From positions 1 to 40,768 of the forward strand of contig CACYIC010000007.1 in assembly GCA_902774325.1 (NCBI GenBank): a stretch of 40,768 nt of DNA, written 5' to 3'. Of this stretch, positions 1-40,768 are shown in pieces. Source of the stretch: an uncultured Ruminococcus sp. Its GTDB lineage: Bacteria > Bacillota > Clostridia > Oscillospirales > Acutalibacteraceae. The translations under genes and the position numbers were made by a program. Numbering within the stretch: the stretch's first letter is position 1; each line of letters begins with the position of its first letter. The notes below the pieces were generated by a model. It was not told the DNA's origin, did no database searches, and worked only from the letters and a program-made list of their open reading frames with translations.

Positions 1-162
1 GTAGGTGTAATCCTTGTTCTGAACGACCGTTAGATTCTGCAGGATCCCTGTTGTCCGGATACTCTCTGCAAGCTCCGTCAGATCACCCAGATCCTTGCGA
101 GGGTTCTGTGGGTGAGGGGAGATACTTATCAATGGTATCTCCACAAGGTTTGTGTTCTTCAT
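1..162 (-). CDS. ParB-like N-terminal domain protein, truncated by the window edge
   Basis: The first 54 codons of a minus-strand gene are present and the rest lies outside the window. The peptide opens MKNTNLVEIPLISISPHPQN and continues with an RKDLGDLTELAESIRTTGILQNLTVVQ-type stretch split here only for length. This is the usual beginning of ParB/Spo0J nuclease-like domains (I..I..NP.NPR…. L.ELA.SI...GILQ). An AAAGGA-type ribosome-binding site precedes the ATG. Proteins of this kind are common on prophages, plasmids and integrative elements, where they act in partitioning or as DNA-binding nucleases. The neighbouring small ORFs and Xre repressor fit a mobile element. Without the C-terminal half I cannot separate a true partition ParB from a ParB-domain nuclease. 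Confidence 0.8.
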   Translation of the reverse strand, partial: MKNTNLVEIPLISISPHPQNPRKDLGDLTELAESIRTTGILQNLTVVQNKDYTY

Positions 163-200
163 GGTGTTTAAATTCCTTTCTAATATATATTGGTATAAGA

Positions 201-240
201 AGCGCCCCTCTACCGTAGCACGGGTTGGTTTTGGGGCGCT
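201..240 (-). terminator. hairpin with perfect 8-bp GC stem, possible terminator
   Basis: AGCGCCCC at 201-208 pairs perfectly with GGGGCGCT at 233-240. On the minus strand it is followed by TCTTAT, a weak U-tract. It lies between the small-ORF operon and the ParB-like gene, so it may end the small-ORF transcript or sit in the ParB leader. Confidence 0.5.
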
Positions 241-358
241 ATAATGCAAGCAAAACAAAATATTAAATTATTAAGAAAAAAGGAAAACTTATCAGAAATC
301 GTTGAAATTGTGTGTTTGATGATGTATAATCATCTATATAAATCCGTGCCTTTATACC

Positions 359-472
359 TTATTCGTCTATCTCAAGACATTTCTTGACGATGCGGTAGAA
401 TACATAAACGGCTGTTGCGAACAATACGAACGAGCCGCCGGAACCGACGTCGACGCCTTCCCAAAAGTTCAC
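359..472 (-). CDS. 37-aa putative single-pass membrane peptide (GTG start)
   Basis: This short ORF starts with GTG at 472-470, overlapping the TGA of the upstream ORF in a GTGA junction, with GGAGG about 6 nt upstream. It encodes about 37 residues beginning MNFWEGVDVGSGGSF. A hydrophobic stretch (residues about 14-26, FVLFATAVYVFYR) could cross the membrane, and the C-terminus is charged (KKCLEIDE). The coupling and Shine-Dalgarno sequence are the main reasons to call it real. I recognise no family. It lies in the same operon as the 69-aa ORF, in a region that looks like a mobile-element edge. Confidence 0.55.
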   Translation of the reverse strand: MNFWEGVDVGSGGSFVLFATAVYVFYRIVKKCLEIDE

Positions 473-678
473 GACATTGCCTCCTCTACCATCTGAGCGC
501 GCCAATCGCAGTATTCCTGCTCCAAGCCGCTGTCCTTCAGAAATTGATAAAACTCTTCGTACTGCGCCTTGGCTTTGAGTTTGTCCTCTTCGGAACGGTA
601 TTCGTTCTCTTCCCATCTAACACACTGCCTGAAAAGGCGGTAGGTTCTCTGGAAGAGCTGCAGTTTAAGTTTCTTCAT
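469..678 (-). CDS. 69-aa hypothetical protein, first gene of a repressor-controlled small operon
   Basis: The start chosen is the ATG at 678, preceded by AAAGGAGAG; the longer reading frame upstream has no ribosome-binding site and runs through the promoter. The product begins MKKLKLQLFQRTYRLFRQC. It is highly charged and probably helical (EENEYRSEEDKLKAKAQYEEFYQFLKDSG). No transmembrane segment or known domain is visible. A near-consensus promoter with a palindromic operator between -35 and -10 lies just upstream, so the gene is likely repressed by the divergent Xre protein. The function is unknown. Confidence 0.65.
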   Translation of the reverse strand: MKKLKLQLFQRTYRLFRQCVRWEENEYRSEEDKLKAKAQYEEFYQFLKDSGLEQEYCDWRAQMVEEAMS

Positions 679-712
679 GTTTAACTCTCCTTTATGTTTA
701 TTACTTGATAAT

Positions 713-741
713 ATTATAATCCTAAAAAAATAGGATTTCAA
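713..741 (-). promoter_or_regulatory. promoter of the small-ORF operon
   Basis: On the minus strand, TTGAAA (741-736), a 17-bp spacer and TATAAT (718-713) form a near-consensus sigma-A promoter. The palindrome at 718-737 fills the spacer, so bound repressor would exclude RNA polymerase. Confidence 0.75.
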
Positions 742-807
742 GACATATTCCTAACATTTTAGGATTTCTAACTTTTCAACAAATTGTAATCCTATTTTTT
801 GGTGATT
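718..807. promoter_or_regulatory. three 20-bp operators (7-6-7 palindromes) in a divergent control region
   Basis: Three copies share half-sites AATCCTA and TAGGATT separated by 6 bp. O1 at 718-737 is a perfect palindrome. O2 at 747-766 has ATTCCTA and TAGGATT. O3 at 788-807 has AATCCTA and a degenerate GGTGATT. O1 overlaps the minus-strand promoter; O3 lies just upstream of the xre start codon. The arrangement resembles phage and ICE repressor switches with graded operators. Confidence 0.75.
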
Positions 808-823
808 CTTAACAGGTGATATT

Positions 824-1174
824 ATGATTTTCTGGGAACGCTTCTATCAACTATGCAAAGAAAAAGGCACTAAACCTAATCCGGTATGCGAAGAATTAGG
901 CTTTTCCAATGCAACAGCAACACATTGGAAAAACGGGCAGTTGCCCGGATTAGCTTCACTTGAAAAAATTGCTGACTATTTTAATGTATCAGTTGACTAT
1001 CTTAGGGGAAAATCAGACATAAAAAAAGAGCAGGCAGCCCTGGATGGACTACCTGCGTCTGATGAGCTGAAAAAGCTGCTTGAGGAAAGCTCTACCCTTT
1101 CTGAGGAAGAAGTTCGGAAGGTTCGCGAGTACGTTGAGTTTTTAAAATATAAGCAAACTCAAAACTTTTCTTAA
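824..1174 (+). CDS. Xre/CI-type helix-turn-helix repressor
   Basis: The 116-aa protein has an N-terminal HTH_XRE domain at residues about 5-60: FYQLCKEKGTKPNPVCEELG, then a recognition helix near SNATATHWKNG, then SLEKIADYFNVSVDYLRG. The second half is helical and acidic (SEEEVRKVREYVEFLK), plausibly for dimerisation. The start ATG has AGGTGAT upstream. It is transcribed divergently from the two small ORFs across a region with three related palindromes, so it very likely binds these and represses both itself and its neighbours. Length and layout match prophage or conjugative-element repressors without a LexA-type autocleavage domain. Confidence 0.9.
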   Translation: MIFWERFYQLCKEKGTKPNPVCEELGFSNATATHWKNGQLPGLASLEKIADYFNVSVDYLRGKSDIKKEQAALDGLPASDELKKLLEESSTLSEEEVRKVREYVEFLKYKQTQNFS

Positions 1175-1312
1175 TCTGATCTGAACGTAAAGAATTCAAA
1201 AAATAAGTCCAAAAATACAAACTATCAAACATATGCAAAATATATATATGGGCTTGTATATGGGCTTATTGATATTTTGTAACAATAATCTAATCGTGCA
1301 AATTAGGTCTGC

Positions 1313-1337
1313 TTTACTTTACTTTGCTTTACGTTAC
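1313..1337. repeat. five tandem copies of a TTTAC pentamer in an AT-rich gap
   Basis: The sequence is TTTAC, TTTAC, TTTGC, TTTAC, GTTAC in direct succession. The surrounding gap, 1175-1405, is AT-rich and also holds two TATATGGGCTT direct repeats near 1245-1268. I see no gene in it. It separates mobile-element-like genes from chromosomal ones. Confidence 0.6.
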
Positions 1338-1405
1338 TCTATGTCAGTATGCTAAAAATTTATGGAGTCATGGAATGGGAATAGCATGATGAAGGAGGCT
1401 GCGAA

Positions 1406-2320
1406 ATGAAAATACTGATTACGGGTGGAACAACGTTTGTGAGCAAATACTGCGCCGAGCATTTTGCCGCGAAAGGCGATGATGTGACCGTTATTAATCG
1501 CGGGAGCAGATCTCAGGTTGAAAATGTGACTCTTATCCGCCGCGACAGAACAAGCTTGGGCGATTGTCTCAGGGGCGAGCGCTTTGACGTAATCCTCGAT
1601 ATAACCGCATATACAGAGGAGCATATAAAAGCGCTTGTTGAATCCGGCGTATTATTTGACGATTATATCTTTATCAGTTCCAGCGCCGTATATCCCGAAA
1701 CAAATCAGCAGCCGTTTACCGAGAATCAATGCTGCGGTTACAACTTTGTTTGGGGCGATTACGGAATGAACAAGCTGAAAGCGGAGAGCTATCTGCGGGC
1801 TAATGTTTCACGCGCCTATATCCTGCGCCCTCCGTACTTTTACGGAAAATATGAGAATCTCTACCGAGAGGCTTATCCCTTCGACTGCGCTATGCAAAAC
1901 CGATCGTTTTATATCCCCGGAGATGGAGAGATGAAGCTCCAATTCTTTAACGCTTCCGATCTCTGCCGATTTATTGAGATACTGCTGGAAAAGCGCCCGG
2001 AGGAGCATATTTATAACGTCGGAAACAGAGCGACCGTCACGGTCAGGGAATGGGTCGAGCTTTGCTATAAAGCAGCGGGAAAGACCGCGCGGATGATTGG
2101 CGTTGACAAATCCGTTCCTCAGCGGGAATATTTCTGCTTCTACGATTATGAGTATGAGCTCGACGTGAGCCGACAGAGCCGCCTGATGCCGGAGACGATT
2201 CCGCTTGAACAGGGCTTGAAAGAGGAGTTCGAGTGGTACAAAAACAACCTCGACAGCGTTTATTACCGAAAACCGTATCTGGATTATATTGAAAAAAATA
2301 TAAGTACAACCACAGAATAA
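1406..2320 (+). CDS. NAD(P)-dependent epimerase/dehydratase (extended SDR family)
   Basis: The 304-aa protein begins MKILITGGTTFVSKY, a TGGxxFxS variant of the Rossmann nucleotide-binding loop (residues 6-13). A serine cluster (SSSAVYP, 91-97) and the YxxxK catalytic pair (Y119, K123 in WGDYGMNKLKAE) follow, as in extended short-chain dehydrogenases acting on sugar nucleotides. Substrate-side motifs such as ILRPPYFYG and the INVGN-like YNVGN are typical of UDP/dTDP-sugar 4-epimerase-like enzymes. AAGGAGG precedes the ATG. The gene stands alone and ends at a hairpin terminator, so its substrate cannot be inferred from context. Confidence 0.88.
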   Translation: MKILITGGTTFVSKYCAEHFAAKGDDVTVINRGSRSQVENVTLIRRDRTSLGDCLRGERFDVILDITAYTEEHIKALVESGVLFDDYIFISSSAVYPETNQQPFTENQCCGYNFVWGDYGMNKLKAESYLRANVSRAYILRPPYFYGKYENLYREAYPFDCAMQNRSFYIPGDGEMKLQFFNASDLCRFIEILLEKRPEEHIYNVGNRATVTVREWVELCYKAAGKTARMIGVDKSVPQREYFCFYDYEYELDVSRQSRLMPETIPLEQGLKEEFEWYKNNLDSVYYRKPYLDYIEKNISTTTE

Positions 2321-2330
2321 ATGAAAAAAC

Positions 2331-2360
2331 GCCCTCGGCTGCTTGATCGCGGCTGAGGGC
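2331..2360. terminator. bidirectional terminator between epimerase and DUF4250 genes
   Basis: GCCCTCGGC at 2331-2339 pairs, with one G-U, with GCTGAGGGC at 2352-2360. AAAAAA lies on one side and TGTTTT on the other, serving two convergent genes. Confidence 0.75.
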
Positions 2361-2365
2361 TGTTT

Positions 2366-2539
2366 TCAAATGAATCTGTTTAGCTCCTTGCTGTATTCGT
2401 AATCGATCGATTTTAATTTTTCAACAAGAGCCGATCTGTCGATTTCCAGATCGTCGCACAGCGCGTCCAGATCGGGATAGAAATCTCTCAGCTTTGTGTT
2501 GATATATGACAGCAGTATCATCGGGTCGTTTGGGATCAT
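2366..2539 (-). CDS. DUF4250 family small protein
   Basis: A 57-aa ORF starts at the ATG at 2539 with AAGGAG upstream. It begins MIPNDPMILLSYINTKLRDF and goes on through a short helical segment (DALCDDLEIDRSALVEKLKSI) to YEYSKELNRFI. The opening (I/L)PNDPxxLLSxxNxKLRD and the size match the DUF4250 family, common in gut Clostridia and Bacteroides, of unknown function. The helical middle resembles a small DNA- or protein-binding helix pair, but that is only an impression. It has its own promoter and terminator. Confidence 0.85.
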   Translation of the reverse strand: MIPNDPMILLSYINTKLRDFYPDLDALCDDLEIDRSALVEKLKSIDYEYSKELNRFI

Positions 2540-2598
2540 AGTAAATTCTCCTTATTCTGTGAGGTAATGCCGCAAAAGGATCGCGCGGCGCTGAATTG

Positions 2599-2627
2599 AT
2601 TATATCAGAAAACAAAAGCGGTGTCTA
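2599..2627 (-). promoter_or_regulatory. promoter of the DUF4250 gene
   Basis: Minus-strand TAGACA (2627-2622), 17-bp spacer, TATAAT (2604-2599), followed by a leader of about 55 nt. Confidence 0.65.
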
Positions 2628-2661
2628 TTGTGTTTTTTATCTGAAAATTTGGCGAATTCTG

Positions 2662-2690
2662 TTGTAATATTTCTCCGTAAGTGGTAAAAT
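2662..2690 (+). promoter_or_regulatory. promoter of the small alarmone synthetase gene
   Basis: TTGTAA (2662-2667), 17-bp spacer, TAAAAT (2685-2690) with TGG just before it, an extended -10. Confidence 0.6.
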
Positions 2691-2729
2691 CAAATTGAGA
2701 TAAACCACAATGAAAGGAGGTCAAGGACA

Positions 2730-3542
2730 ATGGCAGAAATAAACCTTGCAAAGCCTGCCAACCACCAGTCGCGCGATAAAGCGTATTCCGCCTCAACAGC
2801 TCTTTCCACCGACCTTGGAGTTGTTTCGGAGGAAATGGCTATGGCGGTTTTTAATCAGACGAAAGAACTTATGGGCGCGGTAGTCGGCTACAAGGAGCTC
2901 ATGATGATGTACACCTGCGCGATCAAGGAGGTCAGAACGAAGTTCGAGGTGCTGAATACCGAGTTTAATGTGCGCTATCAGAGGAATCCCATCAGTTCTA
3001 TCAGCACAAGATTAAAACGCACCTCAAGCATAGTTGAGAAGCTCTCCGCGAGGGGAAAAAGCTTTTCTATTGAAAATATTGAAAGCGAGCTGAGCGACGT
3101 TGCGGGAATCAGAGTTATCTGCACATATATCGACGATATCTACAAAATCGCAGAAGCTTTTTCTAAGCAGGACGATATCAAAGTGCTGGCGCGCAAGGAC
3201 TATATCGCGAATCCCAAGCCCAACGGCTACAGAAGTCTGCATCTGATCGTTGAAATTCCGGTCTTTTTTGCGGAAATGACCAAGCCGATGCGAGTTGAGG
3301 TCCAAATCCGTACCATGGCAATGGATTTCTGGGCAAGCCTTGAGCATCAGCTTAAATACAAGCAGGAGATCCCGGATCAGTCCGATATCGTAAAAGAGCT
3401 CACCGAATGCGCCGAGTCGATCGCCGCCAATGATTTGAAAATGCTTGAGATCAGAAGGCGCATCGAGGATATGACCGATACGCCGTCCGAGGACGACATC
3501 CTGATCGAGAAGATCAGCAGGCTTGACTTTAAAATGGAATAA
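2730..3542 (+). CDS. relQ: small alarmone synthetase, RelQ-type (p)ppGpp synthetase
   Basis: The 270-aa protein carries only the RelA/SpoT synthetase domain, with no HD hydrolase, TGS or ACT domain. It should transfer pyrophosphate from ATP to GDP or GTP as a stress alarmone synthase. Visible motifs are SDVAGIRV (122-129), the G-loop-like NPKPNGYRSLH (161-171) and EVQIRTMAMDFWASLEHQLKYK (190-211), the family signatures. B. subtilis RelQ is about 210 aa; this protein has an extra N-terminal tail of roughly 40 residues (MAEINLAKPANHQSRDK…). GAAAGGAGG precedes the ATG. It is monocistronic. RelQ is favoured over RelP because of the motif spacing and acidic C-terminal helix. Confidence 0.85.
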   Translation: MAEINLAKPANHQSRDKAYSASTALSTDLGVVSEEMAMAVFNQTKELMGAVVGYKELMMMYTCAIKEVRTKFEVLNTEFNVRYQRNPISSISTRLKRTSSIVEKLSARGKSFSIENIESELSDVAGIRVICTYIDDIYKIAEAFSKQDDIKVLARKDYIANPKPNGYRSLHLIVEIPVFFAEMTKPMRVEVQIRTMAMDFWASLEHQLKYKQEIPDQSDIVKELTECAESIAANDLKMLEIRRRIEDMTDTPSEDDILIEKISRLDFKME

Positions 3543-3562
3543 TACTAAATGATCATATATCA

Positions 3563-3590
3563 GCCTCTGCCGCTCGGCAGGGGCTTTTTT
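3563..3590 (+). terminator. intrinsic terminator of relQ
   Basis: A GC-rich hairpin (3563-3584, GCCTCTGCCG pairing with CGGCAGGGGC) is followed by six T. Confidence 0.85.
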
Positions 3591-3652
3591 CTATGACAAA
3601 GAACAGAGAAGAGGAAGGAGGTCAGAAAGCCGGCTTGTACTTCGCTCCTGCG

Positions 3653-3871
3653 TCAGCGGTCGGCGTTGACGAATTTTTCGATCCCGAGGATATAATCAGC
3701 CGAAACGCGGTAAAGACAGCAGAGCGCGATCAAGTGCTTGATCGGCAGCTCGCGCTTGCCGCTTTCGTATTTGCTGTATTGCTCCTGCCTTGTATGCAGA
3801 ATGAAAGCTATCTGCTCCTGCGTGTAGCCGTTTTTGATTCGCAGCTCCTTTAATCGCTTTTGATAATCCAT
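3653..3871 (-). CDS. Xre-family transcriptional regulator, HTH only
   Basis: About 72 aa, almost entirely one HTH_XRE domain: MDYQKRLKELRIKNGYTQEQ, then IAFILHTRQEQYSKYESGKR and ELPIKHLIALCCLYRVSADYILG. I chose the second ATG (3871), which has GGGTG about 7 nt upstream; an in-frame ATG lies three codons earlier. Such single-domain proteins repress their own promoter or work with a partner. No toxin or partner gene is adjacent. Upstream lie four heptamers related to ATGTTGA over its presumed promoter, suggesting autoregulation. Confidence 0.85.
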   Translation of the reverse strand: MDYQKRLKELRIKNGYTQEQIAFILHTRQEQYSKYESGKRELPIKHLIALCCLYRVSADYILGIEKFVNADR

Positions 3872-3917
3872 AAAAAACACCCGATTTCAAAATAATACTA
3901 TCTGTATAATTACAGTT

Positions 3918-3983
3918 TCAACATTATTATAACATGTTGATATGTCTAAATGCAACTAAAATTTATGTTGAACTTCATGTTGA
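3918..3983 (-). promoter_or_regulatory. xre promoter with four ATGTTGA heptamer sites
   Basis: TCAACAT at 3918-3924 and ATGTTGA at 3934-3940 form an inverted pair; ATGTTGA recurs at 3965-3971 and 3977-3983 as direct repeats. A minus-strand promoter, TTGCAT (3955-3950), 18 bp, TATAAT (3931-3926), lies inside this array, so the HTH protein encoded just downstream is the obvious candidate ligand. Confidence 0.6.
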
Positions 3984-4166
3984 TAACACTGAAACGAATT
4001 ATACAAAACACAAATTCCTTGTGGAAAGTACGATAACAGGCACAATGAAGTGGTGAAATCCTGTAAAATATCCACTGTCAGAGTGCAAAAATGAGCTTTT
4101 TGCCTCGAAAAAACCTTACAATTTGCATAAAATATGAAGCCTTATGAAAAAATCCTGCAAAACCTA

Positions 4167-4195
4167 TTGCATTTTTTTCCGAATTATAGTATTAT
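4167..4195 (+). promoter_or_regulatory. gdhA promoter
   Basis: TTGCAT (4167-4172), 17-bp spacer, TATTAT (4190-4195). AATCCTGCAA at 4151-4160, just upstream, is an exact inverted copy of TTGCAGGATT at 4229-4238 downstream of the start site. Confidence 0.65.
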
Positions 4196-4202
4196 ATAAA
4201 AC

Positions 4203-4252
4203 GTTGGTGAAAGAAAGATTTCGCGCTCTTGCAGGATTCTTTCTTTTTCAAC
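4203..4252 (+). other. 5' stem-loop in the gdhA leader
   Basis: AAAGAAAGA (4210-4218) pairs with TCTTTCTTT (4238-4246), extended by GTTG (4203-4206) with CAAC (4249-4252). It would form almost at the 5' end of the transcript, about 40 nt before the ribosome-binding site. A role in stability or regulation is possible but unproven. Confidence 0.45.
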
Positions 4253-4292
4253 TCCTAATCTTGTAATAATTTTAAGGAGGATTTTTTTTCAA

Positions 4293-5633
4293 ATGTCTTA
4301 TGTAAGTGAACAACTTGAAGCACTCAGAGCTAAGAATGCAAATCAGCCTGAGTTCCTTCAAACTGCAACAGAGGTTCTGACCTCTCTGGAGCCCGTATTT
4401 GACGCTAATCCGGAGTATGAGAAGAACGCTATCATCGAGAGGATCACCGAGCCCGAGAGACAGGTTATCTTCAGAGTTCCGTGGGTTGACGACAACGGTA
4501 AGGTTCAGGTTAACCGCGGCTTCCGCGTGCAGTTCAGCAGCGCGCTCGGACCCTACAAGGGTGGTCTCCGTTTTGATCCCTCTGTTAACATCAGCGTTAT
4601 CAAATTCCTCGGCTTTGAGCAGATCTTCAAGAACTCTCTTACCGGTCTTCCCATCGGCGGCGGCAAGGGCGGCGCTGATTTCAATCCCGTTGGCAAGTCC
4701 GACATGGAGATCATGCGTTTCTGCCAGTCCTTTATGACTGAGCTGTTCAGACATATCGGACCCAACACCGACGTTCCCGCCGGTGATATGGGTGTAGGCG
4801 GCAGAGAGATCGGCTACATGATGGGTCAGTACAAGAGAATCAGAGATTGCTATGACGGCACTCTCACAGGTAAGGGCACCGCTAACGGCGGTCTCGCGGG
4901 CAGAGCGGAAGCTACCGGCTACGGTATCGTATTCTACGCCAGAGAGATGCTCAAGCATTTCGGCGAGGAAATCAAGGGCAAAACTGTTGTTGTATCCGGT
5001 TTCGGTAACGTTACCTGGGGTACCGTTCAGAAGCTCGATCAGCTCGGCGCTAAGGTTATCACTATTTCCGGTCCCGACGGTTACATACTTGACGAGGACG
5101 GCGTAACAGGCGATAAGATCGATTATCTCCTTGAGCTCCGCGCTTCCGGCAAGAACATCTGCTCTCCTTATGCGGAGAAATATCCCAACGCCAAGTTCTT
5201 CAAGGGCGAGAAGCCCTGGGGCGTTAAGGCTGACCTCTATATTCCTTGCGCTACTCAGAATGAGATCCGCATAGACGACGCTAAGGCTATGGTTGCCAAC
5301 GGCACCAAGTTCCTCTGCGAGGGCTCGAATATGCCTACCACCAACGAGGCTATCGAGTATCTGCAGTCCAACGGCGTTGTTGTCGGTCCCTCCAAGGCTG
5401 CTAACGCCGGCGGCGTAGCTTGCTCCTGCATCGAGATGAGCCAGAATGCCGAGCACACCATCTTCACCGAAGAGGATGTTTACAAGAAGCTCGAGGCTAT
5501 CATGGTCAACATCTTCAAGCAGAGCGTTGCTGCCTGCGAGAAGTACAACCTCGGCGACAACCTCGTAGCAGGCGCTAACATCGCAGGCTTTGAGAGAGTT
5601 GCTCAGGCTATGCTCATTCAGGGTATTTGCTAA
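4293..5633 (+). CDS. gdhA: NADP-specific glutamate dehydrogenase
   Basis: The 446-aa protein has the size and motifs of the hexameric bacterial enzyme that aminates 2-oxoglutarate to glutamate. Key sites are K89 in PYKGGLRFDP, K113 in EQIFKNSL, the catalytic lysine K125 in IGGGKGGADFNP, and D165 in VPAGDMGVGGRE. The C-terminal Rossmann domain contains VVVSGFGNVTWG. The length and the GFGNV nucleotide loop match the NADP-linked assimilatory GdhA rather than the longer fermentative NAD type; the cofactor is inferred. AAGGAGGA precedes the ATG. Its codons lean to GGC, AAG and CTC, suggesting high expression. It has its own promoter, a structured leader and a strong terminator. Confidence 0.97.
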   Translation: MSYVSEQLEALRAKNANQPEFLQTATEVLTSLEPVFDANPEYEKNAIIERITEPERQVIFRVPWVDDNGKVQVNRGFRVQFSSALGPYKGGLRFDPSVNISVIKFLGFEQIFKNSLTGLPIGGGKGGADFNPVGKSDMEIMRFCQSFMTELFRHIGPNTDVPAGDMGVGGREIGYMMGQYKRIRDCYDGTLTGKGTANGGLAGRAEATGYGIVFYAREMLKHFGEEIKGKTVVVSGFGNVTWGTVQKLDQLGAKVITISGPDGYILDEDGVTGDKIDYLLELRASGKNICSPYAEKYPNAKFFKGEKPWGVKADLYIPCATQNEIRIDDAKAMVANGTKFLCEGSNMPTTNEAIEYLQSNGVVVGPSKAANAGGVACSCIEMSQNAEHTIFTEEDVYKKLEAIMVNIFKQSVAACEKYNLGDNLVAGANIAGFERVAQAMLIQGIC

Positions 5634-5668
5634 TCTGCTTTTTCTTCATAATTGTTACTCATAAAAAA

Positions 5669-5697
5669 AGCGTGCGCACTCTGTGCGTGCGCTTTTT
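5669..5697 (+). terminator. gdhA terminator
   Basis: An 11-bp stem with two G-U pairs (AGCGTGCGCAC at 5669-5679, GTGCGTGCGCT at 5683-5693) is followed by TTTTT and preceded by an A-run. Confidence 0.9.
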
Positions 5698-5704
5698 CTA
5701 ACTA

Positions 5705-5863
5705 ATACTATCTTCTAATAAAACACATTAACATCTGTCGCGTAAAATTCCGCATAGCTGCGTTGTCCTCCTTGACAGGCGCCAGCCTGTCTGCGTCGTC
5801 CGCCTTGCTCTGCGAAATTTTCCGCTGACATCTGTTTTAATGCGTTTTATCAGAAAATAGTAT
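5705..5863. repeat. 159-bp imperfect palindromic element (MITE-like or long stem-loop)
   Basis: The outer arms start ATACTAT at 5705 and end ATAGTAT at 5863, and match at 24 of 27 positions. Near the centre GACAGGC, GCCA, GCCTGTC forms a perfect apical hairpin (5774-5791). Two near-identical direct copies, TGCGTTGTCCTCCTTG (5759-5774) and TGCGTCGTCCGCCTTG (5792-5807), lie inside. No ORF fits. It looks like a mobilised or amplified intergenic palindrome. Confidence 0.7.
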
Positions 5864-5898
5864 AAAAGGCGCGCGTTGAAAAATACGTGCGCTTTTTT
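5864..5898. terminator. second GC-rich hairpin, similar to the gdhA terminator
   Basis: AAAAGGCGCGCGT pairs with ACGTGCGCTTTTTT with one bulge. It shares the GTGCGCTTTTT ending with the gdhA terminator on the other side of the palindromic element. Confidence 0.5.
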
Positions 5899-5899
5899 C

Positions 5900-5928
5900 T
5901 TGCATTTTTTTGTTTTATGACTTATAAT
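5900..5928 (+). promoter_or_regulatory. nitroreductase promoter
   Basis: TTGCAT (5900-5905), 17-bp spacer, TATAAT (5923-5928). The -35 is the same as that proposed for gdhA. Confidence 0.7.
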
Positions 5929-5973
5929 TTATTCGTAAATGTTATTAATACAAAATAATCAGGAGGTTAAGAT

Positions 5974-6495
5974 ATGACTGACTTTTTAGAGCTCGCGCAC
6001 GACAGGTATTCAGCCCGTAAATTCAAAAGCGGTGAGATCCCGGAGGCGGATATAGAAAAAATCATCGAAGCAGGGCTTTGTGCTCCTACGGCGGTTAATT
6101 TCCAGCCGATCAAGCTTTGGGTATTCAAGAGCAGGAAGGCGAGGGAGAAGCTGCTGTCCTGCACCAAGATGAAGTTTATAGAGCCCGCGCCGGTTATCAT
6201 TGCCGTCGGCTCAAAAGCTGAACAGGCATGGGTAAGACCTTACGATCAGAAAAACTTCGGAGATGTTGACGCGTCTATTGTGGCAACCCAAATCATGCTT
6301 GAGATCCACGATTTGGGTTACGGTTCAACATGGATTGGACATTTTGACGCGAATACGCTCAAGGAGCTGTTTCCCGAAATGAAGGATTATGAAATGATCG
6401 CGCTGCTGCCTGTGGGAATAATCGCCGACGACTGTGCGCCTTCCGATAGGCATGAAAAGCGCAAAAGCTATGATGAATTGGTTGAGGAATTATAA
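5974..6495 (+). CDS. nitroreductase-family flavoprotein
   Basis: The 173-aa protein starts MTDFLELAHDRYSARKFKSG, where R-x-S-x-R is the classical FMN-phosphate-binding start of the nitroreductase fold. APTAVNFQPIKLWVF (residues about 37-51) is the second flavin-contact region, and LGYGSTWIGHFD and ALLPVGI match the C-terminal part of the fold. It is at the short end of the family, which uses NAD(P)H and FMN to reduce nitroaromatics, quinones or flavins. AGGAGG precedes the start. A GNAT gene follows 33 nt downstream and may be co-transcribed. The physiological substrate cannot be read from the sequence. Confidence 0.9.
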   Translation: MTDFLELAHDRYSARKFKSGEIPEADIEKIIEAGLCAPTAVNFQPIKLWVFKSRKAREKLLSCTKMKFIEPAPVIIAVGSKAEQAWVRPYDQKNFGDVDASIVATQIMLEIHDLGYGSTWIGHFDANTLKELFPEMKDYEMIALLPVGIIADDCAPSDRHEKRKSYDELVEEL

Positions 6496-6528
6496 TTGTT
6501 AAACATTTAACAATAGGGAGGGACAGTT

Positions 6529-7101
6529 TTGAATCATAAAGGTACGGTTAAAATTGAAACCGAGCGTTTGATATTGAGAAAAGCTATTCCCGAGGACATA
6601 GAGCCGATGTTTCACAACTGGGCAAATGACGAGCGGGTAACTAAGTTTATGACTTGGCAGCCGCACAGTGATATTTCGGTTACGGCGCAATACAATAAAT
6701 ATCTGACGGATAATTATTCAAGGGACGATTTCTACGATTGGATTATCGAACTCAAATCTCTCGGTGAGCCGATCGGCAGTATCAGCGCTGTACAGATCCG
6801 AGAGGATATCTCTGAGGCTGAAATAGGTTATTGTCTGGGCTATTCTTGGTGGCGTCAGGGAATCATGACCGAAGCGTTTTCCGCGGTGATCAAATTCTTA
6901 TTTGAAGAGGTTGGGTTTAACAGGATCATGGCAACGCATGATGTCAACAATCCAAACTCTGGCGCTGTAATGAGAAAATGCGGCTTGACTTATGAGGGAA
7001 CCTTAAGACAGGCGGGCAAAAACTGTCAGGGTATCGCGGATTTATCGATATACTCGATTTTGCGTTCGGAATATGAAGAAAGACTCGGAAAAGGCTTTTA
7101 A
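6529..7101 (+). CDS. GNAT N-acetyltransferase, RimJ/RimL-like (TTG start)
   Basis: About 190 aa, opening with the RimJ/RimL signature ETERLILRKAIPEDIEPMF. The acetyl-CoA region follows: EIGYCLGYSWWRQGIMTEAF, then a helix and the motif NRIMATHDVNNPNSGAVMRK, CGLTYEGTLR. These enzymes transfer acetyl from acetyl-CoA to the N-terminus of a ribosomal protein or to small amines. The start is TTG at 6529, supported by GGGAGG 7 nt upstream and by the conserved N-terminus beginning directly after it. It lies downstream of the nitroreductase and ends in a stem-loop that includes its stop codon. Confidence 0.9.
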   Translation: MNHKGTVKIETERLILRKAIPEDIEPMFHNWANDERVTKFMTWQPHSDISVTAQYNKYLTDNYSRDDFYDWIIELKSLGEPIGSISAVQIREDISEAEIGYCLGYSWWRQGIMTEAFSAVIKFLFEEVGFNRIMATHDVNNPNSGAVMRKCGLTYEGTLRQAGKNCQGIADLSIYSILRSEYEERLGKGF

Positions 7102-7118
7102 TAGCCTTTTCTCGTTTT
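7088..7118 (+). terminator. terminator-like hairpin overlapping the GNAT stop codon
   Basis: GAAAAGGCT (7088-7096), a 6-nt loop containing the TAA stop, AGCCTTTTC (7103-7111), then TCGTTTT. A perfect 9-bp stem with a modest U-tract. Confidence 0.6.
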
Positions 7119-7130
7119 ACTCCTCCCCTC

Positions 7131-7160
7131 AATTATACAAAATATTCATTTTGTATAATT
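7131..7160. repeat. 30-bp perfect inverted repeat upstream of the recombinase gene
   Basis: AATTATACAAAAT (7131-7143) and ATTTTGTATAATT (7148-7160) flank ATTC. A further AATTATAC half-site at 7173-7180 covers the likely -35 of the recombinase promoter, so this may be an operator rather than a terminator. Confidence 0.65.
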
Positions 7161-7174
7161 GTTCCAATAAAGAA

Positions 7175-7202
7175 TTATACCTCTCCCCGAATATGCTATA
7201 AT
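7175..7202 (+). promoter_or_regulatory. promoter of the tyrosine recombinase
   Basis: Extended -10 TGCTATAAT (7194-7202). TTATAC at 7175-7180, 16 bp upstream of TATAAT, is a weak -35. Confidence 0.55.
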
Positions 7203-7237
7203 AGATTATAATACAAGGGTTCGGATGGTGATTAAAA

Positions 7238-8224
7238 ATGTCGGTAGATTTTCGCGATGAATCTTTTCCTATTTTAAAAGAGTATCTAATTTATCAGCAG
7301 ACTGTTCGTCAAAAATCCGCAAAGACGGTCAGCGAATACTTTCTTGATTTGAGGCTGTTTTTTCGTTATCTCAAGGTCAAGCGCGGTTTGGTTGCCGCGG
7401 ATTCCGACGGTGAGATCGATTTTGAGAAAATTAAAATCGATGACGTCGATCTTAGCTTGATAAGATCCGTCACGCTGATCGACGCTTATGAGTATATGTC
7501 GTATTTACAAAATGAACGCGGCAATCACGCCTCCGCCCGTTCCCGCAAGGTTTCGAGTCTGCGCGGCTTTTTTAAGTATATAACCAAAAAGCAGCATTAT
7601 CTTGAAGTCAACCCCATTGAGGAGCTTGAAACCCCAAAAAAGCAAAAAGCTCTGCCCAAGTACTTGACTCTCGAACAAAGCATCGAATTATTGGACGCGG
7701 TTGAAGGCAATCATCGTGAACGCGATTACGCTATTATCACTTTGTTTCTGAATTGCGGTCTGCGCGTTTCCGAGATGGCAGGTTTGAATTATACCGATAT
7801 AAGAAACGACGGCACCTTGAGAGTTGTCGGCAAGGGCAACAAGGAACGGATCGTTTATCTTAATTCCGCCTGTATAAACGCGATTAATGATTATATGCGA
7901 GTCCGCCCTGTTGACGGTGTAAAGGATAAGAAGGCGCTTTTTATAAGCAGAAACAACAACAGAATGTCGGTAAAAACGATTCAGGCGATGGTTTATAAAT
8001 ACCTTGAAAAAATCGGTCTCAGCTCTCAGGGCTATTCCTGCCACAAGCTCAGGCACACCGCCGCTACCCTGATGTACCAGCACGGCGGCGTTGACGTGAG
8101 AGTTTTAAAGGAGGTTTTGGGTCACGAAAACCTCGGAACAACGGAGATATACACCCATTTAAGCTCTGAGCAGATGAAAAACGCCGCCGATTCAAATCCG
8201 CTGTCAAAAATCAAGAAAAAGTAA
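7238..8224 (+). CDS. Xer-type tyrosine recombinase
   Basis: The 328-aa protein has the two-domain plan of XerC/XerD: an N-terminal SAM-like core-binding domain (residues about 10-125) and a C-terminal catalytic domain. All catalytic residues are visible: R176 (NCGLRVSEM), K199 (VVGKGNKER), H269 and R272 (CHKLRHTAA), H296 (LGHENLGTT) and nucleophile Y305 (EIYTHLS). It should cut and rejoin DNA at a core site such as dif to resolve chromosome dimers. It is 30 residues longer than typical XerD because of an acidic insert near 54-75. It is monocistronic with no nearby element hallmarks, so a housekeeping role is favoured over phage integrase. XerC versus XerD is not decidable here. Confidence 0.9.
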   Translation: MSVDFRDESFPILKEYLIYQQTVRQKSAKTVSEYFLDLRLFFRYLKVKRGLVAADSDGEIDFEKIKIDDVDLSLIRSVTLIDAYEYMSYLQNERGNHASARSRKVSSLRGFFKYITKKQHYLEVNPIEELETPKKQKALPKYLTLEQSIELLDAVEGNHRERDYAIITLFLNCGLRVSEMAGLNYTDIRNDGTLRVVGKGNKERIVYLNSACINAINDYMRVRPVDGVKDKKALFISRNNNRMSVKTIQAMVYKYLEKIGLSSQGYSCHKLRHTAATLMYQHGGVDVRVLKEVLGHENLGTTEIYTHLSSEQMKNAADSNPLSKIKKK

Positions 8225-8293
8225 AAAATTCTTTCGGTAGGCGCTCTTCCCGCCTTTGAAAGCTTTCAAATAAGCAGCAGGTATCTGCATAAA

Positions 8294-8334
8294 AAATAAA
8301 CCCTCGGTTCAAGGACCGGACCGAGGGTTTATTT
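8294..8334. terminator. strong bidirectional terminator
   Basis: A 17-bp stem (8294-8310 with 8318-8334) has one wobble, with A-tract and T-tract in the arms. It serves both convergent genes. The stop codon of the minus-strand DUF6873 gene lies inside it. Confidence 0.9.
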
Positions 8335-9016
8335 GTACTATTCCGCCGATATCCGTCAAGGGAATATCTTCGCAAAGTATCTCATATTCCGCATCATGTC
8401 TGCTGATGAAGCTTATTATTCTGTCGCAGTCGGGATGGTCGTGAAGATTTCCGAGAAAAAACACCTTCTTGTCAATTGTTCCCGAGCAGCCTCCTATAAA
8501 GCCGTGATCAAAGCCCTCCAGTCGGATGTGCCCCGGAGAGATCAACAGAACCTCTGCCCCATCATTTTTTAAGGCTTTTTCGATGCTTATGTCTGAGGTG
8601 ACAACAGCTTTATTATTTACAACAAGCGTTGAGCATCCGGCGTATCCCTGATTGACGTTCCTTATCTCAATACAGTTTTTCAGACAATATTCTCTTATAG
8701 AATTATCAATCGCCGATGCTTTTCCGTAAAGCTTATTGTTGAGGTACAAAAAATTTAAAATTGCGTTTTCGGGATAGTTTTTCCCGACGCTGTTTTCGCA
8801 TCTGACCGTCTTGTATTCGGATAGCTTTTCCGATAATCCTTCGCATTCCCGGAGCAAGAAGATCATTTCATTCATCCGAAGGAGCTGCATATCCGCGTGA
8901 TATTGCTCGGGCTTTAGGAAAATCTCTATCCTGTCCGTCGGGATGATTTCGTGTCCTCTATCTCGCAGAGCCGCGCAAAACGCCGGATATGACGGGCTCA
9001 TCACGATCTTGCTCAT
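8309..9016 (-). CDS. DUF6873-like GME-fold protein
   Basis: The 235-aa protein resembles the DUF6873 'GME fold' group: a protein with the guanidino-modifying (arginine-deiminase-like) fold, without assigned activity. Seen motifs include KTVRCENSVGKNYPENAILN, QGYAGCSTLVVNNKAVVTSD, IRLEGFDHGFIGGCSG and FFLGNLHDHPD. The repeated beta-rich blocks with conserved N, C, D and G fit the family, but I identify it from memory of its pattern. Its ATG overlaps the radA stop codon by 4 nt (ATGA), so it is the last gene of the cwlD-radA operon. Its final codons run into the terminator. Confidence 0.6.
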   Translation of the reverse strand: MSKIVMSPSYPAFCAALRDRGHEIIPTDRIEIFLKPEQYHADMQLLRMNEMIFLLRECEGLSEKLSEYKTVRCENSVGKNYPENAILNFLYLNNKLYGKASAIDNSIREYCLKNCIEIRNVNQGYAGCSTLVVNNKAVVTSDISIEKALKNDGAEVLLISPGHIRLEGFDHGFIGGCSGTIDKKVFFLGNLHDHPDCDRIISFISRHDAEYEILCEDIPLTDIGGIVQINPRSGP

Positions 9017-10377
9017 CCGCTTATTGCCTCGAAAGCGTCTCTGATGTTCTTGACTCCGATAAGCTCAGCTCCTTCGCAGCTCAAGCCTTTCAGGTTATGA
9101 TACGGCAGGATTATTTTATCAAAGCCGAGTCTTACAGCCTCATTCACTCTCATCTGCGCCTGCGAAACCGCGCGAATCTCTCCCGCCAGTCCGATCTCGC
9201 CGAAAACCACCGCGTTTTCGGCAACGGGCTCGTCCTTAAGGCTGCTGATAAGAGCCATTGCGATCGAGAGGTCTATTGCGGGCTCGTCCACCCTTAAGCC
9301 TCCGACTATATTTATATATGTATCGCTGTTTGAAAAGTAGTAACCGGCTCGTTTTTCGAGCACGGCTAGCAGCATGGAAAGGCGGTTGTAATCGTATCCC
9401 GTCGCCATTCTTCGGGCGTTTCCGTAACCGCTTTGAGTCGCAAGCCCCTGGGTTTCCGCGAGGATAGGACGAGAACCCTCCATTGTGCAGGTCACGCAGG
9501 TACCGGAAACATTCTTCGGTCTGCCCGAAAGAAGCATGACCGAGGGATTATCGACCTCCCGCAAGCCCTTGTCGGTCATTTCAAAAACGCCGATCTCATT
9601 GGTGGAGCCGTAACGGTTCTTTACCGCTCTCAAAATGCGGCAGCTCGTGTGCTTGTCACCCTCAAAATGAAGCACGGTGTCAACGATATGCTCGAGCACC
9701 TTCGGACCCGCGATCGAGCCTTCTTTGTTCACGTGACCGACGACAAACATCGGAATATCAAGCGATTTTGCCGTTCGCATCAGCATATTTGTGCTCTCCC
9801 TCACCTGCGTCACGCTTCCCGGCGAGGAACTCAGCTCGGTCAGATTCATGGTCTGGATAGAATCTATCATGACAAGATCGGGCTTTTCGTTTTTTATCTG
9901 CTCGCAGATTATTTCGACGTCCGTTTCCGTCATTACAAAGAGATTTGGCGAATCCACTCCGAGCCTTATTGCTCTTAGCTTGAGCTGGCGCTTTGATTCC
10001 TCGCCCGAAACGTATAATATTTTAAGCGTATCCCCCAAAAACTGACAGATCTGCATGAGTACCGTCGATTTTCCTATGCCGGGATCTCCCCCCAGCAGAA
10101 TAAGGCTTCCCTTAACTATTCCGCCGCCGAGAACGCGGTTCAGCTCGTGGCAGCCTGTATCATATCTGTGCTCGTCGTCCGTGGAGATCTCATTGATCGA
10201 ATAAGGCGCCGAATAGCCTGAGGTCACGCGCTTCTTTGTCGCGGGAGCTGACTTAGCGGCTTCCCTTATCTCCTCGTTCATTGTATTCCATTCTCCGCAG
10301 GACGGGCATTTTCCGTACCATTTCGGCGATTCGTGACCGCACTCGGAGCAGATAAAAACGCTTTTGATTTTTGCCAT
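9013..10377 (-). CDS. radA: DNA repair protein RadA (Sms)
   Basis: At 454 aa it matches RadA in size and order: an N-terminal C4 zinc finger (C10, C13, C24, C27), a RecA-like ATPase with Walker A GGDPGIGKST (96-105), the RadA-specific KNRYGS motif (253-258), and a C-terminal Lon-protease-like domain ending VKNIRDAFEAI. RadA is a branch-migration helicase in recombinational repair and in transformation. It sits between cwlD (32 nt upstream) and the DUF6873 gene (4-nt overlap), and is read from the cwlD promoter unless an internal one exists. Confidence 0.97.
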   Translation of the reverse strand: MAKIKSVFICSECGHESPKWYGKCPSCGEWNTMNEEIREAAKSAPATKKRVTSGYSAPYSINEISTDDEHRYDTGCHELNRVLGGGIVKGSLILLGGDPGIGKSTVLMQICQFLGDTLKILYVSGEESKRQLKLRAIRLGVDSPNLFVMTETDVEIICEQIKNEKPDLVMIDSIQTMNLTELSSSPGSVTQVRESTNMLMRTAKSLDIPMFVVGHVNKEGSIAGPKVLEHIVDTVLHFEGDKHTSCRILRAVKNRYGSTNEIGVFEMTDKGLREVDNPSVMLLSGRPKNVSGTCVTCTMEGSRPILAETQGLATQSGYGNARRMATGYDYNRLSMLLAVLEKRAGYYFSNSDTYINIVGGLRVDEPAIDLSIAMALISSLKDEPVAENAVVFGEIGLAGEIRAVSQAQMRVNEAVRLGFDKIILPYHNLKGLSCEGAELIGVKNIRDAFEAISG

Positions 10378-10409
10378 ATTTTTTCACTTCCGTTTGTTAA
10401 ATAGCTGAT

Positions 10410-11117
10410 TTATAAATGATAGTAGTCCAGAAATCCGGTTGAGATAGAAAACGCCATTTCCTTTTGATAGCCTTCGTCCACCAGCAACGCGCTTTCTCCG
10501 GGGTTTGAGAGGAAGCCGCATTCAACGATCACGGCGGGATTATCGGTGTTTTTCAGCAAGAAGATATTTCCGTCAGCCTTTTTGCTCAGGCGCTCGTTTT
10601 CGGGTTGAAGAAGCGACCGCACGGAGTCCTTGATCGTATCGGCGAGCTTTTGGCTGTTTTCGTTATTCGGTGAGTAAAAAACCTGAGTCCCCTTAGATTT
10701 GGTGCTTGAGAACTTATTCTGATGGATTGAAATAATGACATTTTCAGGTGATGAATTGAACTTTTCAAGCCTAAGCTTCATATCGTTTACTTTTCTCGCC
10801 TTAACCGAATCCCCGTCATCCGAAAGAGCGTTGTCGTCGGTTCGGGTCTTTTCCACGGAAAAGCCGAAAACCGTGAGCAGATCCGAAAGGTCGTTTGAGA
10901 TGCTCAGGTTTATCCCTTTCTCGGGAACCCCGTCAGCGCTCACCGCTCCCCCGTCCTCTCCGCCGTGACCCGCGTCGACTATCACGCGAGGCTCTGCTTT
11001 AGCGGGAGTCGCGGAGGTCATAAGCTTGATTTGAGCTGCGGGCCTTATCAGCAGCGCGAAAAATGCGATCAGCATCAGGCAGACCGCGCCTCTGTATATT
11101 GCTTTTTTATATCCCAT
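10410..11117 (-). CDS. cwlD: N-acetylmuramoyl-L-alanine amidase, CwlD-like
   Basis: The 235-aa protein has a short N-terminal membrane anchor (residues about 9-25) and an Amidase_3 catalytic domain. Zinc and catalytic residues are visible: H51 (VDAGHGGEDGG), E66 (VPEKGINL), H132 (ISIHQNKF) and E199 (VIVECGFLSN). It cleaves the amide between muramic acid and the stem peptide. Length, single anchor and absence of cell-wall-binding repeats match CwlD, which starts muramic-lactam formation in spore cortex; that role implies a spore-former but is inferred. GGAGGG precedes the start. It is the promoter-proximal gene of cwlD-radA-DUF6873. Confidence 0.85.
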   Translation of the reverse strand: MGYKKAIYRGAVCLMLIAFFALLIRPAAQIKLMTSATPAKAEPRVIVDAGHGGEDGGAVSADGVPEKGINLSISNDLSDLLTVFGFSVEKTRTDDNALSDDGDSVKARKVNDMKLRLEKFNSSPENVIISIHQNKFSSTKSKGTQVFYSPNNENSQKLADTIKDSVRSLLQPENERLSKKADGNIFLLKNTDNPAVIVECGFLSNPGESALLVDEGYQKEMAFSISTGFLDYYHL

Positions 11118-11170
11118 GATTTCTCCCTCCGAGCTAAAAATATGTTCGCGGAGGAAAAATCATTACTCAT

Positions 11171-11198
11171 ATTATACATCATTTAAAATATAATGCAA
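11171..11198 (-). promoter_or_regulatory. promoter of cwlD-radA-DUF6873
   Basis: Minus-strand TTGCAT (11198-11193), 16-bp spacer, TATAAT (11176-11171). Confidence 0.65.
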
Positions 11199-11215
11199 CT
11201 AAAATCAAATTTCTC

Positions 11216-11244
11216 TTGTAGTCAGGCGCGAAAAGTGGTATAAT
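11216..11244 (+). promoter_or_regulatory. promoter of the methionine aminopeptidase gene
   Basis: TTGTAG (11216-11221), 17-bp spacer, TATAAT (11239-11244) with an extended TGG before it. The leader is about 70 nt. Confidence 0.7.
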
Positions 11245-11319
11245 ACGTGAGGTTTTTGAATATCAACCGTCTTTGCGAAACAATCGCGTTTACAGATCTG
11301 GAAATAAGGAGTATCGGAA

Positions 11320-12192
11320 ATGAAGAAGCCGGGCAGAAATGACGCTTGCTGGTGCGGAAGCGGAAAAAAGTATAAAAAATGTCATATTGATTTTGATGAA
11401 AGAATGGAAGAAATAGAAGCTCAGGGTCACATCATCCCCGACCACAGCCTCATAAAAAACAAGGAACAGATCGAAAAGATCAAGGAGAGCGCCAAGATCA
11501 ATATCGCTGTGCTCGACTATGTTTCAAAGCACATCCGGGCGGGTATTTCGACCGCTGAGATCGACCGATGGGTGTATGAGCAGACAGTCAAGATGGGCGG
11601 CGTTCCCGCCCCGCTGAATTATCAGGGCTTTCCAAAAAGCGTTTGCACCTCGATCAATAATGAGATCTGTCACGGCATCCCCTCGGAGGATATAATCCTC
11701 AAGGACGGTGATATCGTAAACGTCGATTGCTCAACCAATCTCAACGGCTATTTTTCAGATTCCTCGAGGATGTTCTGTATCGGAGAGGTCAGCGACGACA
11801 GGAAAAAGCTTGTTGAAGCCGCGAAGCAGGCGCTTGAGGTCGGACTGAAGCAGGTCAGGCCCTGGGGCTTTCTCGGAGATATGGGACAGGCTATAAACGA
11901 TTTTATAAAAAGCAAGGGCTATTCTGTCGTCAGAGAGGTCGGCGGTCACGGTATCGGACTCGAATTTCATGAGGATCCGTGGGTGAGCTATGTTTCGACA
12001 AAGGGCACCGAGATGCTTATGGTTCCGGGTTTCATGTTTACCATTGAGCCGATGATCAATATGGGAAAGCCTGACTTATATACCGACGAGGAAAACGGCT
12101 GGACGCTTTACACCAAAGACGGTCTCCCCTCCGCGCAGTGGGAAATACAGGTGTTGGTGACCGAGGACGGATACGAAATCATTTCATATTGA
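11320..12192 (+). CDS. map: type I methionine aminopeptidase with N-terminal SEC-C zinc motif
   Basis: The 290-aa enzyme removes initiator methionine from nascent proteins. Residues 1-25 form a SEC-C zinc-binding motif (C10, C12, C21, H22 in DACWCGSGKKYKKCH) like the C-terminus of SecA, a known addition in Clostridia MetAP that may help ribosome contact. The pita-bread catalytic domain follows, with H118 (NEICHG), D136, D147, H210 (GGHGIG), E243 (TIEPM) and E275 as substrate and metal ligands at canonical spacing. Canonical enzymes read FEHT at the last ligand; here it is WEIQ. The gene is single, with its own promoter. Confidence 0.95.
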   Translation: MKKPGRNDACWCGSGKKYKKCHIDFDERMEEIEAQGHIIPDHSLIKNKEQIEKIKESAKINIAVLDYVSKHIRAGISTAEIDRWVYEQTVKMGGVPAPLNYQGFPKSVCTSINNEICHGIPSEDIILKDGDIVNVDCSTNLNGYFSDSSRMFCIGEVSDDRKKLVEAAKQALEVGLKQVRPWGFLGDMGQAINDFIKSKGYSVVREVGGHGIGLEFHEDPWVSYVSTKGTEMLMVPGFMFTIEPMINMGKPDLYTDEENGWTLYTKDGLPSAQWEIQVLVTEDGYEIISY

Positions 12193-12234
12193 GCTAATAA
12201 ATGATAAAATAACAGATTTTTTTTGAATAGGATA

Positions 12235-12263
12235 TTTACAAAAAATACTGTTTATGGTATCAT
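12235..12263 (+). promoter_or_regulatory. promoter of the LCP-family gene
   Basis: TTTACA (12235-12240), 17-bp spacer, TATCAT (12258-12263). Confidence 0.55.
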
Positions 12264-12331
12264 ATATTTGTTTTCGCGAATTAAATCAAGCGCAATATTT
12301 GCGCCATCTTATTTGTATTGGAAGAAGATAT

Positions 12332-13579
12332 ATGACAGAGAATGAAGAAAAGGTTTTAAGCACCGACGCAGAGCTCCTGCACGAGCAAAAGGTCGCTGCG
12401 GCAAAGGAAAGAAGAAAGATCCGAAAGGAACAGGAGGAGGTTTTTACGGGAACCTACCTCAACAGGTCGGAGCACAATCATGACCATAGCCACAGTCACA
12501 GCAGTCACGGCAGTCATGGCAGTCACAGTCACAGCAGCAGCCGTCATCATCACCGTCACCACAGCAGCAGGAAAAAGAAGCGCAAGAAGCGCATTATAAT
12601 CGGAGTGATCTGCTGCGTTGCGGCATTGATACTCGGAGTTATCGGTTCGTTCTTTTATCTGTATTTTACGGGAAAAAGCGAGCTTAATGATACCCACTCG
12701 TCCCCTATAACATATCCCGATAACATGGAGATAGTTAAATCCGGCGAGTATCTTCTTTATAACGGCGGCAAGTACGTCTACAATAATGATGTAACGAGTA
12801 TTCTTTTCATGGGCATTGACAATATCGACTCTGACGGCAAAAAGCCTGTTGTTTCAAACGCCCAGGAGCAGACTGACGTCATCTATCTGTTATCCGTTGA
12901 TTCCTCAAATAACAGGATCACCGTAACGAATATACCCACATCAATTATGGCTGACGTCAAGTTTTATTCGCAGTCGACCGGCGGCTTGATGGAAAGTCAA
13001 AGAATGCCGCTGTCTAAGGCTTACACCAACAGCGACGACCGCGATTCGGGCTGTTTTAATACGGCTGACGCTGTTCACAAGCTTTTCTGTAATATCCCTG
13101 TCAATTCTTATTACGCAATTAAGATGGCGGGATTAGCAACGCTCAATGATTCTATCGGAGGGATCGATGTAGTTGCTCCCGAAACCTCGGGAGATTTCAC
13201 TCAGGGACAGACCTATCACCTCGAGGGAGAATCGGTCTATTCTTTCCTTGAAAACAAGCCCGCCGACGTCAATATGAGCAATAACCCCTGGTATGATGAA
13301 TATGTCACCGAATTCATTAATAAGACGGCGGATGAAACGATCCACAGCCCCCTGTTCCCCGCCAAGCTGTTCAAAAAGGTTTCTTCCTATTCGCTGACGA
13401 ATATCAATCTTTCCAGAGCAGTTTATCTGGACACGCTCTTTTTTAACAAAAGCTACTCGATCACAACAAAGAGCGTTCCGGTAAATACAAAGAACGTATC
13501 GGGAGAGCTTCAAAGCGAGATCCGCGAGAAGGAATTCTATGATATTTTCCTCGATACCTTCTATAACAGAGTTGAATAA
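12332..13579 (+). CDS. LytR-CpsA-Psr (LCP) family protein with histidine-rich cytoplasmic region
   Basis: I place the start at the ATG at 12332 (GGAAGAAG upstream), giving 415 aa; an earlier in-frame ATG lacks a ribosome-binding site. Residues 1-45 are charged; residues 48-77 hold 14 histidines among serines and glycines; a lysine/arginine block (80-87) precedes one membrane span (about 88-112). The extracellular part matches the LCP domain: SILFMGIDNID, TDVIYLLSVDSSNNRITVTNIP, VNSYYAIKMAGLATLNDSIGGIDV and YHLEGE. LCP enzymes attach undecaprenyl-linked glycopolymers to peptidoglycan. The family's IPRD arginine and the RxRxxxxDxxRxxRQ stretch are not recognisable here, so catalysis is uncertain. 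Confidence 0.8.
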   Translation: MTENEEKVLSTDAELLHEQKVAAAKERRKIRKEQEEVFTGTYLNRSEHNHDHSHSHSSHGSHGSHSHSSSRHHHRHHSSRKKKRKKRIIIGVICCVAALILGVIGSFFYLYFTGKSELNDTHSSPITYPDNMEIVKSGEYLLYNGGKYVYNNDVTSILFMGIDNIDSDGKKPVVSNAQEQTDVIYLLSVDSSNNRITVTNIPTSIMADVKFYSQSTGGLMESQRMPLSKAYTNSDDRDSGCFNTADAVHKLFCNIPVNSYYAIKMAGLATLNDSIGGIDVVAPETSGDFTQGQTYHLEGESVYSFLENKPADVNMSNNPWYDEYVTEFINKTADETIHSPLFPAKLFKKVSSYSLTNINLSRAVYLDTLFFNKSYSITTKSVPVNTKNVSGELQSEIREKEFYDIFLDTFYNRVE

Positions 13580-13583
13580 TGAT

Positions 13584-13616
13584 AAAACCGACTTCAATTT
13601 TGCGAAGTCGGTTTTT
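13584..13616. terminator. bidirectional terminator between the LCP gene and the B12 operon
   Basis: AAAACCGACTTC (13584-13595) pairs perfectly with GAAGTCGGTTTT (13604-13615). The stop codon of the ECF fusion gene lies within it. Confidence 0.9.
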
Positions 13617-16251
13617 GTTTTACCAATCCGTATTTGATCTTTATTCTGTCGAGCTTTTCGAGCATCGGTTCGGATAAAAAGAAAAGCACAAAAAGGGTCG
13701 ATAAGGCATGGACGATATCAAGAGGTATCCCCTGGGCAAAATACAGGAAGATCGAAGCCCGGTTCAAAGGAGCGTGAACAAGTATCACTGACGCGAAATT
13801 CATTATTCCCCCATACAGCGCGAGAACGGCGATAAATCCAAACGCGCATATAACAGGGCGTTTTCTCGGAAGAACGCCTCTGCAAAAAAGCGCCCCTGCA
13901 ATAAAGCCGATCGCTCCGGCGGCGAACATCTGCCACGGAGTCCAGGGACCTTGCCCGAAATAAATATTTGAAACGAGCATAGACAGCGCTCCTGTCATGA
14001 ATCCGGTTTCGGCTCCGAAGGAAGCGCCCGCTATGATCACGACCGCGATCAGCGGTTTTATCTGCGGTAGCGCGAAGAAAGCCAGTCTGCCCGCGATCGC
14101 GAGAGAACAGAGCGCCGAGATGATCACCAGCTCCCTCGCCTTTGGCTTCCTGCCCTCAAAGATAAAAAAGAAAGGAAGCATACACTCAAGCATAACAAGC
14201 AGAGAGATGAAGATGTATTTTTGATCCTGAAGGAACGTCGTGCCGACAAAAATCGTGATCGGGACAGCTATCAAAGAAACTGTCGAGGCAATAACGGATC
14301 TTCTCGACGGCTTTTGTTTTGCGGGACGCTTATCGAAGCTGTCGGACGCCTTTACGAGCTTTGAAAAGGCAGCCGCTAACATAATAAGCGGAATGATTAC
14401 AGCCGCGAATTTCCACAAAAAGTACGGTTCGCAGGGAGGCTTGAGCTTTATTATTTCCGTACCCCAAAGCACTCCGAAAATAAGACACGCGCCGCCCGCA
14501 AAGGCAAGCACAGCCCGCCAAACCGAGGAGCTCTTTTTGCCGGACGCTGAGGATGATCGGACGCTTTCCGCGCGGGCAGCGGTATTTTGCGGATCATCAT
14601 TGAGGTCGATCGGTTTTGATTTAGGCTTTTCACCCTTGCAGCAATATATGACTTCGTCGGTCGTCACCGCGCAGTCCATTATATCCTTTGATATCCTTCG
14701 GGGGATCGTGGAATAAAAACAATTCTCCGAGAAGAAGCGGCGCGGCGGATCCTCCGCGGTGATTTCCCCTCTAAACATCATAAGACAGCGATGGGCGTGA
14801 GCCGCGACATATTCCAAATCATGGCTGACGGTTATTACCGTGACGCCGTCTTTGATAAGCGCTTCAATGACAGAAGCCAAAAGAGCCTTGTGATTTGCGT
14901 CCAAGCCCTTTGTCGGCTCGTCCAGAAGCAGGATATCGGGCTTTTGCAATAGGAGCTTCGCTAAAGCCGTCAACTGCTGTTCGCCTCCCGACAAATCAAA
15001 CGGGTGCCTGTTCATCAGCTTTTCTATTTTGCAAATACAGCTTATTTTTCTGATTTTCGCCTGCTTTTCTTCCTGCGACAGAGCGGAAGCTGTCAGCGCG
15101 TCCGAAAGCGTGCTGTGAACGGTTTTTCCGCTGAAAAGCAGAGTCGGATCCTGAGGCAGAAAAAGGATGCGACTCTCTCCCGCCTCGATTTTACCCTTGT
15201 AAGGCTTCTTCATACCGCAGATAATTGAGAGGAGCGTTGTTTTGCCCGCTCCGTTTCCTCCGATCAGCGCGATATGCTCGCCTTTTTCAACGCTGAGCTC
15301 CAGACCTGAAATAACGTCCTCGCTGTCCCTGCTGTAACGAAACCAAATGTTTTTGAGCTCTAAAGCCTTGCCTTCATATTTTCGTTTTTCTTCCGGGTAA
15401 AGAGGAAAAGGCTTTCGTTTGGAAAAGAAGTCTTTCAAAAAGCTTCTTCCCTGAGCAGCCGTCAGAGGACAGGGACTTCCGCCTTCATCAACGCTGTTCC
15501 AGATCCGCATGAAAGACGGCATCTCCGCAAACACCCGACTGCCGTCGGCTTTTAACTTTTCGGCAATATTCTCCGTGGCTTCATCAGCCGTCAGCCTGCC
15601 GTTTTCCAGCACAAAAACCCTGCTTGCTATCGGAAGGATCTCCTCAAGTCTGTGCTCGGCTATTATTACCGTGACGCCAAGCTCAAGATTGATTTTTTGG
15701 ACAAGAGAAAGAAAGCTGCCTGCCGCTATCGGATCGAGCTGCGAGGTCGGTTCGTCCAGCAGCAGCACCTCTGGTTCCATGATCATGACCGACGCAAGAT
15801 TGAGGATCTGCTTTTGTCCTCCCGAAAGCTCCTCAACGCTCCGGTCAAAATAGTCCTCTATTCCGAAAAAAGCCGCTGTTTCGGATACCCGTCTGCGGAT
15901 CATCTGATTATCGCAGCCGAGATTTTCAAGCCCAAAGGCGAGCTCATGCCATACCTTATCGGTGACCAATTGTCTCTCAACCGACTGACTGACGAATCCT
16001 ATCCTTCGGCTTTGTTCTCTCTGCGGCAAGCTGTAAATATCCTGTCCGTCCAGGAGGACGCTTCCCTCTCTTTCTCCGTGAGGAGCCGAGGATGGTTTTA
16101 AAAGCTTGAGCAAGGTGCTTTTTCCGCTGCCGGAAAAGCCGCAGAGCACGACTAATTCTCCCTGTTCAACGGAAAAAGAAATATCCGAGAGCACCGCGGA
16201 TTCGGCTTGAGGATAAGAAAAGCTCAGACCGCTAAGCGCGATTTTTTCCAT
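13594..16251 (-). CDS. ECF transporter ATPase A1-A2 tandem fused to an S-like membrane domain
   Basis: This 885-aa protein joins three ECF subunits normally made separately. ABC domain 1: Walker A GFSGSGKST (38-46), LSGGQ (142-146), LLLDEPTS (163-170). ABC domain 2: GGNGAGKTT (331-339), LSGGEQ (420-425), LLLDEPTKGLD (441-451). After a polar linker (about 540-587) come two spans and then a membrane region (about 665-870) with an S-component-like core: ARELVIISALCSLAIAGRLA, IKPLIAVVIIAGASFGAETG and GPWTPWQMFAAGAIGF. It should power vitamin uptake with the T subunit encoded just upstream (28-nt overlap). The cobalamin riboswitch at the operon head makes B12 the likely substrate. It is the last gene of the operon. 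Confidence 0.9.
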   Translation of the reverse strand: MEKIALSGLSFSYPQAESAVLSDISFSVEQGELVVLCGFSGSGKSTLLKLLKPSSAPHGEREGSVLLDGQDIYSLPQREQSRRIGFVSQSVERQLVTDKVWHELAFGLENLGCDNQMIRRRVSETAAFFGIEDYFDRSVEELSGGQKQILNLASVMIMEPEVLLLDEPTSQLDPIAAGSFLSLVQKINLELGVTVIIAEHRLEEILPIASRVFVLENGRLTADEATENIAEKLKADGSRVFAEMPSFMRIWNSVDEGGSPCPLTAAQGRSFLKDFFSKRKPFPLYPEEKRKYEGKALELKNIWFRYSRDSEDVISGLELSVEKGEHIALIGGNGAGKTTLLSIICGMKKPYKGKIEAGESRILFLPQDPTLLFSGKTVHSTLSDALTASALSQEEKQAKIRKISCICKIEKLMNRHPFDLSGGEQQLTALAKLLLQKPDILLLDEPTKGLDANHKALLASVIEALIKDGVTVITVSHDLEYVAAHAHRCLMMFRGEITAEDPPRRFFSENCFYSTIPRRISKDIMDCAVTTDEVIYCCKGEKPKSKPIDLNDDPQNTAARAESVRSSSASGKKSSSVWRAVLAFAGGACLIFGVLWGTEIIKLKPPCEPYFLWKFAAVIIPLIMLAAAFSKLVKASDSFDKRPAKQKPSRRSVIASTVSLIAVPITIFVGTTFLQDQKYIFISLLVMLECMLPFFFIFEGRKPKARELVIISALCSLAIAGRLAFFALPQIKPLIAVVIIAGASFGAETGFMTGALSMLVSNIYFGQGPWTPWQMFAAGAIGFIAGALFCRGVLPRKRPVICAFGFIAVLALYGGIMNFASVILVHAPLNRASIFLYFAQGIPLDIVHALSTLFVLFFLSEPMLEKLDRIKIKYGLVKQKPTSQN

Positions 16252-17108
16252 ATAAGTCCCTCCTCGGCACTGTAAGCCAACGGCAGCAGCACCAGAATCA
16301 AGGTCAAAACATATAAAGCGAGTGAAAAAGGCGACAGCAGCTCGCCCTTGACTGACGGAAAGTAGCGGAAGTGGCAGAGCCTTGTGATCCTGAGTACGAC
16401 TACCGCCGAGGATAATGAGATTATCAGGCTCATCAACACAAAATCGGCTGCGCGGAAGCGATATTTTGCGTAAGCCGTTCTTCCCTTTAAGCCGTAGCCT
16501 CTGCCCTTCATTGAATCCGCTGTTTCAATTGAGCCTTCAAGAAATCGGGAAATCACCATCGAAAAGCATTTTACAGACGACGTCGCTTTTGATATCACCC
16601 CTGCCTCTTTGCTCTCTCCTATTCCGTTTACCGCTCTCGCTTCTCTGTATTTAGCAGAAAAGCGCGGGATAAAGCGCAGCGTCATGCTGATTATCAGGCT
16701 GAGCGACGGCGAAATACGCCCGAAAAGATAGATGAGCTTATCGGAGGTCATGATTTCATTCAAAAAAGAGAACCACAGCATGACAGTACTTATCATAAAC
16801 CCCGAGGCGACGCCGTAAAGAAGCGCTTCAAGGGTGACGGGATTGCCCCACGGAAGATAAAACATAAAGGTCATTCCCTCATGGTTTATCAGCGGATTGA
16901 TAACGGCTATCAACGCGGTCATCGGAAGCGAAAACCTGAACAGAAACGCAATAGTTTTCTTTTTATTATAGAACAAGCAGTTTGCCGCAGCGCCCGCGTA
17001 AGCCAGAATTATAAAAACAGGCTGATTGATCGTCATAGACAGGGCGATGACGGCAAAGAAGAATAAAAATTCGGTTAATGGGTTTAGCTTATAAAACGCG
17101 TCCTTCAT
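16224..17108 (-). CDS. ecfT: ECF transporter transmembrane (T) component
   Basis: The 294-aa membrane protein begins MKDAFYKLNPLTEFLFFFAV, the usual EcfT opening (HP.TKL analogue). It has about five or six spans and cytoplasmic coupling helices containing RFIPRFSAKYREARAVNG and the Ala-Arg-Gly-like motif SMKGRGYGLKGR, through which T components grip the two ATPases. It lies 10 nt below the membrane-anchored DUF4430 gene and overlaps the ATPase/S fusion gene, so all are co-expressed. Its position in a riboswitch-controlled operon suggests a dedicated rather than a shared T unit. Confidence 0.9.
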   Translation of the reverse strand: MKDAFYKLNPLTEFLFFFAVIALSMTINQPVFIILAYAGAAANCLFYNKKKTIAFLFRFSLPMTALIAVINPLINHEGMTFMFYLPWGNPVTLEALLYGVASGFMISTVMLWFSFLNEIMTSDKLIYLFGRISPSLSLIISMTLRFIPRFSAKYREARAVNGIGESKEAGVISKATSSVKCFSMVISRFLEGSIETADSMKGRGYGLKGRTAYAKYRFRAADFVLMSLIISLSSAVVVLRITRLCHFRYFPSVKGELLSPFSLALYVLTLILVLLPLAYSAEEGLIWKKSRLAV

Positions 17109-17118
17109 TTTCCACCTG

Positions 17119-17916
17119 CTATGATACGAAGCCCGTATCGCCCATCACGCACGAATACCGGAAGCTGACGTTATCTCCGTCCTTCGGAAACGCTTTTGAT
17201 ACGCCGTAATTCATGAATTCGTCATTAATAAAATATGTCCAGCCCGAGTTAGGACCGCAGTCGAACTCGTAGAGATTGTTTATCCCGCTTATATATGCCG
17301 ACTGATATATCGGCGTCCACTCGGATTCGAGGTGTATTCCGTTATCCCTGCATACCCGCTGAAGAATATCAAAGACCGATTCTCCGTTATCAAAGGAAAC
17401 GGCGGTCGTAGGATATATCAGACCGTCGGCGGGAACAAGCTCACGCTTATCCTCGTCAAGCTCGTCCAAATGATTCAGCACCGTCGAGCAGGAGATCGAA
17501 AAATAACAAACAGCCTTTTTGGGTGATGTTTTCTCTTCTCTTTTCTCGGTAGTCTTGGGCTGAGTCGATGGCTTAGGTTCGGTTTTCTTCTCCGTAGCCG
17601 TGGTGCTTTGTGCTGAGTATGAAGGCTGAACGGCGGAGGATGCTTCCGCCCTGCTTTCCGATACCGTTTTGGTTTGCGGAACGGTTGTCGCGGCCGGCTC
17701 GGAGACTTTAGCCGCCGCAGTGCCTAAGGTGCTTTCGATCGTCGTTTGGCTTTGAACGGCAGAGGTCAAAACAGAGACAGTTGATTCAACCACGGCTTGC
17801 TTGTTGTTATTTATCGAACCGCCGCTGATAAAAGCGATCACCAAAGCGGCGGCGACGGCAAGCGAGGCGATAATTATCCATTTGTATTTTTTTATAAACG
17901 AGAATAAATCTTTCAT
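17119..17916 (-). CDS. membrane-anchored DUF4430 (transcobalamin C-terminal-like) protein
   Basis: From the ATG at 17916, which overlaps the upstream TGA in TGATG, it encodes 265 aa. Residues 13-31 are a signal anchor, 40-132 a Ser/Thr/Ala/Lys-rich stalk, and 135-258 a DUF4430 domain (SFDNGESVFDILQRVCRDNG, YISGINNLYEFDCGPNSGWT, YFINDEF). DUF4430 is the beta domain that closes over B12 in mammalian transcobalamin and intrinsic factor. Four cysteines (137, 143, 189, 220) and a fifth at 256 fall in or next to it. Tethered beside the ECF transporter, it probably receives or presents cobalamin; this role is inferred from domain and operon. Confidence 0.85.
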   Translation of the reverse strand: MKDLFSFIKKYKWIIIASLAVAAALVIAFISGGSINNNKQAVVESTVSVLTSAVQSQTTIESTLGTAAAKVSEPAATTVPQTKTVSESRAEASSAVQPSYSAQSTTATEKKTEPKPSTQPKTTEKREEKTSPKKAVCYFSISCSTVLNHLDELDEDKRELVPADGLIYPTTAVSFDNGESVFDILQRVCRDNGIHLESEWTPIYQSAYISGINNLYEFDCGPNSGWTYFINDEFMNYGVSKAFPKDGDNVSFRYSCVMGDTGFVS

Positions 17917-19079
17917 CAATAGCCCTCATAACCGGCTGCTTTTTTCTGGGTATCTGTAGCGTCGTTTATATCTATTTTACCGCTGCGGTTGACGTCCGCG
18001 ATCTTCGTTGCTCTCAGGTTCAACTCAACCAGTCTCGCGACCTGCTTTTGTATCAGGGTCGCGTCGTTGATATTTACTCTTCCGTCAAAATTAACATCAT
18101 AAGGCAGCAGCAGGTCGCACATATCATAAAGAGAGGTCTTACCCGACGTCAGCCTTTGATACGATACCAGAGCATAATAACCCTGCTCGGTCGCCATTTG
18201 GTTAAAGCCCTCGCCCTTGAGATGCTCAAAGCCGTTTTCCGTGGAAAATGACATCAAACCGTCTATCGGGGAATTGCCTTTTTTCAGAAATCTTTCGTCG
18301 CTTTCGCAGTTTACGCCGATCGAGCCCAGAGCGACTATCACCTGAGCGCAGCTCTCGGGAGTATCCTCTCCGTAGGTGTTGAAGCTTCCGTTTTCAAGCT
18401 GCTTTTCGGAAAGAACAGCAAGCGCCTTTTCGATTGCCTGCCTGACCTCCGGCTTAGATGTATACGGCGCGAGAGCCTGAACAGCCATAGCCGTCATATC
18501 GGGGTCGGCTCCGACTCCGTTTATATCCCAGCCGCCGCCCTCGGATTGAGCGTCAAGGATATCGCCGATCAGCAGATCTCTTGTAGTGAGCTCTTTTGCC
18601 TTTGGGTTTGAGGGGATCTCATATTGAAGCGAATCAAGAGCGATTAGGCTCCAGACCGAGCCGTTAAAGCCCTGCTTTCTCACAAAGCTCAGGTCCGCGA
18701 TAGGCTCAAGAAGATTCCGTCCAGCGACAATTTCGGGATTTTTGCCGATCGCCGTGAGCGCAAGCGCGACCCTGACGTTCTCTGTTACCTTGCTGCGGTG
18801 AAGATACGCCGAGTTTTTGCCTTTTACATATTTCTCGACATCTTTATAATAAGCTTCTGCTGTTTTTTCATCCAGGCAGCCGCCGCGGGCAAGCCCCATT
18901 ATCAGCCAATCGCCCCCGACAGCTCCGACTCCGGGAGAGGGACAGCTTTTTAAATACGCCGTGATTTCTTCGTATTTTGAGTTTATCTCCCGCCCGTTTG
19001 CCGCCTCGGCGGTGAATCCCGTAAAAAGGATCACCGCCGAGGTTATAATTGCGAGAGCGCTAATAAACAGCCTTTTCAT
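17916..19079 (-). CDS. secreted alpha/alpha-toroid (prenyltransferase-like) protein with C-terminal dockerin
   Basis: The ATG at 19079 follows the upstream TGA by 1 nt (TGATATG), suggesting coupled translation; an upstream TTG is a poorer start. Of 387 aa, 1-26 are a signal peptide. About 35-315 are helical repeats of the squalene-cyclase/prenyltransferase toroid type: GGDWLIMGLARGG, NGSVWSLIALDSL, GGGWDINGVGADPDMTAMAV, GSFNTYGEDTPESCAQVIVA, EQGYYALVSYQRL. Residues 327-385 form a type I dockerin with two calcium loops (DVNFDGRVNINDA, DVNRSGKIDINDA). The DxDD motif of squalene-hopene cyclases is absent. The same toroid fold makes up the N-terminal domain of transcobalamin, so a cobalamin-binding role fits the riboswitch and neighbours. 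Confidence 0.85.
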   Translation of the reverse strand: MKRLFISALAIITSAVILFTGFTAEAANGREINSKYEEITAYLKSCPSPGVGAVGGDWLIMGLARGGCLDEKTAEAYYKDVEKYVKGKNSAYLHRSKVTENVRVALALTAIGKNPEIVAGRNLLEPIADLSFVRKQGFNGSVWSLIALDSLQYEIPSNPKAKELTTRDLLIGDILDAQSEGGGWDINGVGADPDMTAMAVQALAPYTSKPEVRQAIEKALAVLSEKQLENGSFNTYGEDTPESCAQVIVALGSIGVNCESDERFLKKGNSPIDGLMSFSTENGFEHLKGEGFNQMATEQGYYALVSYQRLTSGKTSLYDMCDLLLPYDVNFDGRVNINDATLIQKQVARLVELNLRATKIADVNRSGKIDINDATDTQKKAAGYEGY

Positions 19080-19080
19080 A

Positions 19081-20082
19081 TCAGGAAACAAGACCGACCG
19101 CCATCATCTGGATAATTGTCGCGTCGGAGATGTCGACCTTATTATTTCCGTCAACATCCGCGAGCTTGTCCTGAAGGGCGTTGAACGCGATGAGCTTCGC
19201 GCTCTTCATCTGGGTGAGGGTCGCGTCCGTGATATCTACCTTGCCGTCGAGATTTACGTCGCCTTTTTTGTAATCAGCCTCGTTATAGGTTACGGAAAGA
19301 GTATAAACGCTTTCCGCTACGCCCTCGGGAGAACCGGGCCACGCGCTGTTTCCTACGCCTACATAAATAACGTCTCCGGGAATGACCGGGATATCATCCG
19401 TTGTTCTGAAATACTCCTCGCTTTTCGGAGCGTATTCGTTTTTATATATCCTGACTTGGTTTGCCTTGTTTTGCGCGGTCGCGCTGATCCTTACGCTCTT
19501 TGAGCCTTCATTGAGCGTGAGGTCGTAGGAAGCCGTATCATCAGCTGTTGAGGAAGCAGCCTCGGATAAGACCGCTCCTTCCGCCTCAAGCGATTTCAAA
19601 GCCGTCGTATCATTCGGCCAGGGCGCTCCCAAATCAGCTCCAGCGTCGAGCGAATAATTCATTGACAGAACATCGCCGTTTTTCACCTCGATATAAGGCA
19701 GCGCGTTGTTGATCGACCAATCGTTTTTCAGGCACATCCAGCCTGCCCACGCGGCTCCGTCGCCTTCGCTTATGCCGTTGATACCGGCGATATAATAGTC
19801 GCCTGTCCATGCGCTGGTCTGTAAATCGAAGGGAGTTTCGGTTGCCGAAAGAGCGGCTTTCACAGCGTCAAGAGCGTTCGCTCCGAGCTCGACCTCAACA
19901 ACCTCGTCAAAAAGGACTCCTGTCCAGGGCGCGCCGTTTTCAGCCTTATAGGTGTTATTGACGACCTGAACGCGAACGAGCTTTCCGTCTTGAGCCTGAG
20001 CGCTGAGACCGAAAAGACAGAGCGATGCGAGCATTATAAATGCAAGCGTAAAGGATGTAAATTTTTTTGCGGTTTTTTTCAT
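19081..20082 (-). CDS. secreted DUF4430 (transcobalamin C-terminal-like) protein with C-terminal dockerin
   Basis: First gene of the operon, 333 aa, AGGAGG upstream. Residues 1-30 are a signal peptide ending AQA. About 36-145 are DUF4430: VEVELGANALDAVKAALSAT, DYYIAGINGISEGDGAAWAG, WMCLKNDWSINNALPYIEVK, NGDVLSMNYSL. About 185-268 are a beta-rich region (YDLTLNEGSKSVRISATAQN…VYTLSVTYNEA) resembling cadherin-like sandwiches. Residues 274-332 are a type I dockerin (GDVNLDGKVDITDATLTQMK; DVDGNNKVDISDATIIQMMA). Expression is controlled by the upstream cobalamin riboswitch and attenuator. The likely role is extracellular B12 capture, docked on a cohesin-bearing surface scaffold. Confidence 0.87.
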   Translation of the reverse strand: MKKTAKKFTSFTLAFIMLASLCLFGLSAQAQDGKLVRVQVVNNTYKAENGAPWTGVLFDEVVEVELGANALDAVKAALSATETPFDLQTSAWTGDYYIAGINGISEGDGAAWAGWMCLKNDWSINNALPYIEVKNGDVLSMNYSLDAGADLGAPWPNDTTALKSLEAEGAVLSEAASSTADDTASYDLTLNEGSKSVRISATAQNKANQVRIYKNEYAPKSEEYFRTTDDIPVIPGDVIYVGVGNSAWPGSPEGVAESVYTLSVTYNEADYKKGDVNLDGKVDITDATLTQMKSAKLIAFNALQDKLADVDGNNKVDISDATIIQMMAVGLVS

Positions 20083-20097
20083 GATTTGTTCCTCCTG

Positions 20098-20130
20098 AAA
20101 ATAAAAAATGCTTTTCTATAAAGAAAAGCA
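20098..20130 (-). terminator. attenuator terminator of the cobalamin riboswitch
   Basis: On the minus strand TGCTTTTC (20130-20123), a 6-nt loop, GAAAAGCA (20116-20109), then TTTTTTATTTT, ending just before the AGGAGG of the first gene. A second stem-loop (20138-20171, CCGCATT with AATGCGG) lies between the aptamer and this terminator and may be part of the switch. Confidence 0.8.
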
Positions 20131-20186
20131 CAACACAACTCGCCGCATTCTTTTCGAAAAAAATGCGGAGTGATTGGCTGCGCTTC

Positions 20187-20323
20187 TTCTTGTCCAAGAA
20201 TGCAAAACCAAGGCAAAGCGGCAGCGATCTGACTTATGGATGAACCAAATACAGTAATGACAGTTGCTACGGATTCTCACCGTATTCTCTATTACATTCC
20301 GAAACCGGAAAAACGCAATGCCT
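20187..20323 (-). promoter_or_regulatory. cobalamin riboswitch (compact)
   Basis: Reading the minus strand: AGGCATTGCG (20323-20314) pairs imperfectly with CGCTTTGCCT (20220-20211) as P1. The core has CGGTGAGAATCCG (20282-20270, P5/L5), AGCAACTGT (20268-20260) and the B12 box AAGTCAGATCGCTGCC (20235-20220), matching the known consensus. Downstream, TTCTTGGACAAGAA (20200-20187) is a hairpin whose GGA can pair with the UCC of L5, the regulatory kissing loop. The short core suggests the compact class II type. Bound B12 is expected to favour termination at 20098-20130. Confidence 0.9.
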
Positions 20324-20333
20324 GAAAATATTC

Positions 20334-20372
20334 AAGGTAACGCCGCACGATCCGCGGCGAACGCCTTGTTTT
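20334..20372. repeat. dispersed palindromic repeat, copy 1
   Basis: CAAGG…CGCCGC (20334-20347) and GCGGCG…CCTTG (20355-20369) form a stem. The copy matches the sequence starting at 40717 at about 25 of 33 positions, with a shared GTTTT after it. It lies directly 5' of the riboswitch on the minus strand. Confidence 0.55.
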
Positions 20373-20505
20373 TTTATATGATAGGATATTAAAACGTTCC
20401 GTTTAATGGCAAATAATACAGAAAGCAATAAGTCGGCGACAGAACGATTTTTCACCCTCCGCAGCGGAAATCTGTTTTTTCGGTGAGTTTTCCAAAGGCA
20501 GAGAG

Positions 20506-20529
20506 AGCGCCCGCCGGCGCTTTTTTATT
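20506..20529. terminator. terminator-like hairpin beside the EamA gene
   Basis: AGCGCC, CGCC, GGCGCT (20506-20521), then TTTTTATTT on the plus strand and AAAAAAT-type sequence on the minus side. It directly follows the stop of the EamA gene (minus strand). The region 20373-20505 otherwise shows only weak promoter-like sequence for the B12 operon. Confidence 0.55.
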
Positions 20530-21484
20530 TGTTTATCTTTTTTGCTTTGAGCCAATTCTCGATAGGCAGCTGAACAAATATTATCGCCGCGAACATGATT
20601 GCGCAGCCCAGGATCTGAACGCCCGTCAGGCTTTGATCGGTCGATAAAAAGCCCAGATTGTAAGCGATAACGCTTGCGACAGCGGATATGACCGATTCGA
20701 GGCTCATTATCATAGCCGCGATCGTCGGATTGAAATTTCGCTGACCGATTATTTGCAAGGTATAAGCCACTCCGCTCGACATGATTCCGGTATACAGAAT
20801 GGGTATCAAGCCGTTTTGAAGCTGGTCAATAGTGGGTCGCTCGATTATCAGCGCTATTATCCCGCAGGTTACCGCGCCGACCGAAAACTGTATGCACGAA
20901 AGGATCACGCCGTCGGTCTTTGGAGAGAAATGATCAATAAACAGGATTTGCACCGAAAAGAAGATCGCGCAGATAAATACCAGAAAATCGCCGAAAGATA
21001 CGGAAAAGCCCTCGGTCACGCAGAGCAGATACATTCCGACGACCGCAGCGGCAGCGCCGACCCATACCGTCCACGAGCATTTCTTTTTGAGGAACAGTCC
21101 GAATATCGGAGTCAGGATGATATAAAGCGTGGTGATAAAGCCCGCCTTGCCGACTGAGGTGTATTTTACTCCGTACTGCTGGAACATACTCGCCGTTGCG
21201 AGAGCCAGACCGCAGAGAATACCGCCGGTGATCGTTGTTTTCCATGAGATTTTCTGTTTTTCGGCGTTTGGGTCGCTCGAAAGAAAGCCCGGTTTTTTGA
21301 TTTTTTTCAGCACAAGGGGCAAAAGCACGAGGCATCCGAGAAGATTTCTTGAGGCGTTGAAGGTAAAGGGCTGCATATAATCGTTGCCCATGGATTGAAA
21401 GACAAAGGCTATTCCCCAAATAAACGCCGTAAGAAACAAATAAAAGCTGTTCCTCAGATTTCCCGCCTTCGACAAAAACACCAT
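20525..21484 (-). CDS. EamA/DMT-family transporter
   Basis: A hydrophobic protein of about 319 aa with ten predicted spans in two EamA repeats. Repeat 1 starts NSFYLFLTAFIWGIAFVFQS and contains the conserved FTFNASRNLLGC helix. Repeat 2 includes FFSVQILFIDHF, SCIQFSVGAVTCGI, YTGIMSSGVAYTLQIIGQR and SLESVISAVASVIAYNLGF, characteristic of drug/metabolite exporters. The substrate is unknown. The promoter predicts a start near 21504, so I prefer the ATG at 21484; a TTG at 21502 would be almost leaderless. It is divergent from feoAB and separated from the B12 operon by a hairpin, so it is probably not part of either. Confidence 0.85.
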   Translation of the reverse strand: MVFLSKAGNLRNSFYLFLTAFIWGIAFVFQSMGNDYMQPFTFNASRNLLGCLVLLPLVLKKIKKPGFLSSDPNAEKQKISWKTTITGGILCGLALATASMFQQYGVKYTSVGKAGFITTLYIILTPIFGLFLKKKCSWTVWVGAAAAVVGMYLLCVTEGFSVSFGDFLVFICAIFFSVQILFIDHFSPKTDGVILSCIQFSVGAVTCGIIALIIERPTIDQLQNGLIPILYTGIMSSGVAYTLQIIGQRNFNPTIAAMIMSLESVISAVASVIAYNLGFLSTDQSLTGVQILGCAIMFAAIIFVQLPIENWLKAKKINK

Positions 21485-21510
21485 TCCCTTATCATAAATC
21501 AACAGATAAG

Positions 21511-21539
21511 ATTATAACACGGTATTGAAATAAAATCAA
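21511..21539 (-). promoter_or_regulatory. promoter of the EamA gene
   Basis: Minus-strand TTGATT (21539-21534), 17-bp spacer, TATAAT (21516-21511). Confidence 0.7.
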
Positions 21540-21595
21540 TGATTAATTCACAAGAATGGGATCATAGAATAAGATGATACAGCAAGGTGATAGAA

Positions 21596-21880
21596 ATGAA
21601 GCTCAGATTCCCTCTTTGGACTCTGCCGCTCGGAAAAAGCGGCATTATAAGTTCCGTAAACTCGGAAAGCGCGACAGCCGAACGAATCCGCAATCTCGGA
21701 TTGACCGAAGGAGCCGGAGTTCGGGCGGTATTCTTCGCGCCCTTTGGCGATCCGCGCGCCTACGAGGTGAACAGAAGCGTCGTCGCCCTTCGCCGTAAGC
21801 AGGCGTCGGAAATAATAGTTGAAACGGAGGAGGAAGATGGAGAAAAACAATTTCAGGGTCATGCTGGCGGGGAATCCTAA
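21596..21880 (+). CDS. feoA: ferrous iron transport protein FeoA
   Basis: A 94-aa SH3-like protein starting MKLRFPLWTLPLGKSGIISS, with the typical ESATAERIRNLGLTEGAGVR and a later YEVNRSVVALRRKQASEIIV. FeoA works with FeoB in Fe(II) uptake. AAGGTGA precedes the ATG at 21596. The frame runs 44 nt into feoB, adding an acidic tail (EEEDGEKQFQGHAGGES) that is unusual for FeoA, generally about 75 residues. The overlap implies tight co-expression. Confidence 0.92.
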   Translation: MKLRFPLWTLPLGKSGIISSVNSESATAERIRNLGLTEGAGVRAVFFAPFGDPRAYEVNRSVVALRRKQASEIIVETEEEDGEKQFQGHAGGES

Positions 21881-23705
21881 CGTCGGAAAAAGCACTTTAT
21901 TTAATCTGCTGACCCGAAAGAATCAGCATACCGGGAACTGGACAGGGAAAACCGTCGATTTCTCAACGGGGCTTTTTACCTATAACGGCAGATCGTACAG
22001 CCTTACCGATCTGCCCGGCGCCTATTCCCTGCTTTCGTTTTCCCCCGAGGAAGCGGTCACACGTGATCACTTATTATCCGAGAGCTCCGACTGCGTTATA
22101 ATCGTGCTAGACGCGACCGCTGTTGAGCGCAACCTGCGATTCGCTCTCGAGGTGCTGTCCGTGAATCAAAACGCTGTGATCTGTCTGAATATGACGGACG
22201 AGTGCGAGAAAAACGGGATATTCATAGACAGCGAAAAAATGAGCGCAGCTCTCGGCGTTTCTGTAGTAAAGACAAGCGCGGCAGGAAAAAAGGGTATCGC
22301 TCTCCTGTTAAAAGAGGTGGAGGCGGTTTGCGAGGGAAACAAAAAGCCTGAGTCGGCAGAGCTGAGCCTGATTGACCTTTCAACAGCCGACAGCCGCTCA
22401 AGCGCGGTTTCCTTGCTTACTCAAATCAGTAAAAGAATAATAAAAGACTGCGTTACAATAAAGAGCGACCGCAGAAACGAGAGCCAGCAAAGGCTTGATA
22501 AGCTGCTCACCTCAAAGAGCTTCGGGATACCCGCAATGATGCTTTTGACAGCTCTGCTATTCTGGATAACCCTTGTCGGGGCAAATTATCCGAGCGAATG
22601 GCTTAGCGCCCTTTTTTCCTTGATCAAAAGCGGGCTAAACGAGCTGATGAGCCTGCTCAAAGCGCCCGAGTTTTTAAGGGGTCTTTTGATCGACGGAGTA
22701 TATACGACCCTGAGCTGGGTCGTTTCGGTGATGCTTCCTCCCATGGCTATCTTTTTTCCTCTCTTTGCGCTTATAGAGGAATCGGGCTATTTGCCGAGGA
22801 TCGCCTTTAATGCCGACAGCGCCTTTGCTAAATGCGGAGTTAACGGAAAGCAGTGCCTGACTATGATGATGGGTATCGGCTGCAATGCCTGCGGAGTCGA
22901 GGGCTGTCGTATCATTCACGGAAGAAAGGAAAGATTGATAGCGATCCTGACCAACACCTTCATGCCCTGTAATGGAAGGTTTCCGATACTTATTGCGCTG
23001 ATCGCCGTTTTCTTTTCCGGCGGCGCCGAGCCTAAAAGCACCTTGCTGTCGGTGCTGATCCTTATGGGAATAACGACGCTGTGCGTAGCGATGACGCTGC
23101 TGGTTTCAAAGCTTCTGTCGAGGATGATCGGCGGAGATTCATCATCCGGATTCATTCTCGAGCTTCCCCCCTACAGAAAACCTAGAATAATAAAAACTAT
23201 CGTCAATTCCCTTAGAGATAAAGCGCTAAAGGTGCTTGGCAGAGCGATGCTTGTAGCGGCTCCGGCGGGAGCTGTTATCTGGCTGACGGCAAATATCAGC
23301 ATCAACGGCAGCGCGGTTTTAGACCACTGCGTCGGTTTTCTTGAGCCGTTCGGAAAAGCGATCGGTGTTGACGGAGTTATTCTCATAGCCTTTATCCTTG
23401 GCTTCCCCGCGAATGAAACGGTCATTCCCGCCATGCTCATGGCTTATACTCAGAGCGGTACGCTCACCGATTATTCGGGCTACGGGCAGCTTTCAGAGCT
23501 GTTTTCGGCAAACGGCTGGACTGCGCTGACTGCCGTTTGCGTTATGATAATAACGGTTTTTCACTTCCCCTGCTCAACGACCTGTCTTACCATCCGCAAG
23601 GAAACAAGGAGCTTGAAATGGACTCTTGCCGCCTTTTTGCTTCCTACAGCCTTGGGTATTCTGCTCTGCGCGGTTATTAATTGTCTTTATACGATATTTG
23701 CATAG
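21837..23705 (+). CDS. feoB: ferrous iron transport protein FeoB
   Basis: From the ATG at 21837 (GGAGGAGG upstream) it encodes 622 aa. The N-terminal GTPase has G1 GNPNVGKST (12-20), TGNWTGKTVD, G3 DLPGAYSL and G4 NMTD. The membrane part has two gate-like regions: IGCNACGVEGCRIIHGRKER with TNTFMPCNGRFPILIAL, and LGFPANETVIPAMLMAY. FeoB imports Fe(II) across the membrane with a GTPase switch. It is shorter than E. coli FeoB and the helical spacer domain is brief. No Fur site was identified with confidence. Confidence 0.96.
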   Translation: MEKNNFRVMLAGNPNVGKSTLFNLLTRKNQHTGNWTGKTVDFSTGLFTYNGRSYSLTDLPGAYSLLSFSPEEAVTRDHLLSESSDCVIIVLDATAVERNLRFALEVLSVNQNAVICLNMTDECEKNGIFIDSEKMSAALGVSVVKTSAAGKKGIALLLKEVEAVCEGNKKPESAELSLIDLSTADSRSSAVSLLTQISKRIIKDCVTIKSDRRNESQQRLDKLLTSKSFGIPAMMLLTALLFWITLVGANYPSEWLSALFSLIKSGLNELMSLLKAPEFLRGLLIDGVYTTLSWVVSVMLPPMAIFFPLFALIEESGYLPRIAFNADSAFAKCGVNGKQCLTMMMGIGCNACGVEGCRIIHGRKERLIAILTNTFMPCNGRFPILIALIAVFFSGGAEPKSTLLSVLILMGITTLCVAMTLLVSKLLSRMIGGDSSSGFILELPPYRKPRIIKTIVNSLRDKALKVLGRAMLVAAPAGAVIWLTANISINGSAVLDHCVGFLEPFGKAIGVDGVILIAFILGFPANETVIPAMLMAYTQSGTLTDYSGYGQLSELFSANGWTALTAVCVMIITVFHFPCSTTCLTIRKETRSLKWTLAAFLLPTALGILLCAVINCLYTIFA

Positions 23706-23708
23706 CAA

Positions 23709-23737
23709 AAGGGAGATTGAAGCGCTCAATCTCCCTT
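23709..23737. terminator. perfect 12-bp hairpin after feoB
   Basis: AAGGGAGATTGA (23709-23720) and TCAATCTCCCTT (23726-23737) flank a 5-nt loop. The following GAAACTTTAAG is a poor U-tract, so it may stabilise or stop the transcript. Confidence 0.6.
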
Positions 23738-23806
23738 GAAACTTTAAGTTAATACATCATAATTCAGTTTAGCGGATCGCGAAGCCGCCAAATGTGCGGC
23801 GCTGCC

Positions 23807-24580
23807 TTAATTTCTCCTTGTTCCGCATCTTACGCAGAATACCTCGTCGGGCTCGAGCTGCTTGCCGCAATGCGGGCAAACCGCCGCAGCGGGTGCAGCA
23901 GGAGCGGCGGGAGCGCCGGAAACAGGCTTGCCGCATGAGGTGCAGAAACGTGAATCTGCAGTCAAACGCTTTCCGCAGCCGGAACAGATAACGGTACCCG
24001 CTGATTGCTGAGGAGAAGGCTGAGGCGCGTTCTGCTGAACAGGCTGAGGTATCGGCTGTTGAACAGGCTGAGGCATCGGCTGCTGAGCAGCTTGGGGAGC
24101 GCGCTGCGGTACGGGCTGAGGCGCCTGCTGTGAAGAGGGCTGCTGAGCCTGCGCGGGCGCGTAATTATTCTGAGCGGGAGCCGGAGCCTGTTGATACTGA
24201 CCACGGGGAGCCTGAGAAGCGGCGCCCGCCGCATAATTGAGGAAGAGGTTCACATCAAGGTTGATCTTCTGAGCATTGACGCCGAGAATGGATCCCGCAA
24301 ACTTGTTTATCTCGTTCGCGTGAGCCTCATATCTCGCTCCGAGGAGCTGTACGACGGTGTAACGCAGATTGACAGCCGTGCCGTTTTGATAGGGCATGAA
24401 GTGAATCGTGCATGCGCCGCCGTTCATATTGTATTTGAACGAATAATTCAGCGCGAAAGAAATCGTAAAATACGGCTTCTGCTCGCAGTTTTTGTTAAGT
24501 CTTTGTATCGCGGTCTGAACATAGGCGTTATATACGTTGGGCAGCGGAACCGGATAGAAATAAGTTAAGTCCCTTTTCAT
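23807..24580 (-). CDS. double zinc-ribbon protein with Gln/Pro/Ala-rich linker
   Basis: The 257-aa protein has three parts. Residues 1-120 are a globular domain beginning MKRDLTYFYPVPLPNVYNAY, of no family I know. Residues about 125-195 are a low-complexity linker with repeats such as QPMPQPVQQPIPQPVQQ. The C-terminus holds two zinc ribbons, CSGCGKRL…FCTSCGKP and CPHCGKQL…FCVRCGTRR. No membrane span is evident, so it is probably cytoplasmic. It lies 16 nt after the NSS transporter and could share its transcript. The function is unknown. Confidence 0.8.
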   Translation of the reverse strand: MKRDLTYFYPVPLPNVYNAYVQTAIQRLNKNCEQKPYFTISFALNYSFKYNMNGGACTIHFMPYQNGTAVNLRYTVVQLLGARYEAHANEINKFAGSILGVNAQKINLDVNLFLNYAAGAASQAPRGQYQQAPAPAQNNYAPAQAQQPSSQQAPQPVPQRAPQAAQQPMPQPVQQPIPQPVQQNAPQPSPQQSAGTVICSGCGKRLTADSRFCTSCGKPVSGAPAAPAAPAAAVCPHCGKQLEPDEVFCVRCGTRRN

Positions 24581-24596
24581 GTTTTACCTCCTGTTA

Positions 24597-25997
24597 TTAA
24601 AAAGGATTGAATACTCCCAATGCCTGAACAAGCAGAACAAAAAGCAGAGCGGGAGCGATGAATTTTATCATAATGATATAGAGCCATTTCCTGTAGAACC
24701 TTTCGCCGTTCATGGTTAGCTCGTCGATAACGGTTTTGGGCTTGGCGACCCAACCGATGAGCAGACAGGTGAGCAGAGCGACGACCGGCATAAGCAGCTT
24801 GTTGCTTACATAATCAAAAATATCGAGGATCTGCGCCGTTTCGCCTGTCGGCAGCTTGAATTCAAAGTAAAACAGATTGTAGCCCAGGCAGACGATAACT
24901 CCCAATATGACCGCGTAGGCAAAGACTATGATACAGCTCTTTTTTCTTGACCACTTGAATTTGTCCATAAGGCTGGAAACGATAGCTTCCATAATCGACA
25001 CCGAGGAGGTCACCGCGGCAAAGGTAACGATCAGGAAGAAAACGGTTCCGATGATATAGCCGGTCACTCCCATTGAATCAAAGACCTTAGGCAGCGAATT
25101 GAACATCAGCGCGGGTCCGCCCTTAGCCATGCCTTCTCTGCCGGAAAATGCGTAAACCGCGGGGATGATCATCATGCCCGCGAGCATAGCCACGATCGTA
25201 TCGAAAATCTCGATCTGATTTACGGATTTCATTAGATTGGTTTCTTTGGTGGTGTACGAGCCGTAGGTTATCATAATACCCATCGCGACGCTGATCGAGA
25301 AGAAAAGCTGTCCGAGGGCGTCCATAAGGATCTCCATGAACCTCTGGAAGGTCATCGAGCTGAAATCGGGGATAATATATATCCGGAAGCCCTCGAGACC
25401 TGACCTGACGGTTCCGTCCTCTTCGGTATGGGTGATAAAAAGCGAGTAGACGGAAATGCCGATGATAAGCACCAAAAGTATGGGCATGAGTATCTTGCTG
25501 AAGCGCTCTATTCCCTTATCCACACCTGTGAATACAACCAACGCCGTCATCACCAAAAATACGACGAGCCAGATAATGGGCTCCGCGTAGCTCGTGATGA
25601 AGCCCGGGAAAAATTCGTCTGTTGCCGCCTGAGGTCCCTGAAAGCAGATGTAAGTCTGCAAATATTTCAGGATCCAGCCGCCGATCACGCAATAATACGG
25701 CATGATCATAACGGGAACTATGCAGGCGATTATTCCTATCCCGCCCCAGTGCTTATTGATCTTCTTATAAGCGGTGAGGGGACTTTGCTTTGTCTTTCTT
25801 CCTATTGATATTTCCGTAGCCAGCAGAGTAAAGCCGAAGGTGACCGCCAGAATGATATATACGAGCAGGAACACTCCGCCGCCGTCCTTAGCCGCCAAAT
25901 ACGGAAATCTCCATATATTTCCCAAGCCGACCGCGCTTCCCGCGGCGGCGAGGATAAAGCCTAACTGACCTGTAAAATTACTTCTTTTCTTTTCCAT
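24597..25997 (-). CDS. sodium-dependent neurotransmitter-symporter family (NSS/SNF) transporter
   Basis: A 466-aa membrane protein with the family's opening span AAAGSAVGLGNIWRFPYLAAKDGGGVF (shown here in part: GSAVGLGNIWRFPYL, residues about 20-34), where TM1 is unwound to bind substrate and sodium. Later segments GMMIIPAVYAFSG and FFLIVTFAAVTSSVSIMEA match TM6 and TM8. Bacterial homologues (LeuT, MhsT, TnaT) carry amino acids. It lies 17 nt downstream of scfB, so it is probably co-transcribed with the SCIFF genes. The substrate is unknown, though an amino acid is likely. Confidence 0.93.
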   Translation of the reverse strand: MEKKRSNFTGQLGFILAAAGSAVGLGNIWRFPYLAAKDGGGVFLLVYIILAVTFGFTLLATEISIGRKTKQSPLTAYKKINKHWGGIGIIACIVPVMIMPYYCVIGGWILKYLQTYICFQGPQAATDEFFPGFITSYAEPIIWLVVFLVMTALVVFTGVDKGIERFSKILMPILLVLIIGISVYSLFITHTEEDGTVRSGLEGFRIYIIPDFSSMTFQRFMEILMDALGQLFFSISVAMGIMITYGSYTTKETNLMKSVNQIEIFDTIVAMLAGMMIIPAVYAFSGREGMAKGGPALMFNSLPKVFDSMGVTGYIIGTVFFLIVTFAAVTSSVSIMEAIVSSLMDKFKWSRKKSCIIVFAYAVILGVIVCLGYNLFYFEFKLPTGETAQILDIFDYVSNKLLMPVVALLTCLLIGWVAKPKTVIDELTMNGERFYRKWLYIIMIKFIAPALLFVLLVQALGVFNPF

Positions 25998-26014
25998 AGA
26001 TACTATTTCCGTTT

Positions 26015-27391
26015 TTAATTATTCTCTGCCTGAGCGACCTTCATCATAACAGCGCATTCCATGCGCTTCTTGAAGAGCTCGCAGCCGTATTCGTATATTC
26101 CGGTAACGGAGCCTGTTGCGTGATAGGCGTTCGCGGCGCAGCCTCCGCTGCAGTAGAGCTTTGCCCAGCAATCCTTGCAGTCGGGGCGGGCATAGGCGTT
26201 ACAGAGCTTGAATTCGTTCTGGATCTCTGTATTGTCAACGCCCTTCCAGATATCTCCCAGCTTGTATTTGTCATCTCCCACAAACTGGTGGCAGGGATAC
26301 AGATCTCCCCATGGAGTTACTGCCATATATTCCGTGCCGGAGCCGCAGCCCGAGATTCGCTTATAAATGCAGGGACCTCCCGTCAAATCTATCATGTAAT
26401 GGTAGAAGGTGATGGGTTTCCCCTCTTTTTCGCGGCGAAGCATATCCTTAGCGAGAATCTCATACTGCTCGAACAAGATCGGCAGGTCGTCATAGGTGAG
26501 CGCGTAAGGGTCGTCGGGAGCGCAGACGACAGGCTCCATTGAAAGCTCCGTGAAGCCCAGATCTGCCATATAAAAAATATCGTTGGTAAAATCGGTATTG
26601 TTGTGGGTATAGGTTCCGCGTACATAATAGCCCTTATTTCCGCGCCGTTTTACAAATTCGAGAAATTTCGGAACGATTATGTCAAAGCTTCCTTTTCCGT
26701 TCACGGTTTTGCGCAGGCGGTCGTGCACCTCCTTGCGTCCGTCCAGACTGAGAACGACGTTGTGACACTCACGGTTGGCAAACTCGATAACGTCATCATC
26801 AACGAGCATTCCGTTGGTGGTGAGAGTGAAGCGGAAGTTCTTGTTGTGCTCCTTTTCGACGCTTCGGGCGTAGGCGACTATTTCCTTTACTACGTCAAAA
26901 TTCATCAGCGGTTCACCACCGAAGAAATCGACCTCGAGATTCACGCGGCTGCCTGAATTTTCAATGAGGAAGTCTATCGCCCTCTTTCCTACCTCAAGGC
27001 TCATGAGCGCCCTCTCGCCGTGGTATTTTCCCTGGCTTGCAAAGCAGTAATCGCAGTTCAGGTTGCAGGTGTGAGCGATATGCAGGCAGAGAGCCTTGAT
27101 GACCGTATTGCGCTTCTTGAAATCAAAGGCGAGGTTTTCATAATTGTCCTTAGTGAACAGCTTTCCGTCGGCTTTGAGCTCCTTGATATCGGCTAGGCAG
27201 TCAAGTATCTCCGATTCATCTATTTCGGGTGAGCTTTTGTACTTTTCGAGCATCGCCGCAACTATCTTATCCTCGGGCTCAGCTTCAAACAGTTCTATCA
27301 CGTTGTAAGCCAGGTCGTCGACAACATGAACGCTGCCGCTGAATACATCCAGAACTATGTTGTAGCCGTTAAGCTTGTATTGATGTATCAT
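26015..27391 (-). CDS. scfB: SCIFF maturase, radical SAM/SPASM thioether synthase
   Basis: The 458-aa enzyme contains an N-terminal PqqD-like recognition domain (about 1-90), a radical SAM core with the cluster motif C109-x3-C113-x2-C116 (HTCNLNCDYCFASQGKYHGE), the glycine-rich FFGGEPL, and a SPASM region for two auxiliary Fe-S clusters (CGSGTEYMAVTPWGDLYPCH, CKDCWAKLYCSGGCAANAYH, YGCELFKKRMEC). ScfB installs Cys-to-Thr thioether bridges in the SCIFF peptide. The substrate gene scfA is immediately upstream on the same strand, which confirms the assignment. Downstream follow an NSS transporter and a zinc-ribbon protein. Confidence 0.96.
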   Translation of the reverse strand: MIHQYKLNGYNIVLDVFSGSVHVVDDLAYNVIELFEAEPEDKIVAAMLEKYKSSPEIDESEILDCLADIKELKADGKLFTKDNYENLAFDFKKRNTVIKALCLHIAHTCNLNCDYCFASQGKYHGERALMSLEVGKRAIDFLIENSGSRVNLEVDFFGGEPLMNFDVVKEIVAYARSVEKEHNKNFRFTLTTNGMLVDDDVIEFANRECHNVVLSLDGRKEVHDRLRKTVNGKGSFDIIVPKFLEFVKRRGNKGYYVRGTYTHNNTDFTNDIFYMADLGFTELSMEPVVCAPDDPYALTYDDLPILFEQYEILAKDMLRREKEGKPITFYHYMIDLTGGPCIYKRISGCGSGTEYMAVTPWGDLYPCHQFVGDDKYKLGDIWKGVDNTEIQNEFKLCNAYARPDCKDCWAKLYCSGGCAANAYHATGSVTGIYEYGCELFKKRMECAVMMKVAQAENN

Positions 27392-27417
27392 AATGAATTA
27401 TTCTCCATATAACAGGG

Positions 27418-27451
27418 AAGCCGTTAAACCCGAAAAAAGGAATAACGGCTT
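27418..27451 (-). other. stem-loop between scfA and scfB
   Basis: AAGCCGTTA (27418-27426) and TAACGGCTT (27443-27451) form a 9-bp stem without a U-tract. It may protect the short scfA mRNA or cause partial termination, so that more precursor peptide than enzyme is made. Confidence 0.55.
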
Positions 27452-27473
27452 GTAATCCTGGATCTGATTTAAT

Positions 27474-27626
27474 TTACTTGCTTTCCGCGCACTTTTCGCA
27501 CTGCTGATTAGCAACGCCGCAGGAGGTCTTGCAAGCGGACTGGCATGAGGTCTGGCACTCGCCGCAGCCGCCTGTCTTTACGCTCTTTTTAAGGTCACGG
27601 GTTTCAATTGTTTTGATTCTTTTCAT
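27474..27626 (-). CDS. scfA: SCIFF RiPP precursor peptide
   Basis: A 50-aa ORF, ATG at 27626 with AAGGAGA upstream. The leader begins MKRIKTIETRDLKKSVKTGG and the core contains CGECQTSCQSACKTSCGVAN followed by QQCEKCAESK. The CGECQTSCQSACKTSC block is the near-invariant SCIFF signature ('six cysteines in forty-five residues'). This copy has seven cysteines (21, 24, 28, 32, 36, 43, 46), the last near the C-terminus being extra. The peptide is cross-linked by ScfB. A near-consensus promoter drives it. Confidence 0.95.
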   Translation of the reverse strand: MKRIKTIETRDLKKSVKTGGCGECQTSCQSACKTSCGVANQQCEKCAESK

Positions 27627-27659
27627 GGTGAAGTCTCCTTTTGTATTTATACATTTAAA

Positions 27660-27688
27660 ATATTATCATATACGTCGGGATTTGTCAA
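27660..27688 (-). promoter_or_regulatory. scfA promoter
   Basis: Minus-strand TTGACA (27688-27683), 17-bp spacer, TAATAT (27665-27660). It starts right at the decarboxylase stop codon, making scfA independently transcribed. Confidence 0.8.
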
Positions 27689-29098
27689 TTACAATTCTGC
27701 AATGTTTATATGATCGGAGGGGTATTCTTCGGCAGAGCGGTAAAGAATGGTTCCGCCAAGGCTTTTTATTTGCTCGATATAAGCCAATATCTCGCCGCTG
27801 AAAACCTCTCCGGGAACGATACAAGGGATCCCGGGCGGATACGCCATGACGGTTTCCATGCTGATATGTCCCTGCGCCTCGGAGAGCGGGATACGCTTTG
27901 TTTTGTATCTATATTTCTCGAAAGGAATAAATCGGCGCTCCGGGATATTTTTTATCAAATACGGATCAACGACCTTATCGGCACAGCCGATATTCGCGTC
28001 GATATCCTTCAACGCATCAAAAAGTCGGTCGAAGCCTTCTTTCGTGTCGCATACGGTCGAAAGAGCCAAAACATAATCGGGAGCTGACATCTCGGTTTCG
28101 ATATGATAGCTTTTTCTCAGTTTTTCAGCGAGCTGATAGCCCGAAAGATTCGTTTCGGAGGTTGAGATAAGAAGCTTTCCGCAGTCGTGACAGGTGTTAA
28201 TATGTTCGCTGTTAAAAAGGATTTTCAGATATCGGAACCGACGGACTTTGTTTAAAAACCCTTCCAGCAGGTCGCAATAGTCCGTTGCTGCTTTCGGGGA
28301 ATCCATGACCTCGAGCGCGTGCTGCGCCGACGCGAGGAGAACATAAGAAGGGCTGCTGGTTTGGAATACCGAGAGATTCTCTTTTAGCTTCGCGAGAATC
28401 CCGCCGTCCTTTATCGAGGTGTTTATCATCGCTGTTTGAGTCAGCGCGGGCATGGTCTTATGAAGGCTGATAACCGACATATCCGCTCCCAGATCTATAG
28501 CTGAGGGCGAGAAAAAAATCCCGGGTCTGCGGCGGCTTCCGACGTCTCTCAGAGCGGGATGCGCGCCGTGAGCCTCGTCCACAAAAAGCCTGATATCGTG
28601 AGAGCGGCATAATTCGGATATTTTTTCAACGTCCGAGCAGATCCCCTCGTAGGTCGGAGAGGTGATCACAACAAGCTTGATATCGGGATATTCCTCCAGC
28701 TTTTCCGCGATCTGCGAGGGCTTGACAGCTCCGTAAATATTCAGTTCCTTTCCCCCATCCTGAGCGGGTGCGGGCATTATGAATTCGGCTCTCAGACCGA
28801 AAAGCTCAACAGCGTTATAGACTGACCTGTGGCAGTTCCTCGCGATCAGCACTCTGTCGCCGAAATCGGTCAGCGTTCTGATCCCCGCGAGAATACCGCC
28901 GGTAGAGCCGTTTACGAGGATATTTGAAAAAGACTTCAAAACGCCCTTGGGATAGTGGAGGTTGTCGAAGCCTTCAATTTCCGTGACGTCAATTTCAAAC
29001 GGCAGCTTTGGATGCGGCGTTCTTTTGTGACCCGGCATGTGGAAGGGATACATATCCGAGCTTGAATACTCCGAGAGCTTATTGTAGAGGTCGTCCAT
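27689..29098 (-). CDS. Orn/Lys/Arg decarboxylase-family PLP enzyme
   Basis: The 469-aa fold-type I PLP enzyme begins with the family's FHMPGHKR (19-26), then GSTGGILAGI (64-73), DEAHGAHPA (174-182), and the Schiff-base lysine K214 in SLHKTMPALTQT. The conserved C-terminal domain contains AYPPGIPCIVPGE. Members decarboxylate ornithine, lysine or arginine to diamines or agmatine; this short form, lacking the CheY-like wing, resembles YaaO/SpeA-type Gram-positive enzymes. The specific amino acid is not readable. Its ATG overlaps the prfC stop (TAATG), so the two are co-translated. Confidence 0.92.
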   Translation of the reverse strand: MDDLYNKLSEYSSSDMYPFHMPGHKRTPHPKLPFEIDVTEIEGFDNLHYPKGVLKSFSNILVNGSTGGILAGIRTLTDFGDRVLIARNCHRSVYNAVELFGLRAEFIMPAPAQDGGKELNIYGAVKPSQIAEKLEEYPDIKLVVITSPTYEGICSDVEKISELCRSHDIRLFVDEAHGAHPALRDVGSRRRPGIFFSPSAIDLGADMSVISLHKTMPALTQTAMINTSIKDGGILAKLKENLSVFQTSSPSYVLLASAQHALEVMDSPKAATDYCDLLEGFLNKVRRFRYLKILFNSEHINTCHDCGKLLISTSETNLSGYQLAEKLRKSYHIETEMSAPDYVLALSTVCDTKEGFDRLFDALKDIDANIGCADKVVDPYLIKNIPERRFIPFEKYRYKTKRIPLSEAQGHISMETVMAYPPGIPCIVPGEVFSGEILAYIEQIKSLGGTILYRSAEEYPSDHINIAEL

Positions 29099-30684
29099 TA
29101 ATTAGTACCGAATTCTCTGAGCTCCAGACCCTTGTTGTGATCGAGCGCCCAGTCAATGCTCCAATAGCTTGTGAAGAGCAGGAGATTATTCCCCTTCAGA
29201 TCCTGGATGCGCTTGGTATCGGAGGCGAGATCAAGGGTTTTGGGGTCAATATCCTCGTTTACGATCCACCGGATATATTCATAAGGAAGCGATTCCATAA
29301 TGATCTCAACGTTGTATTCGTTTTCGAGGCGGTATTTGAGAACGTCAAACTGGAGAACGCCGACAACGCCGACGATCACCTCTTCCATACCTGAGTCGAG
29401 CTCGCGGAAGATCTGGATAGCGCCCTCCTGCGCGATCTGATTCGTTCCCTTTATGAACTGCTTGCGCTTCATGGTGTCCTTCTGGCGCACCTTTGCGAAA
29501 TGCTCCGGAGCAAAGGTCGGTATTCCTCTGAACTGAACCTTGTGCGAGGGTGAGCAGATCGTGTCGCCGATAGAGAAGATGCCCGGGTCGAAAACGCCGA
29601 TGATATCGCCGGCATAAGCCTCCTCGACGATCTCCCTCTCCTGCGCCATGATTTGCTGAGGTTGAGAAAGACGCATTTTCTTATTGCCCTGAACATGGAA
29701 CACCTCCATGTTCTTCTCGAATTTTCCGCTGCATATCCTCATAAAGGCTACGCGGTCGCGGTGCGCCTTGTTCATATTAGCCTGTATCTTGAAAACAAAG
29801 GCGGAAAAGTCGTCGGACATCGGGTCGACCTTTTCGCTGATAGTTTCACGCGAGAGCGGCGAGGTCGTAAGCTGAAGAAATTGCTCAAGGAAGGGCTCAA
29901 CGCCGAAATTAGTGAGCGCCGAGCCGAAGAAAACGGGAGTGAGCCTGCCTTCACGAACCGCCGAAAGGTCAAATTCGTCGCCCGCTCCGTCAAGAAGCTC
30001 GATCTCGTCAAGAAAATCCTGCTTCAAATACTTTCCGAGTACATCGTCAAGCGCGGGATCGTCAAGAGAATATTCCGCCTTTTCGACCTCTTTCTGACCG
30101 TTGTTCGCGGTGAAGGCGAGTATCTTATTTATATTTCGGTCGAAAACGCCCTTGAATTCCTTTCCGGAGCCGATAGGCCAGTTTACCGGATAGGTATTGA
30201 TTCCAAGAACGTTTTCGATATCCTCGAGCAGATCAAACGGGCTTTTCGCGTCGCGATCCATCTTATTAATAAAGGTAATGATCGGGATGTTGCGCATTAC
30301 GCAGACCTTAAAAAGCTTTATCGTCTGCTTCTCAACGCCCTTTGAGCCGTCGATCACCATTACGGCGGAGTCCGCCGCCATCAGCGTGCGGTAGGTATCC
30401 TCCGAGAAATCCTCATGTCCCGGGGTGTCGAGGATATTTATGCAATAACCGTCGTATTCAAATTGCAGTACGGAGGAGGTTACAGAAATACCTCTCTGCT
30501 TCTCAATCTCCATCCAGTCGGAAACCGCGTGCCTCGCCGTGCGTTTGCCTTTTACTGAGCCGGCGAGATTGATAGCTCCGCCGTAGAGAAGAAGCTTTTC
30601 GGTAAGAGTGGTCTTTCCCGCGTCGGGGTGAGAGATAATAGCGAAGGTTCTGCGCTTTGAAATCTCATCTCTGAGTGAACTCAT
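29098..30684 (-). CDS. prfC: peptide chain release factor 3
   Basis: The 528-aa translational GTPase has the RF3 features: G1 SHPDAGKTT (18-26), the insert GAINLAGSVKGKRTARHAVS, the switch region QRGISVTSS, G3 DTPGHEDFSEDTYRTL and G4 NKMD. Size and motifs distinguish RF3 from EF-G and TetM-type proteins. RF3 recycles RF1/RF2 after termination. AAAGGAA precedes the start. The decarboxylase gene follows with a 1-nt overlap. Confidence 0.97.
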   Translation of the reverse strand: MSSLRDEISKRRTFAIISHPDAGKTTLTEKLLLYGGAINLAGSVKGKRTARHAVSDWMEIEKQRGISVTSSVLQFEYDGYCINILDTPGHEDFSEDTYRTLMAADSAVMVIDGSKGVEKQTIKLFKVCVMRNIPIITFINKMDRDAKSPFDLLEDIENVLGINTYPVNWPIGSGKEFKGVFDRNINKILAFTANNGQKEVEKAEYSLDDPALDDVLGKYLKQDFLDEIELLDGAGDEFDLSAVREGRLTPVFFGSALTNFGVEPFLEQFLQLTTSPLSRETISEKVDPMSDDFSAFVFKIQANMNKAHRDRVAFMRICSGKFEKNMEVFHVQGNKKMRLSQPQQIMAQEREIVEEAYAGDIIGVFDPGIFSIGDTICSPSHKVQFRGIPTFAPEHFAKVRQKDTMKRKQFIKGTNQIAQEGAIQIFRELDSGMEEVIVGVVGVLQFDVLKYRLENEYNVEIIMESLPYEYIRWIVNEDIDPKTLDLASDTKRIQDLKGNNLLLFTSYWSIDWALDHNKGLELREFGTN

Positions 30685-30721
30685 GAAGTCATTCCTTTCG
30701 GATTATTGATTACAATTTAGT

Positions 30722-30751
30722 ATTTTACAATTAATCAAGGGAAAATGTCAA
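30722..30751 (-). promoter_or_regulatory. prfC promoter
   Basis: Minus-strand TTGACA (30751-30746), 18-bp spacer, TAAAAT (30727-30722). Confidence 0.65.
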
Positions 30752-30810
30752 TATTAATCTCCGATTTTTAAAATTTTTTTAAAAATCTTAAAAATAATTA
30801 ATACAAAAGC

Positions 30811-30839
30811 TTGACAAAAAAGTTAAAATAATGTAATAT
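30811..30839 (+). promoter_or_regulatory. hemW promoter
   Basis: TTGACA (30811-30816), 17-bp spacer, TAATAT (30834-30839), giving a leader of about 110 nt that contains a strong stem-loop. Confidence 0.8.
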
Positions 30840-30900
30840 AGTCTTGTAAAAAGAAAGAGAAAGATGATTATTCCTATCTTTTCATATACCTTCCAACTTT

Positions 30901-30926
30901 GAGGCAGAAACTTAGGTTTCTGCCTC
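30901..30926 (+). other. 11-bp perfect stem-loop in the hemW leader
   Basis: GAGGCAGAAAC (30901-30911), TTAG, GTTTCTGCCTC (30916-30926). There is no U-tract after it. It lies 20 nt upstream of the ribosome-binding site and may be a regulatory or stabilising hairpin. Confidence 0.6.
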
Positions 30927-30955
30927 GAATATTTATGCGGTTTTTCGGAGGCATT

Positions 30956-32056
30956 ATGGGCGAATCATTCGGACTATATATCCATATCCCCTTTTGCAAA
31001 CAAAAATGTCTTTACTGCGATTTTTTCAGCGGAAAAGGCAGCGACAGCGATTATGACAGCTATACTCGGGCACTGCTTGAAAGAATAAGCTATTGGGGCG
31101 GTCAAACAGACAGGGCGGTGACCTCCGTTTATTTCGGCGGCGGCACTCCGAGCGTTTTGGGAGCCGAACGGCTTTCGGCGCTTCTTTCCCGGATAAAAAG
31201 CCGTTTTATCGTAACTCCCGACGCCGAAATAACGGCTGAGATCAATCCCGATACAGGAAAAGCGATTGATTTTGAGCTTATGAAAAAAGCAGGCTTTAAC
31301 AGGATATCCGTAGGTCTGCAAAGCGCCGTTGAAAAAGAGTTGTCCGCGCTCGGGAGGATCCACAAGGTTGATGACGCAAAGGAAACCGTTGAAAGAGCGC
31401 GGGCGGCGGAGCTTGATAATATCTCTCTTGACCTGATGCTCGGTATTCCCTTTCAAACGGAAGAAAGCATGAAAAAGTCCGTCGATTTCTGCGTCGGCTG
31501 CGGCGTAAAGCATATTTCCGCGTATATGCTGAAAATCGAGGAAGGCACTCCGTTTTACGCCATGCGCGAAAATCTTGAAATCGCGGACGACGATCTGCAG
31601 GCGGAGCTGTATCTTTCCGCGGTCGGTTATCTTGCCGAGAAGGGCTTTTATCAGTACGAGATCTCTAATTTTTCAAAAAAGGGTTATGAGAGCCGCCATA
31701 ATCTCTGCTATTGGAACTGCGACGAATATTTAGGTATCGGTCCGGCGGCTCATTCGTTTTTCAAGGGCGAGCGCTTCTGCTGTGAAAGAAGCATGGAGAG
31801 CTTTTTGAAAAATGAGCTGACCCTCTTAGGCGCCGGCGGAGGCGAGGATGAATATATCATGCTCCGCCTGAGATTGAGCGAAGGGCTTGTTTATGCCGAC
31901 TATAAAAAAAGATTCGGCAAACCGTTTCCTCGTGAAAAGCTCAAAATAATCGCCAAATATTCAAATGCGGGACTCATGGAAGCCGATGAAAAGGGCTGCC
32001 GCTTTACAAAAAAGGGATTTCTTCTGTCAAATCCAATAATTTCCGAGCTTGTTTAA
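30956..32056 (+). CDS. hemW: radical SAM heme chaperone HemW
   Basis: The start is the ATG at 30956, which has GGAGG upstream; the frame extends further but with no ribosome-binding site. The 366-aa protein starts MGESFGLYIHIPFCKQKCLY, with cluster cysteines C14, C18 and C21 (CxxxCxxC). It continues with YFGGGTPSVL (59-68), RISVGLQSAVEKELSALGR and a HemW C-terminal domain (NLCYWNCDEYLGIGPAAHSF). The extra C-x-F after the third cysteine typical of HemN (CxxxCxxCxC) is CDF here, which fits HemW. It is now regarded as a heme insertion chaperone rather than a coproporphyrinogen oxidase. Confidence 0.93.
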   Translation: MGESFGLYIHIPFCKQKCLYCDFFSGKGSDSDYDSYTRALLERISYWGGQTDRAVTSVYFGGGTPSVLGAERLSALLSRIKSRFIVTPDAEITAEINPDTGKAIDFELMKKAGFNRISVGLQSAVEKELSALGRIHKVDDAKETVERARAAELDNISLDLMLGIPFQTEESMKKSVDFCVGCGVKHISAYMLKIEEGTPFYAMRENLEIADDDLQAELYLSAVGYLAEKGFYQYEISNFSKKGYESRHNLCYWNCDEYLGIGPAAHSFFKGERFCCERSMESFLKNELTLLGAGGGEDEYIMLRLRLSEGLVYADYKKRFGKPFPREKLKIIAKYSNAGLMEADEKGCRFTKKGFLLSNPIISELV

Positions 32057-32061
32057 TCAAT

Positions 32062-32102
32062 AAACGCATGGAAGATCTTTTGGGGACTTCCATGCGTTTT
32101 TT
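32062..32102. terminator. bidirectional terminator between hemW and the GH13 gene
   Basis: AAACGCATGGAAG (32062-32074) pairs perfectly with CTTCCATGCGTTT (32087-32099), followed by more T on the plus strand and by A-rich DNA on the other side. Confidence 0.92.
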
Positions 32103-32118
32103 ATGTTTATGAGCTGTT

Positions 32119-33408
32119 TTATGAATTATCCGAAAGAATGATCACAGCCTTGCCCTTGCTCGGGAGCATTCCGCGAAAGATCTCGACTTTTTCTCCGTCA
32201 AGCTCGTTTTGGTAAAAGCCGTCGGGCATATCGACATTTATAAGCGCGGGACTGCTTTTGAGCGGGAAAACTCCGAGAGCTGTTTTACCTTTGAAATTGT
32301 ATGAAGCGATTATATGGCTGCCCGAATGAGAAGCTACCTTATAGGAGCCTTCGGCAAAAACGGGCTCCTTTTTAATTGCCGACAGCTTCTTGATCAGACC
32401 GCTGATATCTTTTCCGGTGTTGTAATCGACCGTGTCCTTGTCAAATAGGCTCGGCAGATGGGAAACCTCGTATTCCTGTCCCGCGTAAACAAAGGCGGTT
32501 CCCTTTTGGAAGAACATGAACGCGGTAAGACTGCGAAGCACAGCTTCATCGGGGATCAAAAAAGCGGCTCGGGTCTGATCGTGGTTTTCCAAGAAACGCA
32601 GCTTGACATAATTCGCGGGGAAAATCGTTTCCTGACGGTTTATAGCCTCAATAAATCTTTCCAAAGGCGTGCTTCCGTTCAGCACGGATACGAACTCACC
32701 GTAAACATCATAATCATAGCAAATATCAAAGGCTTGGTAGACCTCGGAATCGGACAGCGCTGTCAGACCCTGAGAACGGAGATAAGTGATAAATTCGGGC
32801 TCCACGGATTCACTGAGCCAGATGCAGCCCTCGCGGACCTTTTCAACTGCCTTGCGCGCTTCAAGCCAGAATTCGATCGGGATAAGCGGCGCGACGTCGC
32901 AGCGGAAGCCGTCGACAAGCTCCGCCCAATAGCAGAGAGTTTCGATTTGATACTTCCATAATTCTTTATTAGAATAATCGAGGTCGATTATATCAGTCCA
33001 GTCCCCTACTCTGTTTCCGAAGCTGCCGTCGGGACGGTGGAAAAACCATTCGGGATGCTCACGGCTCAGAACCGAATCCGGCGAGGTGTGATTATAGACA
33101 ACGTCAATGATGCATTTCATGTCGTGAGAGTGGATATCGTCAACCAGCTCCCTGAAATCCTCGAGCGTTCCGAACTCGGGATTGACCGCGCGGTAATCGC
33201 TGATGGCGTAGGGAGAGCCGAGCGCGCCCTTGCGGGCGATTTTGCCTATAGGATGTATCGGCATGAGATAAACGATATCCGTTCCCAGCTCTCTGATACG
33301 GTCAAGCTGAGCGCGTACAGCCTGAAAAGTGCCCTCCTCGCTGAAATTGCGCACGAAAATCTGATAAATGAGTTGGTTCCTGAGTTTGACGTCGGTATTT
33401 TTCGACAT
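32119..33408 (-). CDS. GH13 alpha-amylase-family glycoside hydrolase, cytoplasmic
   Basis: The 429-aa protein has the four GH13 regions: DVVYNH (102-107), GFRCDVA with nucleophile D171, the acid/base E200 in IWLSESVE, and FLENHDQTR with N275, H276 and D277. There is no signal peptide, so it acts inside the cell on maltodextrins, glycogen or related sugars. Length and the short C-terminal domain are close to cytosolic neopullulanase-like or alpha-glucosidase-like members, but specificity cannot be read. It lies 12 nt after the patatin gene on the same strand, which suggests one transcript. Confidence 0.92.
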   Translation of the reverse strand: MSKNTDVKLRNQLIYQIFVRNFSEEGTFQAVRAQLDRIRELGTDIVYLMPIHPIGKIARKGALGSPYAISDYRAVNPEFGTLEDFRELVDDIHSHDMKCIIDVVYNHTSPDSVLSREHPEWFFHRPDGSFGNRVGDWTDIIDLDYSNKELWKYQIETLCYWAELVDGFRCDVAPLIPIEFWLEARKAVEKVREGCIWLSESVEPEFITYLRSQGLTALSDSEVYQAFDICYDYDVYGEFVSVLNGSTPLERFIEAINRQETIFPANYVKLRFLENHDQTRAAFLIPDEAVLRSLTAFMFFQKGTAFVYAGQEYEVSHLPSLFDKDTVDYNTGKDISGLIKKLSAIKKEPVFAEGSYKVASHSGSHIIASYNFKGKTALGVFPLKSSPALINVDMPDGFYQNELDGEKVEIFRGMLPSKGKAVIILSDNS

Positions 33409-33420
33409 GGTAATCCTCCT

Positions 33421-34269
33421 TTATTCCTCTAAGAATCGTTTAAGCTCCGACAAATGCTTTTGCATTGTCTTTTTTCCTATTTCGTAAGCCTTCTGCATTT
33501 TTTCGGGGTCGTGCTCGATTTTTCCGATGTCCAGCTTTTTCGGCGGACGGATAACAAAGGTATTTCCGAGCTTTACCTGTTCGGCGACATATTCTGTCTC
33601 CCTGTTGTACATGAGATGCCTGTTCTTCATCGCTTCGATCATTTTCGGATGCTTCCTCAGCGAAAGCCTGAACAGCGGCATGATCGCGGGCTGCTTCTTT
33701 TTGTATCCCAAGGGCTGAGTGAGGACAACAAGATTCTTTTCGTAGCCCTGCCTCTGCATGAATTCAAGCGGGATTGAGTCGCTTATTCCGCCGTCAAGAT
33801 AGGTTTTTCCGTCAATTATCACCGGGCGGGATACCATCGGCATGGACGCCGAGGCTCTGTACCACTGCAGATCCTCCCCTACTCCCTTGTCGAGCTGCCA
33901 GTAGACGGGCTCTCCGTTTTCGGTGTCTGTGGCGACGGTGTAGAATTTCATGGGGTTTTCCTGATATGCCTTTATATCAAAAATATCAATATGCAGCGGA
34001 AGCGTGTCGTAGCAGAACTCCGTGCCGTAAAGGTCGCCTGTTTTTATCAGCGAGCGGAAAGAGCAGTAGCGCGGATCCTTGGCGAATCGTTTGTTATAGC
34101 GGATGACTCTCCCCTGCTGACGCGACTTGTAATTGCAGCCGAATACCGCTCCCGCCGAAACGCCGACGCAGCCGTCAAACGTGATTTTGTTTTGAAGAAG
34201 AACGTCAATTACGCCCGCGGTAAACATCCCGCGCATTGCGCCGCCCTCCAGAACAATGCCTGTTTTCAT
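33421..34269 (-). CDS. patatin-like phospholipase
   Basis: From the third of three consecutive ATGs (34269, 7 nt after AAAGGA), about 282 aa. Conserved features are the oxyanion loop GGAMRGMF (9-16), the nucleophile elbow GVSAG with S38, and the catalytic aspartate D159 in LDGGISDSIP, a Ser-Asp dyad. No signal peptide is present, so it is a cytosolic or inner-leaflet acyl hydrolase. The RssA/YlbK/YjjU-like size and layout fit bacterial patatins of uncertain substrate. It is the first gene of a pair with a GH13 enzyme. Confidence 0.92.
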   Translation of the reverse strand: MKTGIVLEGGAMRGMFTAGVIDVLLQNKITFDGCVGVSAGAVFGCNYKSRQQGRVIRYNKRFAKDPRYCSFRSLIKTGDLYGTEFCYDTLPLHIDIFDIKAYQENPMKFYTVATDTENGEPVYWQLDKGVGEDLQWYRASASMPMVSRPVIIDGKTYLDGGISDSIPLEFMQRQGYEKNLVVLTQPLGYKKKQPAIMPLFRLSLRKHPKMIEAMKNRHLMYNRETEYVAEQVKLGNTFVIRPPKKLDIGKIEHDPEKMQKAYEIGKKTMQKHLSELKRFLEE

Positions 34270-34295
34270 CATCATTTCCTTTGCTTCATATTTAA

Positions 34296-34323
34296 TCTAT
34301 ATCATATTTTACAAAAATTTCAA
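34296..34323 (-). promoter_or_regulatory. promoter of the patatin-GH13 pair
   Basis: Minus-strand TTGAAA (34323-34318), 16-bp spacer, TATAGA (34301-34296). Confidence 0.5.
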
Positions 34324-34416
34324 GCCGTTTTTTACACGCTGATACAATAAATTTAGATTTAGATATTGAAAAATCGAACGGATTATTGTAAAATAAATTA
34401 GATATGTGCCTTGATT

Positions 34417-35223
34417 TTACGGGTTAAGTATCCCTTCGGCGTTCCTGTGAAGGATCAGCTCGCGCTCTTCATCCGTAAGCTTGAGCGAACGCATGATTTT
34501 AAGATTATTGCTCAAATCGCTCCACGGATAATCGCTTGCGTAAAGGATCCGATCCGCGCCGTGATCGCGGATTATGCGCTCAATCTGTTCCTTTGGCGCC
34601 ATACTCAGGATGACAGCCAAATCAAAGTAAACCGGCATCCCGACAAGGTATTTCTCGACGTCGTCGTATTGATCTATTCCTCCCAGATGAGCGAATATGA
34701 TTCTCGGCTCGGCGTCATTGCCGCCGTAAAGCCGGTCAAGCAGCCTTCTGGATTCAGCCGGAGGACAATGGACGTCGTTTTTATACGCGACGTCTACCCC
34801 GGCGTGTATCGTGATGAACAGATCATGCTCAAGCGCCTTTGAGATCAGACGGTAACTGCGCTCCTCTCCGATATAAAAGCCCTGATAATCGGGATGGAGC
34901 TTGATCCCGCGAAAGCCGGCGCTTTTGATATATCGAAGCTTTTCATCTAAATCGTCGCAGTCCGGATGGATCCCCGCGAAGGAATAGATCCCGTCCTTTC
35001 CGTTTATCTCGAGCGCAAATCGGTTGATCGAGTCAAATTGCTTAGGCTTTGTGCAGATCGGAAGCACGACCGCCCGGTCGGTGCCGGAATCGCGCATTTT
35101 TTCCTTGAGATTTTGCAGAGTTCCGTTGCCGAAGGAGGGTATCCCTCCGTTCTCCATGAGGAAGCTGATGGTTTTCTCGGCTATTTTGTCGGGAAAAACG
35201 TGAGTATGAAAATCAATGACCAT
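34417..35223 (-). CDS. amidohydrolase-family (amidohydrolase 2) metal-dependent hydrolase
   Basis: I use the ATG at 35223 (GAGGT upstream), which puts the HxH motif right at the N-terminus: MVIDFHTHVFPDKIAEKTIS. The 268-aa TIM-barrel protein shows metal ligands H6, H8, H140 (TIHAGV), H179 (FAHLGG) and D231 (YASDYPW), plus GIKLHPDYQG. Relatives include decarboxylases of hydroxyaryl acids and lactone hydrolases. It is divergent from the iorAB-paaK operon, sharing a 107-bp control region, but no pathway link can be proved. Confidence 0.9.
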   Translation of the reverse strand: MVIDFHTHVFPDKIAEKTISFLMENGGIPSFGNGTLQNLKEKMRDSGTDRAVVLPICTKPKQFDSINRFALEINGKDGIYSFAGIHPDCDDLDEKLRYIKSAGFRGIKLHPDYQGFYIGEERSYRLISKALEHDLFITIHAGVDVAYKNDVHCPPAESRRLLDRLYGGNDAEPRIIFAHLGGIDQYDDVEKYLVGMPVYFDLAVILSMAPKEQIERIIRDHGADRILYASDYPWSDLSNNLKIMRSLKLTDEERELILHRNAEGILNP

Positions 35224-35248
35224 ATATTTACCTCGCTTATCTTTATTG

Positions 35249-35277
35249 ATTATATCTTTTTCGAGTAAAATAATCAA
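35249..35277 (-). promoter_or_regulatory. promoter of the amidohydrolase gene
   Basis: Minus-strand TTGATT (35277-35272), 17-bp spacer, TATAAT (35254-35249). A plus-strand TATAAT at 35285-35290 may be the -10 for iorA, but no good -35 is seen. Confidence 0.65.
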
Positions 35278-35330
35278 TAGTAATTATAATTTTAATTCAA
35301 GCCGCAAGGCAGAAAGGTTATGAAACGGAT

Positions 35331-37061
35331 ATGAAAAAACTGATGATTGGTAACGAAGCGGTGTCGCGCGGTCTTTATGAAGGCGGCGTAAACATTGTTT
35401 CAAGCTATCCCGGTACGCCTTCAACGGAAATCACGGAATTTATTTCCAAGTATGACGACGTATACAGCGAATGGGCGCCGAATGAAAAGGTCGCCATGGA
35501 GGTCGCCTTCGGCGCTTCCCTTTCGGGCAAAAGAAGCGCATGCTGCATGAAGCACGTCGGACTCAACGTTGCCGCAGATCCGCTGTTTACCCTTTCCTAC
35601 ACAGGTGTGACGGGCGGTATGGTCGTCTGCGTCGCGGACGATCCCGCCATGCACTCAAGCCAGAACGAACAGGATTCGCGCCATTACGCGATAGCCGCCA
35701 AGGTTCCCATGCTCGAGCCCGCGGATTCGTCGGAGGCATATTCCTTCGCAAAGGGCGCTTTCGCGCTCTCCGAGAAATTCGATACCCCGGTTCTTTTCAG
35801 GATGTGCACAAGAATGGCTCATTCGCAGAGCATTGTTGAGATCGGCGAAAGGGAGGATTTCGAGGGCATTGCCTACGAGAAAAAGCCGTGGAAATACATC
35901 ATGGCTCCCGCTAACGCCATCAAGCGTCACCCCTTTGTTGAGGAGAGGACGCAAAAGCTCACCGAGCTTGCCGAGAACTGCGAGTACAACCGCGTTGAGA
36001 TGAGCGACACCAAGCTCGGGATCATCACCGCGGGAACCTGCTACCAGTACATCAAGGAGGTTTTCGGCGACAGCGTAAGCATCCTAAAAATCGGTATGAT
36101 AAATCCCCTGCCCGTAAAAATGATAAAGGATTTTGCCGCCAAGGTCGACCGCCTTGTGGTCGTCGAGGAGCTTGACCCGATCATCGAGACCCACTGCAAC
36201 AATATCGGCGTAAAGGTCGAGGGCAAGAGCCTTTTCTCAAATATGGGAGAATTCAGCCAGCAGACTATCCGCGAGGTGCTTCTCGGCGAGAAGCCCGAGA
36301 CCGTAAAGGCGGACAGCGAGGTGCCCGTAAGACCTCCCGTCATGTGCTCCGGCTGTCCTCACAGAGGAATGTACTATACCCTCGCCAAGAATAAGATCAC
36401 CGTTCTCGGAGATATCGGCTGCTATACCCTCGGTTCGGCTCCGCCGCTCAACGCGCTGGATTCAACGCTCTGCATGGGCGCTTCGGTCAGTGGTCTGCAC
36501 GGCTTTAACAAGGGCGCCGGAAACGAGAAAAAGACCGTCTGCGTTATCGGCGACTCGACCTTCATGCACAGCGGCGTGACGGGACTTATCAATATTTCCT
36601 ATAATATGTCAAATTCGACCGTGATAATCCTCGATAACTCGATCACGGGCATGACCGGTCATCAGCAGAACCCGACCACCGGCTACAACATCAAGGGCGA
36701 TCCCGCAGGTAAGATCGATCTCGAGGCGCTTTGTCATTCGATCGGCATCAACCGCGTAAGAGTCGTCGATCCCTACGATCTTGACGAATGCGACAAGGCG
36801 CTCAAGGAGGAGCTAGCTGCTGAGGAGCCTTCGGTCATCATCTCAAGACGTCCCTGCGTCCTGCTCAAATATGTTAAGCATGAAAAGCCGCTCAGAGTCG
36901 ATCCCGAAAAATGCAGAGCCTGCAAGAGATGCATGAAGCTCGGCTGCCCGTCGATCAGCTTCAAGGACGGCAAGGCGGTAATCGACCAGACACAGTGCGT
37001 CGGCTGCAACGTATGCTCGCAGCTTTGTCCCTTTGACGCAATCGGAAGAGAGGAAGAATAA
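35331..37061 (+). CDS. iorA: indolepyruvate:ferredoxin oxidoreductase alpha subunit
   Basis: The 576-aa protein begins MKKLMIGNEAVSRGLYEGGV and carries the pyrimidine-binding domain (SSYPGTPSTEITEF, then KHVGLNVAADPL), the TPP-binding domain (GDIGCYTLGSAPPLNALDST, IGDSTFMHSGVTGLIN, DNSITGMTGHQQNPTTG) and a C-terminal 2[4Fe-4S] ferredoxin domain (CRACKRCMKLGCP, CVGCNVCSQLCP). With IorB it interconverts aryl pyruvates and aryl-acetyl-CoA using ferredoxin. The ribosome-binding site is weak. A stronger one serves a four-codon mini-ORF at 35320-35334 whose stop overlaps the iorA ATG. Confidence 0.95.
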   Translation: MKKLMIGNEAVSRGLYEGGVNIVSSYPGTPSTEITEFISKYDDVYSEWAPNEKVAMEVAFGASLSGKRSACCMKHVGLNVAADPLFTLSYTGVTGGMVVCVADDPAMHSSQNEQDSRHYAIAAKVPMLEPADSSEAYSFAKGAFALSEKFDTPVLFRMCTRMAHSQSIVEIGEREDFEGIAYEKKPWKYIMAPANAIKRHPFVEERTQKLTELAENCEYNRVEMSDTKLGIITAGTCYQYIKEVFGDSVSILKIGMINPLPVKMIKDFAAKVDRLVVVEELDPIIETHCNNIGVKVEGKSLFSNMGEFSQQTIREVLLGEKPETVKADSEVPVRPPVMCSGCPHRGMYYTLAKNKITVLGDIGCYTLGSAPPLNALDSTLCMGASVSGLHGFNKGAGNEKKTVCVIGDSTFMHSGVTGLINISYNMSNSTVIILDNSITGMTGHQQNPTTGYNIKGDPAGKIDLEALCHSIGINRVRVVDPYDLDECDKALKEELAAEEPSVIISRRPCVLLKYVKHEKPLRVDPEKCRACKRCMKLGCPSISFKDGKAVIDQTQCVGCNVCSQLCPFDAIGREEE

Positions 37062-37063
37062 TT

Positions 37064-37642
37064 ATGGCAACAAGTATTATGATTGTAGGCGTAGGCGGTC
37101 AGGGAAGCCTGCTCGCGAGCAAGCTTCTCGGAAACATCCTTACCGCCGAGGGTTATGACGTAAAGGTTTCCGAGGTTCACGGAATGAGCCAGCGCGGAGG
37201 CAGCGTTGTGACCTACGTAAAGTATGACGACAACAAGGTGTACTCCCCCATCGTTACCGAGGGAGAGGCTGATTATATTATTTCATTTGAAAAGCTCGAG
37301 GCGGCAAGATACGCTTCATATCTCAAGAAGGACGGAAAGGTTATCGTAAACGTTCAGGAGATCGATCCTATGCCCGTTATTATCGGCGCAGCGGAATATC
37401 CCTCCGACGTGCTTGACGAATTGAAGTCCAAGGGCGTTTTTGTCGACGAGCTCGACGCTCTGACAATCGCGGAGCAGGCAGGCTCCTCAAAGGCTGTTAA
37501 TATCGTTTTGATGGGCAGGCTCGCTAAATACCTCGGAATAGGCTACGACGAATGGATAAGCGCTATAGAGAATACCGTTAAGCCTAAATTTGTGGAGCTT
37601 AACAAAAAAGCTTTTGAATTAGGTTATACCTATTCAAAATAA
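37064..37642 (+). CDS. iorB: indolepyruvate:ferredoxin oxidoreductase beta subunit
   Basis: The 192-aa gamma-domain protein opens MATSIMIVGVGGQGSLLASK and carries EVHGMSQRGGSVVTYVKYDD, the IorB signature near the substrate-CoA site. It starts 2 nt after the iorA stop, so the two are coupled. The subunits form the oxidative decarboxylation, or reverse reductive carboxylation, complex for aryl 2-oxo acids. Confidence 0.95.
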   Translation: MATSIMIVGVGGQGSLLASKLLGNILTAEGYDVKVSEVHGMSQRGGSVVTYVKYDDNKVYSPIVTEGEADYIISFEKLEAARYASYLKKDGKVIVNVQEIDPMPVIIGAAEYPSDVLDELKSKGVFVDELDALTIAEQAGSSKAVNIVLMGRLAKYLGIGYDEWISAIENTVKPKFVELNKKAFELGYTYSK

Positions 37643-37664
37643 ATGGGTTATTGGAGGAATGAAG

Positions 37665-38975
37665 ATGGGAGAGTATTACAATCCCGAAATTGAGACCGCT
37701 TCACGCGAGGAGATCGACAAAATCCAGCTTGAGCGTCTCCAAAAACAGGTGAAGCACGTTTATGAAAACGTTGAGCTTTACCGCAAACGCATGGATGATC
37801 TCGGCGTCAAGCCTGAGGACATCAAAACCCTTGACGATTTACGCAAGCTTCCCTTCACGAGCAAGCAGGATCTCAGGGACACCTATCCCTACGGGATGTT
37901 TGCCGTGCCCATGTCGCAGGTCGTAAGACTTCATGCTTCAAGCGGAACTACCGGCAAGCAGATCGTCGTAGGCTATACCGAGGAGGATCTCGATATCTGG
38001 AGAACCTGCTGCGCGCGTCAGCTTGTCGCGGTAGGCGCTACAAGAGAGGACAAGGTCCACGTTTCCTACGGCTACGGACTCTTCACGGGCGGCTTGGGTC
38101 TGCACGGCGGTTCCCAGAAGCTCGGCTGCACAACTATCCCCGTTTCGGCGGGAAATACCGCAAGACAGCTCACGATCATGCAGGACTTTGGTTCCACGAT
38201 CCTCGGCAGCACTCCCTCCTACGCGATGTATCTCGGAGAGAGCGCTGAGAAGGCGGGCATCGACACGAGCAAGCTTCCCCTGAGGGTCGGTATCTTCGGC
38301 GCCGAGCCCTGGACGGAGGAAATGAGACAGAAGATCGAAAAGAGCCTCAACATCAAAGCCTATGATATTTACGGACTCACCGAGATCTGCGGTCCCGGAG
38401 TCGCTTACGAATGTACCGAACAGAACGGAATGCACGTAAATGAGGATCACTTTATCATCGAGATCATCGATCCCGAGACGGGAGAGTCTGTTCCCGACGG
38501 ACAGAAGGGCGAGATCGTCTTTTCCTCTATCACAAAGCAGGCGTTTCCGCTGCTCCGTTTCAGAACAAAGGATATCGGTGTTATCACTCATGAAAAATGC
38601 GCCTGCGGCAGAACCTTTGTCAGAATGAGCAAGCCCCTCGGAAGAGTTGACGATATGCTGATTGTCAGAGGCGTTAACCTCTTCCCCAGCCAGATCGAAG
38701 CCGTGCTGCTCAAAAAGGGTCAGTCACCCAACTACCAGATCGTTGTTGACAGACAGGGCACGCTCGACAGCATTGAGGTCAGGATAGAGATGAGCGAGGA
38801 TATCTTCTCCGATACCACCTCGGATATCACCAGAATGGAAAAGTCACTGGAGAACGAATTCAAATCAGCCCTCGGTATCAAGCCGAAGGTCAGACTCGTT
38901 TCTCCCAACACCATTCCGCGCTCCGAGGGCAAGGCGGTAAGAGTTGTAGACAAACGCCACGTTTACGGCGGCTGA
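37665..38975 (+). CDS. paaK: phenylacetate-CoA ligase family AMP-forming enzyme
   Basis: About 436 aa from the second ATG (37665), which is better spaced from GGAGG than the first. Motifs are the ATP loop LHASSGTTGKQIVVGYT, YDIYGLTEICGPG, the aspartate region FRTKDIGVITHEKCACGR and VDDMLIVRGVNLFPSQIE, then an AMP-binding C-terminal domain with the acyl-transfer lysine near SEGKAVRVVDKR. It activates aryl acetates (phenylacetate, indoleacetate) to CoA esters. With IorAB this supports synthesis of aromatic amino acids from aryl acids, or the reverse energy-yielding route. Confidence 0.95.
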   Translation: MGEYYNPEIETASREEIDKIQLERLQKQVKHVYENVELYRKRMDDLGVKPEDIKTLDDLRKLPFTSKQDLRDTYPYGMFAVPMSQVVRLHASSGTTGKQIVVGYTEEDLDIWRTCCARQLVAVGATREDKVHVSYGYGLFTGGLGLHGGSQKLGCTTIPVSAGNTARQLTIMQDFGSTILGSTPSYAMYLGESAEKAGIDTSKLPLRVGIFGAEPWTEEMRQKIEKSLNIKAYDIYGLTEICGPGVAYECTEQNGMHVNEDHFIIEIIDPETGESVPDGQKGEIVFSSITKQAFPLLRFRTKDIGVITHEKCACGRTFVRMSKPLGRVDDMLIVRGVNLFPSQIEAVLLKKGQSPNYQIVVDRQGTLDSIEVRIEMSEDIFSDTTSDITRMEKSLENEFKSALGIKPKVRLVSPNTIPRSEGKAVRVVDKRHVYGG

Positions 38976-38996
38976 TAAAGAAGAAGGAGGATTACC

Positions 38997-39425
38997 ATGA
39001 TTAAACAGATTTCGATTTTCGCGTCAAACGAACCCGGACAGATAGTTAAGGTCACAAATGTACTCTCGGAACAGAATATTGATATCCGCGCAATGTGTGT
39101 GGCGGATACGCAGGATTTTGGTATTATCCGCCTCATTGTCAGCGATACAAAAAAAGCAAAGGAAGCGCTTAAGTCAAACAACTGCGTTGTTTCCACAACA
39201 GAGGTTTTGGGTATCAAAATACCCGACCGACCCGGTTCTACGAAAAAGGCGCTTGAGCTTCTGGCTGACAACAATATCAATCTCGATTATATGTACGCCT
39301 TCATCACCGTTTCCAAGGAATACGCTTACGTCGTTATGCGCGTTCAGGACGCGCCCGCGGCTGAAAAAATCCTTGCCGAGAACGGAATCGAGCTTATTTC
39401 CCAGCAGGATATGGAAACACTTTAA
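38997..39425 (+). CDS. tandem ACT-domain protein
   Basis: A 142-aa protein made of two ACT domains: residues 1-68 (MIKQISIFASNEPGQIVKVT, NVLSEQNIDIRAMCVADTQD) and about 70-140 (VLGIKIPDRPGSTKKALELL, ADNNINLDYMYAFITVSKEY). It is the fourth gene of the ior-paaK operon, AAGGAGG upstream, and has no catalytic domain. ACT pairs usually bind amino acids, so it may sense an aromatic amino acid and adjust the pathway. That role is inferred from context. Confidence 0.93.
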   Translation: MIKQISIFASNEPGQIVKVTNVLSEQNIDIRAMCVADTQDFGIIRLIVSDTKKAKEALKSNNCVVSTTEVLGIKIPDRPGSTKKALELLADNNINLDYMYAFITVSKEYAYVVMRVQDAPAAEKILAENGIELISQQDMETL

Positions 39426-39433
39426 AAGCATTT

Positions 39434-39467
39434 CGGAGCATCTGTTATCAGGTGCTCCGTTATTTAT
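39434..39467 (+). terminator. terminator of the ior-paaK operon
   Basis: CGGAGCATCT (39434-39443) pairs, with one wobble, with AGGTGCTCCG (39450-39459), followed by TTATTTAT. Confidence 0.8.
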
Positions 39468-39500
39468 ATGATAGATAATTTCAACTATACGATAAGAGAA

Positions 39501-39550
39501 AGAGCGCCCGCCGGTGCAAAGGCGGAAAAGGATGCTCATAGGCGCTTCTT
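39501..39550. other. nested GC-rich stem-loop upstream of the pyrB promoter
   Basis: AGCGCC (39503-39508) pairs with GGCGCT (39541-39546). CGCC (39509-39512) with GGCG (39521-39524) forms a smaller stem, followed by an AAAAGGATGCTCATA single strand. The first 14 bases also occur at 20504-20517. It lies upstream of the predicted pyrB promoter, so it is not in the pyrB leader from that start site. I cannot match it to a known RNA family. Confidence 0.45.
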
Positions 39551-39570
39551 CAAAATATTTTTATGCAGTT

Positions 39571-39599
39571 TTGACATTATAATTCTTTTATGATATTAA
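39571..39599 (+). promoter_or_regulatory. pyrB promoter
   Basis: TTGACA (39571-39576), 17-bp spacer, TATTAA (39594-39599). A TATAAT at 39624-39629 has no matching -35. Confidence 0.65.
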
Positions 39600-39649
39600 A
39601 ATATCTTGCTGTTTTGATACAATTATAATGAAATGAAAGGTGTGGTGAC

Positions 39650-40717
39650 ATGCTCAATAAAAACCTTATCGATCTCGGCGATCTGTCGTCCGCTCAGATC
39701 GACAAGCTTATCAGACGCGCAAAAAAGATCATGCAAAGCCCTGCGGATTACAGACATGCCTGCGACGGTAAGATCCTCGCTACGCTGTTTTACGAGCCTA
39801 GCACAAGAACTCAGATGTCTTTTCAGACCGCGATGCTCAAGCTCGGAGGCCGCACGATAGGCTTTGACAATCCGATGAATTCATCCGTTGCCAAGGGCGA
39901 AAGCTTGAAGGATACCATATCTATCATCAGCCTTTACGCTGATATCATCGCGATCCGTCACCCTGTCGAGGGCACGGCGATGGCGGCTTCTCTGTATTCG
40001 GAGGTCCCGCTGATCAACTGCGGAGACGGCGGTCATCTCCACCCCACCCAGACCCTGACCGACATCGTTACCCTGAGCTGTGAAAAAGGCAGGCTTGACA
40101 ACCTTAAAATAGGAGTTTGCGGCGATCTGCTTAACGGAAGAACCGTTCATTCGCTTATCAAAACTCTCTCAAAATACGAAAACAACTCCTTTGTGCTGAT
40201 TTCCACACCGGAGCTAAGCGTGCCTCTTTATGTTATAGACATCCTTGAGAAGAACAACTGCAAATATGAGTTCTCTAACAGCCTCGCCGACGCAGTTTCC
40301 GACCTCGATATGCTCTATATGACGCGCATCCAGCGCGAGCGCTTCAAGTCAGAGGAGGATTACGAGGCTCAGAAAAACGTATTTGTTCTCGATAAGGAGA
40401 AGCTTTCAAGAGCTAGGGAGGATATGATAATTCTTCATCCGCTTCCCCGCGTCAATGAAATCACTGTCGATATCGACGACGATCCACGCGCGCTCTATTT
40501 CAAGCAGGCGCAGTACGGGATGTACGGCAGAATGGCTCTGATTTTGATGCTTCTTCAGGATGACGAATTCATGATCGACTCAGCCAAGCCGGAGTTGAGC
40601 GGGCATCGCTGCAAAAATCCCAGGTGCGTAACTCAAACCGAGGAATATCTGCCCAACTACTGCTATGAAAAGCTGGGTATGGAAATGTGTCATTATTGCG
40701 ATAAACGCATAGATTAA
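39650..40717 (+). CDS. pyrB: aspartate carbamoyltransferase with C-terminal PyrI-like zinc domain
   Basis: The 355-aa enzyme joins carbamoyl phosphate and aspartate in pyrimidine synthesis. Key motifs: STRT (51-54, in YEPSTRTQMSF), SVAKGES, the HPxQ-type HLHPTQTLTD, and HPLPRVNEI near 263-271. After the normal ATCase end (about residue 305) come some 40 extra residues with C321, C326, C347 and C350 (CKNPRC … CHYC), spacing close to the zinc site of the regulatory subunit PyrI (C109, C114, C138, C141 in E. coli). No nucleotide-binding allosteric domain is attached. Whether a separate pyrI or other pyr genes follow cannot be seen, because the window ends. Confidence 0.92.
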   Translation: MLNKNLIDLGDLSSAQIDKLIRRAKKIMQSPADYRHACDGKILATLFYEPSTRTQMSFQTAMLKLGGRTIGFDNPMNSSVAKGESLKDTISIISLYADIIAIRHPVEGTAMAASLYSEVPLINCGDGGHLHPTQTLTDIVTLSCEKGRLDNLKIGVCGDLLNGRTVHSLIKTLSKYENNSFVLISTPELSVPLYVIDILEKNNCKYEFSNSLADAVSDLDMLYMTRIQRERFKSEEDYEAQKNVFVLDKEKLSRAREDMIILHPLPRVNEITVDIDDDPRALYFKQAQYGMYGRMALILMLLQDDEFMIDSAKPELSGHRCKNPRCVTQTEEYLPNYCYEKLGMEMCHYCDKRID

Positions 40718-40768
40718 GGCAATACCGCACAATTCGCGGCGCGCGCTTTGTTTTACGCTGTATTGCCT
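40717..40768. repeat. dispersed palindromic repeat, copy 2 (reaches the window end)
   Basis: AGGCAATAC at 40717-40725 and GTATTGCCT at 40760-40768 are a perfect 9-bp inverted pair. An internal CCGC…GCGG stem lies between them. The first 33 bp resemble 20335-20369. It begins on the last base of the pyrB stop codon and may continue beyond the window. Confidence 0.65.

Follow-up and report, generated by a model that had tools for sequence, protein, structure and literature searches.

A candidate split, transcobalamin-like B12 capture module beside an ECF importer in a relative of Ruminococcus bromii

It is, to our knowledge, largely open how Gram-positive gut bacteria that depend on B12 secure it in competition with systems such as BtuG, and as far as we know ECF transporters work without extracellular binding proteins. 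Might some of these bacteria nevertheless equip an ECF importer with capture proteins of its own? The question is raised by an operon of five genes, all on the minus strand (13594-20082), in DNA from an uncultured Ruminococcus sp. related to the gut bacterium Ruminococcus bromii. The window, i.e. the whole stretch analysed, spans 40,768 nt (assembly GCA_902774325.1, contig CACYIC010000007.1, positions 1-40,768 of the forward strand). A sequence-only reading had seen in this operon a complete path for B12, from capture proteins through a membrane-tethered acceptor to an ECF permease. Our analysis, itself based on sequences and models, supports this reading: the operon very probably encodes a split, transcobalamin-like and probably scaffold-tethered B12 capture module, which would feed an importer of the ECF-CbrT type under riboswitch control.

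The economy of the genome gives such a system a purpose. Its one B12-binding domain above cut-off lies within a frame of 817 aa that looks like MetH, and no CbiC was found in the draft genome (91% complete). Since a MetH-like gene is present and corrin synthesis was not detected, the cell presumably needs to import corrinoids. In the same draft no FecCD (BtuC-type permease) scored above cut-off (weak match of 19.5 bits, cut-off 26.5). R. bromii itself is reported, in the part of the source available to us, to be unable to make B12 (PMC6231298).

The operon, its leader and its transporter

The genes are tightly packed. P0001 (19081-20082) encodes a secreted beta-like protein, P0002 (17916-19079) a secreted alpha-like protein, P0003 (17119-17916) a membrane-anchored beta-like protein, P0004 (16224-17108) an ECF T component of the CbiQ family (PF02361), and P0005 (13594-16251) a fused ABC-ABC-S protein with two ECF ATPase domains and a CbrT-like S component. 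The ATG of P0002 comes one base past the stop of P0001 (an upstream TTG would overlap P0001), P0002 and P0003 overlap in TGATG, 10 nt separate P0003 from P0004, and P0004 overlaps P0005 by 28 nt. The ribosome-binding site of P0001, AGGAGG, reads at 20091-20096 on the minus strand. At the operon end a terminator-like hairpin usable from both strands (13584-13615, listed on the minus strand) was picked up by a consensus scan that gave 23 terminator-like sites for the region, compared with 10.7 for shuffled sequence. Gene coordinates and the Rfam match described below thus bear out the five-gene block behind a cobalamin riboswitch.

This riboswitch is a short-form aptamer with a conserved core at 20203-20332 on the minus strand (RF00174, 35.4 bits against a gathering score of 31.5, E=1.7e-5). 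It is the sole Rfam match above gathering score in the window, and no second RF00174 match was found across the 2.1-Mb draft genome (91% complete). The core is conserved in an alignment of 27 sequences, window included, in which five of ten predicted pairs show at least one double-sided pair-preserving change. Between the aptamer and the ribosome-binding site the consensus scan places a terminator-like hairpin with a T-run (20108-20131, minus strand); comparable hairpins occur in 17 of 24 riboswitch leaders, this one included, versus 8 of 120 shuffled controls.

It had been proposed to check whether homologous operons co-occur with cobalamin riboswitches, and to a large extent they do. In a set of 79 genomes that takes in the window's own, 42 of 48 riboswitches lie at most 6 kb upstream, on the same strand, of a DUF4430 match, and within the genus 30 of 31 precede DUF4430 genes. 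A DNA-profile search finds a riboswitch ahead of the toroid gene in 55 of the 78 named loci analysed (none in the reversed control); this search replaced a strict sequence motif, which had given 37/78. The 78 are what is left of 80 named loci once two (L194 and L198) that had no callable toroid ORF were dropped. In 14 of the 23 loci lacking a riboswitch match the first toroid ORF begins at most 571 bp from the locus start, so that the leader may lie outside the locus. The other six of the 48 riboswitches had no DUF4430 match downstream within these limits (79 genomes, 6 kb, same strand), and a scan with stricter filters detected no riboswitch in 27 of 68 DUF4430-bearing genomes. Among the six, one (G033) sits 84 bp from a contig end and another (G069) has a DUF4430 gene by a local profile. 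The RF00174 score and the linkage to DUF4430 genes together argue for riboswitch control of the operon.

The transporter appears complete: a T component (CbiQ, 26.7 bits, Pfam cut-off 25.0), two ECF ATPases (two ABC_tran stretches in P0005) and an ECF S domain, at about 13624-14301 on the minus strand. A profile of 27 S domains matches 6FNP (CbrT) at E=1e-18, the next best at 1.8e-5, and CbrT is the nearest among solved S components. These matches favour the view that the ECF transporter is dedicated to B12. One might object that the cobalamin is merely the regulator, the substrate being another vitamin or a cobamide precursor such as cobinamide. Pfam names the S domain ECF-ribofla_trS, above cut-off, and the nearest NCBIfam families of the S-domain members are folate and riboflavin ones (the window match being below cut-off). 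In favour of cobinamide, ECF-CbrT (6FNP), with its proven B12 S component, has measured transport of cobinamide as well as of cobalamin according to the accessible part of the source (PMC5997447). But in E-value the riboflavin S component 3P5N trails 6FNP by some 13 orders of magnitude, and the folate one by more, which weakens riboflavin or folate specificity. We regard a substrate other than B12 as improbable.

Two halves of a carrier

The beta-like half is the DUF4430 domain. It occurs in P0001 at 19651-19884 (minus strand, 29.3 bits) and in P0003 at 17152-17385 (minus strand, 59.3 bits), both above the Pfam cut-off of 23.8. In P0001 it follows a signal peptide (by eye) and is itself followed by a cadherin-like sandwich (below cut-off) and a type I dockerin, whereas P0003 starts with a transmembrane stretch and an S/T/P-rich arm (both by eye). 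A DUF4430 gene stands immediately ahead of CbiQ in 49 of the 60 named loci having CbiQ; among these 49, the 7 N-termini inspected all look membrane- or lipid-anchored by eye. An automatic lipobox pattern caught 3 of 12 small DUF4430 proteins, and more of them appear lipidated by eye.

A profile built from 48 bacterial DUF4430 domains matches haptocorrin TCN1 (E=9.5e-6) and, more weakly, TCN2 (2.5e-4) and intrinsic factor (0.018), the aligned part falling each time in the C-terminal beta domain. Because a designed repeat protein, at 2.3e-4, comes between the first two, only the TCN1 match is clear of chance-like matches by score; those to TCN2 and intrinsic factor count through position and agreement. 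Taken together, the three matches speak for the kinship of DUF4430 to the transcobalamin beta domain that had been put forward. Among PDB entries this profile matches RUMGNA_00854 best (3U7Z, E=9e-12).

The alpha-like half is less distinctive. P0002 has a signal peptide (by eye), an alpha/alpha toroid at about 18120-18935 on the minus strand, modelled with pLDDT 96.4, and a C-terminal type I dockerin. The sequence-only reading took this toroid for the alpha-domain fold of transcobalamin and suggested a structure search. In that search (Foldseek) transcobalamin 7QBE ranks first (E=4.9e-5), and transcobalamin or intrinsic factor occupies ranks 1, 4, 5, 9, 11-14, 25 and 49 among the 50 matches listed. 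Yet the highest TM-score of prenyltransferase beta subunits, 0.62, equals that of transcobalamin (0.57-0.62; intrinsic factor 0.52-0.57), and kinship in sequence did not emerge: three toroid profiles gave no transcobalamin or intrinsic factor among 37, 31 and 16 PDB matches. The window domain alone had no Pfam match above cut-off (SQHop_cyclase_C at 0.17). Of the 37 family members in the alignment, 31 match Prenyltrans with E-values no higher than 1 (best 1.6e-8), and none of the 24 Pfam families to which these 37 have matches is a cobalamin-carrier family. The modelled toroid resembles transcobalamin only at the level of fold, in a way that is not exclusive to it.

What ties the two halves together is their company. 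In 76 of the 78 loci the toroid either shares one polypeptide with DUF4430 (39 loci) or lies next to it (37 loci). On the tree the fused or split state switches 10 times, with at least 6 switches forced by well supported branches, though some proteins scored as "split" may have been truncated at a contig end and the branches of two rows (L197 and L206) are very long. R. bromii fusions have the order beta-alpha, others alpha-beta. In the ORF survey of the loci, the greedy caller mis-strands some genes (e.g. in L084), so that fused proteins come out too few there. In the window the halves are encoded by separate genes, their products secreted (by eye) or anchored, as the sequence-only reading held. 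CbiQ or an ECF S gene lies downstream in 62 of 78 toroid loci; in the 16 where no ECF gene does, 8 have less than 500 bp left and 8 do not. A search of 84,980 species genomes with two short peptide patterns gave 237 encoding stretches. The model of the natural fusion of R. bromii ATCC 27255 (pLDDT 95.4, pTM 0.77) gave no whole-chain match to transcobalamin in a structure search and is thus uninformative on how alpha and beta close. Its top four matches are multi-domain chains of complement/alpha-2-macroglobulin type (rmsd near 20), with transcobalamin at ranks 10, 12-15 and 38 and intrinsic factor at 48, over about 320 columns.

Could the ECF transporter import B12 while its neighbours with toroid and DUF4430 domains share the regulon but act as adhesins, or bind glycans or peptides at the surface? 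Certain relatives are giants reaching 3972 aa, some have Ig-like or SLH domains, and the R. bromii dockerin proteins discussed in the accessible part of PMC5814915 are amylases. But a generic adhesin would not be expected to be kin to animal B12 carriers, nor to show near-constant pairing with a toroid, repeated fusion and riboswitch control. Moreover, 10 loci without toroid have a minimal form, a DUF4430 gene with a CbrT-like S gene (whose S profile matches 6FNP at 1e-23), and a riboswitch was detected in 6 of the 10. We find this alternative unlikely. Still less credible, to the point of being very hard to sustain, is an enzymatic toroid, terpene-cyclase-like or other, modifying or releasing the ligand instead of forming a binding half: its nearest solved relatives by sequence are squalene-hopene and drimenyl-diphosphate cyclases, but the protein is secreted (by eye) and constantly paired with DUF4430, the DxDD motif of class II cyclases is present in 2 of 128 toroid domain matches and absent from the window's, making a cyclase unlikely, and the C[GA]EQ thioester motif of the alpha-2-macroglobulin/complement TED domain is in none of the 128, making a complement-like TED unlikely too.

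Surface tethering and a possible path for B12

The B12 capture module would probably not be free in the medium. The type I dockerins of P0001 (19108-19266, minus strand, 27.1 bits) and P0002 (17958-18101, minus strand, 33.0 bits), with two calcium-binding repeats each by alignment, exceed the Pfam cut-off of 22.9 and end both secreted proteins. They had been overlooked in the sequence-only reading, and they change its picture of the secreted capture proteins (signal peptides by eye). Cohesins scored above cut-off at two of five places in the same genome; of three candidates scanned with hmmscan, two had 30.1 (L003) and 26.0 bits (L007) against a cut-off of 24.1, and the third (L004) had no match. 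L004 had been above cut-off in the first search. Surface anchors, of SLH type, also accompany comparable domains in both Paenibacillus proteins scanned. Given dockerins and genomic cohesins, free diffusion becomes less likely, and P0001 and P0002 are probably held on a cohesin-bearing surface scaffold.

The path might then run as follows. When B12 is scarce, the riboswitch would let transcription run past the leader terminator. The DUF4430 domain of P0001 and the toroid of P0002, hung by their dockerins on cohesin-bearing scaffolds, would close on the corrinoid from two sides like the beta and alpha domains of transcobalamin, as homology, fold and repeated fusion lead us to infer. The DUF4430 domain of P0003, on its flexible membrane-anchored arm, would take the B12 and present it to the CbrT-type S component, and the T component and fused ATPases would drive it inward, as shown for the homologous ECF-CbrT. 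A bolder version, which we think quite possible but somewhat short of probable, makes the scaffolds vitamin-scavenging platforms on which dockerin-tagged halves close round B12, an anchored half-carrier strips it from them and loads the ECF transporter, and a two-domain ancestor was shared with the vertebrate carriers.

Relation to known systems

We found no description of such a capture operon in the open-access library searched. The operon is a concrete and widespread candidate for B12 capture in the genus of R. bromii, and the fused form is carried by cultured R. bromii strains (ATCC 27255, 5AMG, YE282), so the system can be tested. If the reading is true, an ECF transporter gains dedicated extracellular capture proteins, cohesin-dockerin scaffolds extend from enzymes to nutrient capture, and bacteria have a transcobalamin-type carrier, with a bearing on the origin of human B12 carriers.

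The ECF module of Lactobacillus delbrueckii is common to several S components. ECF-CbrT of this species (6FNP; PMC5997447) is alike in S-component family, T component and two ATPases; here, by contrast, module and S component share one operon, the ATPases are fused to the S component and three extracellular proteins are added. RUMGNA_00854 (3U7Z, "putative metal binding protein") is a 101-residue chain, and the title of its record makes no tie to B12.

BtuG is not known to be related to the capture proteins of the window. As far as the consulted portion of PMC6143338 goes, BtuG of Bacteroides resembles them in that it captures B12 at the surface of a gut bacterium, before a membrane transporter takes over, but differs in having BtuB, of an outer-membrane system, as partner; the main text mentions neither Firmicutes nor Gram-positive nor DUF4430. 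In the R. bromii amylosome, too, dockerins meet surface cohesin scaffoldins in a calcium-dependent manner, although the cargo described in the available text is amylases (PMC5814915), whereas here it would be a predicted vitamin-capture module. The vertebrate carriers, transcobalamin, intrinsic factor and haptocorrin, are alike in the beta domain, by profile, and less distinctively in the toroid, for which transcobalamin is the first structural match although other toroids score alike; their one-polypeptide arrangement recurs in the 39 fused loci, while in the window the two halves are separate and each bears a dockerin.

The operon, its riboswitch and its transporter

We showed that five minus-strand genes lie tightly packed behind a cobalamin riboswitch, as the sequence-only reading had proposed. 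The genome behind the window (contig C7) is a 2.1-Mb draft with a completeness of 91%. The riboswitch (20203-20332, minus strand) matches RF00174 with 35.4 bits, for a gathering score of 31.5. Downstream come a terminator-like hairpin with a T-run (20131-20108, minus strand), an AGGAGG site and the genes themselves, which are separated by gaps of at most 10 nt or overlap by at most 28 nt; another hairpin (13584-13615) lies at the operon end. P0001 (19081-20082) and P0002 (17916-19079) both begin with a signal peptide (by eye) and both end in a type I dockerin; in between, P0001 carries DUF4430 and a cadherin-like sandwich (below cut-off), and P0002 an alpha/alpha toroid. At the N-terminus of P0003 (17119-17916) is a transmembrane stretch, from which an arm of some 100 residues rich in S, T and P leads to a terminal DUF4430 domain (stretch and arm by eye). 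P0004 (16224-17108) is a CbiQ-type T component, and P0005 (13594-16251) a fusion of two ECF ATPases and an S component. The upstream neighbour on the same strand is an EamA transporter gene, divergent from a plus-strand 97-aa ORF and a FeoB gene for ferrous iron uptake (21587-23705). Elsewhere in the window (32119-33408), an alpha-amylase-family protein with a bacterial C-terminal domain fits an R. bromii-like organism.

Related operons do co-occur with cobalamin riboswitches, a point that had been left to be checked. Across 79 genomes, the window's own included, there are 48 riboswitches in 46 genomes, and 42 of these riboswitches are followed within 6 kb by a DUF4430 match on the same strand. 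In the window's genus, probably that of R. bromii, this rises to 30 out of 31, the sole exception lying 84 bp from a contig end. No riboswitch was detected in 27 of the 68 DUF4430-bearing genomes by a scan with stricter filters. In a second set of loci, picked by toroid similarity alone (80 retained from 237), a riboswitch DNA profile matched upstream on the same strand in 55/78 toroid loci, and reversed sequence gave 0 matches. A terminator-like hairpin follows the riboswitch in 17 of the 24 leaders taken in (from the 48 riboswitches), against 8 of 120 shuffles. The short riboswitch form (27 sequences) keeps the core and shows double-sided pair-keeping changes in 5 of 10 predicted pairs. At two loci of relatives, L112 and L128, the genes behind the riboswitch encode neither DUF4430 nor a toroid, and one gene per locus matches an ABC profile; these are perhaps another B12 or cobalt system. 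Opposite-strand cobalamin riboswitch pairs, some 80 to 110 bp apart, occur in two genomes (G124:C103:3897-4372 and G115:C2:23293-23770).

The best match of a profile from 27 operon S domains is 6FNP, ECF-CbrT of Lactobacillus delbrueckii (E=1e-18). The next-best S components follow at 1.8e-5 and 3.3e-5 (3P5N, riboflavin uptake protein), and a folate S component at 0.064. Since cobalamin and cobinamide transport is demonstrated for the ECF-CbrT complex (PMC5997447), the transporter of the operon is predicted to be for B12, in agreement with the dedicated ECF transporter first suggested. At odds with this substrate, the Pfam name of the window S domain is ECF-ribofla_trS, and its NCBIfam relatives, below cut-off, are folate and riboflavin only.

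A need for B12 would fit the organism. Of four B12-binding places in the genome, one scores above cut-off, in a frame reading as MetH. CbiC was not found in the 91%-complete draft and no FecCD permease scored above cut-off, with one weak match; these absences are suggestive only, because the draft is incomplete. One study reports that R. bromii is unable to make B12 and that its methionine-synthesis genes dropped in co-culture, where the authors think B12 limiting (PMC6231298). In another, niacin is the sole vitamin R. bromii genomes are predicted to make (PMC5814915).

The two proposed halves of a transcobalamin-like carrier

The kinship between DUF4430 and the transcobalamin beta domain holds. 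A profile built from 48 bacterial DUF4430 domains, whose top match is the DUF4430 structure 3U7Z (9e-12), finds haptocorrin (TCN1) at 9.5e-6, transcobalamin (TCN2) at 2.5e-4 at best, and gastric intrinsic factor at 0.018. By themselves the last two are unconvincing, because a designed repeat protein in the same list scores 2.3e-4, but they convince by agreeing in place: in all three proteins the match falls on the C-terminal beta domain. For the animal proteins the homology has already been published: a 2014 paper places a DUF4430 domain at the C-terminal end of TCN proteins (PMC4350170).

For the proposed transcobalamin alpha-domain fold of the toroid the picture is mixed. The toroid model of P0002 (pLDDT 96.4, pTM 0.94) has transcobalamin 7QBE as its top Foldseek match (E=4.9e-5, TM 0.60), and transcobalamin or intrinsic factor make up 10 of the best 50 matches. 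Yet a farnesyltransferase beta subunit ties the best TM-score (0.62), and toroid sequence profiles found terpene cyclases and other toroids, with no transcobalamin or intrinsic factor. The toroid half may still be kin to the transcobalamin alpha domain: all but 2 of 128 toroids lack the cyclase motif, and the thioester motif is present in 0 of 128.

Pairing, fusion and attachment among relatives

Toroid and DUF4430 go together in most relatives. A toroid gene could be called in 78 loci: DUF4430 is part of the toroid polypeptide in 39 of them and is encoded by an adjacent gene in another 37. CbiQ or ECF-S genes lie downstream in 62; in 8 of the remaining 16 the sequence ends within 500 bp, and in 8 it runs further. 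R. bromii ATCC 27255, 5AMG and YE282 encode DUF4430-cadherin-like-toroid-dockerin fusions, i.e. P0001 and P0002 joined as one protein with a single dockerin, whereas other relatives follow the order of transcobalamin, toroid and then DUF4430. On a tree of 79 toroids the fused or split state changes 10 times, at least 6 of them forced by well supported branches. In a genus member (L083:3163-8280), one cluster combines two tandem toroid genes with an additional DUF4430 gene, and no riboswitch was detected. Uncultured Clostridia encode giant DUF4430 and toroid proteins of 2488 to 3972 aa (L186:571-12489, L185:196-10344, L172:2377-10194, L183:2622-10088; ends approximate), with domains repeated several times in L186. 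L191 is labelled as Alistipes (Bacteroidota), yet its fused DUF4430-toroid protein clusters with a Clostridia row, reflecting either transfer or a binning error.

The dockerins of P0001 and P0002, unmentioned in the sequence-only reading, have two calcium-loop-type repeats each, as in the other aligned dockerins of the genome (30 fetched of 55 dockerin places). Five cohesin places were found, two above cut-off. When three cohesin-candidate proteins were scanned, L003 (287 aa, by eye with a transmembrane stretch at its C-terminus) and L007 (>900 aa, which also carries a pullulanase-type X25 domain) scored above cut-off, and L004 gave no cohesin match. Attachment differs among relatives, with dockerins in the window, SLH in Paenibacillus and transmembrane or lipoprotein-like starts elsewhere. 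Both Paenibacillus proteins scanned have three SLH stretches; with their toroid(s) and DUF4430 (L195:5689-11469, L205:4906-9939) they look like wall-anchored transcobalamin-like proteins. A DUF4430 gene lies immediately 5' of CbiQ in 49 of 60 CbiQ-bearing loci, and all 7 N-termini of such proteins that were inspected look anchored (by eye).

A small form has no toroid nearby: the gene of a DUF4430 protein with a transmembrane or lipoprotein-like start (by eye) is followed by a solitary gene for a CbrT-like S component (L102, L103, L104, L105, L108, L118, L119, L121, L123, L124). The proteins have 128-167 aa (one is longer by ORF calling), the S components match 6FNP (1e-23), and 6 of the 10 loci lie behind a detected cobalamin riboswitch. 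Judging from these loci, RUMGNA_00854 (3U7Z), titled 'putative metal binding protein', may be a B12 protein.

A possible route for B12

Computation shows the anatomy, the S-component and beta-domain kinship, the regulatory linkage and the toroid-DUF4430 pairing. On the favoured reading, P0001 and P0002 probably dock on cohesins and bind B12 between their toroid and DUF4430 halves. The scaffold-held pair would then pass B12 to the membrane-held beta domain, and this to the S component, and transcription termination in the leader would depend on B12.

Among the papers listed in searches of open-access literature without preprints, we found no description of bacterial transcobalamin-type carriers, of DUF4430 in B12 uptake or of dockerin-borne vitamin capture. 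Intrinsic factor can assemble on cobalamin from its fragments, which would make a split carrier plausible. On this evidence, the parts of the operon are of already known kinds and their combination is new.
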